A stretch of DNA of 64,000 bases from Aureivirga sp. CE67 (GTDB lineage: Bacteria; Bacteroidota; Bacteroidia; Flavobacteriales; Flavobacteriaceae), in the NCBI RefSeq assembly GCF_015767245.1, contig NZ_JADOTV010000002.1, positions 186,001-250,000 of the forward strand, read 5' to 3'. Position numbers and translations under genes: made by a program. The notes below the pieces were generated by a model. That model saw only the letters and a list, made by a program, of their open reading frames with translations. It did no database searches and was not told where the DNA came from. This document shows, piece after piece, positions 1 to 64,000 of the stretch (positions are counted from its first letter, which is position 1; each line of letters opens with the position of its first letter).

Positions 1-1198
1 GGTAAATAACATGGTCATTTGTTCTATCATTTCCTGAAACATCTACATTACGTAAAATAGCAATTTCATCTTCATAAATACGAATTTCAATATTGATAGA
101 ATCATTTTTAACACCTGTTTCAATAGGCGTTACTCTAGAGAATAAATATCCAGAGTCTAAGTAAAGAGTTGTAATATCATCAGAAGTTGGAGTTCCATCT
201 CCTTTTACTCTTTCTTTTAAGATTTTTCCATTATAGATTTCTCCTTTTTCAATACCAAGATATCTTTCTAAAACATCAGTTTTGAAATGACTATTTCCAA
301 TAAATTTGATATCTCCAAAGTAATATTGTTTACCTTCTTCAACAGTAATTTCAATATCAAGTCTGTTATCTTTTACTTTATTGATTTTATAATCTATAAC
401 CTTAGCATCTCTATATCCTTGTTCGCTATATGCTTCAACGATACTTTTTAAATCTTCTTTAAACATTTCATCGATAAATTTTGAAGTTTTCCAAAATCTA
501 CCAAAAAATGCTTTTTTAGTATTTTTCATTGCTCCTCTAACCTTTCCATTAGAGAACGCTTTGTTTCCATTAATTTTAATGCTACGAACTTTTACTCTTT
601 TTCCTTTGTCAAGGTTAATAAGCATATCTACACTATTAGCACTAGTAGAATCTTTTCTAGTATCAATAGTAACTTTAGCATTAAGGAATCCTTTGTCTAT
701 GTATTGTTTTTCGAAATAGTTTTTAGTAGTAACCAAAAGGTTTTCTGTAACCATTTCTCCTTTTTCAAGATTTGAATCTTTTTTAAGATCTTTTGCCTTT
801 CCTTTACGGATACCTCTTACCGTAACTTCATCCAATTCTGGAAGTTCTGTTACTTCAAATAAAAGGTAGATAGCGTTACCATCTATTTTATCAATATAAA
901 CATCTACAGTGCTAAACTTTTTTGTTTCATAAAGTCTTTTGATGGCACTAGTTAGTTTATCTCCAGGAATTTTAATTTCTTGCCCTATTGTTAATCCAGT
1001 GTAAATTCGGATACTTTCTTCACTAAATTTTTGAAGACCAACAACTCTAATTCCACCTAAAGTATAAGTTTCACCTTGTTTGTAACTTGAAGTTGTATTT
1101 GTATTTTCTGTTTGTGAATTATTAGTTTCTTGTGCAGTCAGACTATTACTTCCAAGAATAATTGATAACAGTAGTAATGATAACCTTAATTTATTCAT
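1..1198 (-). CDS. bamA: Outer membrane protein assembly factor BamA, partial
   Basis: BamA is the outer-membrane barrel of the BAM complex, which folds and inserts other barrel proteins. I translated this frame by hand from the ATG at 1198: 399 codons stay open to the left edge. A Sec signal peptide ending near LTAQE is followed by repeated POTRA units at about residues 35-110, 115-185, 200-275 and 285-365, with the start of a fifth near 385. The membrane barrel lies outside the window. The ATG overlaps the uppS stop codon (ATGAATAA, 8 bp), which suggests translational coupling. In related genomes OmpH/Skp chaperone genes usually come next; that cannot be seen here. Confidence 0.93.
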   Translation of the reverse strand, partial: MNKLRLSLLLLSIILGSNSLTAQETNNSQTENTNTTSSYKQGETYTLGGIRVVGLQKFSEESIRIYTGLTIGQEIKIPGDKLTSAIKRLYETKKFSTVDVYIDKIDGNAIYLLFEVTELPELDEVTVRGIRKGKAKDLKKDSNLEKGEMVTENLLVTTKNYFEKQYIDKGFLNAKVTIDTRKDSTSANSVDMLINLDKGKRVKVRSIKINGNKAFSNGKVRGAMKNTKKAFFGRFWKTSKFIDEMFKEDLKSIVEAYSEQGYRDAKVIDYKINKVKDNRLDIEITVEEGKQYYFGDIKFIGNSHFKTDVLERYLGIEKGEIYNGKILKERVKGDGTPTSDDITTLYLDSGYLFSRVTPIETGVKNDSINIEIRIYEDEIAILRNVDVSGNDRTNDHVIY

Positions 1199-1946
1199 TG
1201 TCGATCTTTTCTATTTGTTCGCTGGTTTTACCGAAGCGTCGTTCTCTATTTTGATAGTTTAAAATTGCTTTTAAAAAGTCTTCTCTTCCAAAGTCAGGCC
1301 AAAGAACATCTGTGAAATACAGCTCAGAATAAGCGATTTGCCAAAGTAAAAAGTTGCTAATTCGTTGTTCTCCACTAGTTCTAATAAGAAGATCTACATC
1401 TGGCAAAGTAAATGTATATAAATGATTATTTATAACTTTTTCAGTAATTTCTTCTACCATTAACTCTTTATTAACAATTTTTTGAGATATTTTTTGAATT
1501 GCTTGAGTTAATTCCTCTCTAGCTCCGTAACTTAAAGCTAAAGTTAGAATAATTCCTGTATTATTACTTGTTAATTCAATGACTTCTTGTAGCTCTTTTC
1601 TAGCCTTTTCTGGCAAAAGTTCTAAATTACCAATTGCTTGAAGTTTTACCTTATTTTTTTGTAAGTTTTTAACTTCGTTTTTTAATGAAGAAACCAAAAG
1701 ACTCATCAAAGTTTTTACTTCTAGTTTTGGTCTGTTCCAATTTTCTGTAGAGAAAGCATAAAGTGTAAGTGCTTCAATACCTAATTCTCCAGCAATTTCA
1801 ATTGTACTTCTTACAGATTTTACCCCATTTTTGTGTCCGAAAACTCTAGGCATACTTTTTTGTTTTGCCCATCTTCCATTTCCGTCCATAATTACCGCCA
1901 CATGCTTTGGCACTCTTTCTTTATCTATCTGCTCTATCAAACTCAT
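1191..1946 (-). CDS. uppS: Isoprenyl transferase (undecaprenyl diphosphate synthase)
   Basis: This cis-prenyltransferase condenses isopentenyl diphosphate onto farnesyl diphosphate to make the C55 lipid carrier for peptidoglycan and O-antigen. The family signature MDGNGRWA lies at residues 20-27, with the catalytic Asp at 21. The second signature, RTSGEQRISNFLLWQ, lies near residue 190 and contains the Arg and Glu that bind pyrophosphate and magnesium. At 251 residues the protein has normal length. It sits 8 bp downstream of the DUF6089 gene and its stop overlaps the bamA start, so the three genes are very likely one operon for envelope growth. Confidence 0.96.
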   Translation of the reverse strand: MSLIEQIDKERVPKHVAVIMDGNGRWAKQKSMPRVFGHKNGVKSVRSTIEIAGELGIEALTLYAFSTENWNRPKLEVKTLMSLLVSSLKNEVKNLQKNKVKLQAIGNLELLPEKARKELQEVIELTSNNTGIILTLALSYGAREELTQAIQKISQKIVNKELMVEEITEKVINNHLYTFTLPDVDLLIRTSGEQRISNFLLWQIAYSELYFTDVLWPDFGREDFLKAILNYQNRERRFGKTSEQIEKIDNE

Positions 1947-1954
1947 AAGAATAA

Positions 1955-2632
1955 TTATCTAGATGAATAACATGCTGGTCTTCCAAAGGTGTAAACTAAG
2001 TTTATTCCTGTGAAAATATACCAATCATTATTATCAGGATTTCCGAAATTTAAATCGGAAATATCTTGTCTATTGTAATCTAAATCATCAACTAAAGTAT
2101 ATCTAGCTGATAATTCTACACTAACGGCAATTTTGTCATATAGTCTTGTTTTATACCCAAATCCAAAAGGAATTGTAACTGATGTATTTGAACTATAATC
2201 AAAACTTCCGTCTGCTTTCTGATCTTCCACTGTTTTATAATTAAAAACTCCAATGGCAACCATTAAATATGGTGAATAATCATCATATCTTGAAGACATG
2301 TCGAATTCAAAAAAGTTAAACTCCAAACCAAAAGCAGCTTCTTTAATTGAATTAGAAAAAGAATATCCACGTTCTTCTCTTACTTTATTAGAAGAATTTT
2401 TATCACTATCTCCAATATTTAAATAAGTAAAAGTACCTCTTAGGGCAATTCTTGGATTTAAATTGTACTTATAAATCCCTCCAAATGCTAGTTTGTTAGG
2501 CTTTATATAATTTTCACTCCCTATATCTCCGATATAGTTACTACCCCCTAAAATGATTCCTGCCTCATGGATTTGTCCAAAAGAAACAGTTGTAATACAA
2601 AGTAATACGTAAAATAAAATTTTTCTCTTCAT
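1955..2632 (-). CDS. DUF6089 family outer-membrane beta-barrel protein
   Basis: The product is a 225-residue secreted protein with an N-terminal signal peptide ending near VSFGQ. The rest alternates aromatic and polar residues as in a small outer-membrane barrel and ends in an aromatic-rich strand (LVYTFGRP). The opening GIILGGSNYIGDIG is typical of DUF6089. In Flavobacteriaceae this family is found next to uppS and bamA, as here, so a role in outer-membrane assembly is plausible but unproven. The gene leads a minus-strand operon. The 132 bp upstream contain one TAnnTTTG-like element (TATATTTG, minus strand) but no clear -33 box. Confidence 0.85.
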   Translation of the reverse strand: MKRKILFYVLLCITTVSFGQIHEAGIILGGSNYIGDIGSENYIKPNKLAFGGIYKYNLNPRIALRGTFTYLNIGDSDKNSSNKVREERGYSFSNSIKEAAFGLEFNFFEFDMSSRYDDYSPYLMVAIGVFNYKTVEDQKADGSFDYSSNTSVTIPFGFGYKTRLYDKIAVSVELSARYTLVDDLDYNRQDISDLNFGNPDNNDWYIFTGINLVYTFGRPACYSSR

Positions 2633-2764
2633 GTCTAAAAATAGCTTGCAAATATATATATTTTATTTGCTTTAGGTATACAGTTCTTTCTTTTTTGATA
2701 AACTACAATTCTTGTAATTTATTGTGAAAGTTCGTAAAGATACAGTTAAATTCGAAAATATCTA

Positions 2765-3649
2765 TTAATTTCTAGTATCTTCTCCCCAAAGTAATTTGCT
2801 ACGAAGAGTCTTAAAGAATGATTGTCCCTCCATTTCAATTGTTTTAATGGTAAAAGGCGCTTTTTCAATATAAATTTCCGTTTGATTATTAATAGTAGTT
2901 ACTCTAGAATCCAACGAAATTAAGAACAGATTTTCATGTCCGTTCACAGTCAATTTTATTTTTGTGTCATTAGGAATAATTAATGGTCTTGTATTCAAAT
3001 TATGAGGTGCAATTGGCGTCAAAACAATATTTTTTGCTTGAGGCATTAAAATTGGTCCACCACAACTCATCGAATAACTTGTAGAACCTGTTGGAGTTGC
3101 AATTATTAATCCGTCCGCCCAATAAGAAGTTAAAAATTCATCATCCAAATATGTATTCACAGTAATCATCGAAGTAGTATTTTTCCTACTTACCGTAATT
3201 TCATTAATTGCATATTGAAAATCTTCAGCATCCAAAACTTCTGGAGTTAATCTAAGACTTAAAACAGAACGCTCGATAATTCGATATTCTTCGCTTAAAA
3301 GTCTGTCAATAGCATTTTTGATTTCATATTTCTGAATTGTTGACAAAAAACCAAGCCTACCAGTATTGATTCCAATAATAGGAATATTTGAATCTCTAAC
3401 ATACGTAATTGCTCTCAAAATAGTTCCATCACCACCAATAGTGATAAAATATTTTGTGTCTGCTGGTAAATCTTCATGGTTTAAGAAAGTTTCAAAACTA
3501 TCTTTTTCATCAATGTGCTCTTTCAATTGGTAATAATAGTGAAATTCGAAAACAACCTTAATTCCCTTTTTTTTTAGATGTTTTAAAAGTTTGGTTAAAT
3601 AAGGTTTTGTTTCTTCTTTATATTTTTGACCATAAATGGCTACTTTCAT
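2765..3649 (-). CDS. nadK: NAD kinase
   Basis: This enzyme phosphorylates NAD to NADP using ATP or inorganic polyphosphate. The diagnostic GGDG motif is at residues 72-75 (ITIGGDGTILRA). It is followed by NTGRLGFL and by the substrate-binding stretch TPTGSTSYSMSCGGPI. The length, 294 residues, is typical. The ATG is 3 bp after the stop codon of the CBS-domain gene, so the two are probably cotranscribed. The 132 bp between this gene and the DUF6089 gene could hold a separate promoter for the bamA group. Confidence 0.96.
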   Translation of the reverse strand: MKVAIYGQKYKEETKPYLTKLLKHLKKKGIKVVFEFHYYYQLKEHIDEKDSFETFLNHEDLPADTKYFITIGGDGTILRAITYVRDSNIPIIGINTGRLGFLSTIQKYEIKNAIDRLLSEEYRIIERSVLSLRLTPEVLDAEDFQYAINEITVSRKNTTSMITVNTYLDDEFLTSYWADGLIIATPTGSTSYSMSCGGPILMPQAKNIVLTPIAPHNLNTRPLIIPNDTKIKLTVNGHENLFLISLDSRVTTINNQTEIYIEKAPFTIKTIEMEGQSFFKTLRSKLLWGEDTRN

Positions 3650-3652
3650 TTC

Positions 3653-4312
3653 TTAAATGTTTAGGTATTTTTTTAAATAATTCGAACGATCTCTCAAGCT
3701 TTCTAAAAGTAAATCATCATCATGTTTTGAGATTAAAAAATAATCATACCTTCTAAAAGTTTGAATAATTTCATTGATGTCATGAGAAACAAGACGAATA
3801 GAGACCTGAATTTTTTCAGATTTAATTTTAGAAACCAACATTCCCAAAATTTTTCCATTGTTCGATTCTACAATTTGAGAAATTTCACTAAAACTAAAAT
3901 CTTTAATATTTTTTTCTACTACTAAAATATCTCCTTCTTCTTGAAAATATGGCAATTCATTCAAAAGATGAATGATTTCTAATACTTCAAAACTACCAAT
4001 GAATTCTCGTTGCGAATTTACGACAGGAATCACATTTGTATCATAAGTAGAATACATTTTTAGCAAATCGACAACTTTCGTGTTTTCTTCTGCAAAAAAT
4101 GGTACAATTAAATGCTCGAATTCTTTAATTTTTTTGGAAGTACTCTTTTCTAATAAAATATCATTAATCGGAATTGCTCCATGATATATTCCTGCACGAG
4201 TTACGGGATAATGCGTATAATTCGTTCCTTCAATTGCAAAAATCAAATCTTGAATTGTTTCCTCCTCCGAAATTGCAGGAAAATCTGTAGTTATGTAATC
4301 TGATATACTCAT
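3653..4312 (-). CDS. CBS domain-containing protein
   Basis: The 219-residue cytosolic protein has two CBS modules in its first half, recognisable from MSISDYITTDFPAISEEETI and from the repeated pattern of a buried beta strand ending in PV (HYPVTRAG, VIPVVNSQ). CBS pairs bind adenosine nucleotides and sense energy state. The C-terminal half looks like a small ACT-like or sensor domain. I chose the ATG at 4312. A longer frame begins at 4381, but its extra 23 residues are low-complexity and Lys/Phe-rich, and the CBS fold begins at the inner Met. The tight link to nadK (3 bp) hints at nucleotide-responsive control of NADP supply, which is only an inference. Confidence 0.85.
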   Translation of the reverse strand: MSISDYITTDFPAISEEETIQDLIFAIEGTNYTHYPVTRAGIYHGAIPINDILLEKSTSKKIKEFEHLIVPFFAEENTKVVDLLKMYSTYDTNVIPVVNSQREFIGSFEVLEIIHLLNELPYFQEEGDILVVEKNIKDFSFSEISQIVESNNGKILGMLVSKIKSEKIQVSIRLVSHDINEIIQTFRRYDYFLISKHDDDLLLESLRDRSNYLKKYLNI

Positions 4313-4446
4313 GCCATTTTTATTTTTAAAGAAAAAAACTTTAATCCGTTGAAATATAAAATATTTTCGGAAGCCATTCAAACTCTACGCCAAGGAAATT
4401 AAAATAATTCGAAATCTTATACTTTTCTTAAAACTATTTTAAATCA

Positions 4447-4478
4447 TTTCCCAGAAAAATACAATATCTGTACCTTTG
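4447..4478 (+). promoter_or_regulatory. Predicted promoter for pdxJ
   Basis: TTTC at 4447-4450 is followed after 20 bp by TACCTTTG at 4471-4478, close to the Bacteroidota sigma-ABfr consensus TTTG-N19-TAnnTTTG. The pdxJ ATG lies 27 bp further on. This reading also explains why the in-frame TTG/GTG-type starts upstream of 4506 should not be used. Confidence 0.55.
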
Positions 4479-4505
4479 TGCTTTCAAAAATCAAGTTACG
4501 AAATA

Positions 4506-5225
4506 ATGACAAAATTAAGTGTTAACATAAACAAAATAGCAACGCTTCGTAATTCAAGAGGTGGAAATATGCCAAATCTTGTACAAAGTGCTATCGATAT
4601 TCAAGAATTTGGAGGAGAAGGAATCACTGTTCACCCTAGACCAGACGAGAGACATATTAGATATCAAGATGTTTATGATTTAAAGCCGATTATTACTACA
4701 GAATTTAATATTGAAGGAAATCCGATTCCAAAATTCATGGATTTAGTTCTTGAAAGTAAACCAACACAAGTAACTTTAGTTCCAGATGCGATTGATAATT
4801 TAACTTCAGATGCAGGATGGGATACTGTGAAAAATCAAGATTTCTTAAAAGAAGTAATTACTGAATTTAAAAACAACGGAATTCGTACTTCTATTTTTAT
4901 TGATACAAATGAAAAATTCATTGAAGCTGCTGCAACAACTGGAGCGGATAGAATTGAACTTTATACAGAAGAATTTGCACATCAATATGGTTTAGGAAAC
5001 GAAAAAGCAATTCTTCCTTATGTAGAATCAGCAAAATTAGCTTCAGAATTAGGATTAGGAATTAATGCTGGTCACGATTTAAACTTAGAAAATATCAATT
5101 TCTTTGCAAAAGAAATTCCAAATCTTTTAGAAGTTTCGATTGGTCATGCTTTAATTTCGGAGTCTTTATATTTAGGATTAGAAAATGTTGTAAAAATGTA
5201 TTTACAACGTCTTAAAATTTCATAA
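4506..5225 (+). CDS. pdxJ: Pyridoxine 5'-phosphate synthase
   Basis: PdxJ joins 3-amino-2-oxopropyl phosphate and 1-deoxyxylulose 5-phosphate to give pyridoxine 5'-phosphate, the last ring-closing step of the DXP-dependent vitamin B6 route. The N-terminal phosphate-binding stretch SVNINKIATLRNSRGG, the HPRPDERHIR motif and the C-terminal GHALISESLYLGLE are all clear. At 239 residues from the ATG at 4506 it has the usual length. An upstream in-frame non-ATG start at 4476 would put translation inside the predicted -7 box, so I reject it. The next gene starts 3 bp after the stop. Confidence 0.96.
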   Translation: MTKLSVNINKIATLRNSRGGNMPNLVQSAIDIQEFGGEGITVHPRPDERHIRYQDVYDLKPIITTEFNIEGNPIPKFMDLVLESKPTQVTLVPDAIDNLTSDAGWDTVKNQDFLKEVITEFKNNGIRTSIFIDTNEKFIEAAATTGADRIELYTEEFAHQYGLGNEKAILPYVESAKLASELGLGINAGHDLNLENINFFAKEIPNLLEVSIGHALISESLYLGLENVVKMYLQRLKIS

Positions 5226-5228
5226 GAA

Positions 5229-6002
5229 ATGAGAGAAGTTTTACATTCAAAAATTCAAGGACAAGGAGAGCCACTTTTGATTCTTCATGGATTTTTTGGA
5301 ATGAGTGATAACTGGAAATCTTTAGGAAATAAATATGCAGAGCAATTTGAAGTGCATATGATTGATCAAAGAAATCATGGAAGAAGTTTTCATTCAGAAG
5401 ATTTTACTTACGAATTGATGGCAGAGGATTTATTACATTATATCCAACATCATAATTTGGAGAAAGTTTCACTTCTTGGACATTCGATGGGAGGGAAGAC
5501 AGTGATGCTTTTTGCTACGATGCATCCAGAGATGGTAGATAAATTAATTGTAGCAGATATTTCTCCAAGATTTTATCCTGTACATCATGATTTGATTTTG
5601 GAAGCTTTAAATTCTGTAGATTTTTCTATTCATAAAACAAGAAAAGAAGTAGAAGAAGTTTTAAAAGATCGAATTGATGAAATTGGAGTAAGACAATTTT
5701 TGTTGAAAAATGTGTATTGGAAAAATAAAGGAAAGTTAGCTTTCCGTTTCAATTTGGATAGTTTGACAGAAAATGTAGATGAAGTTGGCGTAGCACTTCC
5801 TTCGTTTCATGAGTTTGAAGGAGAAACACTTTTCTTAAGAGGAGAAAATTCAGGATATATTTCTAAAGACGATGAAAGTTTGATTTTTGCGCATTTTCCA
5901 AAAGCGAAAATTGAGACTGTCAAAAATGCAGGTCATTGGTTACATGCTGAAAATCAGGCAGATTTTTATATCTATTCTATAGAATTTTTGACAGAAAAAT
6001 AG
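5229..6002 (+). CDS. Alpha/beta fold hydrolase (YbfF-like esterase)
   Basis: The 257-residue cytosolic protein is a compact alpha/beta hydrolase. It has the oxyanion-hole turn LHGFFG (19-24), the strand-turn DQRNHGRS (46-53), the nucleophile elbow GHSMGG (84-89, Ser86) and a C-terminal catalytic His in AGHWLH (about 235). The order and spacing match short acyl-ester hydrolases of the YbfF/esterase group, but the substrate cannot be read from sequence. It follows pdxJ with only 3 bp between them, an operon arrangement that is common in Flavobacteriaceae. Confidence 0.85.
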   Translation: MREVLHSKIQGQGEPLLILHGFFGMSDNWKSLGNKYAEQFEVHMIDQRNHGRSFHSEDFTYELMAEDLLHYIQHHNLEKVSLLGHSMGGKTVMLFATMHPEMVDKLIVADISPRFYPVHHDLILEALNSVDFSIHKTRKEVEEVLKDRIDEIGVRQFLLKNVYWKNKGKLAFRFNLDSLTENVDEVGVALPSFHEFEGETLFLRGENSGYISKDDESLIFAHFPKAKIETVKNAGHWLHAENQADFYIYSIEFLTEK

Positions 6003-6061
6003 TTTTGTACGGAATTTGTTAGTAATTTTCCCGAAAAAGAAAGTTAACTAAAAAGTACAGT

Positions 6062-6406
6062 ATGAAACTAATATTGAAAATTTTAATCACAGCGATTGGA
6101 GTAATCATTTTATCCAAAATATTACCTGGAGTAGAAGTGAGTGATTTCCTTTCAGCTGTTTTTGTAGCAATTACTTTAGGATTTTTACGTTTGTTCGTAA
6201 AACCTATCTTAATATTTTTGACACTACCTGCAACCATTATTACACTTGGATTATTCCTTTTTGTAATCAATGCAATAATCATTCTATTAGCCAGTAGTTT
6301 AGTAGATGGATTCTATGTTTCAGGTTTTTGGACGGCTTTACTATTTAGCTTGTTATTATCGCTCTTTCAGTCGTTATTCAATCCGATGTTAGAAGAAAAG
6401 AACTAA
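6062..6406 (+). CDS. Phage holin family / small four-helix membrane protein
   Basis: This 114-residue protein is almost entirely membrane-embedded, with four hydrophobic segments at about 5-22, 27-52, 55-78 and 86-106. The motif GFLRLFVKPILIFLTLPATIITLGLF is characteristic of the YvlD/holin-4 family, which despite its name is mostly chromosomal and not phage-linked. Nothing phage-like surrounds it. Its function is unknown; a role in envelope stress or permeability is sometimes proposed for the family. It lies 59 bp after the hydrolase and 99 bp before tig. Confidence 0.8.
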   Translation: MKLILKILITAIGVIILSKILPGVEVSDFLSAVFVAITLGFLRLFVKPILIFLTLPATIITLGLFLFVINAIIILLASSLVDGFYVSGFWTALLFSLLLSLFQSLFNPMLEEKN

Positions 6407-6434
6407 AAATAGTTGAATAAGAACAATTTAATGG

Positions 6435-6465
6435 TTTGCTAGATTGGTAAAAATCACTAATTTTG
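6435..6465 (+). promoter_or_regulatory. Predicted promoter for tig
   Basis: TTTG at 6435-6438, a 19 bp spacer and TAATTTTG at 6458-6465 match the Bacteroidota housekeeping consensus exactly. The tig ATG follows 40 bp after the -7 element. Confidence 0.75.
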
Positions 6466-6505
6466 CAGCCTATTTTTAATTATTACAGAATAAATTACGT
6501 AAAAA

Positions 6506-7831
6506 ATGAATATTACAAAAGAGAATGTTGATGCATTGAATGCAGTTGTAAAAGTTGATATTACAGCAGCAGATTATCAAGATAAAGTAACTAAAGTTTT
6601 ACAAGATTACCGTAAACAAGCTAACATTCCAGGATTTAGACCAGGACAAGTGCCGATGGGATTAGTGAAGAAGCAGTACGGAAAATCTGTAATGATTGAC
6701 GAAGTAAACAAATTATTACAAGAAGCTTTAAATAAGTTTATCACGGAGGAAAAATTAGACATTTTAGGAAACCCACTTCCAAAAGAAAACGAAAACTTTT
6801 CTTGGGATGCTGAAGATTTTTCTTTTGAGTTCGAATTAGGATTATCTCCTGAGTTTGATGTAAACTTAGATGCAGGTGATAAAGTAACTTATTATAACAT
6901 TTCTGCTGATGAAGAATTAATCAACAAAGAGATTGAGAACATCCGTGGTAGATTTGGAAAAATGATTTCTCAAGAAGAAGTAATCGAAGGAGCTACTATT
7001 GTTGGTACTTTCGTAAGCGAAGATGGAGAGATTGAAAATAAAGCTACTTTCGTTTTAGAAGACATCAAAGGAAAAATGAACAATAAAAAGTTCATGGGTA
7101 AAAAAGTTGGAGCTGAATTAAAATTAAAAACTAAAAACTTATTCGAAAAAGTAGAAGTTTTAGCAGCTGCAATGGGGAAAGATGAGGAAGAAGCAAAAGC
7201 TTTAGAAGTAAACTTAACTTTCACTATTGAAGAAATCAATACACAAGAGTTAGCAGAAGTAAACCAAGAGTTATTCGACAAATTATTTGGAGAAGGAAAC
7301 GTTACTTCAGAAGATGAGTTAAAAGCAAAAATCAAAGAAGATGCTGAGAAGCAATTCGTTGGTCAAGCTGATCAAACTTTCTTAAACAAACTTACAGAAT
7401 ATTTAGTAGAAAATACTTCATTCGAATTACCAGCTGAGTTCTTAAAGAAATGGTTAGCTGTCGCAGGAGAGAAGCAATTAACTGCTGAAGAAGCTGAAGA
7501 GCAATATGCAAACTCTGAGAAAGGATTACGTTACCAATTAATCGAAGGTAAGATTATGAGAGATAACAACATCCAACTTTCTTACGAAGATTTAAAAGAG
7601 CACACAAAAGGATTCATCATCCAGCAATTAGCTCAGTTTGGAAACACAAACCCAGAAGATAGCGAAGTAGATGAAATTGCAAACAAAGTATTATCTAACC
7701 AAGAAGAAGCTAAGAGAATTTCTGAGCAATTAGTAGCTCAAAAAGTATTAGAGTTCTTCAAAGAGAATGCTAAGTATGCAACTAAAGAAGTAAACTTCGA
7801 AGATTTCATCAAAGAGGTTTACAACAAATAA
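6506..7831 (+). CDS. tig: Trigger factor
   Basis: Trigger factor is the ribosome-docked chaperone that shields nascent chains. The ribosome-binding signature GFRPGQVP stands at residues 43-50. A divergent FKBP-type domain follows at about 150-245, and the rest is the long helical C-terminal chaperone arm, rich in Glu, Lys and Ala. The length of 441 residues is typical for Bacteroidota. It has its own strong promoter and a strong terminator. Codon use is more optimised than in neighbouring genes (many AAC, TTC and GAG codons), as expected for a highly expressed protein. Confidence 0.96.
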   Translation: MNITKENVDALNAVVKVDITAADYQDKVTKVLQDYRKQANIPGFRPGQVPMGLVKKQYGKSVMIDEVNKLLQEALNKFITEEKLDILGNPLPKENENFSWDAEDFSFEFELGLSPEFDVNLDAGDKVTYYNISADEELINKEIENIRGRFGKMISQEEVIEGATIVGTFVSEDGEIENKATFVLEDIKGKMNNKKFMGKKVGAELKLKTKNLFEKVEVLAAAMGKDEEEAKALEVNLTFTIEEINTQELAEVNQELFDKLFGEGNVTSEDELKAKIKEDAEKQFVGQADQTFLNKLTEYLVENTSFELPAEFLKKWLAVAGEKQLTAEEAEEQYANSEKGLRYQLIEGKIMRDNNIQLSYEDLKEHTKGFIIQQLAQFGNTNPEDSEVDEIANKVLSNQEEAKRISEQLVAQKVLEFFKENAKYATKEVNFEDFIKEVYNK

Positions 7832-7853
7832 GAAATTTATTTAGTTTACGAGA

Positions 7854-7888
7854 ATAAAAAAGGCTGTCAATTGACAGCCTTTTTTTAT
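7854..7888. terminator. Bidirectional terminator between tig and the M20 peptidase gene
   Basis: A perfect 20-base palindrome (AGGCTGTCAA and its complement, 7861-7880) is flanked by an A-run on the left and a T-run on the right, so it can end transcription from both converging genes. Confidence 0.9.
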
Positions 7889-7904
7889 ATCTATGAATTA
7901 TCGA

Positions 7905-9302
7905 TTAGTTTTCAACTTTGAATAATTCTGTATAGTATTTATAGAATAATGGAATTGTTTCAATACCTTTTAAGTAATTAAACACTCCATAGTGCTCATT
8001 TGGCGAGTGAATCGCATCTGAGTCTAATCCGAATCCCATTAAGATGGATTTACTTTTTAAAACTTCCTCAAATAAAGCAACAATAGGAATACTTCCTCCA
8101 GAACGCTGCGGAATAGCAGAAACACCAAAAGATTGTGTGTATGCTTTGTTTGCAGCCATGTATCCAATATTATCAATCGGTGTTACATAAGCTTTTCCTC
8201 CGTGGTGAGGAGTTACTTTTACTGTTACAGCTTCAGGAGCAATCTTAATGAAATGATCCATGAATAATTGTGTAATCTCTTCTGGATCTTGATCTGGTAC
8301 TAAACGCATTGAAATTTTAGCAAAAGCTTTAGAAGGAATTACAGTTTTTGCTCCTTCTCCAATATATCCTCCCCACATTCCATTTACATCTAAAGTAGGA
8401 CGAATTGAATTTCTTTCGTTTGTAGTATAACTAGTTTCTCCATAAACATCTTTAATATCTAAAGCGTTCTTGTAGTTTTCTAAAGAAAAAGGTGCTTTTG
8501 CCATTTCTGCTCTTTCTTCATCAGAAAGTTCGATTACTTTATCGTAAAAACCAGGAATTGTAATATGATTGTTTTCATCATGAAGAGAAGCAATCATTTT
8601 ATTTAAAATATTAATTGGATTTGCTACAGCTCCTCCGTATAATCCTGAGTGTAAATCTCTGTTTGGTCCTGTTACTTCTACTTCTACATAAGATAAACCT
8701 CTTAATCCTGTTGTAATAGAAGGTTGCTCATTAGAAATCATTCCAGTATCTGAAATAAGAATTACATCGTTCTTAAGTTTTTCTTGATTTCTTTCAATAA
8801 ACCAACCTAAACTTGGAGAACCAATTTCTTCTTCTCCTTCGATCATGAACTTCACATTACATGGTAAATTATCATTTTGAATCATGTATTCAAAAGCTTT
8901 TACATGCATGTACATTTGTCCTTTATCATCACAAGCTCCACGAGCGAAAATTGCTCCTTCTGGGTGTAATTCTGTTTTTTTGATCACTGGTTCGAAAGGT
9001 GGTGAATCCCATAATTCGATAGGATCTGCTGGTTGTACATCATAATGACCGTAAACTAAAACTGTAGGTAAGTTTTCGTCAATCATTTTTTCTGCATAAA
9101 CAATTGGATAACCTGGAGTTTCACAAATCTCAACTTTATCACATCCTGCTTTTTCTAAGCTTTCTTTTACAGCGTCTGCAGTATTTAAAACATCTTGATT
9201 GTATGCTGTGTCGGCACTAATAGAAGGAATTTTAAGAAGATCTACTAATTCGTTGATAAATCTTTCCTTATTTTCTTCAACGTATGATTTTATATTTTCC
9301 AT
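7905..9302 (-). CDS. M20 family dipeptidase
   Basis: This 465-residue cytosolic metallopeptidase belongs to the carnosinase-like M20 group that hydrolyses di- and tripeptides. The first zinc His is in YGHYDVQPAD (His86). The bridging Asp is in RGACDDKGQ (about 125), the catalytic Glu pair is in EGEEEIGS (155-162), and the C-terminal zinc His is in SPNEHYG near residue 440. The lid domain at about 205-310 carries the conserved DLHSGLYGG. It is a single gene, convergent with tig and divergent from tRNA-Leu. The specific peptide substrate is unknown. Confidence 0.92.
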   Translation of the reverse strand: MENIKSYVEENKERFINELVDLLKIPSISADTAYNQDVLNTADAVKESLEKAGCDKVEICETPGYPIVYAEKMIDENLPTVLVYGHYDVQPADPIELWDSPPFEPVIKKTELHPEGAIFARGACDDKGQMYMHVKAFEYMIQNDNLPCNVKFMIEGEEEIGSPSLGWFIERNQEKLKNDVILISDTGMISNEQPSITTGLRGLSYVEVEVTGPNRDLHSGLYGGAVANPINILNKMIASLHDENNHITIPGFYDKVIELSDEERAEMAKAPFSLENYKNALDIKDVYGETSYTTNERNSIRPTLDVNGMWGGYIGEGAKTVIPSKAFAKISMRLVPDQDPEEITQLFMDHFIKIAPEAVTVKVTPHHGGKAYVTPIDNIGYMAANKAYTQSFGVSAIPQRSGGSIPIVALFEEVLKSKSILMGFGLDSDAIHSPNEHYGVFNYLKGIETIPLFYKYYTELFKVEN

Positions 9303-9324
9303 TAATTTAATGTAATTTTGAAGT

Positions 9325-9344
9325 AAGTTATTGAATAATAACTT
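9325..9344. repeat. 8-bp inverted repeat upstream of the M20 gene
   Basis: AAGTTATT and AATAACTT are perfect inverted arms around a GAAT loop, 23 bp before the M20 start codon. It could be an operator or an mRNA leader hairpin; nothing more can be said from sequence. Confidence 0.35.
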
Positions 9345-9435
9345 TTTAAAATATCTTGTAAACTCTACAAAGTTTATCTTAATTAAGAAAGTAAAGATAT
9401 TTATAAAAAAACTTTAAAAAAAATAAAAAAAATAC

Positions 9436-9465
9436 TTGCGTGGTTAAATCTTATCCGTATATTTG
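9436..9465 (+). promoter_or_regulatory. Predicted promoter for tRNA-Leu
   Basis: TTG at 9436-9438, a 19 bp spacer and TATATTTG at 9458-9465 form a good Bacteroidota promoter. It ends 16 bp before the tRNA, which fits a very short tRNA leader. Confidence 0.75.
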
Positions 9466-9481
9466 CACTCACAATAACCAA

Positions 9482-9563
9482 GCGGGCGTGGTGGAATTGG
9501 TAGACACGCTAGACTTAGGATCTAGTGCTTCACGGCGTGAGAGTTCGAGTCTCTCCGCCCGCA
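9482..9563 (+). tRNA. tRNA-Leu (anticodon UAG)
   Basis: The acceptor arms GCGGGCG (9482-9488) and CGCCCGC (9556-9562) pair perfectly. The anticodon stem CTAGA/TCTAG encloses the loop CTTAGGA with anticodon TAG. The T arm is GAGAG/CTCTC around TTCGAGT, and a long class II variable arm is present, as expected for leucine. The discriminator base is A9563 and CCA is not encoded. Its own promoter lies just upstream and its terminator starts 2 bp downstream. Confidence 0.97.
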
Positions 9564-9564
9564 C

Positions 9565-9594
9565 AAAAGCTAACTGAACAAGTTAGCTTTTTTT
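9565..9594 (+). terminator. Terminator of tRNA-Leu
   Basis: AAAAGCTAACT and AGTTAGCTTTT pair over 11 bp around GAACA and are followed by a T-run. The hairpin begins almost directly at the tRNA 3' end. Confidence 0.88.
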
Positions 9595-9666
9595 GTATCT
9601 ATACTTTTCGTAAATTCGGGTAGATATTCCTTCAATATTGAATTAAACTTTTTAAAAGATAATATC

Positions 9667-10320
9667 ATGGTTATTCATAATTTAGAATTAAATAATTCTT
9701 TAGCAAACAAATATATTGCAGAGTTAAGAGATGTAAATATTCAAAAAGACAGCATGCGTTTTCGTAGAAATATCGAGCGTATTGGTGAAATTTTGAGTTA
9801 TGAATTTAGTAAAACTCTAAGTTATGTTGAAAAAGATGTCGTAACGCCACTTGGAACTAAAAAGAGTTTATTGCCAGAAAACGATATCGTAGTTTGTTCT
9901 ATTTTAAGAGCAGGTTTACCAATTCACAATGGAATTTTAAATTATTTTGATGGAGCAGAAAATGCTTTTATTTCAGCTTATAGATATCATCCGAATAATG
10001 ATGCGGAATTTGAAATTAAAGTAGAATATTTAGCTTCGCCTTCTTTGGAAGGAAAAACTTTGATTATTGCAGATCCGATGTTGGCTACAGGAAATTCTAT
10101 GGTAGCTGTGTATGAAACATTATTAAAACACGGAAATCCAAAAGAAGTTCATGTATTTGCTGTTATTGGAGCGAATCAAGGTGTGGAATTAGTAGCAGAT
10201 AGTTTGCCAGAAAACACACATTTATGGATTGCAACAATTGATGCTGAATTAAATGATCATGGATATATTATTCCTGGTCTTGGAGATGCAGGAGATTTGG
10301 CATTTGGGTCAAAGCTTTAA
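9667..10320 (+). CDS. upp: Uracil phosphoribosyltransferase
   Basis: Upp converts uracil and PRPP to UMP in pyrimidine salvage. The PRPP loop ADPMLATGNS lies near residue 140, and the family-specific uracil-binding tail GLGDAGDLAFGSKL forms the C-terminus. The length of 217 residues is standard. Its stop codon overlaps the stop of the convergent DUF6427 gene by three bases inside TTAA. In related genomes upp also stands beside the DUF6427 and DUF6341 genes. Confidence 0.96.
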   Translation: MVIHNLELNNSLANKYIAELRDVNIQKDSMRFRRNIERIGEILSYEFSKTLSYVEKDVVTPLGTKKSLLPENDIVVCSILRAGLPIHNGILNYFDGAENAFISAYRYHPNNDAEFEIKVEYLASPSLEGKTLIIADPMLATGNSMVAVYETLLKHGNPKEVHVFAVIGANQGVELVADSLPENTHLWIATIDAELNDHGYIIPGLGDAGDLAFGSKL

Positions 10321-11255
10321 TGAATAAAATATTGATATTGCATATATATAGAGCATCCTATTAGAATATATAGGATGCTTTCTTTTATCCACAAACCTCT
10401 AATTTCTTGTACAAAATTTGCCAGAATTGTTGCACAAGGAAAGATTAAGAATAATAAAATATCTGGATTTTTATCAGAACTAAAAGCGATAATTACCAGA
10501 GAAAGTAGAAAGCTTAAAATTAAAATTCCCCAAGAATATTTAGAATTATTTCCCTGACTTGCAATTTTTGGTGTTGTAATTAAAATGGAAAAAAGAGCTA
10601 AAATTCCTAAAATTGATAATGGTAAAATCATGGAAATACTCTGATTATAAACTTCAAATTCGGTGTTGTAATAAAAAGTAAATGAGTTTAGAAATAAATC
10701 AGGTTGTTCTATCAAAAGGGAATAAGTATAAAATAATGTGATTGGGAATGAAAAACCGATGATTGGAATCAATAGTGTTCTGAAATTAACTCTTTCATAA
10801 ATTACTAAACTGATGTAAATCAAAATTCCGAAGACGATACTCCAATTAAAAAATAAAAATGAAATTGCTAACCAAAAACCTACATCAAATAATTTTAATT
10901 TGATGTTTTTGATGGAATTTAGACTGAAAATTCTCCTAAAAAATAAAATCAAGAAGAAATTTGAGATAAAAATTAGATTCCAATGAATGGCTTGAGGCAA
11001 CATTGCAAAAATCAAAATAACTAAAAAATCTCCGTAAGAGTTTTTCTTCACTAAGTTATTTTTTTTAATAACAAAAGAATAAATACTAAGAAAAACCGCA
11101 GAAAATAAGAGAATTCCAATACTTTCCGAAATATTTGTAAAACTGTAATTCTCAGATATATTTTTAAAAAAAGATATAATTGAAATTACAATCAGAAGGA
11201 AAATAATGGTTAATAAATTTATTGGTTTTGTTTTATTAAAAAAATTGGCAATCAT
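10317..11255 (-). CDS. DUF6427 family integral membrane protein
   Basis: The protein of about 312 residues is extremely hydrophobic, with some nine to ten membrane helices and very short connecting loops rich in Lys, Asn and Ser. No catalytic motif is evident. The size, topology and position between upp and the DUF6341 gene fit DUF6427, a family of unknown function confined to Flavobacteria. A GTG codon at 11258 would add one residue; I prefer the adjacent ATG at 11255. The gene ends against upp with overlapping stop codons, and no hairpin terminator separates the two. Confidence 0.8.
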   Translation of the reverse strand: MIANFFNKTKPINLLTIIFLLIVISIISFFKNISENYSFTNISESIGILLFSAVFLSIYSFVIKKNNLVKKNSYGDFLVILIFAMLPQAIHWNLIFISNFFLILFFRRIFSLNSIKNIKLKLFDVGFWLAISFLFFNWSIVFGILIYISLVIYERVNFRTLLIPIIGFSFPITLFYTYSLLIEQPDLFLNSFTFYYNTEFEVYNQSISMILPLSILGILALFSILITTPKIASQGNNSKYSWGILILSFLLSLVIIAFSSDKNPDILLFLIFPCATILANFVQEIRGLWIKESILYILIGCSIYMQYQYFIH

Positions 11256-11275
11256 CACTATATTTTATACTTTTG
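11245..11275 (+). promoter_or_regulatory. Predicted promoter for the DUF6341 gene
   Basis: TTG at 11245-11247 and TACTTTTG at 11268-11275 are 20 bp apart, 21 bp before the ATG. The -33 box lies inside the first codons of the divergent DUF6427 gene. Confidence 0.6.
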
Positions 11276-11296
11276 CAAAGTAAATATAATTAAGAT

Positions 11297-11491
11297 ATGA
11301 TTGCAAACAATATTTTTAAGGCTATAGGTGATTTCTTTACAAATGTAGCATTCGCACCTTTGGATACACTATACAATATGAACTGGTGGTCAGCAAACCT
11401 ACCAAGTTGGATTTTTATCATTATTACATTCGTGGCATTCTTCTACTGGATGGGGCAATTATTGAAGTTTAAGAAAGAAGGAAGAGAGTAG
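11297..11491 (+). CDS. DUF6341 family small membrane protein
   Basis: The 64-residue protein has an amphipathic N-terminus (KAIGDFFTNVAFAPLD), a conserved central patch with WW, and one membrane helix at about 37-55, ending in a basic tail. It belongs to DUF6341, a tiny Flavobacteria-specific family usually encoded beside DUF6427 and upp. Its role is unknown. The strong conservation of Trp and aromatic residues suggests packing against another membrane protein, possibly the DUF6427 product; that is an inference from gene proximity only. Confidence 0.8.
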   Translation: MIANNIFKAIGDFFTNVAFAPLDTLYNMNWWSANLPSWIFIIITFVAFFYWMGQLLKFKKEGRE

Positions 11492-11532
11492 GAAAGAATT
11501 CTTGAATAATATTGTTTAAATTACAAAATACA

Positions 11533-11566
11533 AAGTGGTAATATGTAGATACATGTTACCATTTCT
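11533..11566 (+). terminator. Hairpin downstream of the DUF6341 gene
   Basis: TGGTAATATGT (11536-11546) pairs with ACATGTTACCA (11551-11561) around AGAT, with one wobble pair, and the flanks extend the stem by a few A-T pairs. The T-run after it is short (ATTTCTTG), so termination may be partial. Confidence 0.5.
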
Positions 11567-11624
11567 TGTAATAAGTAATAAGGAAATGTTTTTTAAGATG
11601 TATAAACTTTAAAAATAGAATCTT

Positions 11625-12296
11625 TTGGGAAGTAAAAATAAATTAAAACGATTTAACGAAAACGATACATTTGATAATGTAATTCAGCCAACAAGAGAAG
11701 AGGTTGTAAATGGTTTTCAATGGAAGGGAAAATGGAATTCTTTTTTTAAAAATGACAATCCGATTGTATTAGAATTAGGATGTGGAAAGGGAGAATATAC
11801 AGTTGCTTTAGCTAGAAAAAATCCAAATATTAATTATGTTGGAGTTGATATTAAAGGAGCAAGATTTTGGAGAGGAGCGAAAACAGCAATTGAAGAAAAT
11901 TTAGATAATGTAGCTTTTGTTCGTACGCAAATCGAATTGATTGATCTGATTTTTGCTGAAGGTGAAGTTTCTGAAATTTGGATTACTTTCCCAGATCCTC
12001 AGATTAAATATAAAAGAACGAAGCACAGACTTACAAATCATGCCTTTTTAGAGAAATATGATCATATCTTAAATGAGGAAGGTGTGGTGAACTTAAAGAC
12101 AGATAGTGAGTTTATGCACGGTTATACTTTAGGACTTTTACATGGTGAAGGGCATGAGGTGATTTATGCAAATCATGATGTGTATAAAAATCATGGAGCT
12201 CCTGAAGAAGTTGTTTCTACTCAAACTTTTTATGAGAAACAATATTTAGAAGTAGGAAAAGCTATTACTTATATAAAATTTAAAATCCGTTTTTAA
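11625..12296 (+). CDS. trmB: tRNA (guanine-N7)-methyltransferase, TTG start
   Basis: TrmB makes m7G46 in the variable loop of tRNA using S-adenosylmethionine. The SAM-binding motif I is LELGCGKGEYT (about 48-58), followed by GVDIKGARFWRGAK and the catalytic/tRNA-binding ITFPDPQIKYKRTKHRLT. The start is a TTG. An in-frame TAG lies three codons upstream at 11616, no ATG, GTG or second TTG precedes the conserved KNKLKRF stretch, and the next Met is near residue 158. The length of 223 residues is normal. A terminator overlaps the stop codon. Confidence 0.94.
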   Translation: MGSKNKLKRFNENDTFDNVIQPTREEVVNGFQWKGKWNSFFKNDNPIVLELGCGKGEYTVALARKNPNINYVGVDIKGARFWRGAKTAIEENLDNVAFVRTQIELIDLIFAEGEVSEIWITFPDPQIKYKRTKHRLTNHAFLEKYDHILNEEGVVNLKTDSEFMHGYTLGLLHGEGHEVIYANHDVYKNHGAPEEVVSTQTFYEKQYLEVGKAITYIKFKIRF

Positions 12297-12311
12297 GAAC
12301 GGATTTTTTTT
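12282..12311 (+). terminator. Terminator of trmB, overlapping its stop codon
   Basis: AAATCCGTT (12283-12291) pairs with AACGGATTT (12298-12306) and runs into eight Ts. The TAA of trmB lies in the loop. Confidence 0.88.
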
Positions 12312-12350
12312 GCGAAAGGGAACGAAAAGCCCGACCCGATAGGGTTTCGC
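12312..12350. repeat. Short structured intergenic repeat, partial copy
   Basis: GCGAAA (12312-12317) pairs with TTTCGC (12345-12350), and inside lies CCC-GATA-GGG. The 12-mer AAAGCCCGACCC at 12326-12337 occurs again at 29040-29051, also followed by CCC-GNTA-GGG. The stretch is far more G+C-rich than its surroundings. It looks like a reduced copy of the larger element at 28961-29092. Confidence 0.6.
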
Positions 12351-12374
12351 TATGATGAATAAAATAAATATTCT

Positions 12375-13325
12375 TTAAAGACAAGAAAGTAAATTGTCTA
12401 CTTTATTTATAATTACATCGTGATCTATGAATGCCATGGAGAATATTCCGGCGATGATCAGAAGTTTCAGGATGTTGTGAATTAAATTATATTGCTTTTG
12501 TGATTTGCTTCTCCATAATAGAATTCCGCAAAGAACTAAAACTCCCATGCTTGCGTAGAAATAATAACGCATTCCACCAATTTCTGGGTTTTTGAATAGG
12601 AAATAAATAGGGTCAAAAGCAAAAAGAATCAATAAACTTGTAAGTATTTTTGCGAAATGTTCTCCGTAAACAATCGGAATTGTCTTGTAATTTTGGACAA
12701 CATCTCCTTTGATTTTTTCTAAATCTTTTACCAATTCTTTAATCAAAAGTATACAAAACACAAAAGCTGCGTGTGTGAAAATTATGTATGAGAAGTTTTT
12801 GAAATAGACAAAAATTGCAAAAAATGGTAGAATAGTAAGTGTTGCTGCAGAGAACAAACTTACTAATGGGTATTTTTTTAGTTTGTGTGAATAAAACCAA
12901 ATTAGGAAAATATACGTTGCAAAAAATAATGCTGCTCTAAATGATACGATGAAAGAAATTCCGACACCGATAAAATTTAAAGTGAAATAAATGCTTAGTT
13001 TGGTTTTTTGACTGACAATTGCGTCGAGTTTCGATTTTTCAGGTCTGTTGATTCTGTCTGTGTCCGAATCGTAGAAATTATTGATTATATATCCGGAAGC
13101 AATCACACAAATAGTGGAAAGTACGATGATATATAAATGAAAATCGAGAAGAATATTTATTAGCGATCTGTCATGAGAAAATATAAATATGGAAGCCATA
13201 TATTGAGCGAACACTAATATGGCGATATTATATCCTCTCACAACAGAAAGTAAGCTAAATAACTTTATATAGAAAGGGTATTTCTTAGCAGGTGTATTTT
13301 TTTTAGCTTCTTCTAATAAATCCAT
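12375..13325 (-). CDS. UbiA family prenyltransferase (geranylgeranylglycerol-phosphate geranylgeranyltransferase-like)
   Basis: This 316-residue integral membrane enzyme has about eight to nine helices and the two Asp-rich motifs of the UbiA superfamily. The first is NNFYDSDTDRINRPEK (near residue 85) and the second is ELVKDLEKIKGD (near residue 200). They chelate the magnesium that holds the prenyl diphosphate. Flavobacterial members are usually annotated as geranylgeranylglycerol-phosphate geranylgeranyltransferases, the enzyme of archaeal ether-lipid synthesis. The real substrate could instead be a quinone precursor or another acceptor. It is encoded 13 bp after a mevalonate-kinase-like gene, which ties it to isoprenoid supply. 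Confidence 0.82.
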   Translation of the reverse strand: MDLLEEAKKNTPAKKYPFYIKLFSLLSVVRGYNIAILVFAQYMASIFIFSHDRSLINILLDFHLYIIVLSTICVIASGYIINNFYDSDTDRINRPEKSKLDAIVSQKTKLSIYFTLNFIGVGISFIVSFRAALFFATYIFLIWFYSHKLKKYPLVSLFSAATLTILPFFAIFVYFKNFSYIIFTHAAFVFCILLIKELVKDLEKIKGDVVQNYKTIPIVYGEHFAKILTSLLILFAFDPIYFLFKNPEIGGMRYYFYASMGVLVLCGILLWRSKSQKQYNLIHNILKLLIIAGIFSMAFIDHDVIINKVDNLLSCL

Positions 13326-13338
13326 AGCAAAAATTTGC

Positions 13339-14277
13339 TTAAAAACGATACACCAATTCTATTCTATAATCTTTTAATTGTTCCTTTGCTTTTTCAAAGT
13401 CAGGTGCGAATCCTAAAATATATCCACCACCACCAGAACCACAAAGTTTCAGGTAGAAGTTGTTAGATTCAATTCCTGATTGCCATACTTGGTGAAATTT
13501 CTTTGGAATCATTGGTTGGAAATTGTCTAAAACAACTTTTGAAAGTTTCTTTACATTTCCGAATAATGATTTTACATTTCCTTTTAAGAAATCATCGATA
13601 CAAGCATCTGTATGTGCAGAGAATTCTTTGCTTAACATATTACGGAAACCTTCATTTTTCATTTTATTCATGAAAATATTTACCATCGGCTCCGTTTCTC
13701 CAACCATTTGAGAATCTAATAAGAAAACAGCTCCTTTTCCTTCTTCTTTTTGTGAAGGAATTCCTGCTGGCTCAATATGATCTTTTGAGTTGATAAGAAT
13801 AGGAATGCTTAAATAACTATTTAATGGATCTAAACCAGAACTTTTTCCGTGGAAGAAAGATTCCATGATAGAAAAAATTTGTTTTAGTTGTAATAGTTTA
13901 TCTCTTGTTAAATTTTCTAGAACTGTAATTTTATGGTTTGCATACTTATCATAAAGCGCAGCAACTAATGCTCCAGAACTTCCCACACCATATCCTTGTG
14001 GAATGCTAGAGTCAAAATACATTCCTTCGTTGATATCTTTCTCTAATTCGTCTAAACGAAAAGAAAGCAAGTCCGGAAATTCGGCTGTTTTTTCTTTTAA
14101 ATAAGTATAAAACAATTGTAAGTTTTTGTTTGAAAGCGCTGCACTTTCATTCAAAACTTCTTCTTTTTTCAAAGTTCCTTGATAAGAATTATAAGGAATT
14201 GCTAACCCTTTCGAGTCTTTAATAATTCCATATTCTCCGAAAAGAAGAATCTTTGCATAAAATAAAGGTCCTTTCAT
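13339..14277 (-). CDS. GHMP kinase, mevalonate kinase-like
   Basis: The 312-residue cytosolic protein has the GHMP layout: an N-terminal LLFGEYGIIKDSKGLAIP motif, the ATP-binding loop PQGYGVGSSGALVAAL (about 95-110) and the C-terminal glycine-rich CGSGGGGYILGF. GEYG plus SGLDPLNS resembles mevalonate kinase, which makes mevalonate 5-phosphate. Flavobacteria use the mevalonate route, so this fits; a mevalonate-phosphate kinase is an alternative I cannot exclude. It is the first gene of a pair with the UbiA prenyltransferase. A -7-like element stands 23 bp before the ATG. Confidence 0.82.
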   Translation of the reverse strand: MKGPLFYAKILLFGEYGIIKDSKGLAIPYNSYQGTLKKEEVLNESAALSNKNLQLFYTYLKEKTAEFPDLLSFRLDELEKDINEGMYFDSSIPQGYGVGSSGALVAALYDKYANHKITVLENLTRDKLLQLKQIFSIMESFFHGKSSGLDPLNSYLSIPILINSKDHIEPAGIPSQKEEGKGAVFLLDSQMVGETEPMVNIFMNKMKNEGFRNMLSKEFSAHTDACIDDFLKGNVKSLFGNVKKLSKVVLDNFQPMIPKKFHQVWQSGIESNNFYLKLCGSGGGGYILGFAPDFEKAKEQLKDYRIELVYRF

Positions 14278-14299
14278 AATTTAATTCCCATTTAAGAAG

Positions 14300-14307
14300 C
14301 AAAGATA
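14300..14307 (-). promoter_or_regulatory. Predicted -7 element for the mevalonate kinase-like gene
   Basis: On the minus strand these bases read TATCTTTG, a perfect TAnnTTTG box, 23 bp before the start codon. No good -33 box was found at the expected distance. The remaining A+T-rich bases up to 14514 show nothing else I can name. Confidence 0.45.
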
Positions 14308-14514
14308 GTAATCATTTCTATATTAGTACTTTTATTTAATGCATAAATGAATATTTTAATTTTATTTTCACATTGTAATTAAATGAAAACGTTATTTTAT
14401 TGAGTATGAAAAAGTAATTTGTTAAATAAATAATTGAAAAGTTAAAATCGTTTCGGATTAGTTTTTTTTATTTAAAATCAAGACATTTGCAGGCTTATAT
14501 AATTTTTCATTTTT

Positions 14515-15675
14515 ATGAATGAACAAATATCTATTACTGGTTTAGGTTCCATTTCCGCTTTAGGGAGTGAGTTTGCAGAAATTTACGAGAATTATCAAAA
14601 TCCGAAACACTTTTTAAAAGAAGAAGACTTTGGAAAGTTTTCTGGGATTGTTAGTTCTATTTCTGACGATTTAGAACAAAAATTAGAAGAAATTAGAAAT
14701 TCAGATCCCAAATATAAATCGATAGATAAATCTGTATTATTTGCAATTTTTTGTGCAAGAAATGCAGTGAAACAAGCTAATTGGAATATTTCAAATTTTG
14801 GAATTAATGTAGGTTCTTCAAGAGGAGCTACGGAGCTTTTTGAAAAATTCCATGAAGAATTTACAAAACATCCACTTGGAAAAACAAATACTTTAAGTTC
14901 TCCTACAACTACATTGGGAAATATTGCTTCTTGGATTGCACATGATTTGCAAACAGAAGGTCCTACAATTAGTCATTCGATTGCTTGCTCTACAGCTCTA
15001 CATTCTATATTAAATGGAATTGCTTGGATTCAATCAGGAATGTCCGATGCTTTTTTGGTAGGAGGAACAGAAGCTTCCAACACACCTTTTACTGTTTCTC
15101 AGATGAAAGCTTTGAAGATTTATGCAGAGCCGAAAAAAGATTATCCTGTTCGAACTTTAGATTTTGAAAAAGAGAAAAACGGAATGGTAATCGGAGAAGG
15201 TGCTGCGATGATGTGTTTGGAAAAAGGAAAGAAAGAAAATGCACTTGCATATATAGAAGGTGTAGGATATGCTACAGAAGTTTTGAAACATAATGTTTCT
15301 ATTTCTACCAATGCAGACTGTTTTCAGAAGTCGATGAAGATGGCTTTGAAAGGTGTAAATCCTGAAGAAATAGACTGTATTGTTATGCATGCACCAGGAA
15401 CCAAAAAAGGTGATAGCTCTGAGTTTAATGCTATCGAAAAAATATTTGGTGAAAAAAAACCAGCACTAACAAGTAATAAATGGAAAATAGGTCATACTTT
15501 AGGAGCCTCGGGAGCGCTAAGTATGGAATTGGCAATTTTAATGCTTCAAACACAAGAATTTATTACAATTCCATTTTTATCAGAACAAAAAATACCGAAT
15601 AAAATCAACAAAATACTAGTAAATGCAGTAGGATTTGGAGGAAACGCAGTAAGTATTTTACTTGCACGTAATTAA
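14515..15675 (+). CDS. Beta-ketoacyl synthase family protein
   Basis: The 386-residue condensing enzyme has the complete Cys-His-His triad of KAS I/II type enzymes: the nucleophile in SIACSTALHS (about 160), one His in VMHAPGTKKGD (about 293) and one in KIGHTLGASGALSMEL (about 328). It therefore should extend an acyl-ACP with malonyl units. It is shorter than FabF (about 415 residues), and its N-terminal strand ISITGLGSISALG is standard. It lies 47 bp upstream of bioB in the same direction. This suggests a part in making the pimelate moiety of biotin, although a general fatty-acid or pigment role remains possible. Confidence 0.85.
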   Translation: MNEQISITGLGSISALGSEFAEIYENYQNPKHFLKEEDFGKFSGIVSSISDDLEQKLEEIRNSDPKYKSIDKSVLFAIFCARNAVKQANWNISNFGINVGSSRGATELFEKFHEEFTKHPLGKTNTLSSPTTTLGNIASWIAHDLQTEGPTISHSIACSTALHSILNGIAWIQSGMSDAFLVGGTEASNTPFTVSQMKALKIYAEPKKDYPVRTLDFEKEKNGMVIGEGAAMMCLEKGKKENALAYIEGVGYATEVLKHNVSISTNADCFQKSMKMALKGVNPEEIDCIVMHAPGTKKGDSSEFNAIEKIFGEKKPALTSNKWKIGHTLGASGALSMELAILMLQTQEFITIPFLSEQKIPNKINKILVNAVGFGGNAVSILLARN

Positions 15676-15722
15676 TTCCTTTTTATTCTTTACATTTGGA
15701 TAAAATTTCAGAAATAAAACTT

Positions 15723-16841
15723 ATGAGTGAAATTAGACACAATTGGACGAGAGAAGAAATACTTGAAATATATAACAAACCATTAATGGAGCTTTTATAT
15801 GAAGCAGCAACGATTCATAGAGAGCACCATGATCCAAATCAAGTACAAGTAAGTACTTTATTATCTATTAAAACAGGAGGATGTCCAGAAGATTGTGGAT
15901 ATTGTCCGCAAGCAGCACGTTATCATACAGATATTGAAGGAAATGACTTAATGTCAGTTCAGCAAGTGAAAGCTCAGGCTTTACAAGCAAAAGCTGGAGG
16001 ATCTTCAAGAGTTTGTATGGGAGCATCTTGGCGTAATGTAAAAGATGGACCAGAATTCGAAAACGTATTAGAAATGGTTCGTACAATCAACAAATTAGAT
16101 ATGGAAGTTTGTTGTACGTTAGGAATGTTGACAGAAAATCAAGCAAAAAGATTAGCAGAAGCTGGACTTTATGCTTATAACCACAACTTAGATACATCAG
16201 AAGAATATTATAAAGAAGTAATTTCTACAAGAGGATATGAGGATAGAATCAAAACTATCGAGAATGTTCGTAAAACAAACGTAACTGTTTGTTCTGGAGG
16301 AATTATTGGAATGGGAGAAAAATTAGAAGATAGAGCAGGAATGTTAGTTTCACTTTCTACTTTTGCTCCACACCCAGAATCTGTGCCAATTAATGCTTTA
16401 GTTCCAGTAGAAGGCACTCCAATGGAAGAGCAAAATGTAGTAGAGATTTGGGAAATGGTAAGAATGGTTGCTACAGCAAGAATCGTGATGCCAAAAACAC
16501 AAGTTCGTCTTTCAGCTGGTAGAACAGAGATGTCTCAAGAAGGTCAAGCAATGTGTTTCTTTGCAGGAGCAAATTCAATTTTTGCAGGAAGTAAATTATT
16601 GACTACTCCAAATCCTGATGTAAATGAAGACATGAAAATGTTTGATAAATTAGGATTAAATCCAAGTAAGCCATTTATCAATATCATGAAAAAACCTGAA
16701 ACTGTAGAAGCAGAAGATTCTAAATATACAGCACAAGGTGAGAAACCAAAATGGTCTAGACCAGGACATGAAATTGACAGAAATGTTGCCGCTACAGAAA
16801 AGGCAAAAGAAATTAGAAAAGCAGAAAAAGTGAACTCATAA
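15723..16841 (+). CDS. bioB: Biotin synthase
   Basis: BioB is a radical SAM enzyme that inserts sulfur into dethiobiotin. The SAM-binding [4Fe-4S] motif is CPEDCGYC (about 57-64). The second, sulfur-donating [2Fe-2S] cluster is expected to use Cys residues in VCMGASWR, EVCCTLGML and VCSGGIIGMGE, plus Arg in VRLSAGR; all are present. I start at the ATG at 15723 (372 residues); a TTG at 15696 would add nine poorly conserved residues. A tail of about 40 charged residues follows the barrel, as is common in Bacteroidota BioB. A strong terminator ends the unit. Confidence 0.96.
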   Translation: MSEIRHNWTREEILEIYNKPLMELLYEAATIHREHHDPNQVQVSTLLSIKTGGCPEDCGYCPQAARYHTDIEGNDLMSVQQVKAQALQAKAGGSSRVCMGASWRNVKDGPEFENVLEMVRTINKLDMEVCCTLGMLTENQAKRLAEAGLYAYNHNLDTSEEYYKEVISTRGYEDRIKTIENVRKTNVTVCSGGIIGMGEKLEDRAGMLVSLSTFAPHPESVPINALVPVEGTPMEEQNVVEIWEMVRMVATARIVMPKTQVRLSAGRTEMSQEGQAMCFFAGANSIFAGSKLLTTPNPDVNEDMKMFDKLGLNPSKPFINIMKKPETVEAEDSKYTAQGEKPKWSRPGHEIDRNVAATEKAKEIRKAEKVNS

Positions 16842-16860
16842 TTCACTTAATTTATAGAAT

Positions 16861-16898
16861 AAAAAAAGCCCAGTTTTTGATTTAAAACTGGGCTTTTT
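16861..16898. terminator. Bidirectional terminator between bioB and the SPOR gene
   Basis: AAAAAGCCCAGTTTT (16863-16877) pairs perfectly with AAAACTGGGCTTTTT (16884-16898) around a 6-nt loop, with A and T runs on either side. Confidence 0.9.
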
Positions 16899-16911
16899 TA
16901 ATAGTAGAGGA

Positions 16912-17295
16912 TTAGTAAATAATTTTTGTCTCCAAAATTCTTGCTCCTCTATATTTATCTTTGATTTTGTTTAAAACTCTAACAGCTTCAATTTTTGTTT
17001 TAAAATTTCCGATTCTAAGTTTATATTCTGGACTAGAATAGAATAATGAAATCTCGATATCAGGAAAATCTTCTTTAAATTCCTTCTTTTTTTTACGAGT
17101 TTCTGCTTCCTTTCCATTAAAAAGCTGAATTTGGTAACCATCGATAAAATTGTCATGGTCTCTATTGAACTCAATCTTTTGTTCAATTAATTCAGTGATC
17201 TCAGTGCTCTGATTTACCTGTGCAGTAGCTTTTGAGAAATAAAAGCAACTAACTAAAAATGAGATAATAAATACCTTTTTTTTAAGTGTTTTCAT
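16912..17295 (-). CDS. SPOR domain-containing periplasmic protein
   Basis: The 127-residue protein starts with a signal peptide ending near KATAQ. A single SPOR-like domain follows at about 50-125, seen in GYQIQLFNGKEAETRKK, the repeated beta-alpha unit and RIGNFKTKIEAVRVLNKIK. SPOR domains bind glycan strands stripped of stem peptides at division sites. This one has no membrane anchor or enzymatic partner domain, so it is probably a free periplasmic peptidoglycan-binding protein. It is a single gene, convergent with bioB. Confidence 0.8.
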   Translation of the reverse strand: MKTLKKKVFIISFLVSCFYFSKATAQVNQSTEITELIEQKIEFNRDHDNFIDGYQIQLFNGKEAETRKKKKEFKEDFPDIEISLFYSSPEYKLRIGNFKTKIEAVRVLNKIKDKYRGARILETKIIY

Positions 17296-17398
17296 TATAA
17301 ATTATAATTTTTTGTAAAAGTAATACATTGTGTTTTAAATGCTTAAAAATACATCTTATTTAGAATCGATATAAATTATATCATAAGGTATAATTCGA

Positions 17399-17429
17399 TT
17401 TCGATTTTTCCTTATAAATAGTACTTTTG
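17399..17429 (+). promoter_or_regulatory. Predicted promoter of the act-cox operon
   Basis: TTTC at 17399-17402, a 19 bp spacer and TACTTTTG at 17422-17429 match the Bacteroidota consensus. The first gene starts 83 bp after the -7 box, leaving a leader of roughly 75 nt. Confidence 0.6.
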
Positions 17430-17512
17430 TCAAATCAATTCAAAAACTAAGCAGTTTGCTGTATTGATTGAAAATTTTGTACCAAACAAGAAAGAAAACA
17501 TATAATTTAAGT

Positions 17513-19027
17513 ATGAAAAGTGTGAATCAACACAGTCCATTATCGAAGCTAATGAAACTTAGCTTTGCTTTCCTTTTGTTTTTTACCATTAATTTATCAG
17601 CACAACAAGGTGATGCTACTAAAGGTAAACAACTTTTTAATTCAAATTGTGCAGCCTGTCACAAATTAGATAAAAAACTTATTGGACCTCCATTAAAAGG
17701 AGTTACAGAAAGAAGATCAAATGAATGGCTACAAGCTTGGATTAAAGATAATCAAGCATTAATTAAGTCTGGAGATGCAGATGCAAAAGACCTTTTTGAG
17801 GAGTATAACAAAATGCCAATGCAGGCTTTCCCTCAATTATCTGAGCAAGATATTAATGACATCTTGGCATATACTGACGGTAAACCAGCTGCAAAAGCTG
17901 AAACAGTTGCTGCTGGAGGTGGAGATGATATGTCTCAAAGCCCAGAAGTATTAGCTGGTAAAAAAATATTTAACACAAACTGTGCCGCTTGTCACAAATT
18001 AGACAAGAAGTTAGTAGGACCTGCTTTAGGTGGAATTACTGATAAGAGAGAGACAGATTGGTTAAAAGCATGGATTAAAGATAATGCAGCTTTACGTGCT
18101 TCTGGAGATGCTTTAGCAAAAGAAGTATTTGAAGAAAATGGAGGAGCTCCAATGACAGCTTTCCCTCAATTATCTGATGAAGATTTAAATGCAATTTTAG
18201 CTTATACAAAATACGGAGGTAAAAAAGAAGGTGATGAAAAGGAAGTTGTTGAAGAAACAGCGAAGAAAACTCCTTTCCCATGGCAAGCTACCATAGCTGC
18301 TGTTGTATTATTAGTATTCTTAATTTGGGCATTTACAAAAAATAAAAACGGATTCGTTAAGTTCTTATCATTAATCGTTGTGTTAATTGGTGGTGCTTGG
18401 TTTGCGTTTAGTTATATGATGCAAGTTGGTGTTGATCAAGATTATCAACCAATCCAACCAATTGCATTCTCACACAAAATTCACGCAGGAGATAACAAGA
18501 TTGACTGTCAATACTGTCACTCATCTGCGAAACACTCAAAAACTTCAGGAATTCCTTCAGTAAACGTTTGTATGAACTGTCATAAAAACATTACAGAATA
18601 CGAAGGGCCTGTTACTACAGAGCATGATAAAGCTTTCTATGATGGAGAAATCCAAAAGATTTATGATGCAATCGGATTTGATCCAGAAACAAGACAATAT
18701 ATTGAAAACTACGAACAAAAGCCAATCGAATGGGTTCGTATTCACAACTTACCAGATTTTGCATATTATAACCACTCACAACACGTAAATGTTGCAGGAA
18801 TTAAATGTCAAAAATGTCATGGTCCAGTTGAAACTATGGATGAAGTTTACCAATACTCTCCATTAACTATGGGATGGTGTGTTGATTGTCACAGAGAAAC
18901 TGAAGTGGATATGACAAAGAATGGATACTATAAAAAGATCCATGAACAATTGGCGAAAAAATACGGTGTGGTTAAAGTTACCGAGGCTCAAATGGGTGGT
19001 CTAGAATGCGGTAAATGTCACTATTAA
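17513..19027 (+). CDS. actA: Alternative complex III subunit ActA, multihaem cytochrome c with duplicated N-terminal domain
   Basis: ActA is the multihaem periplasmic subunit of the quinol:cytochrome c oxidoreductase. From the ATG at 17513 it has 504 residues. It begins with a signal/anchor helix (15-30), followed by two tandem mono-haem class I domains (about 38-121 and 149-232) with CAACH at 46-50 and 157-161. Two membrane helices follow (258-275 and 282-304). The pentahaem part has CQYCH 332, CMNCH 353, CQKCH 432, CVDCH 456 and CGKCH 499. The two mono-haem domains are about two thirds identical by hand alignment. A TTG at 17468 was rejected as the start. It is the first gene of the operon. 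Confidence 0.93.
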   Translation: MKSVNQHSPLSKLMKLSFAFLLFFTINLSAQQGDATKGKQLFNSNCAACHKLDKKLIGPPLKGVTERRSNEWLQAWIKDNQALIKSGDADAKDLFEEYNKMPMQAFPQLSEQDINDILAYTDGKPAAKAETVAAGGGDDMSQSPEVLAGKKIFNTNCAACHKLDKKLVGPALGGITDKRETDWLKAWIKDNAALRASGDALAKEVFEENGGAPMTAFPQLSDEDLNAILAYTKYGGKKEGDEKEVVEETAKKTPFPWQATIAAVVLLVFLIWAFTKNKNGFVKFLSLIVVLIGGAWFAFSYMMQVGVDQDYQPIQPIAFSHKIHAGDNKIDCQYCHSSAKHSKTSGIPSVNVCMNCHKNITEYEGPVTTEHDKAFYDGEIQKIYDAIGFDPETRQYIENYEQKPIEWVRIHNLPDFAYYNHSQHVNVAGIKCQKCHGPVETMDEVYQYSPLTMGWCVDCHRETEVDMTKNGYYKKIHEQLAKKYGVVKVTEAQMGGLECGKCHY

Positions 19028-19057
19028 TTAATTACGAAGCAAATAACTTTCTATAAA

Positions 19058-22000
19058 ATGGCATCAAGCAAAAAATACTGGAAAAGTGTTGAAGAACTAA
19101 ACGAAAATAGTTCTATTGTTGATACGTTAAAACAAAACGAGTTTGTAGAGAAATTACCTGAGGATTCATTTTTAGGTGATAAAGAAACATTAGAATCATC
19201 TTCTACAACACGTCGTGACTTTTTAAAATATGTTGGATTTACTACAGCAGCTGCAACTTTAGCTGCTTGTGAAGGACCGGTAATTAAATCGATTCCTTAC
19301 GTTGTAAAACCAGACGATATTATTCCTGGAGTACCAGATTATTATGCAACTACAATCGCAGATGGATTTGATTTTGCAAATGTTTTAGTAAAAGTTCGTG
19401 AAGGACGTCCTATTAAAATTGAGCCAAACAAATTAGTACATGGAGAAACTAATGCTCGTGTTCAGGCATCTGTATTATCAATGTATGATAAATATCGTTT
19501 ACAAAAGCCTCAAATCAAAGGAGCAGAAGCTTCTTGGAGTGAAGTTGATAAACAGATTACTGCTGAATTAGCAAAATTAAGTTCTCAAGGAAAATCTATT
19601 GCTTTCTTAACAGGAACAATGGCGAGTCCATCAACTAGCAAATTAATTGCTGAGTTTAATGAGAAGTTTGGAAATGTAAATCATGTAGTATATGATGCAT
19701 TTTCTGAATCTGCAGCATTAGACGCTTTCGAAGAAATGTACGGAGAAAGAGCTTTAGCTGATTATGATTTAGAAAAAGCTGATATGATTGTTTCTATCGG
19801 AGCTGATTTCATCGGAGACTGGCAAGGTGGAGGATACGAAGCTGCTTATGCAAAAGGACGTGTTCCAAAAAATGGAAAAATGTCTCGCCATATTCAGTTC
19901 GAATCAAACATGACTTTATCAGGATCTAATGCTGATAAACGTGTGATGTTAAAACCATCAGAACAAGCTTTTGCTTTAATTAATTTATACAATGCAGTAA
20001 CAGGAAGTAATTTGCAGTCAAAAGCTACTCCAGTAGATGCTCAAATCAAAGCTGCTGCACAAGAAATTAAGAAGCATGGTTCTAAAGCTGTTGTTTTAAC
20101 AGGAGTTCAAGATAAAAATGCACAAAGAATCGCTTTAGAATTAAATAAAGCAATTCGTTCTGAAGTTATGGATGTTGAAAAACCTAAGTACGTACGTCAA
20201 GGTAATGATACAGCTGTAGCTCAGTTAATCAAAGATATGAATGCAGGAAATGTAGGTGCAATTTTCACTTACAACACAAACCCTGTATACACTTTAGCAG
20301 ATTCAGATAAATTTGTTGCTGGGTTAAAGAAAGTTGCTCTTTCTGTAGCTATAACAATGAATAATGACGAAACTGCAAATGCAATGGAATTTGCATTACC
20401 AGCTCCACATTACTTAGAATCTTGGGGAGATGTTCAAATCAAGAAAGGAAGTTATAGCTTAACACAACCAACTATCCGTCCTTTATTTGACACTCGTCAA
20501 TTCCAAGAGAACTTATTAAAATGGACTGGAAATAATGTTGCTTACTACGATTACATTAAAAACTTATGGTCAGAGACTATCTTAAACGGTGGATCTTGGA
20601 ACCAAGCTTTACATGATGGATCTATTACAGTTTCAGCTGTAGTTGAAGAAGAAACTCCTATTACTTCTCAAGAATCTACTGAAGAAACAGAAGAAGTAGT
20701 AACGAATGATCTTTCTGCAATTGCTATTGCATTAGTTGCAGCTACTAAGTCTAGCGATTTAGAGTTACAATTATATGTAAAGACTGGAATGGGAGATGGA
20801 AGAATGGCAAGTAACCCATGGTTACAAGAGTTCCCTGATCCAATCTCTAGAGCTTCATGGGATAACTACTTAACAGTTTCTCAAGCAGATGCTAAGAATC
20901 TAGGTTTTGAAAACTACAATGTTGCAAACGGAGCATTAAACGGAAGTTATGCAACTTTAACAGTAGGAGGAAAAGACTTAACAGTTCCTGTATACATCAT
21001 GCCAGGTCAAGCTAAAGGATCAGTTGGTCTAGCTATTGGATATGGTCGTACAAAAGGAATGAAAGAAGAAATGATGACTGGAGTTAATGCATTTATGTTT
21101 GCAATTAACAACAAAGCAGTTCAAGCAGCTACTTTAGCAAAAGGAGCAGGAGAGCATGAATTTGCTTGTATTCAGTTACAAAATACCTTAATGGGTAGAG
21201 GGGATATCGTTAAAGAAACTACATTAAATGTTTATAACGATAAATCTCTTGATCCAAAACACTCATGGAACCCAGTACCAGTTGTATCATTAGACCACCA
21301 AGAGGTTGAAGCAACTACGGTAGATTTATGGGATTCATTTGATAGAACAGTTGGACACCACTTCAACTTATCTATTGATTTAAATGCTTGTACAGGATGT
21401 GGAGCTTGTGTGATTGCTTGTCACGCTGAGAACAACGTACCAGTTGTTGGAAAAGAAGAAGTACGTAAATCAAGAGATATGCACTGGTTACGTATCGATA
21501 GATACTTCTCTTCTGAAGAAACATTTGCTGGTGATGATAAGAAGAAAAATGAGTTCTCTGGATTAACTGGAGAGCAAGGATCATTAGGTGGATTTATTGA
21601 ATTAGAAGAGTCTTCTGAAAATCCACAAGTAGTATTCCAACCTGTAATGTGTCAACACTGTAATCACGCACCATGTGAGACAGTTTGTCCTGTAGCAGCA
21701 ACTTCACATGGACGTCAAGGTCAAAACCAAATGGCATATAACCGTTGTGTAGGAACTCGTTACTGTGCAAATAACTGTCCTTATAAAGTACGTCGTTTCA
21801 ACTGGTTCCAATACGCAGAAAACGAAGTGTTTGATTTCAATATGAATGATGACCTTGGTAGAATGGTATTAAACCCAGATGTTGTAGTACGTTCTAGAGG
21901 GGTTATGGAAAAATGTTCTATGTGTATCCAAATGACTCAAGCATCAATCTTAAAAGCGAAAAACGAAGGACGTCCAGTTAAGGATTCAGAATTTGAAGTA

Positions 22001-22171
22001 GCTTGTTCACAAGCTTGTGGAACAGGAGCGATGATTTTTGGAGATGTAAATGATAAAGACAGTCAAGTTGCAGCAGCAAGAAAAGATGACAGAGCTTACC
22101 ATTTATTAGAACACGTAGGAACACAGCCAAACGTTGTTTACCAAGTGAAAGTTAGAAATACAGAAGCATAA
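19058..22171 (+). CDS. actB: Alternative complex III subunit ActB (molybdopterin-oxidoreductase-like and iron-sulfur fusion)
   Basis: ActB is the large periplasmic electron-transfer subunit. The 1037-residue chain has a Tat-like twin arginine near the N-terminus (TRRDFLKYVG, Arg52-Arg53) followed by a hydrophobic stretch ending in LAAC. The middle 700 residues have a molybdopterin-oxidoreductase fold that in this complex carries no cofactor. The C-terminal ferredoxin part has four cluster motifs: CTGCGACVIAC, CQHCNHAPCETVC, CVGTRYCANNC and CSMCIQ with the distal CSQAC. It follows actA by 30 bp. It is translocated by a Tat variant in this phylum. Confidence 0.95.
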   Translation: MASSKKYWKSVEELNENSSIVDTLKQNEFVEKLPEDSFLGDKETLESSSTTRRDFLKYVGFTTAAATLAACEGPVIKSIPYVVKPDDIIPGVPDYYATTIADGFDFANVLVKVREGRPIKIEPNKLVHGETNARVQASVLSMYDKYRLQKPQIKGAEASWSEVDKQITAELAKLSSQGKSIAFLTGTMASPSTSKLIAEFNEKFGNVNHVVYDAFSESAALDAFEEMYGERALADYDLEKADMIVSIGADFIGDWQGGGYEAAYAKGRVPKNGKMSRHIQFESNMTLSGSNADKRVMLKPSEQAFALINLYNAVTGSNLQSKATPVDAQIKAAAQEIKKHGSKAVVLTGVQDKNAQRIALELNKAIRSEVMDVEKPKYVRQGNDTAVAQLIKDMNAGNVGAIFTYNTNPVYTLADSDKFVAGLKKVALSVAITMNNDETANAMEFALPAPHYLESWGDVQIKKGSYSLTQPTIRPLFDTRQFQENLLKWTGNNVAYYDYIKNLWSETILNGGSWNQALHDGSITVSAVVEEETPITSQESTEETEEVVTNDLSAIAIALVAATKSSDLELQLYVKTGMGDGRMASNPWLQEFPDPISRASWDNYLTVSQADAKNLGFENYNVANGALNGSYATLTVGGKDLTVPVYIMPGQAKGSVGLAIGYGRTKGMKEEMMTGVNAFMFAINNKAVQAATLAKGAGEHEFACIQLQNTLMGRGDIVKETTLNVYNDKSLDPKHSWNPVPVVSLDHQEVEATTVDLWDSFDRTVGHHFNLSIDLNACTGCGACVIACHAENNVPVVGKEEVRKSRDMHWLRIDRYFSSEETFAGDDKKKNEFSGLTGEQGSLGGFIELEESSENPQVVFQPVMCQHCNHAPCETVCPVAATSHGRQGQNQMAYNRCVGTRYCANNCPYKVRRFNWFQYAENEVFDFNMNDDLGRMVLNPDVVVRSRGVMEKCSMCIQMTQASILKAKNEGRPVKDSEFEVACSQACGTGAMIFGDVNDKDSQVAAARKDDRAYHLLEHVGTQPNVVYQVKVRNTEA

Positions 22172-22205
22172 AATATTATTAATTTAAAGAAAATAGATAA
22201 AGGAT

Positions 22206-23597
22206 ATGGCGTCTCATTATGAAGCACCTATAAGAGAACCTTTAATTATCGGAGACAAATCATACCACGACATCACAAAAGATGTTGCGGCTCCGGTGGA
22301 AGGTAAAGCAAATAAACAGTGGTGGATAGTATTTATTATTTCGATGGCTGCCTTTTTGTGGGGAGCAGGGTGTATGCTATACACAATTGGAACAGGTATT
22401 GGAACTTGGGGTCTTAACAAGACTGTAGGTTGGGCCTGGGATATTACCAACTTCGTTTGGTGGGTAGGAATTGGTCACGCGGGAACACTTATTTCTGCGG
22501 TACTACTTTTATTCCGTCAAAAATGGAGAATGGCGATTAACCGTTCTGCAGAGGCGATGACAATTTTCGCCGTAGTTCAGGCAGGTTTATTCCCAATTAT
22601 TCACATGGGTCGTCCATGGATGGGATACTGGGTATTACCTATTCCTAACCAGTTCGGATCACTTTGGACAAACTTTAACTCACCATTATTATGGGATGTA
22701 TTCGCGATTTCGACTTATTTATCTGTATCATTAGTATTCTGGTGGACAGGTTTATTACCAGATTTCGCAATGTTACGTGATAGAGCTGTACGTCCATTCC
22801 AAAAGAAAATCTACGGATTATTAAGTTTTGGATGGTCAGGTAGAGCTAAGGATTGGCAACGTTTTGAGGAAGTATCATTAGTATTAGCTGGTTTAGCTAC
22901 TCCTCTTGTACTTTCTGTACACACGATTGTATCGATGGACTTCGCAACATCTGTGATTCCAGGATGGCACACGACTATCTTCCCTCCATACTTCGTTGCA
23001 GGAGCAGTATTCTCAGGATTCGCAATGGTACAAACACTATTGATTATCATGAGAAAGGTGTGTAACCTAGAAGCATATATTACTTTACAACACATAGAAT
23101 TAATGAATATCATTATCATGGTAACTGGTTCTATCGTAGGTTGTGCTTATATCACTGAGTTATTCGTAGCTTGGTATTCAGGAGTTGAGTATGAGCAGTA
23201 CGCTTTCTTAAACAGAGCAACAGGACCTTACGCATGGGCATATTGGATGATGATGACTTGTAACGTATTCTCTCCACAGTTTATGTGGTCTAAGAAATTA
23301 AGAACAAGTATTATTTTCTCTTTCGGTATTTCTATCGTTGTAAATGTAGGGATGTGGTTTGAGCGTTTCGTAATTATTGTAACATCATTACACAGAGATT
23401 ATTTACCATCATCTTGGACAATGTTCTCTCCATCTTTCGTAGATATCGGAATTTATGTTGGAACAATCGGATTCTTCTTCGTATTATTCTTATTATACGC
23501 TAGAACATTCCCTGTAATTGCTCAAGCAGAGGTAAAATCAATTTTGAAATCATCAGGTGAGAATTATAAAAAATTAAGAGACGGAAATCATGAGTAG
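22206..23597 (+). CDS. actC: Alternative complex III subunit ActC (NrfD-like quinol-binding membrane protein)
   Basis: The 463-residue protein has a soluble N-terminal tail and about ten membrane helices of the NrfD/PsrC family. In the complex this subunit forms the quinol oxidation site and may move protons. Conserved polar residues inside helices are visible in WWVGIGHAGTLISA and IIHMGRPW, where His, Arg and Asp residues are important in the family. The next gene, actD, starts 8 bp before this stop codon. Confidence 0.94.
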   Translation: MASHYEAPIREPLIIGDKSYHDITKDVAAPVEGKANKQWWIVFIISMAAFLWGAGCMLYTIGTGIGTWGLNKTVGWAWDITNFVWWVGIGHAGTLISAVLLLFRQKWRMAINRSAEAMTIFAVVQAGLFPIIHMGRPWMGYWVLPIPNQFGSLWTNFNSPLLWDVFAISTYLSVSLVFWWTGLLPDFAMLRDRAVRPFQKKIYGLLSFGWSGRAKDWQRFEEVSLVLAGLATPLVLSVHTIVSMDFATSVIPGWHTTIFPPYFVAGAVFSGFAMVQTLLIIMRKVCNLEAYITLQHIELMNIIIMVTGSIVGCAYITELFVAWYSGVEYEQYAFLNRATGPYAWAYWMMMTCNVFSPQFMWSKKLRTSIIFSFGISIVVNVGMWFERFVIIVTSLHRDYLPSSWTMFSPSFVDIGIYVGTIGFFFVLFLLYARTFPVIAQAEVKSILKSSGENYKKLRDGNHE

Positions 23598-24114
23598 TAA
23601 AGTAGTACAAGCATTATATAATGATGATGATGTATTAATGCACGCTGTAAAAGAAGTTCGTGCTGCAGATCATCATATCGAGGAAGTTTTTACACCATTT
23701 CCTGTACACGGATTAGACAAGGCAATGGGATTACCACACACTAGAATTGCAATTGCTGCTTTCTGTTATGGTTTAGTAGGTTTAGCATTCGCTACATGGA
23801 TGATGAACTACATGATGATTCAAAATTGGCCACAAGATATCGGAGGTAAACCAAGTATGTCTTTTTGGTATAATATGCCTTCTTTTGTACCAATTATGTT
23901 TGAGTTAACAGTATTCTGTGCTGCTCACTTAATGGTTATCACTTTTTATATGAGAAGTAAATTATGGCCATTTAAAGAAGCTGAAAACCCAGATCCAAGA
24001 ACTACAGATGATATGTTCTTAATGGAAGTTTCAGTTAAAGGTAACGAAGATGAGTTAACTGCATTTTTACAAAACACAGGTGCAGTTGAAATTAAAGTAA
24101 CTGAAAAGCACTAA
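23590..24114 (+). CDS. actD: Alternative complex III subunit ActD (DUF3341)
   Basis: This 174-residue membrane protein has two helices, at about 55-78 and 101-121, and soluble tails. Members of DUF3341 are the ActD subunits of alternative complex III, peripheral to the ActC/ActF core. PFPVHGLDKAMGL and the conserved GGKPS are family features. Its ATG overlaps the end of actC by 8 bp, so the two are translationally coupled. The stop is 5 bp before actE. Confidence 0.93.
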   Translation: MSSKVVQALYNDDDVLMHAVKEVRAADHHIEEVFTPFPVHGLDKAMGLPHTRIAIAAFCYGLVGLAFATWMMNYMMIQNWPQDIGGKPSMSFWYNMPSFVPIMFELTVFCAAHLMVITFYMRSKLWPFKEAENPDPRTTDDMFLMEVSVKGNEDELTAFLQNTGAVEIKVTEKH

Positions 24115-24119
24115 TTACG

Positions 24120-24677
24120 ATGAAAAGAATTTTAAAATTATCAACGATATTAGCTGTTGTTATTTCTTTCACTGCTTGTGGAGATAAAACAAAAAGAACA
24201 CCAAATTTACAGTTCATGCCAAACATGTATGAGCCTGTAGGTTATGAAACATATGGAGAAAATGATTACTTCAAAAACGACATGGCAACAAGATTACCTG
24301 CAAAGGGATCTGTTGCTCGTGGAGAAGTTCCTTACGAGTACCCAAATACAAATGAAGGATATGAAGATGCTAAGTTAAACTTAAAGTCACCATACCCTGC
24401 AACTAAAGAAAACTTAGACAATGGTAAAAAAATGTACGATATCTATTGTGCAGTTTGCCATGGTAAAAAAGGAGATGGTCAAGGACAATTAGTTAAAAAC
24501 GAGAAGTTTTTAGGTATACCTAATTATAAAGATAGAGATATTACAGAAGGAAGTATTTACCAAGTAATTATGTACGGAAGAAACCTTATGGGATCTCATG
24601 CTTCTCAGTTGACGGAAAAAGAACGTTGGCAAGTGACTATGTATGTTGAACAATTAAGAAACGATTTAATCAAATAA
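24120..24677 (+). CDS. actE: Alternative complex III subunit ActE, mono-haem cytochrome c lipoprotein
   Basis: The 185-residue protein has a lipoprotein signal with Cys20 in FTACGDK and one haem site CAVCHGKKGDGQG (about 110-122). A distal axial Met is in MYGRNLMGSHASQL. It should sit on the periplasmic face, tethered by lipid, and pass electrons from ActA/ActB to the terminal oxidase. It lies between actD and actF with 5 and 27 bp gaps. Confidence 0.94.
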   Translation: MKRILKLSTILAVVISFTACGDKTKRTPNLQFMPNMYEPVGYETYGENDYFKNDMATRLPAKGSVARGEVPYEYPNTNEGYEDAKLNLKSPYPATKENLDNGKKMYDIYCAVCHGKKGDGQGQLVKNEKFLGIPNYKDRDITEGSIYQVIMYGRNLMGSHASQLTEKERWQVTMYVEQLRNDLIK

Positions 24678-24704
24678 CTAGTATATAGTTAGAATTTTAA
24701 AGAT

Positions 24705-26066
24705 ATGTATAAGTTTTCAAGTAAATTAAAATCACTTTCTATCGCGTTGATGGTAATCGGTATCTTAGGTGTGGGATACGGTTTCTTTTCAGCACCGAAG
24801 ACGGTAGAGGAGGTTAAAAAAGAAATGTCACACGATTCTCATGGATCTCACCATGGGGGAGAGTCTAAAGCACACTTAGAGAAGGAAGCTTTAGCAAAAA
24901 TAGATAATCACGGGCATGAAGCTGATGCTTCTCATGGAGATGCTGATGCACATGCTGAGCATGTTTTACATCAAAAGCAAAATAGACCTTGGTCTGCATT
25001 ATACGTTTCAGTATTATTCTTTGCTTTAATTTCATTAGGTGTATTAGTATTTTATGCATTACAACATGTTTCTCAAGCAGGTTGGTCAATTGTATTATTA
25101 AGAGTAATGGAAGGTATTACTGCTTATTTACCAGTTGGAACTGTTTTAGTATTTGTGGTATTAGTACTTTCATCAATGCACGCTAATCACTTATTCGCTT
25201 GGATGAATGGAGATTTAATCAATCCTGATAGTCCAGATTTTGATAAGTTAACTTTTGCTAAAAAAGGATATTTAAATGTTCCTTTCTTCTTAGCAAGAGC
25301 TGTGATCTACATTGTTGGATGGAATTTATATAGACACTTATCTAGAAAGCGTTCAATCGCTATGGATACTGCTAATAGCTTAGATATTTACAAAAGAAAC
25401 TTCAAGCGTTCTGCTGGATTCTTAGTATTCTTCTTAGTTTCTGAATCAATGATGTCTTGGGATTGGATTATGTCAATCGATCACCACTGGTTTAGTACAT
25501 TATTTGCATGGTATGTATTCGCTAGTTTCTTAGTGTCTGCTGTAACTACTATTGCTTTAGTAACAGTTTACTTAAAATCTAAAGGATATTTAGAGAATGT
25601 AAATGATAGCCATATCCACGATTTAGCAAAATTCATGTTTGGATTTAGTGTATTCTGGACTTACTTATGGTTCTCTCAATTCTTATTAATCTGGTATTCT
25701 GATATTCCTGAAGAGGTAACATATTACGTAACTAGATTCAGTGAGTACAAAGTTCCTTTCTTAGGAATGGTTGCGATGAACTTTATTTTCCCAGTATTAT
25801 TATTAATCAACAGTGATTACAAACGTATTCCATGGTTAGTAGTTATGGGAGGAATTGTGATTTTAGCTGGACACTATGTTGATTTCTACATTATGATTAT
25901 GCCAGGAACTGTTGGTGGAAGTTGGTCAATTGGAATTCCTGAAATTAGTGCAATATTATTAATGTTAGGATTATTTATCTACATTGTATTTACAGCATTA
26001 ACTAAAGCTCCATTACTTGCTAAAGGAAATCCATTCCTTAAGGAAAGTGAGCAGTTTCACTATTAA
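24705..26066 (+). CDS. actF: Alternative complex III subunit ActF
   Basis: The 453-residue subunit has one N-terminal helix, a soluble stretch very rich in His and Asp (about 45-95, with HDSHGSHHGGESK), and about nine further membrane helices. Like ActC it is NrfD-related and lies beside it in the membrane. MSWDWIMSIDHHWFSTLFAWY is a conserved family block. The His-rich loop might bind metal or be a low-complexity linker; this cannot be settled here. It is followed by coxB after 28 bp. Confidence 0.93.
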   Translation: MYKFSSKLKSLSIALMVIGILGVGYGFFSAPKTVEEVKKEMSHDSHGSHHGGESKAHLEKEALAKIDNHGHEADASHGDADAHAEHVLHQKQNRPWSALYVSVLFFALISLGVLVFYALQHVSQAGWSIVLLRVMEGITAYLPVGTVLVFVVLVLSSMHANHLFAWMNGDLINPDSPDFDKLTFAKKGYLNVPFFLARAVIYIVGWNLYRHLSRKRSIAMDTANSLDIYKRNFKRSAGFLVFFLVSESMMSWDWIMSIDHHWFSTLFAWYVFASFLVSAVTTIALVTVYLKSKGYLENVNDSHIHDLAKFMFGFSVFWTYLWFSQFLLIWYSDIPEEVTYYVTRFSEYKVPFLGMVAMNFIFPVLLLINSDYKRIPWLVVMGGIVILAGHYVDFYIMIMPGTVGGSWSIGIPEISAILLMLGLFIYIVFTALTKAPLLAKGNPFLKESEQFHY

Positions 26067-26094
26067 TCACTAAAACACCACTAACTAAAAAGAT

Positions 26095-27102
26095 ATGGTA
26101 GCGTTATTTTACATATTAATTGCAATAGCTATTGCCACTGGGATTTGGCAATTAACTAGCATTTTTAAATTAAAAGATGTAGTAGCTTCTGAAAAGGATA
26201 ATAACTTACAAGGTATTTTATTCGGGATATTTGGAATTTTCTTTTATATCGGAATGATTTACTGTTTAGTTCAATATAATTCTTTATTATTACCAGAGTC
26301 TGCATCTGTTGAAGGAGAGCACTATGACAACTTGTACATGATTACAATGGTATTAATCTTAGTTGTACAATTCATAGTTCAATTCTTAATTTTCTTCTTT
26401 ACTTATAAATATAGAGGAGTAGGAAATAGAAAAGCATTATTCTATGCTGATAGTCATAAATTAGAGTTAATCTGGACAGTAACACCAGCAGTTGTATTAA
26501 CGGTGTTAATTATGTACGGATTATGGGCTTGGAACAACGTAATGGATGTATCTGAAGTTGAAGATCCATTAGTAGTTGAAGTATACGCAAAGCAATTTAG
26601 CTGGGAAGCTCGTTATGCAGGAAACGACGGACAATTAGGTAGAGCTAATGTTCGTAACATCAAAGGAATTAATACAATGGGAGTTGATATGACTGATAAG
26701 AATTCTTCTGATGATGTTCATGTAAGAGAGTTACATTTACCAAAAGGAAGAAAAGTAATTTTCAAATTCCGTTCTCAAGATGTAATTCACTCTGCGTATA
26801 TGCCTCACTTTAGAGCACAAATGAACTGTGTTCCTGGAATGGTAACTCAATTCGCTTTCACACCAAAGTTCACAACTGAGGAAATGAGAGCTAATGAAGA
26901 GACTATTACTAAAGTTGAAGGAATTAACAAGATTAGAAAAGAAAAAGGTGAAGACCCTTATGAGTTTGACTATTTACTTTTATGTAACAAAATTTGTGGA
27001 TCATCTCACTACAACATGCAAATGAAAATTGTTGTTGAAGAAGAGGCTGATTTCAACAAATGGGTAAGTCAACAAAAAACAATGTCTGAGCTAATTAAAT
27101 AA
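26095..27102 (+). CDS. coxB: Cytochrome c oxidase subunit II
   Basis: CoxB accepts electrons from cytochrome c through the binuclear CuA site and passes them to subunit I. The 335-residue protein has an extra N-terminal helix, then two canonical helices (about 78-105 and 122-145) and a periplasmic cupredoxin domain. The CuA ligands are the distant His in VIHSAYMPHFRAQ and the cluster CNKICGSSHYNM near residue 300, both intact. It forms a unit with coxA 28 bp downstream, so complex III and the oxidase are expressed together. Confidence 0.95.
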   Translation: MVALFYILIAIAIATGIWQLTSIFKLKDVVASEKDNNLQGILFGIFGIFFYIGMIYCLVQYNSLLLPESASVEGEHYDNLYMITMVLILVVQFIVQFLIFFFTYKYRGVGNRKALFYADSHKLELIWTVTPAVVLTVLIMYGLWAWNNVMDVSEVEDPLVVEVYAKQFSWEARYAGNDGQLGRANVRNIKGINTMGVDMTDKNSSDDVHVRELHLPKGRKVIFKFRSQDVIHSAYMPHFRAQMNCVPGMVTQFAFTPKFTTEEMRANEETITKVEGINKIRKEKGEDPYEFDYLLLCNKICGSSHYNMQMKIVVEEEADFNKWVSQQKTMSELIK

Positions 27103-27130
27103 TAATTTACGACTACTAAAATTATAGAAT

Positions 27131-28879
27131 ATGTCAGATCATCATAAAGAAACATTTATTACTAAATACGTATTTAGTTATGATCATAAAATGATCTCTA
27201 AGCAATTCCTTGTAACAGGAATCTTTATGGGAATCATTGGGGTTTTCATGTCTATGTTATTCCGTTTACAGATAGCATGGCCAGAACAATCTTTTGGATT
27301 AATTGAAGCTTTCTTAGGAAAGCATCAAGAAGGGGGAGTAATGTCACCTGATATGTACCTTGCATTAGTTACTATTCATGGTACAATCATGGTATTCTTC
27401 GTACTTACAGCTGGATTAAGTGGTACTTTTAGTAACCTTTTAATTCCATTACAAATTGGAGCACGTGATATGGCTTCAGGATTTATGAACATGTTATCAT
27501 ACTGGATGTTCTTTATATCTAGTATCATTATGGTAATTTCATTATTTGTGGAAGCTGGACCAGCTGCTGCAGGATGGACTATTTATCCTCCATTATCTGC
27601 TTTACCACAAGCAATGGGAGGTTCTGGAATGGGTATGACGCTTTGGTTAGTTTCTATGGCTATCTTCATTGCATCTTCATTAATCGGATCTCTTAACTAT
27701 ATTGTTACTGTATTAAACTTAAGAACAAAAGGAATGAAGATGACAAGATTGCCTTTAACAATTTGGGCTTTCTTTATCACAGCTATTATTGGTGTGGTTT
27801 CATTCCCTGTATTATTATCTGCTGCATTATTATTAATCTTCGATAGAAGCTTCGGAACTTCTTTCTATTTATCAGATATCTTCATTCAAGGAGAGGTGTT
27901 ACATTATGAAGGAGGATCTCCTGTATTATTCGAGCACTTATTCTGGTTCTTAGGACACCCTGAGGTATATATCGTATTATTACCAGCATTAGGTATTACA
28001 TCTGAGATTATTGCAACAAACTCTCGTAAACCAATTTTCGGATATAGAGCGATGATCGGTTCTATCTTAGCGATTGCTTTCTTATCAACAATCGTATGGG
28101 GTCACCACATGTTCGTATCAGGAATGAACCCATTCTTAGGTTCTGTGTTTACATTTACAACGTTATTAATTGCGATTCCATCTGCTGTAAAAGCATTTAA
28201 CTATATTACAACACTTTGGAAAGGTAACCTACAAATGAATCCAGCAATGTTATTCTCTATCGGATTAGTTTCTACATTCGTATCAGGAGGTTTAACTGGA
28301 TTAGTTTTAGGAGATAGTGCCTTAGATATTAACGTTCACGATACTTATTTCGTAATTGCTCACTTCCACTTAGTAATGGGTGTATCTGCAATTTTAGGAA
28401 TGTTCGCTGGAGTTTACCACTGGTTCCCTAAAATGTACGGAAGAATGATGAACAAGTCTTTAGGATATGTTCACTTCTGGGGTACTTTAATTGCTGCATA
28501 CGGAGTATTCTTCCCAATGCACTTTATCGGGTTAGCTGGTTTACCAAGACGTTATTACACAAACACTGCTTTCCCATTATTCGATGATTTAGCAGACGTA
28601 AACGTAGTAATTACTTGTTTCGCTATCTTCGGAGGAATTGTACAGATTGTATTCTTAGCAAACTTCTTCTTTAGTATTTATAGAGGTAAGAGAGCTGAGA
28701 TGAACCCATGGAGATCTACTACATTAGAGTGGACTACACCAGTAGAGCATGTACATGGAAACTGGCCAGGAGAAATTCCAGAGGTTACTCGTTGGGCTTA
28801 TGATTATAGTAAGCCAGGATACGAAGAAGATTTCGTTCCTCAGACAGTGCCATTAAAGCCAGGTGAAGAAGAATCTTAA
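27131..28879 (+). CDS. coxA: Cytochrome c oxidase subunit I
   Basis: CoxA is the catalytic proton-pumping subunit that holds haem a and the haem a3-CuB centre. The 582-residue protein has about twelve helices. The CuB/K-channel block FLGHPEVYIVLLP carries the CuB His and the D-channel Glu-type residue. A His pair follows in VWGHHMFVSGM, and the haem ligands are in HDTYFVIAHFHLVMG. Subunits III and IV are not in this operon and must be encoded elsewhere. A strong terminator ends the act-cox unit. Confidence 0.96.
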   Translation: MSDHHKETFITKYVFSYDHKMISKQFLVTGIFMGIIGVFMSMLFRLQIAWPEQSFGLIEAFLGKHQEGGVMSPDMYLALVTIHGTIMVFFVLTAGLSGTFSNLLIPLQIGARDMASGFMNMLSYWMFFISSIIMVISLFVEAGPAAAGWTIYPPLSALPQAMGGSGMGMTLWLVSMAIFIASSLIGSLNYIVTVLNLRTKGMKMTRLPLTIWAFFITAIIGVVSFPVLLSAALLLIFDRSFGTSFYLSDIFIQGEVLHYEGGSPVLFEHLFWFLGHPEVYIVLLPALGITSEIIATNSRKPIFGYRAMIGSILAIAFLSTIVWGHHMFVSGMNPFLGSVFTFTTLLIAIPSAVKAFNYITTLWKGNLQMNPAMLFSIGLVSTFVSGGLTGLVLGDSALDINVHDTYFVIAHFHLVMGVSAILGMFAGVYHWFPKMYGRMMNKSLGYVHFWGTLIAAYGVFFPMHFIGLAGLPRRYYTNTAFPLFDDLADVNVVITCFAIFGGIVQIVFLANFFFSIYRGKRAEMNPWRSTTLEWTTPVEHVHGNWPGEIPEVTRWAYDYSKPGYEEDFVPQTVPLKPGEEES

Positions 28880-28902
28880 GATTTTTTAAATATATATCAT
28901 CA

Positions 28903-28936
28903 AAAAAAGCTCGCTTATTCAAGCGAGCTTTTTTGT
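28903..28936 (+). terminator. Terminator of the act-cox operon
   Basis: AAAAAAGCTCGCTT (28903-28916) pairs with AAGCGAGCTTTTTT (28921-28934) around ATTC and continues into Ts. Confidence 0.92.
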
Positions 28937-28960
28937 TTTTATAAAGATATGTTCTAGAAA

Positions 28961-29092
28961 TTTCCTTGGCTTAGGGATTGAAGCGGCATCCTTTTTTGCT
29001 TTTCTTCATCAAGTTGGTTTAGCAAAAAAGATATAGAGGAAAGCCCGACCCTTTTTCTGACCCGTTAGGGAGAGGAAAAAAGGAGAAGCTCC
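28961..29092. repeat. Structured intergenic element (possible RNA motif or repeat)
   Basis: Several hairpins follow one another: GGAT/ATCC around GAAGC at 28975-28991, CTTTTTTGCT with its exact complement AGCAAAAAAG at 28991-29000 and 29021-29030, CCC-GTTA-GGG at 29061-29070, and GGAG/CTCC at 29082-29092. The 12-mer AAAGCCCGACCC (29040-29051) is shared with 12326-12337. From memory, very similar intergenic stretches occur in many flavobacterial genomes. It may correspond to a published RNA motif such as Flavo-1; I could not check that. No protein frame of interest crosses it. Confidence 0.6.
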
Positions 29093-29100
29093 AAATAAGA

Positions 29101-30129
29101 TTAAATACTATTTTGTAAAACGCGATTTGTAAGTTCGTTTGTGATGATATATTTTGATAAAATATTATCGATAATCATTTGTGTACAGTCTGGATAATGA
29201 ACTTCGATATTTTGATTTTTGGAAATCCATTTTTCTATTTTAGGAATGTTTTTTTGCTTTAATTTTTTCATTACCGGAACTCCAATTTTTTTCAAGCTTG
29301 CTGCGTTATAGTGTTGCTCATACTGGTTTTTCATTGGTATAACTAGTATTTTTTTTCCTAAATACAATGTTTCTGCTGGAGTTTCAAATCCGGCTCCACA
29401 CAGAACTCCTTGACAATTTGAAAGACTTTTTTCGAATGCTTTTCCTTCTATTGGTTGAATTTTTAGGTTTTCAACTTCGTAAGTTTCCGAACAATGTTTT
29501 GAGAAAACTTGCCAATTGGTATTTTTGATTTGACTTAAAATCTTAATCAATCTTTTGTCAGCATATGCTGGAAGATAAACTGTGTAATAATTCCCTAATT
29601 TTGGTTGTAACTGACGAATTCCTTTTCGGATGATTGGAAGAAAAATATTTTGATCATAGTTTTCAAAATGAAACCCGAAATGCTGAATGGCTGGAGCATA
29701 ATATTTCAAAATCATGTTGCTCACCCAATCTTTATGTGTTGGCTTCGGAACGTATTTGGACAAAAGTGCCGACTGATGGCTAAGCGAAATACAATTTACA
29801 CCACGAATTTTGCAAGCCCAAGCAGAAATTGGTTCAAAATCATTGATGACTAAATCATAATCTTGTACAGGACAGCTCAAAATTTCTTTGATCACACGAA
29901 ATGTATTATTCTTTTTAAAAGTGTTTAGGAAGTCAATTCCGCCCTTTTTACCGAAAATAAAGCTCAGTCCTTTGTATTTGTGTTTTACTTCAAAAGGTAG
30001 TTCTATATCCGCTTGAATTCCGCTAACAAGAATATCAACATCTGCTCTGTTTTCTAATGCAGGAATTACTTCTTTAGCTCTGCTCAAATGCCCATTTCCT
30101 GTACCTTGAATCGCATATAATATTTTCAT
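29101..30129 (-). CDS. MurG-like glycosyltransferase (GT-B fold)
   Basis: The 342-residue protein opens with a glycine-rich loop GTGNGHLSRAKEV (9-21) like MurG and other GT-B enzymes. It carries the donor-site block LCGAGFETPAETLYLGKKIL near residue 255. No signal or membrane helix is evident. It overlaps the upstream LpxH-like phosphoesterase gene by 4 bp (ATGA), and this pair occurs in many Flavobacteriaceae. A role in glycolipid or lipid A-related synthesis is the natural guess, but acceptor and sugar are unknown. Downstream lies the structured repeat at 28961-29092. Confidence 0.8.
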   Translation of the reverse strand: MKILYAIQGTGNGHLSRAKEVIPALENRADVDILVSGIQADIELPFEVKHKYKGLSFIFGKKGGIDFLNTFKKNNTFRVIKEILSCPVQDYDLVINDFEPISAWACKIRGVNCISLSHQSALLSKYVPKPTHKDWVSNMILKYYAPAIQHFGFHFENYDQNIFLPIIRKGIRQLQPKLGNYYTVYLPAYADKRLIKILSQIKNTNWQVFSKHCSETYEVENLKIQPIEGKAFEKSLSNCQGVLCGAGFETPAETLYLGKKILVIPMKNQYEQHYNAASLKKIGVPVMKKLKQKNIPKIEKWISKNQNIEVHYPDCTQMIIDNILSKYIITNELTNRVLQNSI

Positions 30130-31004
30130 TTTTTTCCAATATTAAAATCGTTTAACAACTCCCCAAAAATTTCTTTTGACGTTTTATCTGTGATATCATT
30201 TGCTTCTTCGTGTTCGGTGCTGTAATATTCTTCTTTAAACTGAAAAATATTCCAACTTCCTTTGTGGTATTCCAAAGCTGTAAGATTTTCAATCCAATCA
30301 CCAGAATTGAGATATTGAACTCTTTTGTTTCCATGTTTGAATTCTTTAATCTCTGGTTGGTGAATATGTCCGCAAATCACATAATCGTAGTTTTTTTCTG
30401 CACCAATTTCCGTTGCTATTTGTTCAAAATCATTGATGAATTTTACGGCGCTTTTTACTTTGTCTTTAATCTTTTTGGAAAGCGAAATTTTACCTTTTCC
30501 GAAAAATTGACTACAATTATTTACAAGCTTGTTTATTAAAATTAATAAATCATAACCAATTGCACCAAGTTTTGTTAACCATTTTGAATATTGCATTGTA
30601 ACATCGAAAACATCACCATGGAAAATCCAAGCTTTTTTTCCGTCAATGTCTAAATCTAATTGGTTTACAATTTTAAAAGTTCCGATTTCGAAGTTTGCAA
30701 ATTTTCGAAATACTTCATCATGATTTCCTGTAACGTAATACATTTCGACACCTTGAGACATCCAGCCAATAAGATGTTTTACTACTTTCATGTGAGATTT
30801 GGGCCAATATCTTTTTTTGAATTGCCAAACATCAATAATATCACCGTTCAGAATTACTTTTTTGGGTTTGATACTTTTTAGGTAAAGAAGAAGTTCTTTA
30901 GCATGACAACCATAGGTGCCAAGATGTACATCAGAAATAATTACTAAATCTACTTTCCTTTTTCGACGTTTTTTTACTTCCTTGGACTTCCTTTCTTTAG
31001 CCAT
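30126..31004 (-). CDS. UDP-2,3-diacylglucosamine diphosphatase-like metallophosphoesterase
   Basis: The 292-residue calcineurin-like enzyme has all metal-binding motifs in order: DVH (25-27), GDIID (54-58), GNHDE (near 100) and GHIHQPE near 220. The fold is LpxH-like, and LpxH removes UMP from UDP-2,3-diacylglucosamine in lipid A synthesis. The very basic N-terminus (KERKSKEVKKRRKRK) is unusual and may contact membrane phosphate groups. In Bacteroidota several LpxH-like paralogues exist, so the substrate is uncertain. The 4-bp overlap with the glycosyltransferase gene suggests they act on the same lipid. Confidence 0.83.
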   Translation of the reverse strand: MAKERKSKEVKKRRKRKVDLVIISDVHLGTYGCHAKELLLYLKSIKPKKVILNGDIIDVWQFKKRYWPKSHMKVVKHLIGWMSQGVEMYYVTGNHDEVFRKFANFEIGTFKIVNQLDLDIDGKKAWIFHGDVFDVTMQYSKWLTKLGAIGYDLLILINKLVNNCSQFFGKGKISLSKKIKDKVKSAVKFINDFEQIATEIGAEKNYDYVICGHIHQPEIKEFKHGNKRVQYLNSGDWIENLTALEYHKGSWNIFQFKEEYYSTEHEEANDITDKTSKEIFGELLNDFNIGKK

Positions 31005-31204
31005 AAAAACATATCTTTTTTTTCATTGTAAAGAAAGAAAAGTGTAATTAATTGGTTGTTTTACAATAATTATCAAACAGTTAAAGAATCCAGTTTCTAG
31101 GTTATGGAGAGGTTAAAGTGTTAAAGAAATTGGAATGAAAAAGGAAAGTAATGAATATTATTTCTATTAAAATTTTATGAGAGTATTTTGTTTTATCTAA
31201 AACA

Positions 31205-31230
31205 CACCCCTTGCCCCTCTCAAGAGGGGA
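31205..31230. repeat. Small G+C-rich hairpin repeat
   Basis: CCCCTC (31214-31219) and GAGGGG (31224-31229) form a perfect hairpin around TCAA, preceded by ACACACCCCTTG. Similar CCCCT...AGGGG intergenic stretches are, to my recollection, dispersed in flavobacterial chromosomes. Only this copy is seen in the window. Confidence 0.5.
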
Positions 31231-31281
31231 ATTTGATTATCTGTAAATAATAATACAAAATGAACCATAATACAAAATGAA

Positions 31282-31313
31282 CAAAAAAAAATCTCTTTGA
31301 TTAAAGAGATTTA
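31282..31313 (-). terminator. Terminator of the 156-residue conserved protein gene
   Basis: AAATCTCTTT and AAAGAGATTT pair around GATT (31289-31312). On the minus strand the stem is followed by eight or more Ts, so it ends the gene at 31344-31814. Confidence 0.85.
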
Positions 31314-31343
31314 GTTTATGATTAAAATATTTTGTTCTAAATT

Positions 31344-31814
31344 TTATTTGAAAAAGTGAGAAATCCAGCTTTCTTCGGCAGGAACTTCCCAGAAATTGTC
31401 TAGCTCGTATTTTGAGTTTACAAAATTATCTAAAAGAATCGTTTTTTTAGAAACACTTTTCTTTTTGATTAATTCTTTGAATTCTTTTACTTCTTTCATT
31501 TGAAGGTATTGGCCTTGTTTGAAACAAATATTCATTTTGTCTAAAAGCGAAGTTTCAAATTCTTTTTCAAGATCTAAAATAAACATAGATAATTTGTCCA
31601 AATCAGAAACAGTAAGTGGTGTTTCGTCATCTATTGCAATAATAAGAATACGGTTGTATTTTATATCAAAAGCACATTCGTTTTCAGAAAAATCAGTCAA
31701 GAATTCTTGGGCTTTTTCTTTTATTTTTTCAATTGTTTCAGGAAAAAGTTTTGCTTTCGAAGGATAGATATAAACTTTTGAAGTTTCTTCTAATTGGTCA
31801 AAATTTACAATCAT
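31344..31814 (-). CDS. Conserved flavobacterial protein, often mislabelled ABC transporter ATPase
   Basis: The 156-residue cytosolic protein lacks Walker A, Walker B and LSGGQ motifs, so it is not an ATPase although related proteins carry that name in databases. Recognisable family stretches are FDQLEETSKVYIYPS at the start, LLDKMNICFKQGQYLQMKEVKEF in the middle, and FWEVPAEESWISHFFK at the end. The Trp/Phe-rich C-terminus and acidic composition suggest a small globular regulatory protein. Function is unknown. It stands alone between terminators. Confidence 0.75.
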   Translation of the reverse strand: MIVNFDQLEETSKVYIYPSKAKLFPETIEKIKEKAQEFLTDFSENECAFDIKYNRILIIAIDDETPLTVSDLDKLSMFILDLEKEFETSLLDKMNICFKQGQYLQMKEVKEFKELIKKKSVSKKTILLDNFVNSKYELDNFWEVPAEESWISHFFK

Positions 31815-31900
31815 ATATAAGTTTATTTTTCAGTTACAAAGATAAACTTTGTTTCAAGTAAATTAAAAAAAAAGGACTACAAATTGTGGTTCTCTTTCTA

Positions 31901-32188
31901 TTAAATATTTATAAAACTTCTAATAATTAAAAAGGATAAACTTATAAGTAAAATAAAACTTATAATCGTTAAAGTTTTATTCTCTTTTTTATTTTTGATT
32001 AAATTAATAATACAAAAAACAGTGAATAAACCAATTGCTAAAATAAATGGAAGTATTAATGCTTGTAATACTACATTTAATACAGTTATGTTGATATTAA
32101 ATATGTAAGTTAGATAAACTATACTGAAAAAAACAAGTATACTAAGTGTTCCATTAAAAATGGATTTTGAATTTAGACGTAATTTCAT
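31901..32188 (-). CDS. Small hypothetical membrane protein
   Basis: The 95-residue product has a short basic N-terminus (KLRLNSKS) and three predicted membrane helices, at about 12-30, 34-65 and 73-93. The second and third are separated by a Lys/Glu/Asn loop (KNKKENK). I recognise no family. It begins 157 bp beyond the 3' end of the next minus-strand gene. No clear promoter or ribosome binding site was seen, so expression is uncertain, although the hydrophobic pattern is coherent for a real protein. Confidence 0.5.
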   Translation of the reverse strand: MKLRLNSKSIFNGTLSILVFFSIVYLTYIFNINITVLNVVLQALILPFILAIGLFTVFCIINLIKNKKENKTLTIISFILLISLSFLIIRSFINI

Positions 32189-32235
32189 AAATGATTTTTT
32201 TAATAAACTAATATATTAAATAAATATTATGAAAA

Positions 32236-32270
32236 CAAAAACACCTCCGAGCTGAGAAACTCGAAGGTAT
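32236..32270 (-). terminator. Minus-strand terminator in front of the thioredoxin-family gene's downstream flank
   Basis: ACCTCCGAG (32243-32251) pairs with CTCGAAGGT (32260-32268) with one mismatch around CTGAGAAA. Minus-strand transcription then meets a T-rich run, which fits termination of the gene at 32346-32954. Confidence 0.75.
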
Positions 32271-32345
32271 TTAAAACTAAATTAACCAAATTAAAATATT
32301 ATTGAAGTCTAAACTTCTTTCGAAACTTTATGTACCATCAATTTT

Positions 32346-32954
32346 TTATTCAATCACTACAGGTTTCATCAATTTTAAGATGTCTTCCTGTAGGTTCTTA
32401 CCTTTATTTTTGTTGTACCAAACTTGTAAGTCTTTTTTGAACTCGGCGTCTAATGCACCATGTTTTTCTTTATAATCTTTAACCATTTGAGTTGCCTCTG
32501 ATGGTCTAGGTCCCCAAGTATTGATTACTTCTAAAGTTTCCGAGTCGATTAGAATCATTTTTGGAATGGCTCTAGCTCCATTCGTTAGGAATGCATCCAT
32601 CAGTTGTGGATTTTCATCTCTCAGGATAACTTTGAAATCGATAAAATCAGAAGCTTGACTAATTTTGTGAAGTATTGGTAAATTCTGCGCCGCATCACCA
32701 CACCAAGCTTCTGAGATAACTAACCAAACTTGACCTTTATTTATGTCTTTTAATGAACTTTCTGTCTCTTCAGAAATTTTGATTGTTTTATCCAAACGAT
32801 CCATTCTTCGATCGTTTAATATTGTGTAATTCACCAAATCTTCTGTTTGATTTGGACCAGTTGTTTTATTTTGTTCTAAAAGATTTTTTACTAAATCTTT
32901 ATAAGCCTCATAAGAGATCGCTTTTTCTATACTATCTTGCAATAACTGCTTCAT
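32346..32954 (-). CDS. Thioredoxin family protein with single active-site Cys
   Basis: The 202-residue cytosolic protein has a helical N-terminal part (1-75) and a thioredoxin fold with the active-site region SEAWCGDAAQNLP and the cis-Pro loop RAIPKMILID. The usual CxxC is reduced to CGDA, with one Cys only, as is typical of the thioredoxin_9-like group in Bacteroidota. It therefore cannot act as a classical disulfide reductase by itself. I start at the ATG at 32954; a frame open to 33020 adds 22 residues without conservation signals. It is divergent from the MOSC gene. Confidence 0.8.
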   Translation of the reverse strand: MKQLLQDSIEKAISYEAYKDLVKNLLEQNKTTGPNQTEDLVNYTILNDRRMDRLDKTIKISEETESSLKDINKGQVWLVISEAWCGDAAQNLPILHKISQASDFIDFKVILRDENPQLMDAFLTNGARAIPKMILIDSETLEVINTWGPRPSEATQMVKDYKEKHGALDAEFKKDLQVWYNKNKGKNLQEDILKLMKPVVIE

Positions 32955-33168
32955 TTCAATCTTGTTTATTATTTGGACGTTTAAAATTGATTTCCTTACA
33001 AACAGGTTTCGATTTAACAAATATTTAATGAATCAAAACTATCCGTAAAGACCACACTATTTTGAAGTTACTAATTTCATGTATTCTTTTATCTTAATTT
33101 ATGATTAAAGTCACAGAAATGATTTTCGTGTAAAAATTAATTTATACATTTCGCAAAAATAAAAAACA

Positions 33169-33717
33169 ATGAAAGTATTAAGTGTAAACCTTGGAGAGCG
33201 TAAAAAAGTAATCTGGAAAGGTAAAGAAATCGAGACGGGAATTTTTAAGTATCCAGTTGATAAACCAATTTTTGTAAACAAAGAGCATGTAGATGACGAT
33301 GCTGTGGTGGATAGAAAATATCATGGAGGAGAGCAAAAAGCTCTTTATGTTTATGGTTTTAATCATTATGAGTTTTGGCAAAAACATTATCCAGAATTAG
33401 AATTTTCACATGGAATGTTTGGTGAAAATATTACCGTAGAAAATTTAGACGAACATGAAATCAAAACAGGTGATGTTTATAAAATTGGAGAAGCAATAAT
33501 AGAAGCTACCATTCCGAGAGAGCCTTGTTATAAATTAGGAATTCGTTTTGACGATGCAAAAGTGGTAAAACAGTTTTTCTTGGAAGATAAACCTGGAGTA
33601 TATTTTAAAATTATACAAGCAGGAAATGTACAATCTGGAGATATTTTAGAATTGGTAGAAAAAGCTGAAAATGCAAAATCTATCAATGAAATTTATTTTG
33701 AGAAAAGAAAAAGGTAG
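33169..33717 (+). CDS. MOSC domain-containing protein
   Basis: The 182-residue protein is a single MOSC domain, the C-terminal domain type of molybdenum-cofactor sulfurases, here stand-alone as in the YiiM group. Features include DRKYHGGEQKALYVYG, the GMFGENITVEN block and the expected reactive Cys in IPREPCYKLGIRF. Stand-alone MOSC proteins are linked to sulfur transfer or reduction of N-hydroxylated compounds with a molybdenum cofactor. The formate dehydrogenase 4 kb downstream shows that the cell makes such a cofactor, but no operon links them. Confidence 0.87.
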   Translation: MKVLSVNLGERKKVIWKGKEIETGIFKYPVDKPIFVNKEHVDDDAVVDRKYHGGEQKALYVYGFNHYEFWQKHYPELEFSHGMFGENITVENLDEHEIKTGDVYKIGEAIIEATIPREPCYKLGIRFDDAKVVKQFFLEDKPGVYFKIIQAGNVQSGDILELVEKAENAKSINEIYFEKRKR

Positions 33718-33957
33718 TTTTCTTATAATAAGACGTATTGTGTAAATTCATTATTTAATTGTTTAATATTACATAAATATTAATAAATTGTAATATATGT
33801 TGTAAAATATTTATCAAAACTTCTTTTTTTATACTTTAGATGTCCTTCAAATACTATATTATTTATCATTAATAAAATTTTAAAAATATGGGGTTTATCC
33901 GGACATTAAAAGAGAGAGTGAAAGTTGATGTAGTTAATTTTAAAACTGAATTTACAC

Positions 33958-34887
33958 ATGGTAATTAAGTTCAGTAAGAAAGTTTCTGAGTCAAAGTGGT
34001 TCGGAAATTTAGTAACTATAGCAATATTAGTTGCAGGGGTTTTAGTAGGAATGGCAACCTATTCTGAGTTTTCCACAAAACATTCGGTTATTTTAGAAAT
34101 ATTTAATCAAATAATTCTTTACATTTTTATTGCGGAAATAGCTGTAAAAATGTTAGCAGAAGGAAAAAAGCCATGGCGATATTTTAAAGATCCGTGGAAT
34201 GTTTTTGATTTTATTATTGTAGCAGCAGCTTTTCTTCCTTTTGGCGGAAGTTCTGTGGCAATTCTAAGATTACTACGTCTGCTTCGTGTTTTGAAATTAG
34301 TAAAAGCTTTACCAAAACTTCAAATATTGGTTGGTGCACTTCTGAAAAGTATTCCTTCCATGGGATATGTTTCGATTCTGCTTTTCCTACTGTTTTATAT
34401 TTATGCAGTAGCAGGTGTTTTCTTTTTTAAAGATAATGATCCAGTTCATTTTGGAGATTTACAAATGTCGATGTTATCGATGTTTAGAGTTGTAACGCTA
34501 GAAGACTGGACAGATATTATGTATATCAATATGTACGGTTGTGCGAATTATGGATACGGAGGAAATGAAGCTTTATGTACAAATTCTCAAGGAAACCCTA
34601 TTTTAAGTGTGCTGTTTTTTGTTTCTTTTGTTTTATTAGGAACGATGATTATGCTGAATTTATTTATTGGAGTTATCATGACAGGAATGGATGAAGCGAA
34701 AAATGATGAATTAGAAAAAGAAAAGTTAGAGAATGCTGGGACTAGAGATTCAAAAATGATTGAGTTAGAACAAAAACTTGGAGAAGTTCATGAGCTAATT
34801 CAGATGATCAAAATAGCTCCAGAGCAGCAAAAAGAACCCGAAGTTGTAGTGGATAATATGAATCCAGACAATCTTTCAAAAAACTAA
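33958..34887 (+). CDS. Bacterial voltage-gated ion channel, NaChBac-like
   Basis: The 309-residue protein is one six-helix voltage-gated domain. S1-S3 lie at about 18-35, 45-63 and 80-96. S4 (101-117) has positive charges every third residue (Arg104, Arg107, Arg110, Lys113, Lys116), and S5 spans 135-157. The pore filter is TLEDW (180-184) and S6 is at 214-242. Homologues such as NaChBac have TLESW. Between filter and S6 is an insertion of about 20 residues with Cys195 and Cys207. The C-terminus (244-290) is acidic and helical, like the tetramer-forming coiled coil of the family. A 26-codon frame at 33888 overlaps the start. Confidence 0.9.
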   Translation: MVIKFSKKVSESKWFGNLVTIAILVAGVLVGMATYSEFSTKHSVILEIFNQIILYIFIAEIAVKMLAEGKKPWRYFKDPWNVFDFIIVAAAFLPFGGSSVAILRLLRLLRVLKLVKALPKLQILVGALLKSIPSMGYVSILLFLLFYIYAVAGVFFFKDNDPVHFGDLQMSMLSMFRVVTLEDWTDIMYINMYGCANYGYGGNEALCTNSQGNPILSVLFFVSFVLLGTMIMLNLFIGVIMTGMDEAKNDELEKEKLENAGTRDSKMIELEQKLGEVHELIQMIKIAPEQQKEPEVVVDNMNPDNLSKN

Positions 34888-34917
34888 GAAGATTTTAAAT
34901 ATAAAAGAATAAAGTAT

Positions 34918-34955
34918 AAAACTATGTAAGCGTAAAGTTTATGTAGTTTTTTTTA
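34918..34955 (+). terminator. Terminator of the ion channel gene
   Basis: AAAACTATGTAA (34918-34929) pairs with TTATGTAGTTTT (34939-34950) over 12 bp with two wobble pairs and runs into further Ts. Confidence 0.75.
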
Positions 34956-35007
34956 TTAATTTAAATAAAGCCTTATCTTGAACATCTAAAATAAATAGTA
35001 TCTGCAT

Positions 35008-35910
35008 ATGAAAAAAATATTACTCCTTCTACTGTTTTTCTCACTCCAAATGATTGCGCAACAAGATCCGCAATACACACAATATATGTATAATATGAAT
35101 GTGATCAATCCAGCATATGCAGGTTCACAAGAAACATTGAGTATTGGGTTGCTCGGAAGAACACAATGGGTAGGAATTGATGGAGCTCCAACAACTTTTA
35201 CAGGAGCAATTCATGCGCCAGTTTCCAAAGCTTTAGGAGCAGGTTTTTCTGTTATTCATGATGAAGCTGGACCATTGAAAGAAACAAATTTTTATGCAGA
35301 TTTTTCTTATACAATTCGTTGGAATCAAAAATATAATTGGGCTTTTGGAGTCAAAGGAGGACTGACGATGTTGAATTTTGATTTAGCAGCTTTAAATCAA
35401 ATTCCGCCAGGATTATTAAATACAGATATCCAAAAAACACATGGAAACTTTGGACTTGGTACTTTTTTCTATACTGATAAATATTATATCGGAGCTTCGG
35501 TTCCAAATGTTTTAAAATCTACTTATTTCGAAACTTCTGATGGAGAATATGAAAATGCTTCTGAGGAAGTTCATTTTTTTGTAACAGGAGGTTATGTGTT
35601 TGATTTGACTAAAAATATCAAATTCAAACCTGCTACTTTTCTGAAAATTGTAGAAAATTCGCCAATTACTTTTGATGTTACAGCAAACTTTTTATTCTCC
35701 GAAAAATTAGGATTAGGAGTTGCTTATCGTTGGGAAGATGCTGTTTCTGGTTTGGTAAGTTTTGTGGTAGCTCCAAATTTAACTTTGGGTTATTCTTATG
35801 ATTATACCATCAGCAAATTGTACGATTACAGTCATGGTTCTCATGAAGTTTTCTTGCAATTTTCTTTAGATTTATCCAAAGGAGATTTAAAATCACCACG
35901 TTTTTTCTAG
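35008..35910 (+). CDS. PorP/SprF family type IX secretion-associated outer-membrane protein
   Basis: The 300-residue protein has a signal peptide (1-18) and the family opening QDPQYTQYMYNMNVINPAYAG, followed by a 12-14 strand barrel pattern. PorP/SprF proteins work with the T9SS, each helping one surface protein attach or exit. The standard arrangement is adhesin, SprF, OmpA-like protein. Here the OmpA-like gene follows after 37 bp, but no large adhesin gene precedes it; the upstream gene is the ion channel. The partner must therefore be encoded elsewhere. Confidence 0.9.
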   Translation: MKKILLLLLFFSLQMIAQQDPQYTQYMYNMNVINPAYAGSQETLSIGLLGRTQWVGIDGAPTTFTGAIHAPVSKALGAGFSVIHDEAGPLKETNFYADFSYTIRWNQKYNWAFGVKGGLTMLNFDLAALNQIPPGLLNTDIQKTHGNFGLGTFFYTDKYYIGASVPNVLKSTYFETSDGEYENASEEVHFFVTGGYVFDLTKNIKFKPATFLKIVENSPITFDVTANFLFSEKLGLGVAYRWEDAVSGLVSFVVAPNLTLGYSYDYTISKLYDYSHGSHEVFLQFSLDLSKGDLKSPRFF

Positions 35911-35947
35911 TTTCACCAAAATTATTTCTATTTAAAGCTTCCAGATT

Positions 35948-37504
35948 ATGAAACCATTTTTAAGCATATTATTTCTTTTTTCTTCCCTAATTATTGTTGC
36001 CCAAAAATCCGAGTCGAGATTTAAAATAAAAAACAGTAAAGTCAATACAAAGTATTCCGATTTTGGGACAACTTTTTATCAAGATTCTTTGATTGTTTTT
36101 GCTTCGCCAGATAATAAACATCAAATGGTGAAAAGAGTTTGGAAAGGAAATAATCAGCCATTTTTGGAACTATATATTGGGAAAATTAATGAAAAAGGAG
36201 ACATCGATGCTGTAGAGAAATTCTCGAAAAATGTAAATACAAAGTATCACGAAGCTGATGTAACTTTTACAAAAGATGGGAAGAAAGTATTTTTTACAAG
36301 AAATAATTATTTCAACGATAAATACACAGAAGATGAAAACGGAATGAATCATTTGAGTATTTATATTGCAGAAATTGATGAAAATGGAGAATGGATTAAT
36401 GAGAAAGAATTTCCATATAATAGCGCAAATTACTCTGTAGGGCATCCAAGTTTGAGTGCGGATGAAAAGACTTTATATTTTGTTTCCGACATGCCAAATG
36501 GTTTTGGACAAACAGATATTTATAAAATTTCAGTAAAAGAGGACGGAACTTTTGGAGAAGCAGAAAATCTTGGAGAAAAAATAAATACAAAAGGCAAAGA
36601 AATGTTTCCGTTTTTAGATGTAGATAATGTACTTTATTTTGCTTCAAATGGAATGGAAGAAAAAACAGGAGGTTTGGATGTTTATGCTGTGAAAATTTAT
36701 CCAGATTATATTTCAGATCCGAAACTTTTAGACCAAAAAATCAATACAAAATATGATGATTTTGCTTTTGTAATTCATCCAAAAACTAGAAAAGGATATC
36801 TTTCTTCTAACAGAAAATCTGGAAAAGGAGATGATGATATTTATTTCTTTGAAGAAAAAAGACCGATTAAATTTGATTGTTATGAAATGGTAGAAGGAGA
36901 AATTTCTTTGCCAGAAAATATTTTGGGAGAAACAATTGTAAGTGTTTTAGATGCTAAAAAAGATACGATTGTAAGTCAAAAATTGATAAACAAGAAATAT
37001 AAATTTAAGCTTCCATGTGAAGAAGAATACGAAATTGTTTTAACGAATGATTTGTTTAAAGAAAAACGAATTCCTGTAGAAACTTCTTATAAAAATGGAC
37101 AAACACATTCATTCGCTTCAGAATTAGAATATAAAAAGCCGCAAATTGATGAGAAAATAGTTTTGGATAAAATTCATTTTGATTTAGATAAATGGAATAT
37201 TCGTCCGGATGCTGTAGAACAATTGGATGAAATTATAGCTATTTTAAAACAATATCCAGATATAAAAGTACACGCAACTTCACATACAGATAGCCGAGCT
37301 TCAGATGCTTATAATCAAAAACTTTCGCAAAATAGAGCAAAATCTACAGTTGAATATTTGATTAAAAACGGAATTGCAGCAGACAGAATTACTTTTGAAG
37401 GAAAAGGAGAAATGGAATTAGTAAACAAATGTAAGAACAACGTAAAATGTTCGGAAGAAGAACATCAACAAAACCGTAGAACAGAGTTTTTGATTGTGGA
37501 ATAA
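35948..37504 (+). CDS. OmpA family protein with PD40-like propeller (PorE-like)
   Basis: The 518-residue secreted protein has a signal peptide (1-18) and a beta-propeller of PD40/WD40-like repeats (about 60-300; recurrent FTKDGKKVFFTRNN, LSADEKTLYFVSD, IHPKTRKGYLSSNR). A carboxypeptidase-like segment follows (310-400). The C-terminal OmpA peptidoglycan-binding domain (about 405-518) contains HTDSRASDAYNQKLSQNRA and QQNRRTEF. Similar proteins (PorE) anchor the T9SS to peptidoglycan. It is encoded right after a PorP/SprF gene, so the two likely form one envelope-spanning unit. Confidence 0.9.
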   Translation: MKPFLSILFLFSSLIIVAQKSESRFKIKNSKVNTKYSDFGTTFYQDSLIVFASPDNKHQMVKRVWKGNNQPFLELYIGKINEKGDIDAVEKFSKNVNTKYHEADVTFTKDGKKVFFTRNNYFNDKYTEDENGMNHLSIYIAEIDENGEWINEKEFPYNSANYSVGHPSLSADEKTLYFVSDMPNGFGQTDIYKISVKEDGTFGEAENLGEKINTKGKEMFPFLDVDNVLYFASNGMEEKTGGLDVYAVKIYPDYISDPKLLDQKINTKYDDFAFVIHPKTRKGYLSSNRKSGKGDDDIYFFEEKRPIKFDCYEMVEGEISLPENILGETIVSVLDAKKDTIVSQKLINKKYKFKLPCEEEYEIVLTNDLFKEKRIPVETSYKNGQTHSFASELEYKKPQIDEKIVLDKIHFDLDKWNIRPDAVEQLDEIIAILKQYPDIKVHATSHTDSRASDAYNQKLSQNRAKSTVEYLIKNGIAADRITFEGKGEMELVNKCKNNVKCSEEEHQQNRRTEFLIVE

Positions 37505-37540
37505 TTTTTCTGAAAAATATAAATATCTGTTAATTAAAAC

Positions 37541-37566
37541 TTTAGAATGATTCTAAAATATGTTTT
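37541..37566 (+). terminator. Weak terminator-like hairpin after the OmpA gene
   Basis: TTTAGAA and TTCTAAA (37541-37557) are perfect 7-bp arms around TGA, followed within 5 bp by TTTTTT. The stem has only one G-C pair, so termination would be weak. The remaining 200 bp before the formate dehydrogenase genes show no recognisable element. Confidence 0.35.
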
Positions 37567-37772
37567 TTAGTAAAGTTTTAATAATGAAGAAAATAACGAA
37601 TCTTTTGTGAAAAATGTAATGTAAAATATTTATTCACAGTGGATTAGTTATTTTTCTTTTTTAGAAAGGTTTTAAATTGCTTGGTTTTAAATGATTTACA
37701 AGTTTTTGAAGAGGTTTTTGGGTTAAAAATCAGCACTTTTTTTAGTTATCTTAGGGGAAAAACCAAAAAAAC

Positions 37773-39419
37773 ATGTCGAAAAACCTAAGCGAACTATCAG
37801 GGAAAAAGGGCATTACCGATAATTTATTTGAAAAGTTGGGAATAGCCTCAAAAGAACTTGGAACTCCATCCAGTGAAAGATTAGAAGAACTTGCACAAGA
37901 ATTTTTAATAGGAAAAGCAAATACTTACGGAGCTACTTCCTTTTATGATTTTATGAAACCAGAGAACAAAGGTAAAAAAGCCTATGTCTGTAATGGTTCT
38001 GCCTGCGTATGTGCGAGAACTCAAGAAAATGTGCAAGAGGAATTAGAGAAATATCTTCAACCTGAAGAAATTGGTCATATTACATGTTTAGGAAGATGTC
38101 ATGAAAATGGAGCTTTTCAGTTTCAAGACAAAAATTATTCGGCAAAATCAAACGAAGAAATTAAAGAGATTTTTTTAGGAAAAAACTTTGAAGAAGATAC
38201 TTATAATGTAAAAGCAACAAAAGAAGTTCTGACAGTTCCTTACGAAGGTTTTGAAAAACATTATGAAGTAATTAAAAATGTTTTAAAACAAGATTCTAAA
38301 GAAGTTTTAGAAGAGATAAAAAAGTCAAATGTTCGCGGAAGAGGAGGAGCAGGTTTTCCGATGGGAATCAAATGGGAAGCTTGTCGAAATGAAGAAAGCA
38401 ATGAAAAATTTATTATTTGTAATGCAGATGAAGGAGATCCAGGAGCATATTCTGATAGATATTTATTAGAGAAAAAACCACATGCTGTTTTAGCAGGAAT
38501 GATGATTGCAGGTTATTGTACTCATGCAAATTGGGGAGCTTTATACATCCGAGCGGAATATCCAGAATCTGTTACCATTATTCAAAATGCGATTGATGAA
38601 TTAAGAGAGCATAATCTTTTAGGAAAAAATATTGATGGAAGTGGTTTTGATTTCGATTTTAAAATTATTGAAGCAAAAGGAGCTTATATCTGTGGAGAAG
38701 AAACAGCTTTGATTAATTCTATCGAAGGACAAAGACCAGAAGTTCGAACTCGTCCGCCATATCCAACACAACAAGGACTTTTTAATCGACCAACAATTGT
38801 AAATAATGTGGAAACATTGGCTGCTGCTTATTCGATTTTAAAAAATGGAGGAGAAACTTATAATAATTTAGGAACAGAAAAATCTTCAGGAACGAAATTG
38901 GTTTGTTTGGATAGTTTCTTTAACAATCCTGGAGTTTATGAAGTAGAAATGGGAACACCTTTAATGACAGTGATAAATGATTTAGGAGGTGGACTTAAAA
39001 AAGAAATTAAAGCACTTCATATAGGAGGGCCTTTAGGAGGAATTGTTCCAAAAGAAAAGTTTGAAAACTTAGCAATCGACTTTGAGTCTTTTGCAAAAGA
39101 AGGTTTTTTATTAGGACATGCAGGAATTGTTTCGATTCCAGAAAGCTTTCCGATGATTCAATATTTAGAACATCTTTTTGATTTTGCTGCTTATGAAAGT
39201 TGTGGGAAATGTTTTCCATGCCGATTAGGAACAAAAAGAGCACATGAAATGCTGCAAAAAACAGTGCAGTCCGATTATAAGATTAGTAGGAAATTATTTA
39301 ATGATTTATTGAACACTTTAGAGCAAGGTTCGCTTTGTGCACATGGAGGAGGAATTCCACTTCCAGCTAAAAATGCACTTCAATATTTTGGAGATGAATT
39401 AGAAGGTTTTTTCAATTAA
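37773..39419 (+). CDS. NAD-dependent formate dehydrogenase beta subunit, NuoE-NuoF fusion
   Basis: The 548-residue cytosolic protein is the diaphorase half of an NAD-linked formate dehydrogenase. The first about 135 residues form a NuoE-like [2Fe-2S] domain with Cys73, Cys78, Cys105 and Cys109. A NuoF-like part follows with the NADH/FMN loop GRGGAGFP (189-196), NADEGDPGAYSDR, the GAYICGEETALINS motif and the [4Fe-4S] ligands Cys477, Cys480, Cys483 and Cys522. It should pass electrons from the alpha subunit to NAD. It lies 21 bp before the alpha gene, and no complex I membrane genes are nearby, so it is not respiratory NADH dehydrogenase. Confidence 0.9.
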   Translation: MSKNLSELSGKKGITDNLFEKLGIASKELGTPSSERLEELAQEFLIGKANTYGATSFYDFMKPENKGKKAYVCNGSACVCARTQENVQEELEKYLQPEEIGHITCLGRCHENGAFQFQDKNYSAKSNEEIKEIFLGKNFEEDTYNVKATKEVLTVPYEGFEKHYEVIKNVLKQDSKEVLEEIKKSNVRGRGGAGFPMGIKWEACRNEESNEKFIICNADEGDPGAYSDRYLLEKKPHAVLAGMMIAGYCTHANWGALYIRAEYPESVTIIQNAIDELREHNLLGKNIDGSGFDFDFKIIEAKGAYICGEETALINSIEGQRPEVRTRPPYPTQQGLFNRPTIVNNVETLAAAYSILKNGGETYNNLGTEKSSGTKLVCLDSFFNNPGVYEVEMGTPLMTVINDLGGGLKKEIKALHIGGPLGGIVPKEKFENLAIDFESFAKEGFLLGHAGIVSIPESFPMIQYLEHLFDFAAYESCGKCFPCRLGTKRAHEMLQKTVQSDYKISRKLFNDLLNTLEQGSLCAHGGGIPLPAKNALQYFGDELEGFFN

Positions 39420-39440
39420 TCATTAGTAAAAAAAGAAATT

Positions 39441-42173
39441 ATGGAACAAATAGCATATATAAATAATATTCCTTATCCATATAAAAATGGAGAAACTATC
39501 TTGAATTTTGTCAAAAGAATTGAAGGTGAAAAAATAATTCCTACACTTTGTGATGCACCAAATCTGGAAGCTTTTGGCTCTTGTAGAGTTTGTAGTGTGG
39601 AAGTGGCTTTAGAGAAAGATGGAAAAACAAAAACTGTTGCTTCTTGTCATACTCCTGTAATGGCAAATAGTTTTATTTATCCCAATTCGGAAAGTATTCA
39701 AGAATTAAGAAAAAATATCATTGAACTTGTATTGACAGATCATCCAATGGATTGTTTGACTTGTGAAGTAAATGGAAATTGCGAATTACAAGATGTTGCT
39801 GCAAGTGTTGGAATTACAGAAGTTCGTTATCCTGAAGGTGAAAATCATTTGGATAGAGAAAAAGATTTATCGCATCCTTATATGCTTTCAGATTTATCAA
39901 AATGTATCAATTGTTATCGTTGTGTTCGTGCTTGTGATGAAGTACAAGGTGAATTTGTTTTAAGCATGGCAGGAAGAGGTTTTGATGCGCATATTATCAA
40001 AGGAAATGATGAATCGTTTATGGATTCTCCTTGTGTGAGTTGTGGAGCTTGTTCGCAAGCTTGTCCTACAAGTGCGATTTCAGATATTTTCCAATCAAAA
40101 TCTATACAAGCGACAGAAAAAACAAGAACTGTTTGTACATATTGTGGTGTAGGATGTAATTTGGATGTTTCTACAAAAAATGGAAAAGTTTTATCCATTC
40201 AAGCACCTTATGATGCAGAAGTAAACCAAGGACATACTTGTATTAAAGGTCGTTATGCATTCAAATTTTATGATCATCCAGATCGTTTAAGATCTCCAAT
40301 GATTAAGAGAAATGGAGAATTTGAAGAAGTAAGTTGGGAAGAAGCTTATGATTATATTACAGATAAATTTAAATATTATAAAGAAGAATTTGGTCCAGAT
40401 AGTTTAGCAGGAATTTCTTCTTCAAGATGTACGAATGAAGAGAATTATTTAATGCAAAAATTCTATAGAGCTGTAATTCAAACTAACAATATTGATGGAT
40501 GTGCTAGAGTTTGTCATTCGCCAACTGCTTTAGGAATGCAACGAACTTTTGGAACAGGAGCTGCAACAAATTCGATTAAGGATTTGAAAGATACAAATTG
40601 TATCATGGTAATTGGTGCAAATCCGACAAGTGGACATCCTGTGACTGGTGCGAAAATGAAACAATTTGCAATGAAACAGGATAATATTTCCATTGTGATT
40701 GATCCTAGAAAAACGGAATTAGCAAGACATGCAACGTATCATTTACCAGTTCGTCCAGGAACAAATGTCGCAGTGTTGAATATGATGATGTATTATATTG
40801 TTTCAGAAGGATTGGTTGATGAAAGTTTTATTCAAAATAGAACAGAAGGATTTGAAGAATTTAAGAAAGAATTACTGCAAATTAATCTTCAAGAATTAGA
40901 AGAAATTACAGGAGTTGCTAAAGAAAAAGTGCGAGAAGCAGCGATTGCTTATGCGATGGCTCCAAATGCGATGAGCTTTCATGGATTGGGAGTAACAGAG
41001 CATTCACAAGGAACTTTTACAGTAATGCAGATTGCAGATTTGGCTTTAATGACTGGAAATATTGGTAGAAAAGGAGTTGGAGTAAATCCGTTGCGTGGAC
41101 AAAATAATGTACAAGGAGCAGCAGATATGGGAGTTCAACCACATCAAGGAGCAGGATATTTAGACATTACAAAACCAGAAATTACTAAAAAATATAATGA
41201 GTTTTATGGAGTTCCAGTTCCAAGTCATATTGGATATAAAATTCCAGAGATGTTTGATGCAGCTTTAGAAGGAAAATTAAAAGCAATTTGGATTATTGGA
41301 GAAGATGTAGTGCAAACAGATCCGAATACACAAAAAGTAATAAAAGCATTAAATAATACAGATTTAGTGATTGTTCAAGAATTATTCATGACAGAAACGG
41401 CAAAACAAGCAGATGTGATTTTACCTGGAGCTTCATTCTTGGAAAAATCAGGAACTTTTACAAATGGAGAAAGACGTGTGCAGAGAGTAAATCAAGTTGT
41501 GGAACCAATTGCAGGAACCAAACCAGACGGACAAATCATCGTGGATATGATGAACAAAATGGGTTATGAACAACCAGATTATACAGCAGAAGGAGCTTTA
41601 AAAGAAGTCTCGGAAATAGTTCCGTTTTTTGCTGGAATTACTTGGGAGAATCTTAGTGAAAATGGAAAGCAATGGCCAGTTGCTCCAGATGGAACAGATA
41701 CGAAGATTTTACACACAAAAGAATTTAAAAGAGGAAAAGGATATTTTGAATTTAATGACTTTAAAGAAAGTAATGAGATTGTTCAAAATGGAAAAGAATA
41801 TCCATATATTTTGACGACAAATCGTGATTTAGAACATTATAATTGTGGAGCGATGACTCGAAGAACTGGAAATGTTGAGGTTCACACTACAGATAAACTT
41901 TGGTTAAATCCGAAAGATGCGCAAGAACATGGAATTTCTGATGGAGATTTTGTTTGTGTGGAATCGCCAAGAGGAAAAGTGGATATTAAAGCTTGGATTA
42001 CAGAAGGAGTTAAACCAGGAATTTTAAGTACAACATTTCATTTTCCAGAAATAATGGTGAATAATATTACTTCGGATGAACACTGTTCAGAAGCGATGTG
42101 TCCAGAATATAAAGTTGTTTCTGTACGAATTCGAAAAAGTAAAGGAAAACAAAAGATGATTGCAGAATCGTAA
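39441..42173 (+). CDS. fdhF: Formate dehydrogenase alpha subunit (molybdo- or tungsto-enzyme)
   Basis: The 910-residue catalytic subunit begins with NuoG-like cluster domains: a [2Fe-2S] ferredoxin (SCRVCSVEV), a His-Cys [4Fe-4S] site (HPMDCLTCEVNGNCELQ) and two [4Fe-4S] motifs (CINCYRCVRAC, CVSCGACSQAC). The bis-pterin domain then carries CTYCGVGC (232-239) and the metal ligand Cys358 in ARVCHSP, at the place where E. coli FdhF has selenocysteine. The C-terminal pterin-binding domain contains HYNCGAMTRRTGN. With the beta subunit it should oxidise formate to CO2 with NAD. Accessory fdhD and cofactor genes are not in the window. Confidence 0.93.
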   Translation: MEQIAYINNIPYPYKNGETILNFVKRIEGEKIIPTLCDAPNLEAFGSCRVCSVEVALEKDGKTKTVASCHTPVMANSFIYPNSESIQELRKNIIELVLTDHPMDCLTCEVNGNCELQDVAASVGITEVRYPEGENHLDREKDLSHPYMLSDLSKCINCYRCVRACDEVQGEFVLSMAGRGFDAHIIKGNDESFMDSPCVSCGACSQACPTSAISDIFQSKSIQATEKTRTVCTYCGVGCNLDVSTKNGKVLSIQAPYDAEVNQGHTCIKGRYAFKFYDHPDRLRSPMIKRNGEFEEVSWEEAYDYITDKFKYYKEEFGPDSLAGISSSRCTNEENYLMQKFYRAVIQTNNIDGCARVCHSPTALGMQRTFGTGAATNSIKDLKDTNCIMVIGANPTSGHPVTGAKMKQFAMKQDNISIVIDPRKTELARHATYHLPVRPGTNVAVLNMMMYYIVSEGLVDESFIQNRTEGFEEFKKELLQINLQELEEITGVAKEKVREAAIAYAMAPNAMSFHGLGVTEHSQGTFTVMQIADLALMTGNIGRKGVGVNPLRGQNNVQGAADMGVQPHQGAGYLDITKPEITKKYNEFYGVPVPSHIGYKIPEMFDAALEGKLKAIWIIGEDVVQTDPNTQKVIKALNNTDLVIVQELFMTETAKQADVILPGASFLEKSGTFTNGERRVQRVNQVVEPIAGTKPDGQIIVDMMNKMGYEQPDYTAEGALKEVSEIVPFFAGITWENLSENGKQWPVAPDGTDTKILHTKEFKRGKGYFEFNDFKESNEIVQNGKEYPYILTTNRDLEHYNCGAMTRRTGNVEVHTTDKLWLNPKDAQEHGISDGDFVCVESPRGKVDIKAWITEGVKPGILSTTFHFPEIMVNNITSDEHCSEAMCPEYKVVSVRIRKSKGKQKMIAES

Positions 42174-42195
42174 AATGATTTATAAAACAAATAAG

Positions 42196-42232
42196 AATCC
42201 CTTTTGTGTAAAAATGAAAGGGATTTTTTTTG
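42196..42232 (+). terminator. Terminator of the formate dehydrogenase operon
   Basis: AATCCCTTT (42196-42204) pairs with AAAGGGATT (42217-42225), followed by seven or eight Ts. Confidence 0.85.
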
Positions 42233-42244
42233 AATAAAAATGGA

Positions 42245-42937
42245 TTAAGAAATCATTTCTTGTACATTTGATTTAAACAATTTCCCGATTGGAACAATAT
42301 GTTTTTTAATGAAAATTCTATTTCCTTCAATACTTTCAATGTGATGTTTGTTTACAAAAAAGGATTTGTGAACTTGAACAAAATCTGTAGAATTTATAAG
42401 ATGATACGTTTCAGATATTTTTTCACGGATTAAAATATTTTGATCTAAATAAAAAATCTTCGTGTAGTTTCCAGCAGCTTCAAAATATAGAATATCATCG
42501 ATTTCTATCTGGTAATATTTTTTACTGGATTTAAAGAAAATTTGCTTCGATTTCTCCTTATTTTCTGTTGGAGTTTCTTCTGTGTTTTTTGTTTCTGAAG
42601 AAAGTTTATTAATAGCTTTCAAGAAACGTTCAAAACTAAAAGGTTTCAATAAATAATCTACAACATTTAATTCGTAACCCTCAATTGCAAATTCTTTATA
42701 AGCAGTAGTGACGATTACTTTTGGAGGAGAACTTAAGGTTTTTAAAAAATCAAAACCTTTAAGTTTAGGCATATTTAAATCTAAAAAAATGAAATCTACA
42801 GAATTTTGTTTCAAATATTCCATTGCTTCAATAGCATCATAACAGCTTTTCATCAATTCCATATTTGGCAACAACTCACAATATCCTTTGATGATTTCGT
42901 GTGCGATATATTCGTCGTCAATGATTAAATATTTCAT
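42245..42937 (-). CDS. LytTR-type response regulator
   Basis: The 230-residue regulator has a receiver domain (1-115) with the phosphoacceptor Asp in DFIFLDLNMPKLKG and the conserved Lys in DYLLKPFS. A LytTR DNA-binding domain lies at about 135-228 (YFEAAGNYTKIFYL, FVQVHKSFFVNKHHIE). It begins 3 bp after the kinase gene and so forms a cognate pair. The divergent ABC exporter operon starts just across the 175-bp intergenic region and is the obvious candidate target. Confidence 0.92.
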   Translation of the reverse strand: MKYLIIDDEYIAHEIIKGYCELLPNMELMKSCYDAIEAMEYLKQNSVDFIFLDLNMPKLKGFDFLKTLSSPPKVIVTTAYKEFAIEGYELNVVDYLLKPFSFERFLKAINKLSSETKNTEETPTENKEKSKQIFFKSSKKYYQIEIDDILYFEAAGNYTKIFYLDQNILIREKISETYHLINSTDFVQVHKSFFVNKHHIESIEGNRIFIKKHIVPIGKLFKSNVQEMIS

Positions 42938-42940
42938 TTT

Positions 42941-44089
42941 TTAAAGTTCTAAAGTTAAATAGGTTTCGTAAATATTTTCTTTTTTTGAAAAAATCAGTTG
43001 ATGTCTGTTAGGATACATTAATTCCAATCTTCTTTTTAGATTTTTTAAACCAATTCCTGCTTTTTCTGGAATTTCATCTGGATCAAAATTATTAACAATA
43101 GAAAACTGAACTTTATTATCTTCAGAAGTAATTTTGATTTCTATAAAAGCATTTTCTCTCAAATTTTCTACACCATGTTTAAAAGCATTTTCCAATAAAA
43201 TAATAAACAATAAAGGTGTAATTTTTTGATCGGAATTGATATTTTCTTCAAACTTTATAGTAATCTCTTTTCGGTATCGCATTTGGTGCAATTCGATATA
43301 ATTTTGCAAAAACTGAATTTCCTCTTCCAAAGCAACATATTCTTTTTCTCCTTCATAAATACTGTAGCGCATCATATCAGAAAGTTTCAAAATCAACTTT
43401 TGCGCTTTTTCTTTATCTGTTCCTACCAAACCGTATAAATTATTCAAAGTATTAAAAAAGAAATGTGGATTCACCTGACTTTTCAAGTGTAATAATTCCA
43501 TTTTTTGTTGTTCTTTTTTTAAGTTGATAATATTTTTAGTTTGTTTGAAAATCCAATTTAGAATTAGATAAATTACCAAAGGAAAATAAATAAAAGAAAC
43601 AATAATCAAAGCGTCGCTATCTCCATAATTATCGATTAGAAGTAGAATTTTCCAAAAGGCTAAAACCAATGTCCAAATAAGTATTCGTAGAAACCATTTT
43701 TTGCTTAAAGTTTTCTTTCCTTTTTTTTCTAAATAAAAATTTCTGAAAATCAAACCTCCAAAAAGTATGGAATAAATCAATAAAAACAGAAAAACATAAA
43801 AGAAAGCAGGAAGTTTGGAAGAAGCTTCGAAAGTTCCAATGGAGAAAAGTAAAATTAAAGTTGCAATTAGAATTACGATTTCTTTTTTAGACCAAATGGC
43901 GAATTTTTTCTTTTTAGAAATTATAAAGAATAATAAATAAGATAAAGGAAAAGCAAGAGTTAAAATAAAAGCTACATTTCCTGTTATTTCTAAGCTGTAA
44001 GCAAAAGAAACAGATGTTGTGAAAACTAAAAAAAAGGTGAAACAAAAAAGAAAAATTCCTTTTTGATATTTGGTTAAAAATGATTGCAT
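42941..44089 (-). CDS. Sensor histidine kinase, LytS/YehU type
   Basis: The 382-residue membrane kinase has about six N-terminal helices with very short external loops (about 10-185). The His_kinase domain carries the phosphoacceptor in VNPHFFFNTLNNLYGLV (near 215) and the ATPase domain has the N box LENAFKHGVENL and GIGLKNLKRRLELM. The lack of an extracellular domain suggests it senses something within the membrane, perhaps the state of the neighbouring transporter. I use the ATG at 44089; the frame extends two codons to a TTG. It is divergent from the ABC operon. Confidence 0.9.
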   Translation of the reverse strand: MQSFLTKYQKGIFLFCFTFFLVFTTSVSFAYSLEITGNVAFILTLAFPLSYLLFFIISKKKKFAIWSKKEIVILIATLILLFSIGTFEASSKLPAFFYVFLFLLIYSILFGGLIFRNFYLEKKGKKTLSKKWFLRILIWTLVLAFWKILLLIDNYGDSDALIIVSFIYFPLVIYLILNWIFKQTKNIINLKKEQQKMELLHLKSQVNPHFFFNTLNNLYGLVGTDKEKAQKLILKLSDMMRYSIYEGEKEYVALEEEIQFLQNYIELHQMRYRKEITIKFEENINSDQKITPLLFIILLENAFKHGVENLRENAFIEIKITSEDNKVQFSIVNNFDPDEIPEKAGIGLKNLKRRLELMYPNRHQLIFSKKENIYETYLTLEL

Positions 44090-44095
44090 GCTCAA

Positions 44096-44270
44096 AATTA
44101 ATTCATTCCAAAATTGTGAACAAAAAAGTTGATAAACGTACCTGAAAATAGGATGAAAAGAAGTTTTTGATGAAAAAAACTTTCTGTGTTAGAAAAAGGA
44201 CTGTTCATCACATTTTTTAGAAAAGAAACATAAATAAAAAGAAGTTTGATCTCAAATAATAAGAGACAAA
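44096..44270. promoter_or_regulatory. Divergent control region of the kinase/regulator and ABC/M1 operons
   Basis: This 175-bp region separates two divergent units and must contain both promoters. A notable element is the inverted repeat AAGTTTTT/AAAAACTT at 44161-44182. I found no clear pair of LytTR direct repeats and no full -33/-7 promoter, so exact sites remain unassigned. Confidence 0.5.
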
Positions 44271-45137
44271 ATGTATTTATCTATTCAGAATTTATCCAAA
44301 ACTTATGCAAATGGAGTCAAAGCGCTTCAAGATATTTCTTTAGAAATCCCAACAGGAATGTTTGGTTTGCTAGGACCAAACGGAGCAGGGAAATCAACTT
44401 TGATGCGAACTTTAGCAACTTTACAAGAAGCAGATTCGGGAACTGTTCAGCTTGGAAATTTAGATGTTTTAAAAGAAAAAGAAGCAGTTCGCAAGATTGT
44501 AGGTTATTTACCACAACAATTCGGTGTGTATCCAAAAATTTCCGCAGAAACTTTATTGAATCATTTTGCAGTTTTGAAAGGGATAACGGATAAAAAAGAA
44601 CGAAAAAATCGGGTGGATTTTCTTTTAGATCAAACCAATTTGTATGAAAAAAGAAAAAGAAATCTGAGCGAATATTCTGGAGGAATGAAACAACGATTTG
44701 GAATTGCACAAGCTTTATTGACGAATCCAAAATTATTGATTGTAGATGAACCAACAGCAGGTTTGGATCCTTTGGAAAGAAATCGATTTTACAATTTGTT
44801 GAGTGAATTGGGAGAGAAAACAGTAGTCATTTTGTCCACGCATATTGTAGAAGATGTAAAGGAATTATGTACTAATATGGCGATCATTAATGAAGGAAAA
44901 GTTTTGCTGAAAGACAATCCGAAAAATGCGATAGAAAGTTTGAAAGGAAAAACGTATCAGAAAATAATTCCCAAAAACGAACTTGAAATTTACAAGAAAG
45001 AATTCAATGTCATAGCGGATAAATTATTCATGGGGAATCGTGTGATTCATGTGATGAGCGAAACCAATTTGGGAACTGATTTCACACCAATTTCTCCAGA
45101 TTTGGAAGATGTTTACTTCTCAAAAATTTTACAATAA
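44271..45137 (+). CDS. ABC transporter ATP-binding protein
   Basis: The 288-residue ATPase has Walker A GPNGAGKST (about 36-44), the signature SGGMKQRFGIAQAL (about 135), Walker B LLIVDEPTAGLDP and the switch His in STHIVEDV. The order is that of exporter ATPases of the ABC-2/bacitracin-export type. A C-terminal tail of about 75 residues extends past the nucleotide domain. It pairs with the permease-peptidase fusion that starts 31 bp downstream. Confidence 0.93.
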   Translation: MYLSIQNLSKTYANGVKALQDISLEIPTGMFGLLGPNGAGKSTLMRTLATLQEADSGTVQLGNLDVLKEKEAVRKIVGYLPQQFGVYPKISAETLLNHFAVLKGITDKKERKNRVDFLLDQTNLYEKRKRNLSEYSGGMKQRFGIAQALLTNPKLLIVDEPTAGLDPLERNRFYNLLSELGEKTVVILSTHIVEDVKELCTNMAIINEGKVLLKDNPKNAIESLKGKTYQKIIPKNELEIYKKEFNVIADKLFMGNRVIHVMSETNLGTDFTPISPDLEDVYFSKILQ

Positions 45138-45168
45138 TCTTTTTTCTTCTTTTTAAAAAATATAAAAT

Positions 45169-48100
45169 ATGTGGTTTGAAATATTCAAGTTCGAATTAAA
45201 ATATCGTGCAAAACGCTGGGAAACGTATCTGTTTTTTCTCTTCTTATTCTTTTTTTCTATTGTTGCTGTAGATTTTGTTTTTGAAGGAGTTTCGATGGGG
45301 AAAATCAAAACCAATGCACCAATTGTAATTGCTAAAACAATGGGAGCTTCTTCAGGAATTTTTCTCTTTATCGCTTCTTTGATTATGGGAATTCCTGTAC
45401 TTCGAGATTTTCAGTATAACATTACACCATTAATGTTTATAAATCCAATTAAGAAAAGGGATTATTTATTCGGTAGGTTTTTGGGCTCTTTTACAGTTTT
45501 GATTTTTGTTTTTTCTGGAATTATTTGGGGAAATATGTTTGGAGAACTACTTCCTTGGCGAAAACCTGAAAATCAACTTCCGTTTGATTTTTGGTTGTAT
45601 GTTTATTCTTTTTTCACAATTGTTTTTCCGATTTTATTTTTCGGAGCAGCTTTGTTTTTTGTGGTCGGAACTTTGACGAAGAAATTGCTAGTGGTGTACA
45701 CACAAGGACTTTTTGTATTTGTGCTTTTTTTGATTGTTCAAAGTATTTCTGATGAAACAATTTCTGCTTTTTTAGATCCTTTTTCGCTAAGTACTTTGAC
45801 GAAAATGACCGAGAATTGGTCTGTTGTGGAAATGAGTTCCAAATGGATTCCTTTTGATGGAATTCTCTTCTGGTCAAAACTATTTTGGATTTCTATTAGT
45901 GCTTTGATCTTGTTTTTTGGTTATAAAAAGTTTCAGTTTAGTATTCCAAAATCAAAACAAAAGAATGTGATTATTGAAAAGGAAAAAAGTTTCAATAAAA
46001 TAAAAAAACAGACTTTTAAAGTTCATAAAGGTTTTTATGCAACATGGAAACAATTTACTTATTGCACCAAATTCTACTTTTTATCCATCACAAAAGAAGT
46101 TTCTTTTTGGGCAATTTTGATTGCAGCTTGCGGAATTATTTTTGTCAATTCTATCAATCTAGGAACTGTTTATAATGTCGATAGTTATCCAGCCAGTTAT
46201 TTTATCGTAGAGGAATTGCTAGAAATGTCCAGCTATTTTTTCATTATGATTTTGGTTTTTTATTCGGGAGAATTGATTTGGAAAGAAAAAAATGTAAATA
46301 TTCATTCGATTACGGATGCTTTGCCAAATTCTAATTTTCTTCAACTTTCAGCTAAGTTTTTTGGTTTGATTTTGATTTATGTTGTACTGATTTTCGCTTT
46401 GATTATTTCAGGAATTCTTTTTCAAATATCGAAAGGATATTACCATTTTGAATTAGAAACTTATTTCTACGGTTTGTTCGGTAATTTATTTTCGACTTTA
46501 ATTTTCTTCACTGCCGTTTCTTTTTTCATTCATTCTATCGTGAATAATAAGTTTGTTGGATATGTTTTGGTTTTAAGTTCAATTATTGTTTCAATTGTCG
46601 TCTCGCAGCTTGGTTTTGATTATGCTTTATATAGTTTTGGTGGAATTTCGTTTGGGAAATATTCTCAAATGAATGGCGTAGGACATTTATTGAAACCATT
46701 TATTTGGACAAAGATTTATTGGATACTTTTCTGTGTTTTACTTTTTATTTTTTCAGCTTTAATTATTGTTCGTGGTACTGAGACGAAATTTAAAGTCAGA
46801 ATACGACAATTTCGAAATCGTTTTACAAAACCTATTCAAAAATTTACACTGATTGTTTTTATTCTTTTTATTTCTGTTGGAGGATTTATCTTTTATAATG
46901 TTTCTGTTTTAAATACTTACTGGACAAAAGCTGAGTCAGATAATTTTCGTGTGAATTATGAGAAAAACTTAAAACAATATGAATATATAGAACAACCAAA
47001 AATTATTGCTGTGAATTTGGAAGTAGATTTATTTCCAGAAGAAAGAGATTATTTTATCAAAGGAAAATATGTTTTAAAGAATAAAAGTGAAAAACCAATT
47101 TCTACAATTCATGTGCAGAAAACTTTAGATTCTCAGATTTTTTTAGAAGATATTTCTTTTAGTGAAGAAGTAAATTTAGATGAAAAATATTTAGAATTCG
47201 ATTATTATATTTTTGAGTTAAAAGAAACTTTAGAACCAAATGATTCTTTGGAAATGAATTTTGTACAAACGTTCAAAACAGAAGGATTTGAAAGTAGTGA
47301 TTCGAATTTTAGAATTGTAGAAAACGGGATTTTTCTAAGAAATCAAGATTTGCCTTCACTTGGTTACAATAAAAAATATGAACTTAGAGATGATGATAAA
47401 AGAGAAGAATTTGGTTTAAAAGCAAGAAAAGAAATTGCAGGTCAAAAGAATGTTGAAGAATTGAAAAATGCAATAAATGGAGATGATGGTTATAAAATTG
47501 ATTTGGAAATAATCGTAGGAACCAATGAAAAACAGAAAGCAATTGCTCCAGGGAAATTGAAAAATCAATGGAAAAAAGATGGACGAAATTATTTTCAGTA
47601 TAAATCAGAAAAACCAATGGTCAATTTTTATACGATTGTTTCTGCGGAATATGAAACTTTAGAAGATGTTTGGTTTTCTGAAAAAGAGAAGGAAGTCGCT
47701 TTAGAAATATATTATCATAAAAACCATACCTATAATTTGGATCGAATGATGGAGTCGATGAAAATGTCTTTGGATTATTTCTCTAAGAATTTTAGCGAAT
47801 ATCCGTATGAAGAACTACGAATTATGGAAATTCCTCGTTACGCAGATTTTGCACAATCTTTTCCTACAAGTATTCCTTTTTCAGAATCCTTAGGTTTTGT
47901 TTTAGATATTGACGCTGAAAAAGATGTAGATATGGCTTTTTATATTACAGCACATGAAATTGCACATCAATGGTGGGGATTGCAAGTAGCTGCTGCGAAT
48001 GTAAAGGGAAAACATATGATTTTGGAAACTTTGGCGCAATATTCAGCCTTGATGGTTTTAAAACAAAAATATGCTGATGAAAAAGTAAATCAGTTTTTGG

Positions 48101-48456
48101 AAAATGAATTTGAAAGATATAAAAAAGGAAAGCTCAAAGAAGAAGGAGAGGAATTTGCTTTGAAAGATGTGGAGTATCAAGAATATATTTATTATCGAAA
48201 AGGAGCTTTGGCAATGTTTATAATTCAAAAAGAAATTGGAGAGGAAAATGTCAATAAAGCTTTGCAGAGTTTTATCCAAGAGTGGAATATTCTAGATGCT
48301 ACTTTTGATAAAAATAGATATGCAACGACAGAAGATTTATTAGAAGAATTTAGAAAGGTGACTCCAAAAGAAAAACAAATTATTTTATCAGAATTATTTG
48401 AAGAAGTGAATGATGAAATTTTAGAAAAAAATATTTCAAAACCAATTTCAGAATAA
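45169..48456 (+). CDS. ABC transporter permease fused to an M1-family metallopeptidase
   Basis: The 1095-residue protein has an N-terminal half of about twelve membrane helices (ABC-2-type permease duplicated, about 1-590) and a C-terminal M1 aminopeptidase-like half. The zinc motif HEIAHQWWG starts at His929, with the third ligand Glu953 in ILETLAQY. The spacing HExxH-x19-E is one residue longer than the common x18. The catalytic Tyr candidate is in YIYYRKGALAMF. Fusions of this kind are a known Bacteroidota family of unknown substrate. The peptidase half should face outward after the last helix (about 565-585). Confidence 0.9.
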   Translation: MWFEIFKFELKYRAKRWETYLFFLFLFFFSIVAVDFVFEGVSMGKIKTNAPIVIAKTMGASSGIFLFIASLIMGIPVLRDFQYNITPLMFINPIKKRDYLFGRFLGSFTVLIFVFSGIIWGNMFGELLPWRKPENQLPFDFWLYVYSFFTIVFPILFFGAALFFVVGTLTKKLLVVYTQGLFVFVLFLIVQSISDETISAFLDPFSLSTLTKMTENWSVVEMSSKWIPFDGILFWSKLFWISISALILFFGYKKFQFSIPKSKQKNVIIEKEKSFNKIKKQTFKVHKGFYATWKQFTYCTKFYFLSITKEVSFWAILIAACGIIFVNSINLGTVYNVDSYPASYFIVEELLEMSSYFFIMILVFYSGELIWKEKNVNIHSITDALPNSNFLQLSAKFFGLILIYVVLIFALIISGILFQISKGYYHFELETYFYGLFGNLFSTLIFFTAVSFFIHSIVNNKFVGYVLVLSSIIVSIVVSQLGFDYALYSFGGISFGKYSQMNGVGHLLKPFIWTKIYWILFCVLLFIFSALIIVRGTETKFKVRIRQFRNRFTKPIQKFTLIVFILFISVGGFIFYNVSVLNTYWTKAESDNFRVNYEKNLKQYEYIEQPKIIAVNLEVDLFPEERDYFIKGKYVLKNKSEKPISTIHVQKTLDSQIFLEDISFSEEVNLDEKYLEFDYYIFELKETLEPNDSLEMNFVQTFKTEGFESSDSNFRIVENGIFLRNQDLPSLGYNKKYELRDDDKREEFGLKARKEIAGQKNVEELKNAINGDDGYKIDLEIIVGTNEKQKAIAPGKLKNQWKKDGRNYFQYKSEKPMVNFYTIVSAEYETLEDVWFSEKEKEVALEIYYHKNHTYNLDRMMESMKMSLDYFSKNFSEYPYEELRIMEIPRYADFAQSFPTSIPFSESLGFVLDIDAEKDVDMAFYITAHEIAHQWWGLQVAAANVKGKHMILETLAQYSALMVLKQKYADEKVNQFLENEFERYKKGKLKEEGEEFALKDVEYQEYIYYRKGALAMFIIQKEIGEENVNKALQSFIQEWNILDATFDKNRYATTEDLLEEFRKVTPKEKQIILSELFEEVNDEILEKNISKPISE

Positions 48457-48553
48457 AACATTACGGATATTATAATAAAAGAAATTTAGGTGGTGAAAAA
48501 CGCCTAAAATTCAAAAAATCATGAAGTGTAAATTGTTTTTCTTCATTAGAAAA

Positions 48554-48582
48554 TTTGGAATGAAAAAAAATCCGTAAATTCG
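48554..48582 (+). promoter_or_regulatory. Possible promoter for ileS
   Basis: TTTG at 48554-48557 and TAAATTCG at 48575-48582 are 17 bp apart, near the Bacteroidota consensus but one base off in the -7 box. The ATG follows after 26 bp. Confidence 0.4.
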
Positions 48583-48608
48583 CAAACCAATTGAATAGTA
48601 GCATAAAA

Positions 48609-51600
48609 ATGAGTGCAAAGTATAAAGAATATAAAGGATTAAACTTAGTACAAGCCGCTGAGGAAGTAGCGGATTTTTGGAAAACTAATAATATTTTCGA
48701 AAAAAGTATTACGTCTCGTGAAGATAACGAACCATTTGTGTTTTTTGAAGGACCACCTTCAGCAAACGGTTTGCCAGGAATTCACCACGTAATGGCACGT
48801 ACGATTAAGGATATATTTTGCCGCTACAAGACATTGAAAGGATATCAAGTAAAGCGTAAGGCAGGATGGGATACACACGGACTTCCTGTGGAACTTGGTG
48901 TTGAGAAAGAATTAAAGATTACAAAAGAAGATATCGGAACGAAGATTTCTGTAGAAGAATATAACGATGCTTGTAGAAAAGCAGTAATGCGTTATACAGA
49001 TGTATGGAATAATCTTACGGAAAGAATCGGTTATTGGGTAGATATGGAAGATCCATATGTTACTTATAAACCAAAATATATGGAATCAGTATGGTGGCTT
49101 TTAGCACAATTGTATAAGAAAGATTTAATCTATAAGGGTTATACAATTCAGCCATATTCTCCAAAAGCTGGAACAGGTTTAAGTTCTCACGAGTTAAACC
49201 AACCAGGATGTTATAAAGATGTAACAGATACTACAATCGTAGCTCAGTTTAAAGCTGTAAAAGAAACGTTGCCAGAAATCTTTGCCAATGTGGATGGTGA
49301 TGTACATTTCTTAGCTTGGACGACAACTCCTTGGACACTTCCTTCAAATACTGCATTGACAGTAGGAAAGAAGATTGATTATGTTTTAGTAAAATCATTC
49401 AACCAATATACAGGGAAAGAAATCAATGTAATTTTAGCTAAAAACTTAGTTGGAAAACAATTTGGTAAGAAATTCTTCGTAGTGGAAGATGTTGCTGAAT
49501 TAGCTAATTTTAATAAAGGAGATAATAAAATTCCTTATTTCATTGCAAAAGAATTCAAAGGAGCAGACGTTTTAGGTGTGAAATATGAGCAATTATTGCC
49601 TTATGCACAACCTTATGAAAATGCAGATAAAGCATTTGTTGTAATTCCTGGAGATTTCGTAACAACAGAAGACGGAACAGGAATTGTACATACAGCTCCA
49701 ACTTTTGGACAAGATGATGCACAAGTAGCGAAAGATGCTGGAGTTCCTGCAATGTTAGTTTTAGATGCACACGAAAATCCAGTTCCATTGGTAGATTTAC
49801 AAGGGAAATTTACAGAGCACATGGGACCTTATGCTGGGAAATATGTGAAGAATGAATATTATAATGCAAATGAAGTTCCTGAAAAATCTGTAGATGTTGA
49901 AATTGCTATTCAATTAAAAGAAGAAAATAAAGCATTCCACGTTGAAAAATATAAACACAGTTATCCACATTGTTGGAGAACTGATAAACCAGTTTTATAT
50001 TATCCATTAGATTCTTGGTTCATTAAAGTTACAGATAAGAAAGATCGTATGTTTGACTTAAACGAAACAATCAACTGGAAACCAAAATCTACTGGAGAAG
50101 GACGTTTTGGAAACTGGTTAAAGAATGCAAACGATTGGAATTTATCTCGTTCTCGTTATTGGGGAATTCCTCTTCCAATCTGGAGAACAGAAGATGGAAC
50201 AGAAGCAATTATTATTGAGTCTGTTGCAGAATTAAAAGTAGAAATTGAAAAATCAATGGCTGCTGGTTATATGGATACGAATGTTTTCGCTGATTATGAA
50301 ATCGGAAACATGAGTGACGAAAACTATGAGAACATTGATTTACATAAAAATATCGTAGATGCGGTTATTTTAGTTTCTCCTTCAGGGAAACCTATGAAAA
50401 GAGAAGCCGACTTAATCGATGTTTGGTTTGATTCTGGTTCGATGCCTTATGCACAATGGCATTATCCATTTGAAAACAAAGAATTAATCGATAATAAAGA
50501 ATCATTTCCAGCAGATTTCATCGCAGAAGGAGTAGACCAAACAAGAGGTTGGTTCTATACTTTACATGCAATTGGAACAATGGTATTCGATTCTGTAGCA
50601 TACAAAAACGTAGTTTCAAACGGACTAGTTTTAGATAAGTCAGGTCAAAAAATGTCAAAAAGTAAAGGAAATGCAGTGGATGCTTTTGAAACTTTAGATA
50701 AATATGGACCAGATGCTACAAGATGGTATATGATTTCGAATGCGAATCCGTGGGATAACTTAAAGTTTGATGTAGATGGAATTGATGAGGTTCGTCGTAA
50801 ATTCTTCGGAACTTTATACAACACTTATTCATTCTTTAGTTTATATGCAAACTTAGATGGATTTACTTATGCTGAGGATGATATCCCAACAACAGAAAGA
50901 CCAGAAATCGATCGTTGGATTCTTTCAGAATTACACACATTAATTCAAGATGTGGATAAATTCTACAAAGAATATGAGCCAACAAGAGCTACAAGAGCAA
51001 TTCAAGATTTCGTAACAGAAAACTTAAGTAACTGGTTTGTTCGTTTAAGTAGAAGAAGATTCTGGAAAGGTGAGTATGGAACAGATAAGATTTCAGCATA
51101 CCAAACATTATATAAATGTATGGTGACAGTAGCGAAATTAGCTTCACCAGTTTCACCATTCTTTACAGATAGACTTTACAAAGACTTAACAAGTGTAACT
51201 GGAAAAGATAACGTTGAATCTGTACATTTGGCTAAGTTCCCAGAGTTCGATGCTTCTATGGTAGATAAGTCTTTAGAAAGAAAAATGCAGAAGGCTCAGA
51301 AAATATCTTCGATGGTATTGTCGTTACGTAAGAAGGAAAACTTAAAAGTACGTCAGCCACTTCAGAAGATCATGATTCCAATTTTGGATGTAAATGATAA
51401 AGAAGATATTCTAGCAATTCAAGATTTAGTTCTTTCAGAAGTAAATGTAAAAGAGATTGATTTATTGGAAGATGCTTCGGGTATTTTAGTTAAAAATATC
51501 AAACCAAACTTCAAAGTTTTAGGACCAAAATTTGGGAAAAACATGAAGTTAATTTCAGCAGAGATCAATAAATTTTCACAAGAAGATATCGCTGAAATAG

Positions 51601-52010
51601 AAAAAAATGGAAGTATTTCTATTAAAATTAACGAAGAATTAGTAACTTTAGGAAAAGACGACGTTGAAATTAGCTCTCAAGATATTGAAGGTTGGCTAGT
51701 TGCAAGTCATAATAATATTACTGTTGCTTTAGATATTACAATAACAGAGACTCTGAAAAATGAAGGAATAGCGAGAGAGTTAGTAAATAGAATTCAGAAT
51801 TTACGTAAAGACTCAGGTTTAGAAGTAACTGATAAAGTGACATTAACGATTAAGGAAAACGAAATGTTAACACAAGCGATTTCTGAATATGAAGATTACA
51901 TCAAAACAGAAACACAAACGGTTTCTATAGACTTCAATAGCGAAGTTGGAAATGGTACGGATGTGGAGTTTGATGAAATTCAGACAGAAATAGCTATTCA
52001 AAAAATTTAG
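48609..52010 (+). CDS. ileS: Isoleucine-tRNA ligase, type 2, with GIHH in place of HIGH
   Basis: IleRS charges tRNA-Ile with isoleucine and edits valine. From the ATG at 48609 the protein has 1133 residues, the long type 2 (eukaryote-like) form without the C-terminal zinc finger of type 1. The class I signature normally reads HxGH; here it reads PGIHH, with Gly57, His59 and His60, so positions one and three are exchanged. KMSKS is intact (681-685), and the editing domain contains the TTPWTLPSNTAL block. A TTG at 48591 was rejected as the start. The gene is followed after 4 bp by the DksA/TraR-like gene. Confidence 0.96.
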   Translation: MSAKYKEYKGLNLVQAAEEVADFWKTNNIFEKSITSREDNEPFVFFEGPPSANGLPGIHHVMARTIKDIFCRYKTLKGYQVKRKAGWDTHGLPVELGVEKELKITKEDIGTKISVEEYNDACRKAVMRYTDVWNNLTERIGYWVDMEDPYVTYKPKYMESVWWLLAQLYKKDLIYKGYTIQPYSPKAGTGLSSHELNQPGCYKDVTDTTIVAQFKAVKETLPEIFANVDGDVHFLAWTTTPWTLPSNTALTVGKKIDYVLVKSFNQYTGKEINVILAKNLVGKQFGKKFFVVEDVAELANFNKGDNKIPYFIAKEFKGADVLGVKYEQLLPYAQPYENADKAFVVIPGDFVTTEDGTGIVHTAPTFGQDDAQVAKDAGVPAMLVLDAHENPVPLVDLQGKFTEHMGPYAGKYVKNEYYNANEVPEKSVDVEIAIQLKEENKAFHVEKYKHSYPHCWRTDKPVLYYPLDSWFIKVTDKKDRMFDLNETINWKPKSTGEGRFGNWLKNANDWNLSRSRYWGIPLPIWRTEDGTEAIIIESVAELKVEIEKSMAAGYMDTNVFADYEIGNMSDENYENIDLHKNIVDAVILVSPSGKPMKREADLIDVWFDSGSMPYAQWHYPFENKELIDNKESFPADFIAEGVDQTRGWFYTLHAIGTMVFDSVAYKNVVSNGLVLDKSGQKMSKSKGNAVDAFETLDKYGPDATRWYMISNANPWDNLKFDVDGIDEVRRKFFGTLYNTYSFFSLYANLDGFTYAEDDIPTTERPEIDRWILSELHTLIQDVDKFYKEYEPTRATRAIQDFVTENLSNWFVRLSRRRFWKGEYGTDKISAYQTLYKCMVTVAKLASPVSPFFTDRLYKDLTSVTGKDNVESVHLAKFPEFDASMVDKSLERKMQKAQKISSMVLSLRKKENLKVRQPLQKIMIPILDVNDKEDILAIQDLVLSEVNVKEIDLLEDASGILVKNIKPNFKVLGPKFGKNMKLISAEINKFSQEDIAEIEKNGSISIKINEELVTLGKDDVEISSQDIEGWLVASHNNITVALDITITETLKNEGIARELVNRIQNLRKDSGLEVTDKVTLTIKENEMLTQAISEYEDYIKTETQTVSIDFNSEVGNGTDVEFDEIQTEIAIQKI

Positions 52011-52014
52011 GGTT

Positions 52015-52401
52015 ATGATAAACGATGGAACAACAGAAAGGTATTCTGATGAAAGTTTAGAGGAATTTAAAGAGATTATTCTTGACAAGATCAAAAATGC
52101 CGAAGAAGATTTACGTTTATTAGAATCTGTTTTCAAAAACGGTTCTAGTAACAAAACGGACGATACTTCTCCGCAGTTTAAAGCTTTTGAAGAAGGATCT
52201 GAAACAATGTCAAAAGAGGCGAATGTGCAATTAGCTATTCGTCAGCAAAAGTTCATTAGAGATCTAAAAAATGCTTTGGTTCGTATTGAAAATAAAACAT
52301 ACGGAATTTGTAGAGTAACTGGGAAATTGATCCAAAAAGAAAGATTAAAACTAGTTCCACACGCTACATTAAGTATCGAGGCAAAAAAGATGCAATATTA
52401 A
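52015..52401 (+). CDS. DksA/TraR-family protein without complete zinc finger
   Basis: The 128-residue protein has the long helical hairpin of the DksA/TraR family (about 10-90, acidic) and a C-terminal globular end. It carries only one Cys, in YGICRVTGKLIQKERL; the other three zinc ligands are replaced (Thr, and the VPHATLS segment). DksA binds the RNA polymerase secondary channel and adjusts promoter output with ppGpp. Zinc-independent variants are known and common in Bacteroidota. It sits directly between ileS and lspA, a conserved flavobacterial order. Confidence 0.88.
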   Translation: MINDGTTERYSDESLEEFKEIILDKIKNAEEDLRLLESVFKNGSSNKTDDTSPQFKAFEEGSETMSKEANVQLAIRQQKFIRDLKNALVRIENKTYGICRVTGKLIQKERLKLVPHATLSIEAKKMQY

Positions 52402-52421
52402 GCTTCTTAAAAATATAAAAG

Positions 52422-52458
52422 AAGAGCTTTCTAAATCTATAGAAAGCTCTTTTTTTTG
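52422..52458 (+). terminator. Terminator of the ileS operon
   Basis: AAGAGCTTTCTA (52422-52433) pairs perfectly with TAGAAAGCTCTT (52440-52451) around AATCTA and continues into Ts. Confidence 0.92.
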
Positions 52459-52473
52459 TGTATTTTTGTGAGA

Positions 52474-52495
52474 TAGGCGAAAATTATTTTGCCTA
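52474..52495. repeat. Inverted repeat upstream of lspA
   Basis: TAGGC-G-AAAAT and ATTTTGCCTA form a near-perfect 10-bp inverted repeat with almost no loop, so it is better read as a protein-binding site than as an RNA hairpin. It lies 37 bp before the -7 box of lspA. Confidence 0.4.
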
Positions 52496-52531
52496 ATAAT
52501 AGGTTAGAATAGGATTAATAAGATAAAATTC

Positions 52532-52539
52532 TATTTTTG
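52532..52539 (+). promoter_or_regulatory. Predicted -7 element for lspA
   Basis: TATTTTTG matches TAnnTTTG and lies 21 bp before the TTG start. The -33 position shows no good TTTG. Confidence 0.45.
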
Positions 52540-52560
52540 TAAAAATTAAAATTTAAATCA

Positions 52561-53154
52561 TTGAAAAAAGCAGTTATTATCATAGTTCTGGTTTTATTAA
52601 TTGATCAAATTAGTAAGATTTGGATTAAAACGCATTTTGTGTTAGGGCAAGAAATTAGAGTGTTCGATTGGTTCCGAATTCATTTTATTGAAAATAACGG
52701 AATGGCCTGGGGAACGGAATTTGGAGGAGATAAAGGAAAATTATTCTTGACACTTTTCAGACTTGTTGCTATTACAGGAATTGGGTATTGGCTATATAGT
52801 TCAGTGAAATCAAAAGCTTCTAATTTATTAGTAGTTGCAGTAGCTCTTATTTTTGCAGGAGCTTTAGGAAATATTATTGATTCCGTTTTTTATGGAGTTA
52901 TTTTTAGCGAAAGTAATTATCATGAAGTAGCTACAATGTTTCCAGAAATGGGGTATAGACCTCTTTTTTATGGTAAAGTAGTTGATATGCTTTATTTTCC
53001 GATTTGGAAAGGAGATTTACCAAGTTGGATTCCAATTGTAGGAGGGAAACCATTTACTTTTTTCAATGCAATTTTTAATATAGCAGATACCGCAATTAGT
53101 GTAGGAGTAGGGATTTTGATTGTTTTCAGTAAGAAAGTATTCCCGAAAAAATAA
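52561..53154 (+). CDS. lspA: Lipoprotein signal peptidase, TTG start
   Basis: LspA cleaves the signal peptide of prolipoproteins after lipidation. The 197-residue protein has four membrane helices. The two catalytic Asp residues are in GALGNIIDSVFYG (about 106) and FNIADTAISVG (about 177). The start must be TTG: an in-frame TAA lies six codons upstream (52540) and the next Met is near residue 48, inside the first conserved block (ENNGMAWG). The length is larger than E. coli LspA (164) because of an insertion between the Asp blocks, as is usual in Bacteroidota. Confidence 0.94.
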   Translation: MKKAVIIIVLVLLIDQISKIWIKTHFVLGQEIRVFDWFRIHFIENNGMAWGTEFGGDKGKLFLTLFRLVAITGIGYWLYSSVKSKASNLLVVAVALIFAGALGNIIDSVFYGVIFSESNYHEVATMFPEMGYRPLFYGKVVDMLYFPIWKGDLPSWIPIVGGKPFTFFNAIFNIADTAISVGVGILIVFSKKVFPKK

Positions 53155-53179
53155 TTAATTGTTTAAAAATATATTTATC

Positions 53180-53218
53180 AAAAGTGATTTAGGTCTTAGT
53201 ATCTAGATCACTTTTTTG
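53180..53218 (+). terminator. Terminator of lspA, inside the end of the convergent acyltransferase gene
   Basis: AAAAGTGATTTAG (53180-53192) pairs with CTAGATCACTTTT (53203-53215) with one mismatch, followed by Ts. The right half of the stem lies in the last codons of the minus-strand gene. Confidence 0.8.
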
Positions 53219-54391
53219 TTTTACACTTACTTTTCTCCAAGAAAATAATGGTCTGTAAGGATAGGTTCTTCCGTTTAAAAATTTTCCTATAAAAGTAGAT
53301 CTTACCAAATAATGATAAGAAAGCATACAGATACCAAAACTTAAAAACATAATGATTGCAAATTTTGAAAATGCAGAAATTTCTAATTCCAAAATCAGAG
53401 AAGGAAGGTAGATCACAATTGGAAGATGGACTAAATATACCCAATAAGAAGCATCGGACATATATCTCATTTTTGATGATTTAAAATTAAAATATTTTAA
53501 AAATAACCCCATGAAACCAAAATTGTAAAACCAAATTGCGATTGAATAGGTGATTTGAGCATAAATTAATTCAAAGTTAGAAAAGAGGTTGAAATATAGA
53601 TTAAAAGTAAAAAAAATAGTTCCGATAGAAATGTTTGTCCAAGTATAAGGAATGTAAATTTTCAATAAGTTTTTAGATCTAAAAAGAAACCAGCCATAAG
53701 AGAAATATAAAACATAAAAAGTGAAAAGTTTGTAATTTGGAACCAAGGAAAAACTAGCATTTGCTGTACTTGTTCCCATATTTCTTAAAGCAAAAAAACT
53801 GATAAAACTAAAAAGTATAATACCAAGAAAATTGTTTTTTAAAATAAAATCAAAACTCTTGTGGAAAATGCTGTTTCGATAAGAATATTTTTTAGTGATT
53901 TTTGCAATAAACCAAAAAATAAAAGAGATATAGGCAAGATAATATAAGAACCAAAGATGTACAGTTTCTAAAGGGAATAAAGTTCCTGTATTAAAATTCT
54001 TCAAGGCAATTTGTAAACTATGTTCTTCTCCTGAAAAAATAGCTGTGCTAAGCGAAACACTAAATTTATAAATAGGAATAATCAGAAATAAACCAGCAAT
54101 AAAAGGAAAAACAATTCGGTTAATTCTATTGAAAAACATTTTTTTTGGATTTCTTTCATAAAAAAGCAAAGCACTGAAAAAACCAGAAATGATGAAGAAA
54201 ATAGGCATCCTGAAGATATGAATCCATTTCGCTAAAGCATCGAAGAAAATATTATAACTAATAGGATCTTTTATAAACCAGTAGGAAGGTTTTTCTGGAA
54301 CATAGGTTAAAGAAACATGAATTACTAATCCTAAAAACATCATAATTGCTCTAAGAGAATCTAAACCATGAATTCTTTCTGTTTTCTTCAT
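53189..54391 (-). CDS. Acyltransferase 3 family membrane protein
   Basis: The 400-residue protein has ten or so membrane helices and the family opening RIHGLDSLRAIMMFLGLVIHV, in which the His of GLVIHVSLTY is the likely catalytic residue. FRMPIFFIISGFFSALLFYERNPKKMFFNR is a second family block. Such enzymes O-acylate surface sugars, glucans or lipids using cytoplasmic acyl-CoA. The closest described relatives are the MdoC/OpgC-like group, but no glucan genes are adjacent. It is a single gene, convergent with lspA and divergent from the Cys-rich lipoprotein. Confidence 0.83.
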   Translation of the reverse strand: MKKTERIHGLDSLRAIMMFLGLVIHVSLTYVPEKPSYWFIKDPISYNIFFDALAKWIHIFRMPIFFIISGFFSALLFYERNPKKMFFNRINRIVFPFIAGLFLIIPIYKFSVSLSTAIFSGEEHSLQIALKNFNTGTLFPLETVHLWFLYYLAYISFIFWFIAKITKKYSYRNSIFHKSFDFILKNNFLGIILFSFISFFALRNMGTSTANASFSLVPNYKLFTFYVLYFSYGWFLFRSKNLLKIYIPYTWTNISIGTIFFTFNLYFNLFSNFELIYAQITYSIAIWFYNFGFMGLFLKYFNFKSSKMRYMSDASYWVYLVHLPIVIYLPSLILELEISAFSKFAIIMFLSFGICMLSYHYLVRSTFIGKFLNGRTYPYRPLFSWRKVSVKQKSDLDTKT

Positions 54392-54570
54392 AAAACTTCG
54401 GATTAATCAGTCATTTATTTAAAGTTACTTAAAAATAGAAGTAGAAAAAATTAGCTTAACATAGTTTTATGTTGTGTAATTAGTTAATAAATATTAAAAA
54501 TATGTTAAAATATTAATGAAAAAATACTTTATTTGTAATTATTAATTAACCATATAAATAACTTAAAAAG

Positions 54571-55107
54571 ATGAAATTATTAAAAGGATTTATCTTAACA
54601 TTAGCCCTTGGATTTGCTGTTGTTTCTTGTAATGAAGCACTAAAAACAGATTCTAAAACAGAAACTAAAGTAGAGCAAGAGTCTAAAAAAGCTGAGACTC
54701 CAGCAGAGAAACATGGAGATCATGACGGACATGATCATGGAACTAAAGCTGATGAAACTAAATCTTCTTGTTGTACTGCTAAATGTGGTGATAACTGTTC
54801 TAAAGAAAAATGTGCAAACTGTGAGAACAAAGAAGCTTGTAAAGGAAAATGTTCTGAAAAAACGATGGCTAAGCATTGTGAAACTAAATGTAGCAAAGAT
54901 TGTACGAAAGCAGATTGTGAAAAGTGTGCAGCTAAAAAAGAAGAATGTAAAAAGAAATGTGCTGCTAAGAAAGAAATGGCAGCTAAGCACTGTGAAACTA
55001 AGTGTAGCAAAGAATGTACGAAAGCAGACTGTGAAAAGTGTGCAGCTAAAAAAGAGGAGTGCAAAAAGAAATGTGCTGCTAAAAAAGAAGCTGAGAAAAA
55101 AGCATAA
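54571..55107 (+). CDS. Cys/His-rich repeat lipoprotein, metallothionein-like
   Basis: The 178-residue protein has a lipoprotein signal with the lipidated Cys20 in AVVSCNEA. A Lys/Glu/Thr linker follows, then a short His/Asp stretch (HGDHDGHDHG, about 48-57), then a Cys/Lys region. The mature part contains 22 further Cys, nearly all spaced C-x2-C to C-x4-C. Residues 100-175 are two copies of a 38-residue unit (AKHCETKCSK..., DNA 54868-54981 and 54982-55095). Composition and spacing suggest metal binding in the periplasm or on the outer membrane. I know no named family. It is a single gene with its own terminator. Confidence 0.8.
   Translation: MKLLKGFILTLALGFAVVSCNEALKTDSKTETKVEQESKKAETPAEKHGDHDGHDHGTKADETKSSCCTAKCGDNCSKEKCANCENKEACKGKCSEKTMAKHCETKCSKDCTKADCEKCAAKKEECKKKCAAKKEMAAKHCETKCSKECTKADCEKCAAKKEECKKKCAAKKEAEKKA
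54868..55095 (+). repeat. 114-bp tandem repeat inside the Cys-rich lipoprotein gene
   Basis: Two adjacent copies of 114 bp (38 codons) differ at a few, mostly third-codon, positions. The protein units differ mainly at Asp/Glu and at the last two residues. This indicates a fairly recent duplication kept under protein-level selection. Confidence 0.88.
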
Positions 55108-55117
55108 TTATCATATA

Positions 55118-55150
55118 GAAAAAGGGATGAAAATTTTCATCCCTTTTTTA
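55118..55150. terminator. Bidirectional terminator between the Cys-rich lipoprotein and enoyl-CoA hydratase genes
   Basis: AAAAAGGGATGAAAA and its complement form a perfect palindrome centred between 55133 and 55134, with A and T runs on the outside. Confidence 0.9.
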
Positions 55151-55156
55151 TTTCTA

Positions 55157-55933
55157 CTATTCAAAGTTTGGTTTACGTTTTTCTAAAAATGCAGTAGTTC
55201 CTTCTTTGAAATCATTTGTTCCGAAACAAATACCAAATTCTTCAATTTCTGTATCAAATCCGTTTACACCATCTTCGAAGTTTGCATTGATTGATTTGAT
55301 TGCAGCTCTAATCGCAACAGAAGAGTTTCTAGTGATTTTTCCAGCGATTTTCTCAGCTAATGGTAATAATTCTTCTTGTGTTACAGCATAATTTACTAAA
55401 CCTAAGTTTAAAGCTTCTTCAGCAGTAAGCATTCCAGCTGTCATTACTAATTCCATTGCTTTTCCTTTTCCGATTAATTGCGCTAAACGTTGCGTTCCTC
55501 CATATCCAGGAATTACTCCTAAAGAAGTTTCTGGTAATCCCATTTTAGCATTGTCCGAAGCAATTCTGAAATGTGCAGACATTGCTAATTCTAATCCTCC
55601 TCCTAAAGCAAATCCGTTTACAGCAGCAATAACTGGAGTTCCTAAGTTTTGAACAAAATCAAATAATGTTTCTTGTCCTTTTCTTGCTAATTCTGTTCCT
55701 TCTTCTACTCCAAAATGAGCAAATTCAGAAATATCAGCTCCTGCTACAAATGATTTAGTTCCGCTTCCAGTAATGATGATTACTTTCGTAGCTTTATCTT
55801 CGTCTAAACCTTTAAAAGCTTCGTGTAAGTCAGCAATCGTAGCTTTGTTTAAAGCATTTAATTTTGTTGGTCTATTGATTATAATTGTAGCAATTGATTC
55901 TTTTTTCTCTACTAAAATGTTTTCGAAATTCAT
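55157..55933 (-). CDS. Enoyl-CoA hydratase/isomerase family protein
   Basis: The 258-residue crotonase-fold protein should hydrate trans-2-enoyl-CoA in fatty-acid or amino-acid breakdown. The oxyanion-hole segments are GTKSFVAGADISEF and NGFALGGGLELAMS. The two catalytic Glu positions, in ALGGGLELA and LPETSLGVIPGYGGTQRL, are both occupied as in true hydratases. It starts 17 bp after the stop of the NtrY-like kinase on the same strand, so the two may share an mRNA. Confidence 0.9.
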   Translation of the reverse strand: MNFENILVEKKESIATIIINRPTKLNALNKATIADLHEAFKGLDEDKATKVIIITGSGTKSFVAGADISEFAHFGVEEGTELARKGQETLFDFVQNLGTPVIAAVNGFALGGGLELAMSAHFRIASDNAKMGLPETSLGVIPGYGGTQRLAQLIGKGKAMELVMTAGMLTAEEALNLGLVNYAVTQEELLPLAEKIAGKITRNSSVAIRAAIKSINANFEDGVNGFDTEIEEFGICFGTNDFKEGTTAFLEKRKPNFE

Positions 55934-55950
55934 TTTTTAAAAATTTGATT

Positions 55951-57408
55951 TTATTTTTTTGGTAAAATTATTGTGAAAATTGTTCCCATATTTTCTTCTG
56001 AAACAAAAGAAATAGAACCATTATAAGTCTCTATAATATTTTTTATCATTGGTAAACCTAATCCCATTCCACTTGATTTTGTAGTGAATTTAGGTTCAAA
56101 AACTTTGTCTTTTACTTCCTCCGAAATTCCAATTCCATTATCTGAAACTTTAATAATAATATTTTCTTTATCATCAATAAGCTCAATAAGGATTTTTGGA
56201 GTTTCTTTTGAAACGGTTGCTTGAATTGCGTTTTTAACCAAATTCGTGATGATTCTAATGAATTGAGTTCGGTCTATAAAAGCAACAATTTCATGTGATG
56301 GAAATGAATATTTGATATAACTTTTATTGAAAATATCAATAGCAAGCTTTAAAGTTTCAACAATTTCAAGTCTTTCTTTGTTTTGTTCAGGCATTTTGGC
56401 AAAACTTGAAAATGCGGAAGCGATAGAACTTAAAGTATCAATTTGTTGAATTAAACTATTAGAAAACTCATGTAATTTATGTTTAATATCTGGGTTTTCT
56501 GGATCAAATTTTCTTTCAAAACTCTGAATCGTCAAACGCATTGGCGTCAACGGATTTTTGATTTCATGCGCTACCTGTTTAGCCATTTCTCTCCAAGCTT
56601 GTTCACGCTCACTTTTTGCAAGTTTTACGGCACTTTCTTCAATTTGATTAATCATACTATTATAAGCTTTAATCAAAGTATGAATCTCAGTACTCGTATT
56701 TTCCATAAAAATCTTTTCATTCTTTTTATCCAAGAATGTTTGTTTCATTTTATTGGTGATGGTTTTCAGTGGCTGTGTTATAAAGCTAGATATGAAATAA
56801 GCCATGATAATTGCCGTTACTAACATCACAATATAAACCACAGATAATCGATATAAAAACTCTCGAAGTTCTTTATCTAAATGCGAGTTGTCCTGAAGAT
56901 ATTCGACATTTAAAATACCGATTGGTTTGAAAGAATCATTATCCGTAATATAAGTGTAAGAAGACTGAAAACTATCGTCTCCAATGCTTTCTTGTGTAGC
57001 AAAACGATCTGTTGGACTTTTTGCTAGTTCTGTCAGAACTTTTTCTTTAAGTTTGGTAACTTGTTTCTTTTCTCCAATTGCAGGAATAGAAGTAATTAGA
57101 AGTCTACCCTTTAAGTCATAAATACTAATGTCTACAGAGTGAGTTTGGGAAATTTCATAAACTTTTCGCCTAAAAATATTAGGTAAATAAGTTGTTTCTA
57201 CTGGATATTTTTCTTCTTGTTCTAAACGAATATCAATAGCTGCCTGAATGGATCTTTCCTTTCTTTGAAGCCTTGCAGCATTATAATCTGATGTTTGTTC
57301 TTTATATTGATAAATGGTAACAGTAGCAATCAGAATAGATGCCAAAAGTACCAAGACAATCATGGATATAAAGATTCTTATTCGAAGTGATAAATGACCT
57401 ATTTTCAT
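55951..57408 (-). CDS. NtrY-like sensor histidine kinase with HAMP domain
   Basis: The 485-residue membrane kinase has a first helix at 8-30, a periplasmic domain of about 150 residues, a second helix near 190-212 and a HAMP region (ITQPLKTITNKMKQ). The HisKA domain has the phosphoacceptor in AHEIKNPLTPMRLTIQSF, and the HATPase domain has NLVKNAIQAT, DNGIGIS and GMGLGLPMIKNI. NPLTP is typical of the NtrY/NtrB type. No response regulator gene is adjacent, so its partner lies elsewhere; in Flavobacteria it is commonly next to the enoyl-CoA hydratase gene. Confidence 0.9.
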   Translation of the reverse strand: MKIGHLSLRIRIFISMIVLVLLASILIATVTIYQYKEQTSDYNAARLQRKERSIQAAIDIRLEQEEKYPVETTYLPNIFRRKVYEISQTHSVDISIYDLKGRLLITSIPAIGEKKQVTKLKEKVLTELAKSPTDRFATQESIGDDSFQSSYTYITDNDSFKPIGILNVEYLQDNSHLDKELREFLYRLSVVYIVMLVTAIIMAYFISSFITQPLKTITNKMKQTFLDKKNEKIFMENTSTEIHTLIKAYNSMINQIEESAVKLAKSEREQAWREMAKQVAHEIKNPLTPMRLTIQSFERKFDPENPDIKHKLHEFSNSLIQQIDTLSSIASAFSSFAKMPEQNKERLEIVETLKLAIDIFNKSYIKYSFPSHEIVAFIDRTQFIRIITNLVKNAIQATVSKETPKILIELIDDKENIIIKVSDNGIGISEEVKDKVFEPKFTTKSSGMGLGLPMIKNIIETYNGSISFVSEENMGTIFTIILPKK

Positions 57409-57479
57409 CTTATTTTCTATGAAGGGTAAATATACAATTTGTTATTTTCTTATTATAATCAAAAAGGAAACCAAATTGC

Positions 57480-57520
57480 ATAAAAAAACCTTACTCTTTA
57501 AGTTTAAGAATAAGGTTTTA
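57480..57520 (-). terminator. Terminator of the korB gene
   Basis: AAAACCTTACTCTT (57485-57498) pairs with AAGAATAAGGTTTT (57506-57519) with one mismatch. On the minus strand a run of Ts follows. Confidence 0.82.
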
Positions 57521-57541
57521 GTTTATTAAGTTTTGTTTGTT

Positions 57542-58564
57542 TTAATCATGAATCCAGAAATGATCTCCGCGAAGTAAATCATCCAATGATTTTTCACCTT
57601 TCATTTCTTTTGCTTCTTCCACCTGAACTTGTACAGCATCATCATAAGTAATTCTATCTTCAGCATAGAAAATCCCAAATGGTCTTGGTAAAGCATTTTC
57701 TTCTGAAGGATCATCGAAGAAACGAACTAAAAGAGAAGCTTTATTTTTATCATTTTCATCATGAATCCATAAATCTTCTTCTGTATACTTTCCATCCGTT
57801 AATTCAACAACTTCAGGAGAAAGTCCATTAATACGAATTCCTTTTGAATTATTTTCTCCAAAAACCAACGGTTTACCATGTTCTAAGAATAAAACATTAT
57901 TAGCTTTTACTTTTTTGTCTGTAAAAACTTCAAAAGCTCCGTCGTTGAAAACATTACAGTTTTGGTAAATCTCAATTGTAGAAGTTCCTTTATGATCGTT
58001 TCCTCTTTTCAGAATTTCACGCATATGTTTCGGATCTCTATCAATAGTTCTGGCAACAAATGTAGCACTTGCACCCATTACTAAAGCTAAAGGATTAAAA
58101 GGCGCGTCGATTACTCCAAGAGGTGATGATTTTGTTTTTTGTCCAAGTTTAGAAGTTGGAGAGAATTGTCCTTTTGTCAATCCATAAATTTCGTTATTAA
58201 ACAAAAGTAAATTCACATCCATATTTCTACGCATCAAGTGAATCAAATGATTTCCTCCGATAGACATACTATCTCCATCTCCAGTAATCACCCAAACACT
58301 TAATTCTGGATTTGCAATTTTTAGCCCACTAACAATAGCAGGAGCTCGACCGTGAATACTATGCATTCCATAGGTATTCATATAATATGGGAACCTTGAG
58401 GAGCATCCAATTCCTGAAACAAAAACAATATTCTCTCTCTCGACACCGATTTCTGGCATCACAGATTGAACTTGCTTTAATACAGAATAATCTCCACATC
58501 CTGGACACCATTTTACATCCTGATCACTTGCAAAATCTTTTGGTTTTAATACAGTATTTTCCAT
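57542..58564 (-). CDS. korB: 2-oxoacid:ferredoxin oxidoreductase subunit beta
   Basis: KorB is the thiamine diphosphate-binding half of 2-oxoglutarate or other 2-oxoacid:ferredoxin oxidoreductases. In 340 residues it shows the cluster-linked [10 protein letters not shown] (about 20), GIGCSSRFP, and the TPP/magnesium motif [12 protein letters not shown] with the downstream [12 protein letters not shown] start at the ATG at 58564 because the residues encoded further upstream, up to 58726, are not conserved and overlap the divergent gene. The alpha subunit, normally adjacent, is absent on both sides. Confidence 0.92.
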
Positions 58565-58583
58565 TTCTATGGTATTGAAGGTA

Positions 58584-58591
58584 CAAAAGTA
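58584..58591 (-). promoter_or_regulatory. Predicted -7 element for korB
   Basis: On the minus strand the bases read TACTTTTG, 19 bp before the start. The box lies in the small palindrome GTACAAAAGTAC. Upstream are two tandem decamers, CGAATTAAAG and CGAATTAAAA (58592-58611). Confidence 0.5.
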
Positions 58592-58647
58592 CGAATTAAA
58601 GCGAATTAAAAATTGATTTATATCAGACAAGTATGTTTTAATTTCCT

Positions 58648-58655
58648 TAAATTTG
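58648..58655 (+). promoter_or_regulatory. Predicted -7 element for the threonine dehydrogenase-like gene
   Basis: TAAATTTG matches the consensus and is 32 bp before the ATG. No good -33 box is seen at 19-20 bp. Confidence 0.45.
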
Positions 58656-58687
58656 CTCAACTTTTTATAAAACACCCCTTTTAATCT

Positions 58688-59641
58688 ATGAATGAAACCA
58701 TATTGATCATTGGTGCCTGTGGGCAAATTGGGACTGAGCTTACAGCAAAGCTTAGAGAAATGAACGGAAAAGATGCAGTTATTGCTTCTGATATCCGTGA
58801 AGGATCTGAAGAATTAATGAGTTCTGGACCTTTTGAAATTTTAGATGCTACAAGTAAAGATGATATTTTAGAAATCATCAAAAGACACAAAGTATCTCAA
58901 GTATATTTGATGGCTGCTATGCTATCTGCTACAGGTGAAAAATATCCGGACAAAGCTTGGTATTTAAACATGACAACATTGTTTAATATTTTAGATTTAG
59001 CTAAAGAAGGAGAAATTAAAAAAGTATTTTGGCCAAGTTCTATTGCAGTATTTGGACCAACAACTCCAAAGCAAAATACACCACAAAAAACAGTAATGGA
59101 ACCAACAACTGTTTACGGAATTAGTAAACAAACAGGAGAGCGTTGGTGTGAATATTACCATGATAAATATGGTGTAGATGTTAGAAGTATCCGTTACCCA
59201 GGAATTATTAGTTGGAAAGCGGAACCAGGTGGAGGAACTACAGACTATGCTGTGGAGATTTATCATGAAGCTTTAAAAGAAGGAAAATATACTTCTTTCT
59301 TAAATGAAGAATCTGCTTTACCTATGATGTATATGCCAGATGCAATTGACGCTACAATTCAATTGATGAATGCTCCAGCTGAAGAAGTGAAAGATCGTTC
59401 GGCTTATAATTTAGCTGCTATGACTTTTACTCCAGTAGAAATCGCAGAAGAAATTAAAAAACATATTCCAGAGTTTGAAATGTCTTATGCTCCAGATTTC
59501 CGTCAAGAAATTGCAAATAGTTGGCCACAAAGTATCGATGATACTGCTGCTAGAGAAGATTGGAATTGGAAACATGCTTTCGATTTAGAATCGATGACAA
59601 AAGACATGTTAGAAAACTTAGGGAAAAGATATTCAAAATAA
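58688..59641 (+). CDS. L-threonine 3-dehydrogenase-like SDR (NAD-dependent epimerase/dehydratase family)
   Basis: The 317-residue extended SDR has the NAD-binding GACGQIG (9-15, G-x-x-G-x-x-G), the catalytic Tyr/Lys pair in [10 protein letters not shown] (near 143) and the Ser in WPSSIAVFG. The block [23 protein letters not shown] is characteristic of short-chain threonine dehydrogenases, which oxidise L-threonine to 2-amino-3-ketobutyrate. The assignment is strong, but sugar-nucleotide epimerases share the fold. It is divergent from korB and ends in a strong terminator. Confidence 0.88.
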
Positions 59642-59660
59642 ATTTTCTATTTATATTCAA

Positions 59661-59702
59661 AAAAACTGCCAATAAGTTAAATCATATTGGCAGTTTTTGT
59701 TT
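59661..59702. terminator. Bidirectional terminator after the threonine dehydrogenase-like gene
   Basis: AAAAACTGCCAATA (59661-59674) pairs with TATTGGCAGTTTTT (59685-59698) with flanking A and T runs. It can also end the convergent protease gene. Confidence 0.9.
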
Positions 59703-59724
59703 TAATTATTTTTGTTGATATTTT

Positions 59725-61950
59725 TTATTCAATAATAATTTTCTCAACTCTTCTTTTACCATTTATTTCTAGAGAAGCTAAATATATTCCAGGTTTTAAA
59801 GAACTGATGTTAATTTCATTTCTGGTTGCTTCAAAAGATTTTGTTAAAACTTTAGATCCTAGAATATTAATAATTGTAATATTACCTTTTTCTTCTGCTT
59901 CGATAAATAAACTTCCGGTAGCAGGGTTTGGATATAACTTGATGTTTGTTAGATTAAATTCTTCAAGACCAATATCTCCAGCCATAACAAAATCTTTATT
60001 ACCAATTGCAAAGAAAATATTATCAGAAGCTTTTACCATAATTCTAGCTTCTTCGTAATATCCAATTTGGTTTGGAATATCTACTTCTTGTTCACCATCA
60101 TTTGGGGTGTTTTCTAATAGAGGAATGATATTTAATTCATCGTTAAAATTATAAGCTATCAAGAAAATATCTACATTATCTGTATTTATAGGAGAAGCAT
60201 CTGTATTTGCTACATTCCATTTAATTGTTTTTGTTGAACCAGGTTGCCAAGTAGTTCCCTCAAATGAAGGTGTTGTTACTTTAAATGGGCCAGCTTCATC
60301 AGAAACCGTAATTTTCATATCATCTGTTTTAGATTGTCCGAATCCTGAAAAATTATCTCTAACAGTAACAGCGAAATTTAATTCTCTAGCTACGACAGGA
60401 ATCACTTCCCATTCCCATCCAAGTTCTTCGTTATCTGATTCAAAAATTGATTTGATATTTGGAAAATATCTTTTATTGTTAAATCTAGGTTTATAAGATC
60501 TAAATAAAGGATTTTTGTCTTCTGTAGCTGTAGGTTTTAAATTGGTGTAATTTAAATATCGATCTTTTTGTTCCCAACAATAAGTTAATTGATCCTCGTC
60601 AGCATCTGAACCTTCAGCATCTAGAACAAAAGCGGTTCCCATTGGAATTGTATAATCATTTCCAGCATCAACAGTTGGTGCTTGGTTGTCAAATTCAGTG
60701 ATTGCTGCACAGTTTGCACCTTCTTCATTTCTAATATGATTGGCAACTTGTAGCATATTGATTTGATTAAAATAATCATCTCCTGAATCTTGAACGTCTA
60801 AATCTCCTGAAATACCAGCGTAACTCATCACAGTCGATCCACTTCCTGGTTCAACATGATTATTATGTCCTTCAAATCCATTTGTAATATGAATATGATT
60901 TGCTCCAAACTGATGTCCCATTTCATGAGCAACATAATTAGTGTCAAAAGCATCACCTTGAGGAACACTATGTCTTGTCCAAGCACTTGCACTTTCTCCA
61001 GGAACACAAATACACCCTATAAAACCAGCATGTCCTTGTGGATTTCCTGTTGAGAATAAGTGTCCAAAATCATATTCAGAATTATTAAATGTAGAGTTAA
61101 TTGTATTTTGAATTTGTTGATTGAATTGTGATTGATCATCAGCATCCCAAGTAAAAGGATCTGTTACAGGGTCTAGGTAAATTACTTCTTCATTATCCGT
61201 TATTATGTTGATATGAATTGTGAAATCCTTTTCAAATATTCCATTTACTCTGGTCATTGTTTCGTTCATAGCAGCTAAAGCATCAGCTTTTGTGCCACCA
61301 TGATAATTAGTATATTCTGCCGTTGCTGCTATAGCAACTCTATAAGTTCTTAGTTTTCCATCATAAGAATGTCTACTTTCAATTTGATTTTCACTAATCT
61401 CAGAATTATTAGAATTCTCAGTTAAACATTCAAAATTTTGATTTAAAGTATAACCAGATTTTCGATCATAAACAGCATATAGTTCATCTTCTATATTGAT
61501 TGACTCTATAAATGTAGTTGGAGAGTCTACTGTAAATGACATACTGCTTAGTCCTTTTTGTGGAGAATAACTAAAACGAATATAGTCTGTAGTGTTTTTT
61601 GGATTTATACCAATATAAGCTCTAATTTCTGGATATTTTTCTTGTAATCCAGATTCAAAGTTGGATGCTTCTTTTACTTCATAAGAAGTGATTTTTCCTT
61701 GAGAATTAGGAAATTCAATGAATGCTCCTGTTTTATCTGTTTCAAATCTATCAGGAACATTGTTCAGTAATTGAGTTAATTTTTCTGCGTTTAACTCGAA
61801 TACTTCATATGCATGAGGATGTACTTTAGCGTAAAGTAAATCATCTGTTTTTTCAGATCTTTCAGAATTTATCCAAACAGATTGTGCTTTTAAAGAATAA
61901 GAGAATAAAGAAATAATAATTAAAATCAAGCTGGGGTAGTTAAACTTCAT
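59725..61950 (-). CDS. Secreted reprolysin-like zinc metalloprotease with T9SS sorting domain (paralogue 1)
   Basis: The 741-residue protein has a signal peptide (1-22) and a propeptide (about 25-195). The metalloprotease domain (about 200-415) has the metzincin zinc site HEMGHQFGANH (342-352) and the Met-turn STVMSYAGI. An Ig-like segment follows (about 430-600, starting NQAPTVDAGND). The C-terminal type A T9SS domain (about 670-741) begins LYPNPATGSLFIEA and ends in RRVEKIIIE. It should be exported by T9SS and cleaved at the CTD. The gene to the right is a close paralogue. Confidence 0.93.
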   Translation of the reverse strand: MKFNYPSLILIIISLFSYSLKAQSVWINSERSEKTDDLLYAKVHPHAYEVFELNAEKLTQLLNNVPDRFETDKTGAFIEFPNSQGKITSYEVKEASNFESGLQEKYPEIRAYIGINPKNTTDYIRFSYSPQKGLSSMSFTVDSPTTFIESINIEDELYAVYDRKSGYTLNQNFECLTENSNNSEISENQIESRHSYDGKLRTYRVAIAATAEYTNYHGGTKADALAAMNETMTRVNGIFEKDFTIHINIITDNEEVIYLDPVTDPFTWDADDQSQFNQQIQNTINSTFNNSEYDFGHLFSTGNPQGHAGFIGCICVPGESASAWTRHSVPQGDAFDTNYVAHEMGHQFGANHIHITNGFEGHNNHVEPGSGSTVMSYAGISGDLDVQDSGDDYFNQINMLQVANHIRNEEGANCAAITEFDNQAPTVDAGNDYTIPMGTAFVLDAEGSDADEDQLTYCWEQKDRYLNYTNLKPTATEDKNPLFRSYKPRFNNKRYFPNIKSIFESDNEELGWEWEVIPVVARELNFAVTVRDNFSGFGQSKTDDMKITVSDEAGPFKVTTPSFEGTTWQPGSTKTIKWNVANTDASPINTDNVDIFLIAYNFNDELNIIPLLENTPNDGEQEVDIPNQIGYYEEARIMVKASDNIFFAIGNKDFVMAGDIGLEEFNLTNIKLYPNPATGSLFIEAEEKGNITIINILGSKVLTKSFEATRNEINISSLKPGIYLASLEINGKRRVEKIIIE

Positions 61951-62092
61951 ATGTTATTTTATAAAAGTTAAATTATTTTAATTTTCATAAAAAATACATA
62001 TAAAAAACTATAAATACAAATATTTAATTTTTAATTGTTTGCTTCACTGATTTGTTATGATCGTTTAAAAGTAACTGTATTTATTTTTAATC

Positions 62093-62131
62093 CATAAAAA
62101 AAATAGGCTACCTGTTTAGATAGCCTATTTT
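62093..62131 (-). terminator. Terminator between the two protease genes
   Basis: AAATAGGCTA (62101-62110) pairs with TAGCCTATTT (62121-62130). On the minus strand eight Ts follow. The two proteases are therefore separate transcription units, and the first must have its promoter in 61951-62090, where I found no clear box. Confidence 0.85.
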
Positions 62132-62175
62132 ATTTTACCCATAAAATCCTTTACAAGGATTATTAAAAAAAATAA

Positions 62176-64000
62176 TTATTTGATGATAATTTTTTCAACT
62201 CTTCTCTTACCATTAGCTTCTAAAGAAACAAGGTAGATTCCAGGTTTTAGAGAGCTGATGTTAATTTCGTTTCTGTTAGCAGAGAATTTTTGATTTAATA
62301 CTTTAGCACCAAGAATATTGATGATTGTAACATTTCCTTTTTCTTCAGAATCAATATATAATTTTCCTGAAGCAGGGTTAGGATATACACTAATTGTAGC
62401 TAAATCAAACTCCTCTAATCCAATTTGGTTATTGTAAACAATGTATTGCTCTTCACCATTCATGATGAAATCTTTTTCTCCAATAGCAAAGAAAATATTA
62501 TCAGAAGCTTTTACCATGATTCTAGCATCTTCATAGTATCCAATCTCTGTTGGAATATCAACAGATTCTTGTCCATCATTAGGTGTGTTTTCTAATAAAG
62601 TAACAATTGATTCTCCATCGTTAGCAATTAAGAAAATATCTACACTTGCAGCATTGATTGGAGCCATATCTGTATTTTCAACATTCCATTTTACAGTTTT
62701 AGTTGATCCAGGTTGCCAAGTAGTTCCGTCAAAAGAAGGAGTTGTTACTTTAAATGGTCCAGCAGCAGTTGATATAGTTACTTTCATATCGTCTGTTCTA
62801 CTTTGACCTACTCCCATTTTGTTATCTCTTACCGTAGCAGCGAAATTTAAATCTCTTGCTACGATTGGAATTTGTTCCCATTCCCAACCAATATTTCCAT
62901 TAGTTGATTCGAAGATTGATACTAAATTAGGAAAGTATCTTTTGTTGTTATGTCTTGGTTTATAAGATCTAAATAATGGATTTTCATCTTCATTTGGAGT
63001 TGGTTTTAAAGATAAATAATTTAAGTATCTATCTTTTTGTTCCCAACAATAAGTTAATTGATCTCCATCAGCATCAGAAGCAGTAGCTTCTAATACAAAA
63101 GCAGTTCCCATAGGGATAATGTAATCATCACCTGCATCTACAGTTGGAGCTTGGTTATCAAATTCAGTAATTGAAGCGCAGTTACCACCTGAACCATTTC
63201 TTACATGGTATGCAACTTGTGCCATGTTAATTTGGTTGAAATAATCATCTCCTGAACTTTGAACATCTAAATCACCTGAAATTCCAGCATAACTCATAAC
63301 AGTTGACCCACTTCCTGGCTCTACCTGGAATTGGTGTTTTTCACCATTTCCACTTGAATTTACATTGGATACGTGTGTGTGGTTAGCTCCAAATTGATGT
63401 CCCATCTCGTGAGAAGCGTAGTTTGTATCAAAAGCATCTCCTTCAGGAATGTTGTGTCTTGTCCAAGCACTTGCACTTTGTCCTGGAACACAAATACATC
63501 CAATACATCCTGCATTTCCTTGTGGGTTTCCAGTTGAGAATAAATGTCCAAAATCATATTCAGAATTAGTAAATGTAGCACTAATTGTGTTTTGAATTTG
63601 TTGATTGAACTGAGTCTGATCAGAAGCATTCCAAGTAAATGGATCTGTAACAGGGTCTAAGTAAATTACTTCATCATTATCAGCAATTAAGTTGATATGA
63701 ACTGTAAAATCTTTTTCGAAGATTCCATTTAATCTTGTCATTGTAGCATTCATTGCAGCTAAAGCAGCAGATTTAGTTCCTCCATGATAAGTAGTATATT
63801 CTGCAGTAGAAGCTAAAGCAACTCTATAAGTTCTTAACTTTCCATCATAAGAATGTCTATTTTGAACTTCTTCGATATCTTTGATTCCAGCTTCTTCAGT
63901 AAGACATTCGAAGTTATGATCCACAGTATAACCTGATTTTCTATCATAAATAGCGTATAATCCTTCAGCTACATCAATAGACTCGATGTATGTTGTTGGA
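62176..64000 (-). CDS. Secreted reprolysin-like zinc metalloprotease with T9SS sorting domain (paralogue 2, N-terminus beyond right edge)
   Basis: The visible 607 residues align with paralogue 1 over their whole length and are identical at most positions. They cover the last part of the propeptide, the zinc motif HEMGHQFGANH, STVMSYAGI, the Ig-like region and the T9SS tail (VYPNPASGKLYIDS to RRVEKIIIK). I carried the frame past the GTG at 63924 to the edge: the residues there (TTYIESIDVAEGLYAIYDRKSGYT) still match paralogue 1, so that GTG is not the start and the gene is merely cut off. About 150 residues are missing. Confidence 0.92.
   Translation of the reverse strand, partial: PTTYIESIDVAEGLYAIYDRKSGYTVDHNFECLTEEAGIKDIEEVQNRHSYDGKLRTYRVALASTAEYTTYHGGTKSAALAAMNATMTRLNGIFEKDFTVHINLIADNDEVIYLDPVTDPFTWNASDQTQFNQQIQNTISATFTNSEYDFGHLFSTGNPQGNAGCIGCICVPGQSASAWTRHNIPEGDAFDTNYASHEMGHQFGANHTHVSNVNSSGNGEKHQFQVEPGSGSTVMSYAGISGDLDVQSSGDDYFNQINMAQVAYHVRNGSGGNCASITEFDNQAPTVDAGDDYIIPMGTAFVLEATASDADGDQLTYCWEQKDRYLNYLSLKPTPNEDENPLFRSYKPRHNNKRYFPNLVSIFESTNGNIGWEWEQIPIVARDLNFAATVRDNKMGVGQSRTDDMKVTISTAAGPFKVTTPSFDGTTWQPGSTKTVKWNVENTDMAPINAASVDIFLIANDGESIVTLLENTPNDGQESVDIPTEIGYYEDARIMVKASDNIFFAIGEKDFIMNGEEQYIVYNNQIGLEEFDLATISVYPNPASGKLYIDSEEKGNVTIINILGAKVLNQKFSANRNEINISSLKPGIYLVSLEANGKRRVEKIIIK

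Follow-up and report, generated by a model that had tools for sequence, protein, structure and literature searches.

Type 2 isoleucyl-tRNA synthetases (IleRS2s) with a G/AxHH motif, their activity and their mupirocin hyper-resistance were described by Brkic et al. 2023 (PMC10485003). A natural ALHH enzyme in that study had a mupirocin Ki of 6.6 mM and showed no catalytic trade-off, and changing its motif to HVGH lowered the Ki 823-fold. Conversely, placing GVHH into two HVGH enzymes raised the Ki by about 200- to 430-fold, and motif swapping shifted Ki values by up to 1000-fold (PMC10485003). In a T. thermophilus mutant the swap alone gave a Ki of only 35 µM; how large the effect is therefore varies with the scaffold (PMC10485003). 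Tolerance of the swap does not extend to type 1 IleRS. Among 163 type 2 enzymes of bacteria, the study counted 86 with G/AxHH and 77 with HxGH, and it proposed antibiotic exposure as a driver of the motif change (PMC10485003).

We analyzed a 64,000-nucleotide window of the Aureivirga sp. CE67 genome that contains ileS. Our analysis makes it very probable that this gene encodes the organism's sole housekeeping IleRS2, which has the published GxHH motif as an inheritance of its phylum and is expected to be highly mupirocin-resistant. Both the swap and what it does to mupirocin sensitivity were already published; the only result added here is the fixation of GxHH across the phylum.

The ileS gene and its altered class I signature

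The features of the window that are relevant to this enzyme are listed below.

48609..52010, forward strand: ileS, type 2 isoleucyl-tRNA synthetase (1133 aa plus stop; TIGR00392 and PDB matches)
48750..48788, forward strand: GPPSANGLPGIHH block, a segment of the ATP/isoleucine site that served as the survey pattern (single match in the window)
48777..48788, forward strand: GIHH motif, G57-I58-H59-H60, codons GGA ATT CAC CAC (sequence and alignments)
49680..49700, forward strand: GIVHTAP, editing (CP1) domain segment, intact (alignment to IleRS2)
50460..50474, forward strand: HYPFE, residues 618-622, motif typical of eukaryote-like/type 2 IleRS (described in PMC4861432)
50649..50663, forward strand: KMSKS, residues 681-685, second class I signature (canonical here; KMSKR in most sampled Flavobacteriaceae)
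52015..52401, forward strand: TraR/DksA-type zinc finger protein, directly downstream of ileS, a conserved neighbor
52561..53154, forward strand: lspA, lipoprotein signal peptidase (NF011369, 297.8 bits; cut-off 200)

The reading frame starts with ATG at 48609 and ends with TAG at 52008-52010. An in-frame TTG upstream, at 48591, is a possible and less likely start; homologues align with the product from residue 1 of the ATG start. No frameshift or internal stop was found in ileS. The product scored 1000.6 bits against the NCBIfam ileS model TIGR00392 (cut-off 621.4), which places it among the IleRSs. Its best PDB matches were the Priestia megaterium IleRS2 structures 8c8w (E 7e-240) and 8c8u (E 2e-238), both aligned over residues 18-1122. 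The gap between these E-values reflects the motif residues only (GVHH in 8c8w, HVGH in 8c8u).

Positions 48774-48788 read CCA GGA ATT CAC CAC and encode P-G-I-H-H (residues counted from the ATG at 48609), within the local context GPPSANGLP-GIHH. In alignments, GIHH occupies the columns of HIGH in Escherichia coli IleRS, HAGH in MupA and HIGH/HAGH in type 2 IleRSs of Bacillota, and it is in register with HVGH (8c8u) and GVHH (8c8w) of P. megaterium. The first-pass annotation had read a swap of the first and third positions of HIGH in a type 2 enzyme; the codons and these column-for-column alignments confirm the swap, and the type marks described below confirm the type. The 39-base survey pattern matched once in the window and not at all in 100 shuffles. 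By composition, 0.03 occurrences of [GA]xHH would be expected in the protein; one was observed, at the motif position. A hidden canonical motif was rejected because H-x-G-H occurs nowhere in the 1133-aa IleRS. The enzyme thus has the sequence signature of a G/AxHH IleRS2, with GIHH at residues 57-60 and no HxGH elsewhere. A second Aureivirga species has a 96% identical IleRS with the same GIHH, which excludes a sequencing error. In the ValRS of this genome the motif is still a canonical HMGH, so the change is specific to IleRS.

We assigned the enzyme to a type using marks defined in PMC4861432, namely the presence of HYPFE and the absence of Tyr59, NKIL and the zinc site. HYPFE is present. 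Ser51 aligns with Tyr59 of E. coli IleRS, and ARTIK stands in place of the E. coli NKILK. A C-terminal Cys4 zinc site and CxxC are both missing, the last of the five cysteines being residue 837. Identity to E. coli IleRS is 27.6%. Judged by these sequence marks, which all agree, the enzyme is a type 2 (eukaryote-like) IleRS.

The second class I signature varies among relatives. Positions 50649-50672 (residues 681-688) encode KMSKSKGN in Aureivirga, and the corresponding segment is KMSKRLGN in Flavicella and most Flavobacteriaceae. KMSKSKGN is also found in a subgroup of Flavobacterium and KMSKSLGN in Myroides. Among the deep branches of the phylum, KMSKS is the prevailing form. Among 116 aligned GxHH enzymes, KMSKR was counted 84 times and KMSKS 28 times. 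The switch between R-L and S-K has probably occurred repeatedly. Gene conversion as a source of KMSKSKGN was rejected, as local identity to Flavicella gives no hint of a foreign patch.

The Aureivirga sp. CE67 assembly (4.81 Mb, 99.95% complete) contains one IleRS. The further matches, at 21-33% identity, were other class I synthetases; ValRS (C46) was one of them, and a 943-aa protein on C12 was taken for LeuRS. When 41 genomes from across the phylum were searched at the protein level, each likewise had exactly one IleRS at E<=1e-150. The traR/dksA gene, whose product gives weak, below-cut-off matches to NCBIfam DksA-like models, adjoins ileS downstream in all 79 named relatives whose sequence extends far enough. 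In 70 of 80 named relatives, lspA is no more than 3 kb away from ileS. The closest named sequences in our search were Flavicella IleRSs (76% identity), and a tree built without the motif columns placed Aureivirga, its congener and Flavicella together inside Flavobacteriaceae (support 0.97). We conclude that ileS is the intact, sole, housekeeping and vertically inherited IleRS2 gene of this organism.

Two further features of the window were recorded. A small predicted lipoprotein at 54571-55107 has tandem Cys/Lys-rich repeats (AKHCETKCSKxCTKADCEKCAAKKEECKKKCAAKKE). On the minus strand, 59725-61950 and 62176-63924 encode two adjacent large proteins that closely resemble each other. They share a metzincin-type zinc site (HEMGHQFGANH) and, at the C terminus, a repeated domain of sorting-like type (YPNPA...GIYL...KIIIE/K). 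This pair is apparently a tandem duplication of secreted metalloproteases.

Distribution of GxHH in Bacteroidota and beyond

We surveyed 297 genomes drawn across Bacteroidota (in the broad GTDB sense) with a degenerate DNA pattern for GPPxxNGxP[G/A]xHH. The pattern was found in 296 of the 297 genomes, including all 293 of good quality, and in 141 of 141 genera. Classes within the phylum were judged for these genomes from kinship labels and from sequence identity (about 45-75%). In the sole miss (G292), ileS is a fragment covering residues 759-1106 only, which begins at base 2 of a contig. The motif region is absent from that assembly, so every readable genome (296/296) carries GxHH. Since a restricted-middle HxGH pattern misses HAGH, as a local control revealed, we repeated the HxGH survey with a free middle residue. 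Neither form matched in any of the 297 genomes, in a pattern survey that could miss a second, highly divergent IleRS.

Named sequences gave the same picture. GIHH or GVHH is present in all 80 named relatives (Flavobacteriaceae, with a few labelled only Bacteroidetes, Flavobacteriia or Bacteroidia) and in the IleRSs of Riemerella and Bacteroides. The first-pass annotation was right that G-x-H-H enzymes had been reported as active and mupirocin hyper-resistant (PMC10485003). Its description of them as a rare group does not hold, since the motif was counted in 86 of the 163 bacterial enzymes of type 2 in that report and in 296 of 296 readable Bacteroidota genomes here. On this evidence GxHH is an inherited trait that does not vary among the sampled Bacteroidota, and no acquired resistance trait of Aureivirga sp. 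CE67. HIGH is the wrong expectation for an IleRS in Bacteroidota, where GxHH appears universal. The text of the two key papers (PMC10485003, PMC4861432) does not name the phylum ("Bacteroid-" is absent), though figures or supplements may show it.

Outside the phylum, Nonomuraea (Actinomycetota) has GVHH and Acetoanaerobium (Clostridia) has GIHH. MupA and two Bacillales enzymes carry HxGH. These motifs fit the published account, in which GxHH enzymes form at least two groups. The GIHH enzyme from Clostridia grouped with HxGH enzymes of Bacillota in a small tree, and gains and reversions of GxHH therefore cannot be polarised with this sampling.

Two sets of records needed closer inspection. Plasmid records NZ_CP072187.1 and NZ_OY725923.1 (Riemerella, Bacteroides) carry ileS-traR/dksA-lspA, and the Riemerella one also carries lepA. 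The housekeeping neighbors are the same, and these records look like parts of a chromosome or misassigned replicons rather than mobile resistance. In G115, a 2.0 Mb genome from the same class, there is a second partial GxHH IleRS start close to a contig end (G115:C10:549-782). This is not a second full gene. It is a short piece with a 205-aa open frame that covers residues 1-78, and it is possibly contamination or an assembly remnant.

Predicted mupirocin insensitivity and the origin of the swap

Our account of catalysis and resistance is taken from other IleRS2s (PMC10485003), while sequence, type, copy number, synteny and distribution were determined here. By analogy, the third-position histidine (H59) would stand in for the missing first histidine in its ATP/transition-state role, a substitution that the shifted tip of helix alpha-1 in type 2 IleRS would permit. 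H59 would also block mupirocin by steric clash, making the enzyme highly resistant, with an expected Ki in the 0.1-10 mM range. Two mupirocin-contact residues of type 1 IleRS (PMC10485003) are absent as well: the Phe586 column holds Leu673 and the Asn70 column, assigned by eye from the alignment, holds Ala63. As the only ileS product of a complete genome, the enzyme is predicted to be active in isoleucine activation. There is good reason to expect it to be highly mupirocin-tolerant, and whole-cell tolerance would also depend on uptake and efflux. Our literature search found no mupirocin Ki for any Bacteroidota IleRS and no mupirocin MIC values for Flavobacterium or Bacteroides. With GxHH apparently universal in Bacteroidota, the hyper-resistance rule would be easy to test there in the laboratory.

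We considered several explanations for the motif. Nothing beyond its unusual residues suggests a sequencing or assembly error or a pseudogene, and the congener's GIHH in a 96% identical protein, the intact frame and the conservation across the phylum leave this reading with practically no credibility. An acquired or self-resistance copy of the MupA/MupM kind beside a normal ileS might be suspected from matches to the NCBIfam MupA/MupB models, though these score far below the cut-offs (730-744 against 1900 bits). We find such a copy highly improbable, given that the near-complete assembly has no second ileS, that no PKS dehydratase domain was found and that MupA itself has HAGH. The dehydratase search used one domain model (PF14765) and was not a full cluster search; its lack of a match in the genome means that we see no sign of a mupirocin-type modular PKS there. 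Marine makers of pseudomonic-acid-type compounds exist, as with thiomarinol in Pseudoalteromonas, and this favors the idea that competition with mupirocin or thiomarinol producers recently selected GxHH in Aureivirga or its close kin. The causal role of the motif in the hyper-resistance of other IleRS2s (PMC10485003) favors it too. We nevertheless regard recent selection as very unlikely, as the same motif occurs in every readable genome from 141 genera with zero HxGH copies, and both the tree placement and the conserved neighbors indicate vertical descent. Any selection would have acted in the ancestor of the phylum or earlier. The first-pass annotation had taken the motif as a possible pointer to competition with producers of such compounds; this claim fails against an inherited, phylum-wide trait in a conserved ileS-traR/dksA setting in a genome with no PF14765 match. 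A motif fixed across 141 genera carries no information on the ecology of Aureivirga sp. CE67, and its presence in a single genome is poor evidence of local antibiotic competition.

Historical contingency is an alternative to ancestral antibiotic exposure as the cause of the swap. GxHH could have been fixed in Bacteroidota through such contingency or through a catalytic or editing property of the scaffold, with resistance as a by-product. This is a credible explanation that we hold only tentatively. The motif is fixed in genomes that differ widely, and none of the 296 shows a reversion; this is consistent with such an explanation, as is the lack of a catalytic trade-off in the natural ALHH enzyme (PMC10485003). 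To revert, each of two codons would also have to change at two or more bases, through intermediates that hold either no histidine or two at the swapped positions. Against it, the chief effect measured for the swap is resistance, and the independent origins of GxHH in two clades of type 2 enzymes suggest that selection was repeated (PMC10485003). Whatever the original cause, we lean toward a model in which the whole phylum replaced HIGH in its only IleRS, never reverted and became target-insensitive to mupirocin-type inhibitors, with reversion having occurred in Deinococcus-Thermus. Mupirocin-type inhibitors are then unlikely to act on the IleRS target in any Bacteroidota.

Comparison with known isoleucyl-tRNA synthetases

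Type 1 IleRSs (E. coli, S. aureus) share the function of the Aureivirga enzyme and are distinguished by HIGH, Tyr59, NKIL, a C-terminal zinc site and a nanomolar mupirocin Ki (PMC4861432). MupA and MupB, the plasmid-borne enzymes of staphylococci, are of type 2 like Aureivirga IleRS and confer mupirocin resistance. MupA, however, has a canonical HAGH, shares about 36% identity with the Aureivirga enzyme and was acquired as a second copy, whereas Aureivirga ileS is a housekeeping gene. The Aureivirga enzyme falls outside the MupA/MupB family, scoring 730 and 744 bits against NCBIfam models with a cut-off of 1900, and it is the product of a single ileS.

P. megaterium IleRS2 naturally has HVGH (8c8u) and is accompanied by a second, type 1 IleRS, in contrast to the single GIHH enzyme of Aureivirga. 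His582 of the P. megaterium enzyme corresponds to Leu673 in Aureivirga IleRS. The GVHH mutant of the P. megaterium enzyme (8c8w) shows the third histidine replacing the first. The closest described relatives in kind are the G/AxHH IleRS2s of Deinococcus radiodurans (ALHH) and Streptomyces griseus. Aureivirga IleRS comes from a different phylum than these enzymes and has Gly-Ile where the D. radiodurans motif has Ala-Leu. Like these G/AxHH enzymes, it is a housekeeping IleRS2 in which positions 1 and 3 of HIGH are swapped and the third position holds histidine instead of glycine (PMC10485003, PMC4861432).

Follow-up and report, generated by a model that had tools for sequence, protein, structure and literature searches.

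The HMA domain captures metal ions and hands them over in CopZ, MerP and the copper ATPases; its usual metal loop is CXXC, and zinc, cadmium and mercury are bound by such domains too. Most of the characterised bacterial metallothioneins and copper stores are cytosolic and the exported ones are few. Exported Csp copper storage proteins exist (PMC5171941, PMC12510493), and one helix of Csp3 bears CXXXC pairs that make up eight of its Cu(I) sites (PMC5171941). Within the Flavobacteriaceae, HMA-domain proteins have been given as putative copper chaperones in Bizionia argentinensis (PMC11213822).

The window analysed here (64,000 nucleotides of DNA from Aureivirga sp. CE67) encodes a Cys-rich lipoprotein. 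With the bacterial metallothioneins of the SmtA, PmtA and MymT types it shares a very high Cys content, some His and a mature part without aromatic residues, but it is larger, lipidated, predicted to be exported and built of tandem seven-Cys modules; no curated metallothionein model matched it (Pfam to E 10; NCBIfam). Like the Csp proteins (Csp1, Csp3 and gonococcal NGO1701) it is rich in CxxxC pairs of Cys, which may sit on helices; unlike these four-helix bundles it is a lipoprotein, and it has no sequence match to Csp in the PDB and, with a low-confidence model as query, no fold match. The HMA copper chaperones (PF00403; CopZ, MerP and the N-terminal domains of copper ATPases) are related through a clear HMA domain in a partner protein and in fused relatives, whereas in the window protein nothing matches the HMA model (PF00403), the Cys-rich tail lies outside the PF00403 family and the motif of the partner, GMTCxxGCA, is CX3C and not CXXC. 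Judged by sequence the protein is neither a metallothionein nor a Csp; its putative function is that of a metallothionein-like thiolate store that is lipid-anchored, modular and linked to an HMA chaperone lipoprotein.

The original prediction had assigned the protein to no named family, and this stands: the Cys module matches nothing in Pfam or NCBIfam (window protein and 15 relatives scanned), and the Cys part has no PDB match by sequence, profile or fold search. FAM176, FSAP and other weak Pfam matches were rejected; they fall below the cut-off and lie mostly on the signal and linker. A literature search on metallothionein, lipoprotein and HMA in Bacteroidetes or Flavobacteriaceae found the module undescribed, which is weak evidence because only openly licensed papers were covered, and the literature searched yielded no description of the role of the HMA lipoprotein.

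Anatomy and conservation of the gene

The features of the gene and its surroundings are the following.

54571–55107, + strand: coding sequence of the 178-aa Cys-rich lipoprotein precursor (open reading frame; orthologue with conserved Cys; dN/dS of the Cys part ~0.10)
54571–54630, + strand: signal sequence and lipobox, residues 1–20, with lipidated Cys20 (sequence; Cys20 invariant across all 15 aligned relatives)
54712–54741, + strand: His-rich patch HGDHDGHDHG, residues 48–57 (sequence; AHEGHDHD at the equivalent position of the congeneric orthologue)
54772–54852, + strand: module 1, degenerate 27-residue copy, residues 68–94 (profile)
54877–54960, + strand: module 2, exact seven-Cys pattern, residues 103–130 (sequence pattern)
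54991–55074, + strand: module 3, exact seven-Cys pattern, residues 141–168 (sequence pattern)
54868–55095, + strand: two 114-bp direct repeats lying side by side, with 101/114 positions identical (Tandem Repeats Finder; pairwise comparison)
54514–54563, + strand: upstream block of ~50 bp common to the congeneric orthologue, probably promoter and leader (DNA alignment)
55118–55149, + strand: intrinsic terminator hairpin, conserved in the congener (fold energy; alignment)

By inspection, the precursor has the N-terminal signal and the lipobox ending in Cys that mark a bacterial lipoprotein (VVSC, the Cys being residue 20; MKLLKGFILTLALGFAVVSC). This signal, the HGDHDGHDHG stretch and the 22 Cys of the mature part had all been predicted and are found on the 178-aa open reading frame; with Cys20 the total is 23, and the filler between them is charged Lys and Glu. 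The Cys had also been described as lying at regular intervals of 2–4 residues, which is right only roughly, the actual spacings ranging from 0 to 10.

The module comprises 28 residues with seven Cys, C-x3-C-x3-C-x4-C-x2-C-x6-C-x3-C, and the mature part contains this exact pattern two times; when its sequence was shuffled 200,000 times, one copy of the pattern arose in 11 cases and two copies in none. The protein contains nine CxxxC motifs. The claim of two 38-residue repeats encoded by adjacent 114-bp copies was confirmed (period 114, 1.9 copies, 92% matches, 54868–55089 in Tandem Repeats Finder), each copy encoding one 38-residue unit. The third, degenerate module had escaped the original prediction and was detected by profile (E 2.2e-8). 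The original prediction had suggested that the repeat number may vary between strains; between genera it does differ, from one to three units, and the congeneric orthologue has the same number as the window protein. Concerted evolution of the two 114-bp copies is suggested, both reading KEECKK in the window genome and KAECKK in the congener; nucleotide identities between copies (92/102 and 97/102 within genomes, 90–94/102 between genomes) are no proof of it.

That congener (G001) is the sole other species of the genus available for comparison. Its orthologue is 76% identical to the window protein, also carries a His-rich patch and keeps all 23 Cys columns. Purifying selection on the Cys part is strong (dN 0.087, dS 0.842); for the signal and linker the corresponding values are dN 0.270 and dS 0.613. 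The lipoprotein gene appears to form an independent transcription unit, because the terminator hairpin (-17.9 kcal/mol, z -4.8) and the upstream block are conserved in both species; farther 5' than this block the two sequences diverge.

Directly upstream of the window gene there is a break in synteny. A gene for signal peptidase II, lspA, which serves lipoprotein processing, lies two genes upstream (52561–53154), and the break suggests that this proximity is chance. A simple local inversion as the event that parted this gene and the HMA gene was considered and rejected; lspA, ileS and the acyltransferase gene are not found at 659–860 kb of contig 1 of the congener.

Fused and split forms with an HMA lipoprotein

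The profile search for the seven-Cys pattern that the original prediction had called for matched 15 of 400 genomes of the Flavobacteriaceae and 10 of 237 genera (E 0.01), and the full protein as query matched 10 of the 400 (E 0.001). The window's own genome was the sole match among 396 genomes sampled from the phylum and was joined by one further member of the Flavobacteriaceae among 378 sampled from the order. Given so few matches across the family, phylum and order samples, the module is a rare feature restricted to the Flavobacteriaceae at the search sensitivity used; one genus has it in four of six genomes. A separate related-locus search, with the whole protein as query against genome contigs, gave no match, and a scan for the pure seven-Cys DNA pattern had TGC-type simple repeats among the matches listed.

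The module occurs in two architectures. The fused form, in ten genomes (G262, G003, G798, G112, G316, G301, G157, G346, G092 and G196), has it as the C-terminal tail of an HMA-domain lipoprotein whose metal loop is GMTCxxGCA (CX3C); three such proteins tested singly scored 43.1, 51.4 and 53.6 bits against the Pfam HMA model (cut-off 24.8). The split form, in six genomes (the window genome G000, G001, G413, G405, G082 and G334), has it as a separate lipoprotein that begins MKL(L/F/I)KG, and all six of these genomes also encode a tail-less HMA lipoprotein. The gene for the latter adjoins the module gene in G413, G405 and G334, is separated from it by one small gene in G001 and lies ~53 kb away in G082; in the window genome the distance is 83 kb (C12:324305-324691), which put the partner out of sight of the original prediction, and no metal gene adjoins the window gene. 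Both forms are seen within one genus, where the interval between the EamA gene and ctaA holds a fused gene in G262, G003 and G798 and two separate genes in G413. An HMA domain is present in 9 of the 15 aligned relatives.

For the HMA part the score against Pfam PF00403 is above the cut-off, and the best alignments are those to copper ATPase domains, copper chaperone domains and MerP. The profile of the HMA lipoprotein matched 241 of 351 genomes of the family (E 1e-6), about two thirds, a count that may include other HMA proteins. Among 29 HMA loci, an uneven sample because the best-scoring ones were chosen, the tail ranges from none (three Cys in the protein) through a short C-x3-C-x3-CC to the seven-Cys module, present once or three times.

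Fusion and adjacency generally mark proteins that act together. The link through fusion and fission supports a thiolate metal store and an HMA chaperone acting outside the inner membrane, most likely on Cu(I).

A proposed extracytoplasmic metal store and its rivals

The reading that we favour, with a probability of about 0.6, is a metal store that has an HMA partner and whose metal is most likely copper. The gene would yield an exported, lipid-anchored polythiolate protein, probably facing the periplasm, in which tandem modules, each supplying seven thiolates, would store or buffer ions of soft metals, with Cu(I) the likeliest among them. The separate HMA lipoprotein would capture single metal ions via its CX3C loop and then hand them to the polythiolate store, the capacity of which would be fixed by the number of modules. 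Storage or buffering of Cu(I) is favoured because of the HMA link, the Cys on one helix face and the CxxxC pairs as in Csp3. On a helix, Cys116, 119, 126, 130, 141 and 145 would share one face (resultant 0.83, reached by 387 of 100,000 random placements). AlphaFold2 predicted helices in the Cys116–145 region with low confidence, both for the whole protein and for one module (pLDDT 54.6 and 63.6), and Foldseek with the low-confidence whole-protein model returned no solved fold at E < 0.001.

The anchored metal buffer of the original prediction, at the surface or in the periplasm, survives in part. For an exported, lipid-anchored buffer the support is indirect but fairly strong, because relatives fuse or adjoin the same Cys module with an HMA lipoprotein; surface exposure is not supported. 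In Capnocytophaga the optimal surface-export signal past the lipidated Cys is C-X-K-(D/E)2 (PMC5080379), which neither the window protein (C-N-E-A-L) nor its congeneric orthologue (C-D-Q-A-P) carries. This makes surface exposure less likely, with the proviso that export signals vary by species, and for want of the signal a periplasm-facing anchor is favoured.

Several points count against a metal store: export would put 22 thiols, presumably kept reduced, in an oxidising compartment, the window gene has no metal gene beside it, AlphaFold2 confidence is low and there is no fold match. Against copper in particular stand the binding of zinc, cadmium and mercury by HMA domains and the CX3C loop in place of the usual CXXC.

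The main rival is a zinc or cadmium store, a periplasmic metallothionein in which Cys and some His would bind divalent ions in thiolate clusters while the HMA partner handles zinc, cadmium or mercury. The His-rich patch and the mixtures of Cys and His seen in G405 and G082 fit it, the HMA part also matches MerP and ZntA-type profiles, and characterised bacterial metallothioneins include zinc binders with His ligands (PMC10612145). It would also suit G405, where the pair of HMA and Cys-rich lipoproteins adjoins hypA, hypB and a gene for a DsbD_2/TauE-like membrane protein (L018:10632-14030), a neighbourhood that suggests nickel-hydrogenase maturation genes next to the pair. We nevertheless regard a zinc or cadmium store as unlikely, since the HMA part scores best against copper ATPase and copper chaperone domains, the CxxxC spacing on the predicted helix would suit two-coordinate Cu(I) better than tetrahedral zinc, and the cytochrome oxidase assembly gene ctaA adjoins the module gene at six loci (L016, L017, L026, L036, L038 and L164; identified by Pfam for three of the six and by sequence likeness for the remainder).

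An oxidant sink, which the original prediction had offered as an alternative, is a poorer candidate still. Cys pairs of such a disulfide-buffering lipoprotein would cycle between thiol and disulfide and so shield the envelope from oxidative stress, as might befit an exported protein rich in Cys, and the bacterial metallothionein PmtA has been tied to oxidative stress and found on the cell surface (PMC11237414); a sink, however, needs neither a seven-Cys spacing fixed across genera nor a link to HMA. Least probable of all is a small disulfide-rich structural protein whose conserved Cys hold the fold and bind no metal, which would accord with export and conserved Cys positions but hardly with 22 Cys amid very charged Lys/Glu filler, a mature part lacking aromatics, low-confidence predicted helices with Cys on one face and HMA fusion in relatives.

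Returning to the copper store, a more specific version can be put forward tentatively, at somewhat less than even odds: that the HMA and polythiolate lipoproteins are two parts of one extracytoplasmic copper store, repeatedly fused and split in the evolution of the Flavobacteriaceae. If true, a lipid-anchored modular thiolate store with an HMA chaperone would show how the envelope of these bacteria handles copper, and the fused and split versions found in nature would be ready pairs for tests of metal transfer.

Neighbours and tails of the HMA lipoprotein genes

At 13 of the 15 HMA loci read with their flanks, the divergent neighbour of the HMA gene encodes an EamA-family transporter (for example L014:7775-8659, L015:7678-8562 and L026:118-1005). 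CtaA and EamA as neighbours are no proof of copper. In both species of the genus a small conserved protein of ~160 aa that matches no Pfam family significantly is encoded 3' of the HMA lipoprotein gene (L015:9100-9582, L014:6769-7239). Many HMA lipoproteins of the Flavobacteriaceae carry the C-x3-C-x3-CC tail, which is simpler than the seven-Cys module; it is seen at L188, L189, L190, L193, L196, L197 and L200 (e.g. CKPDCKMACCEKKA).
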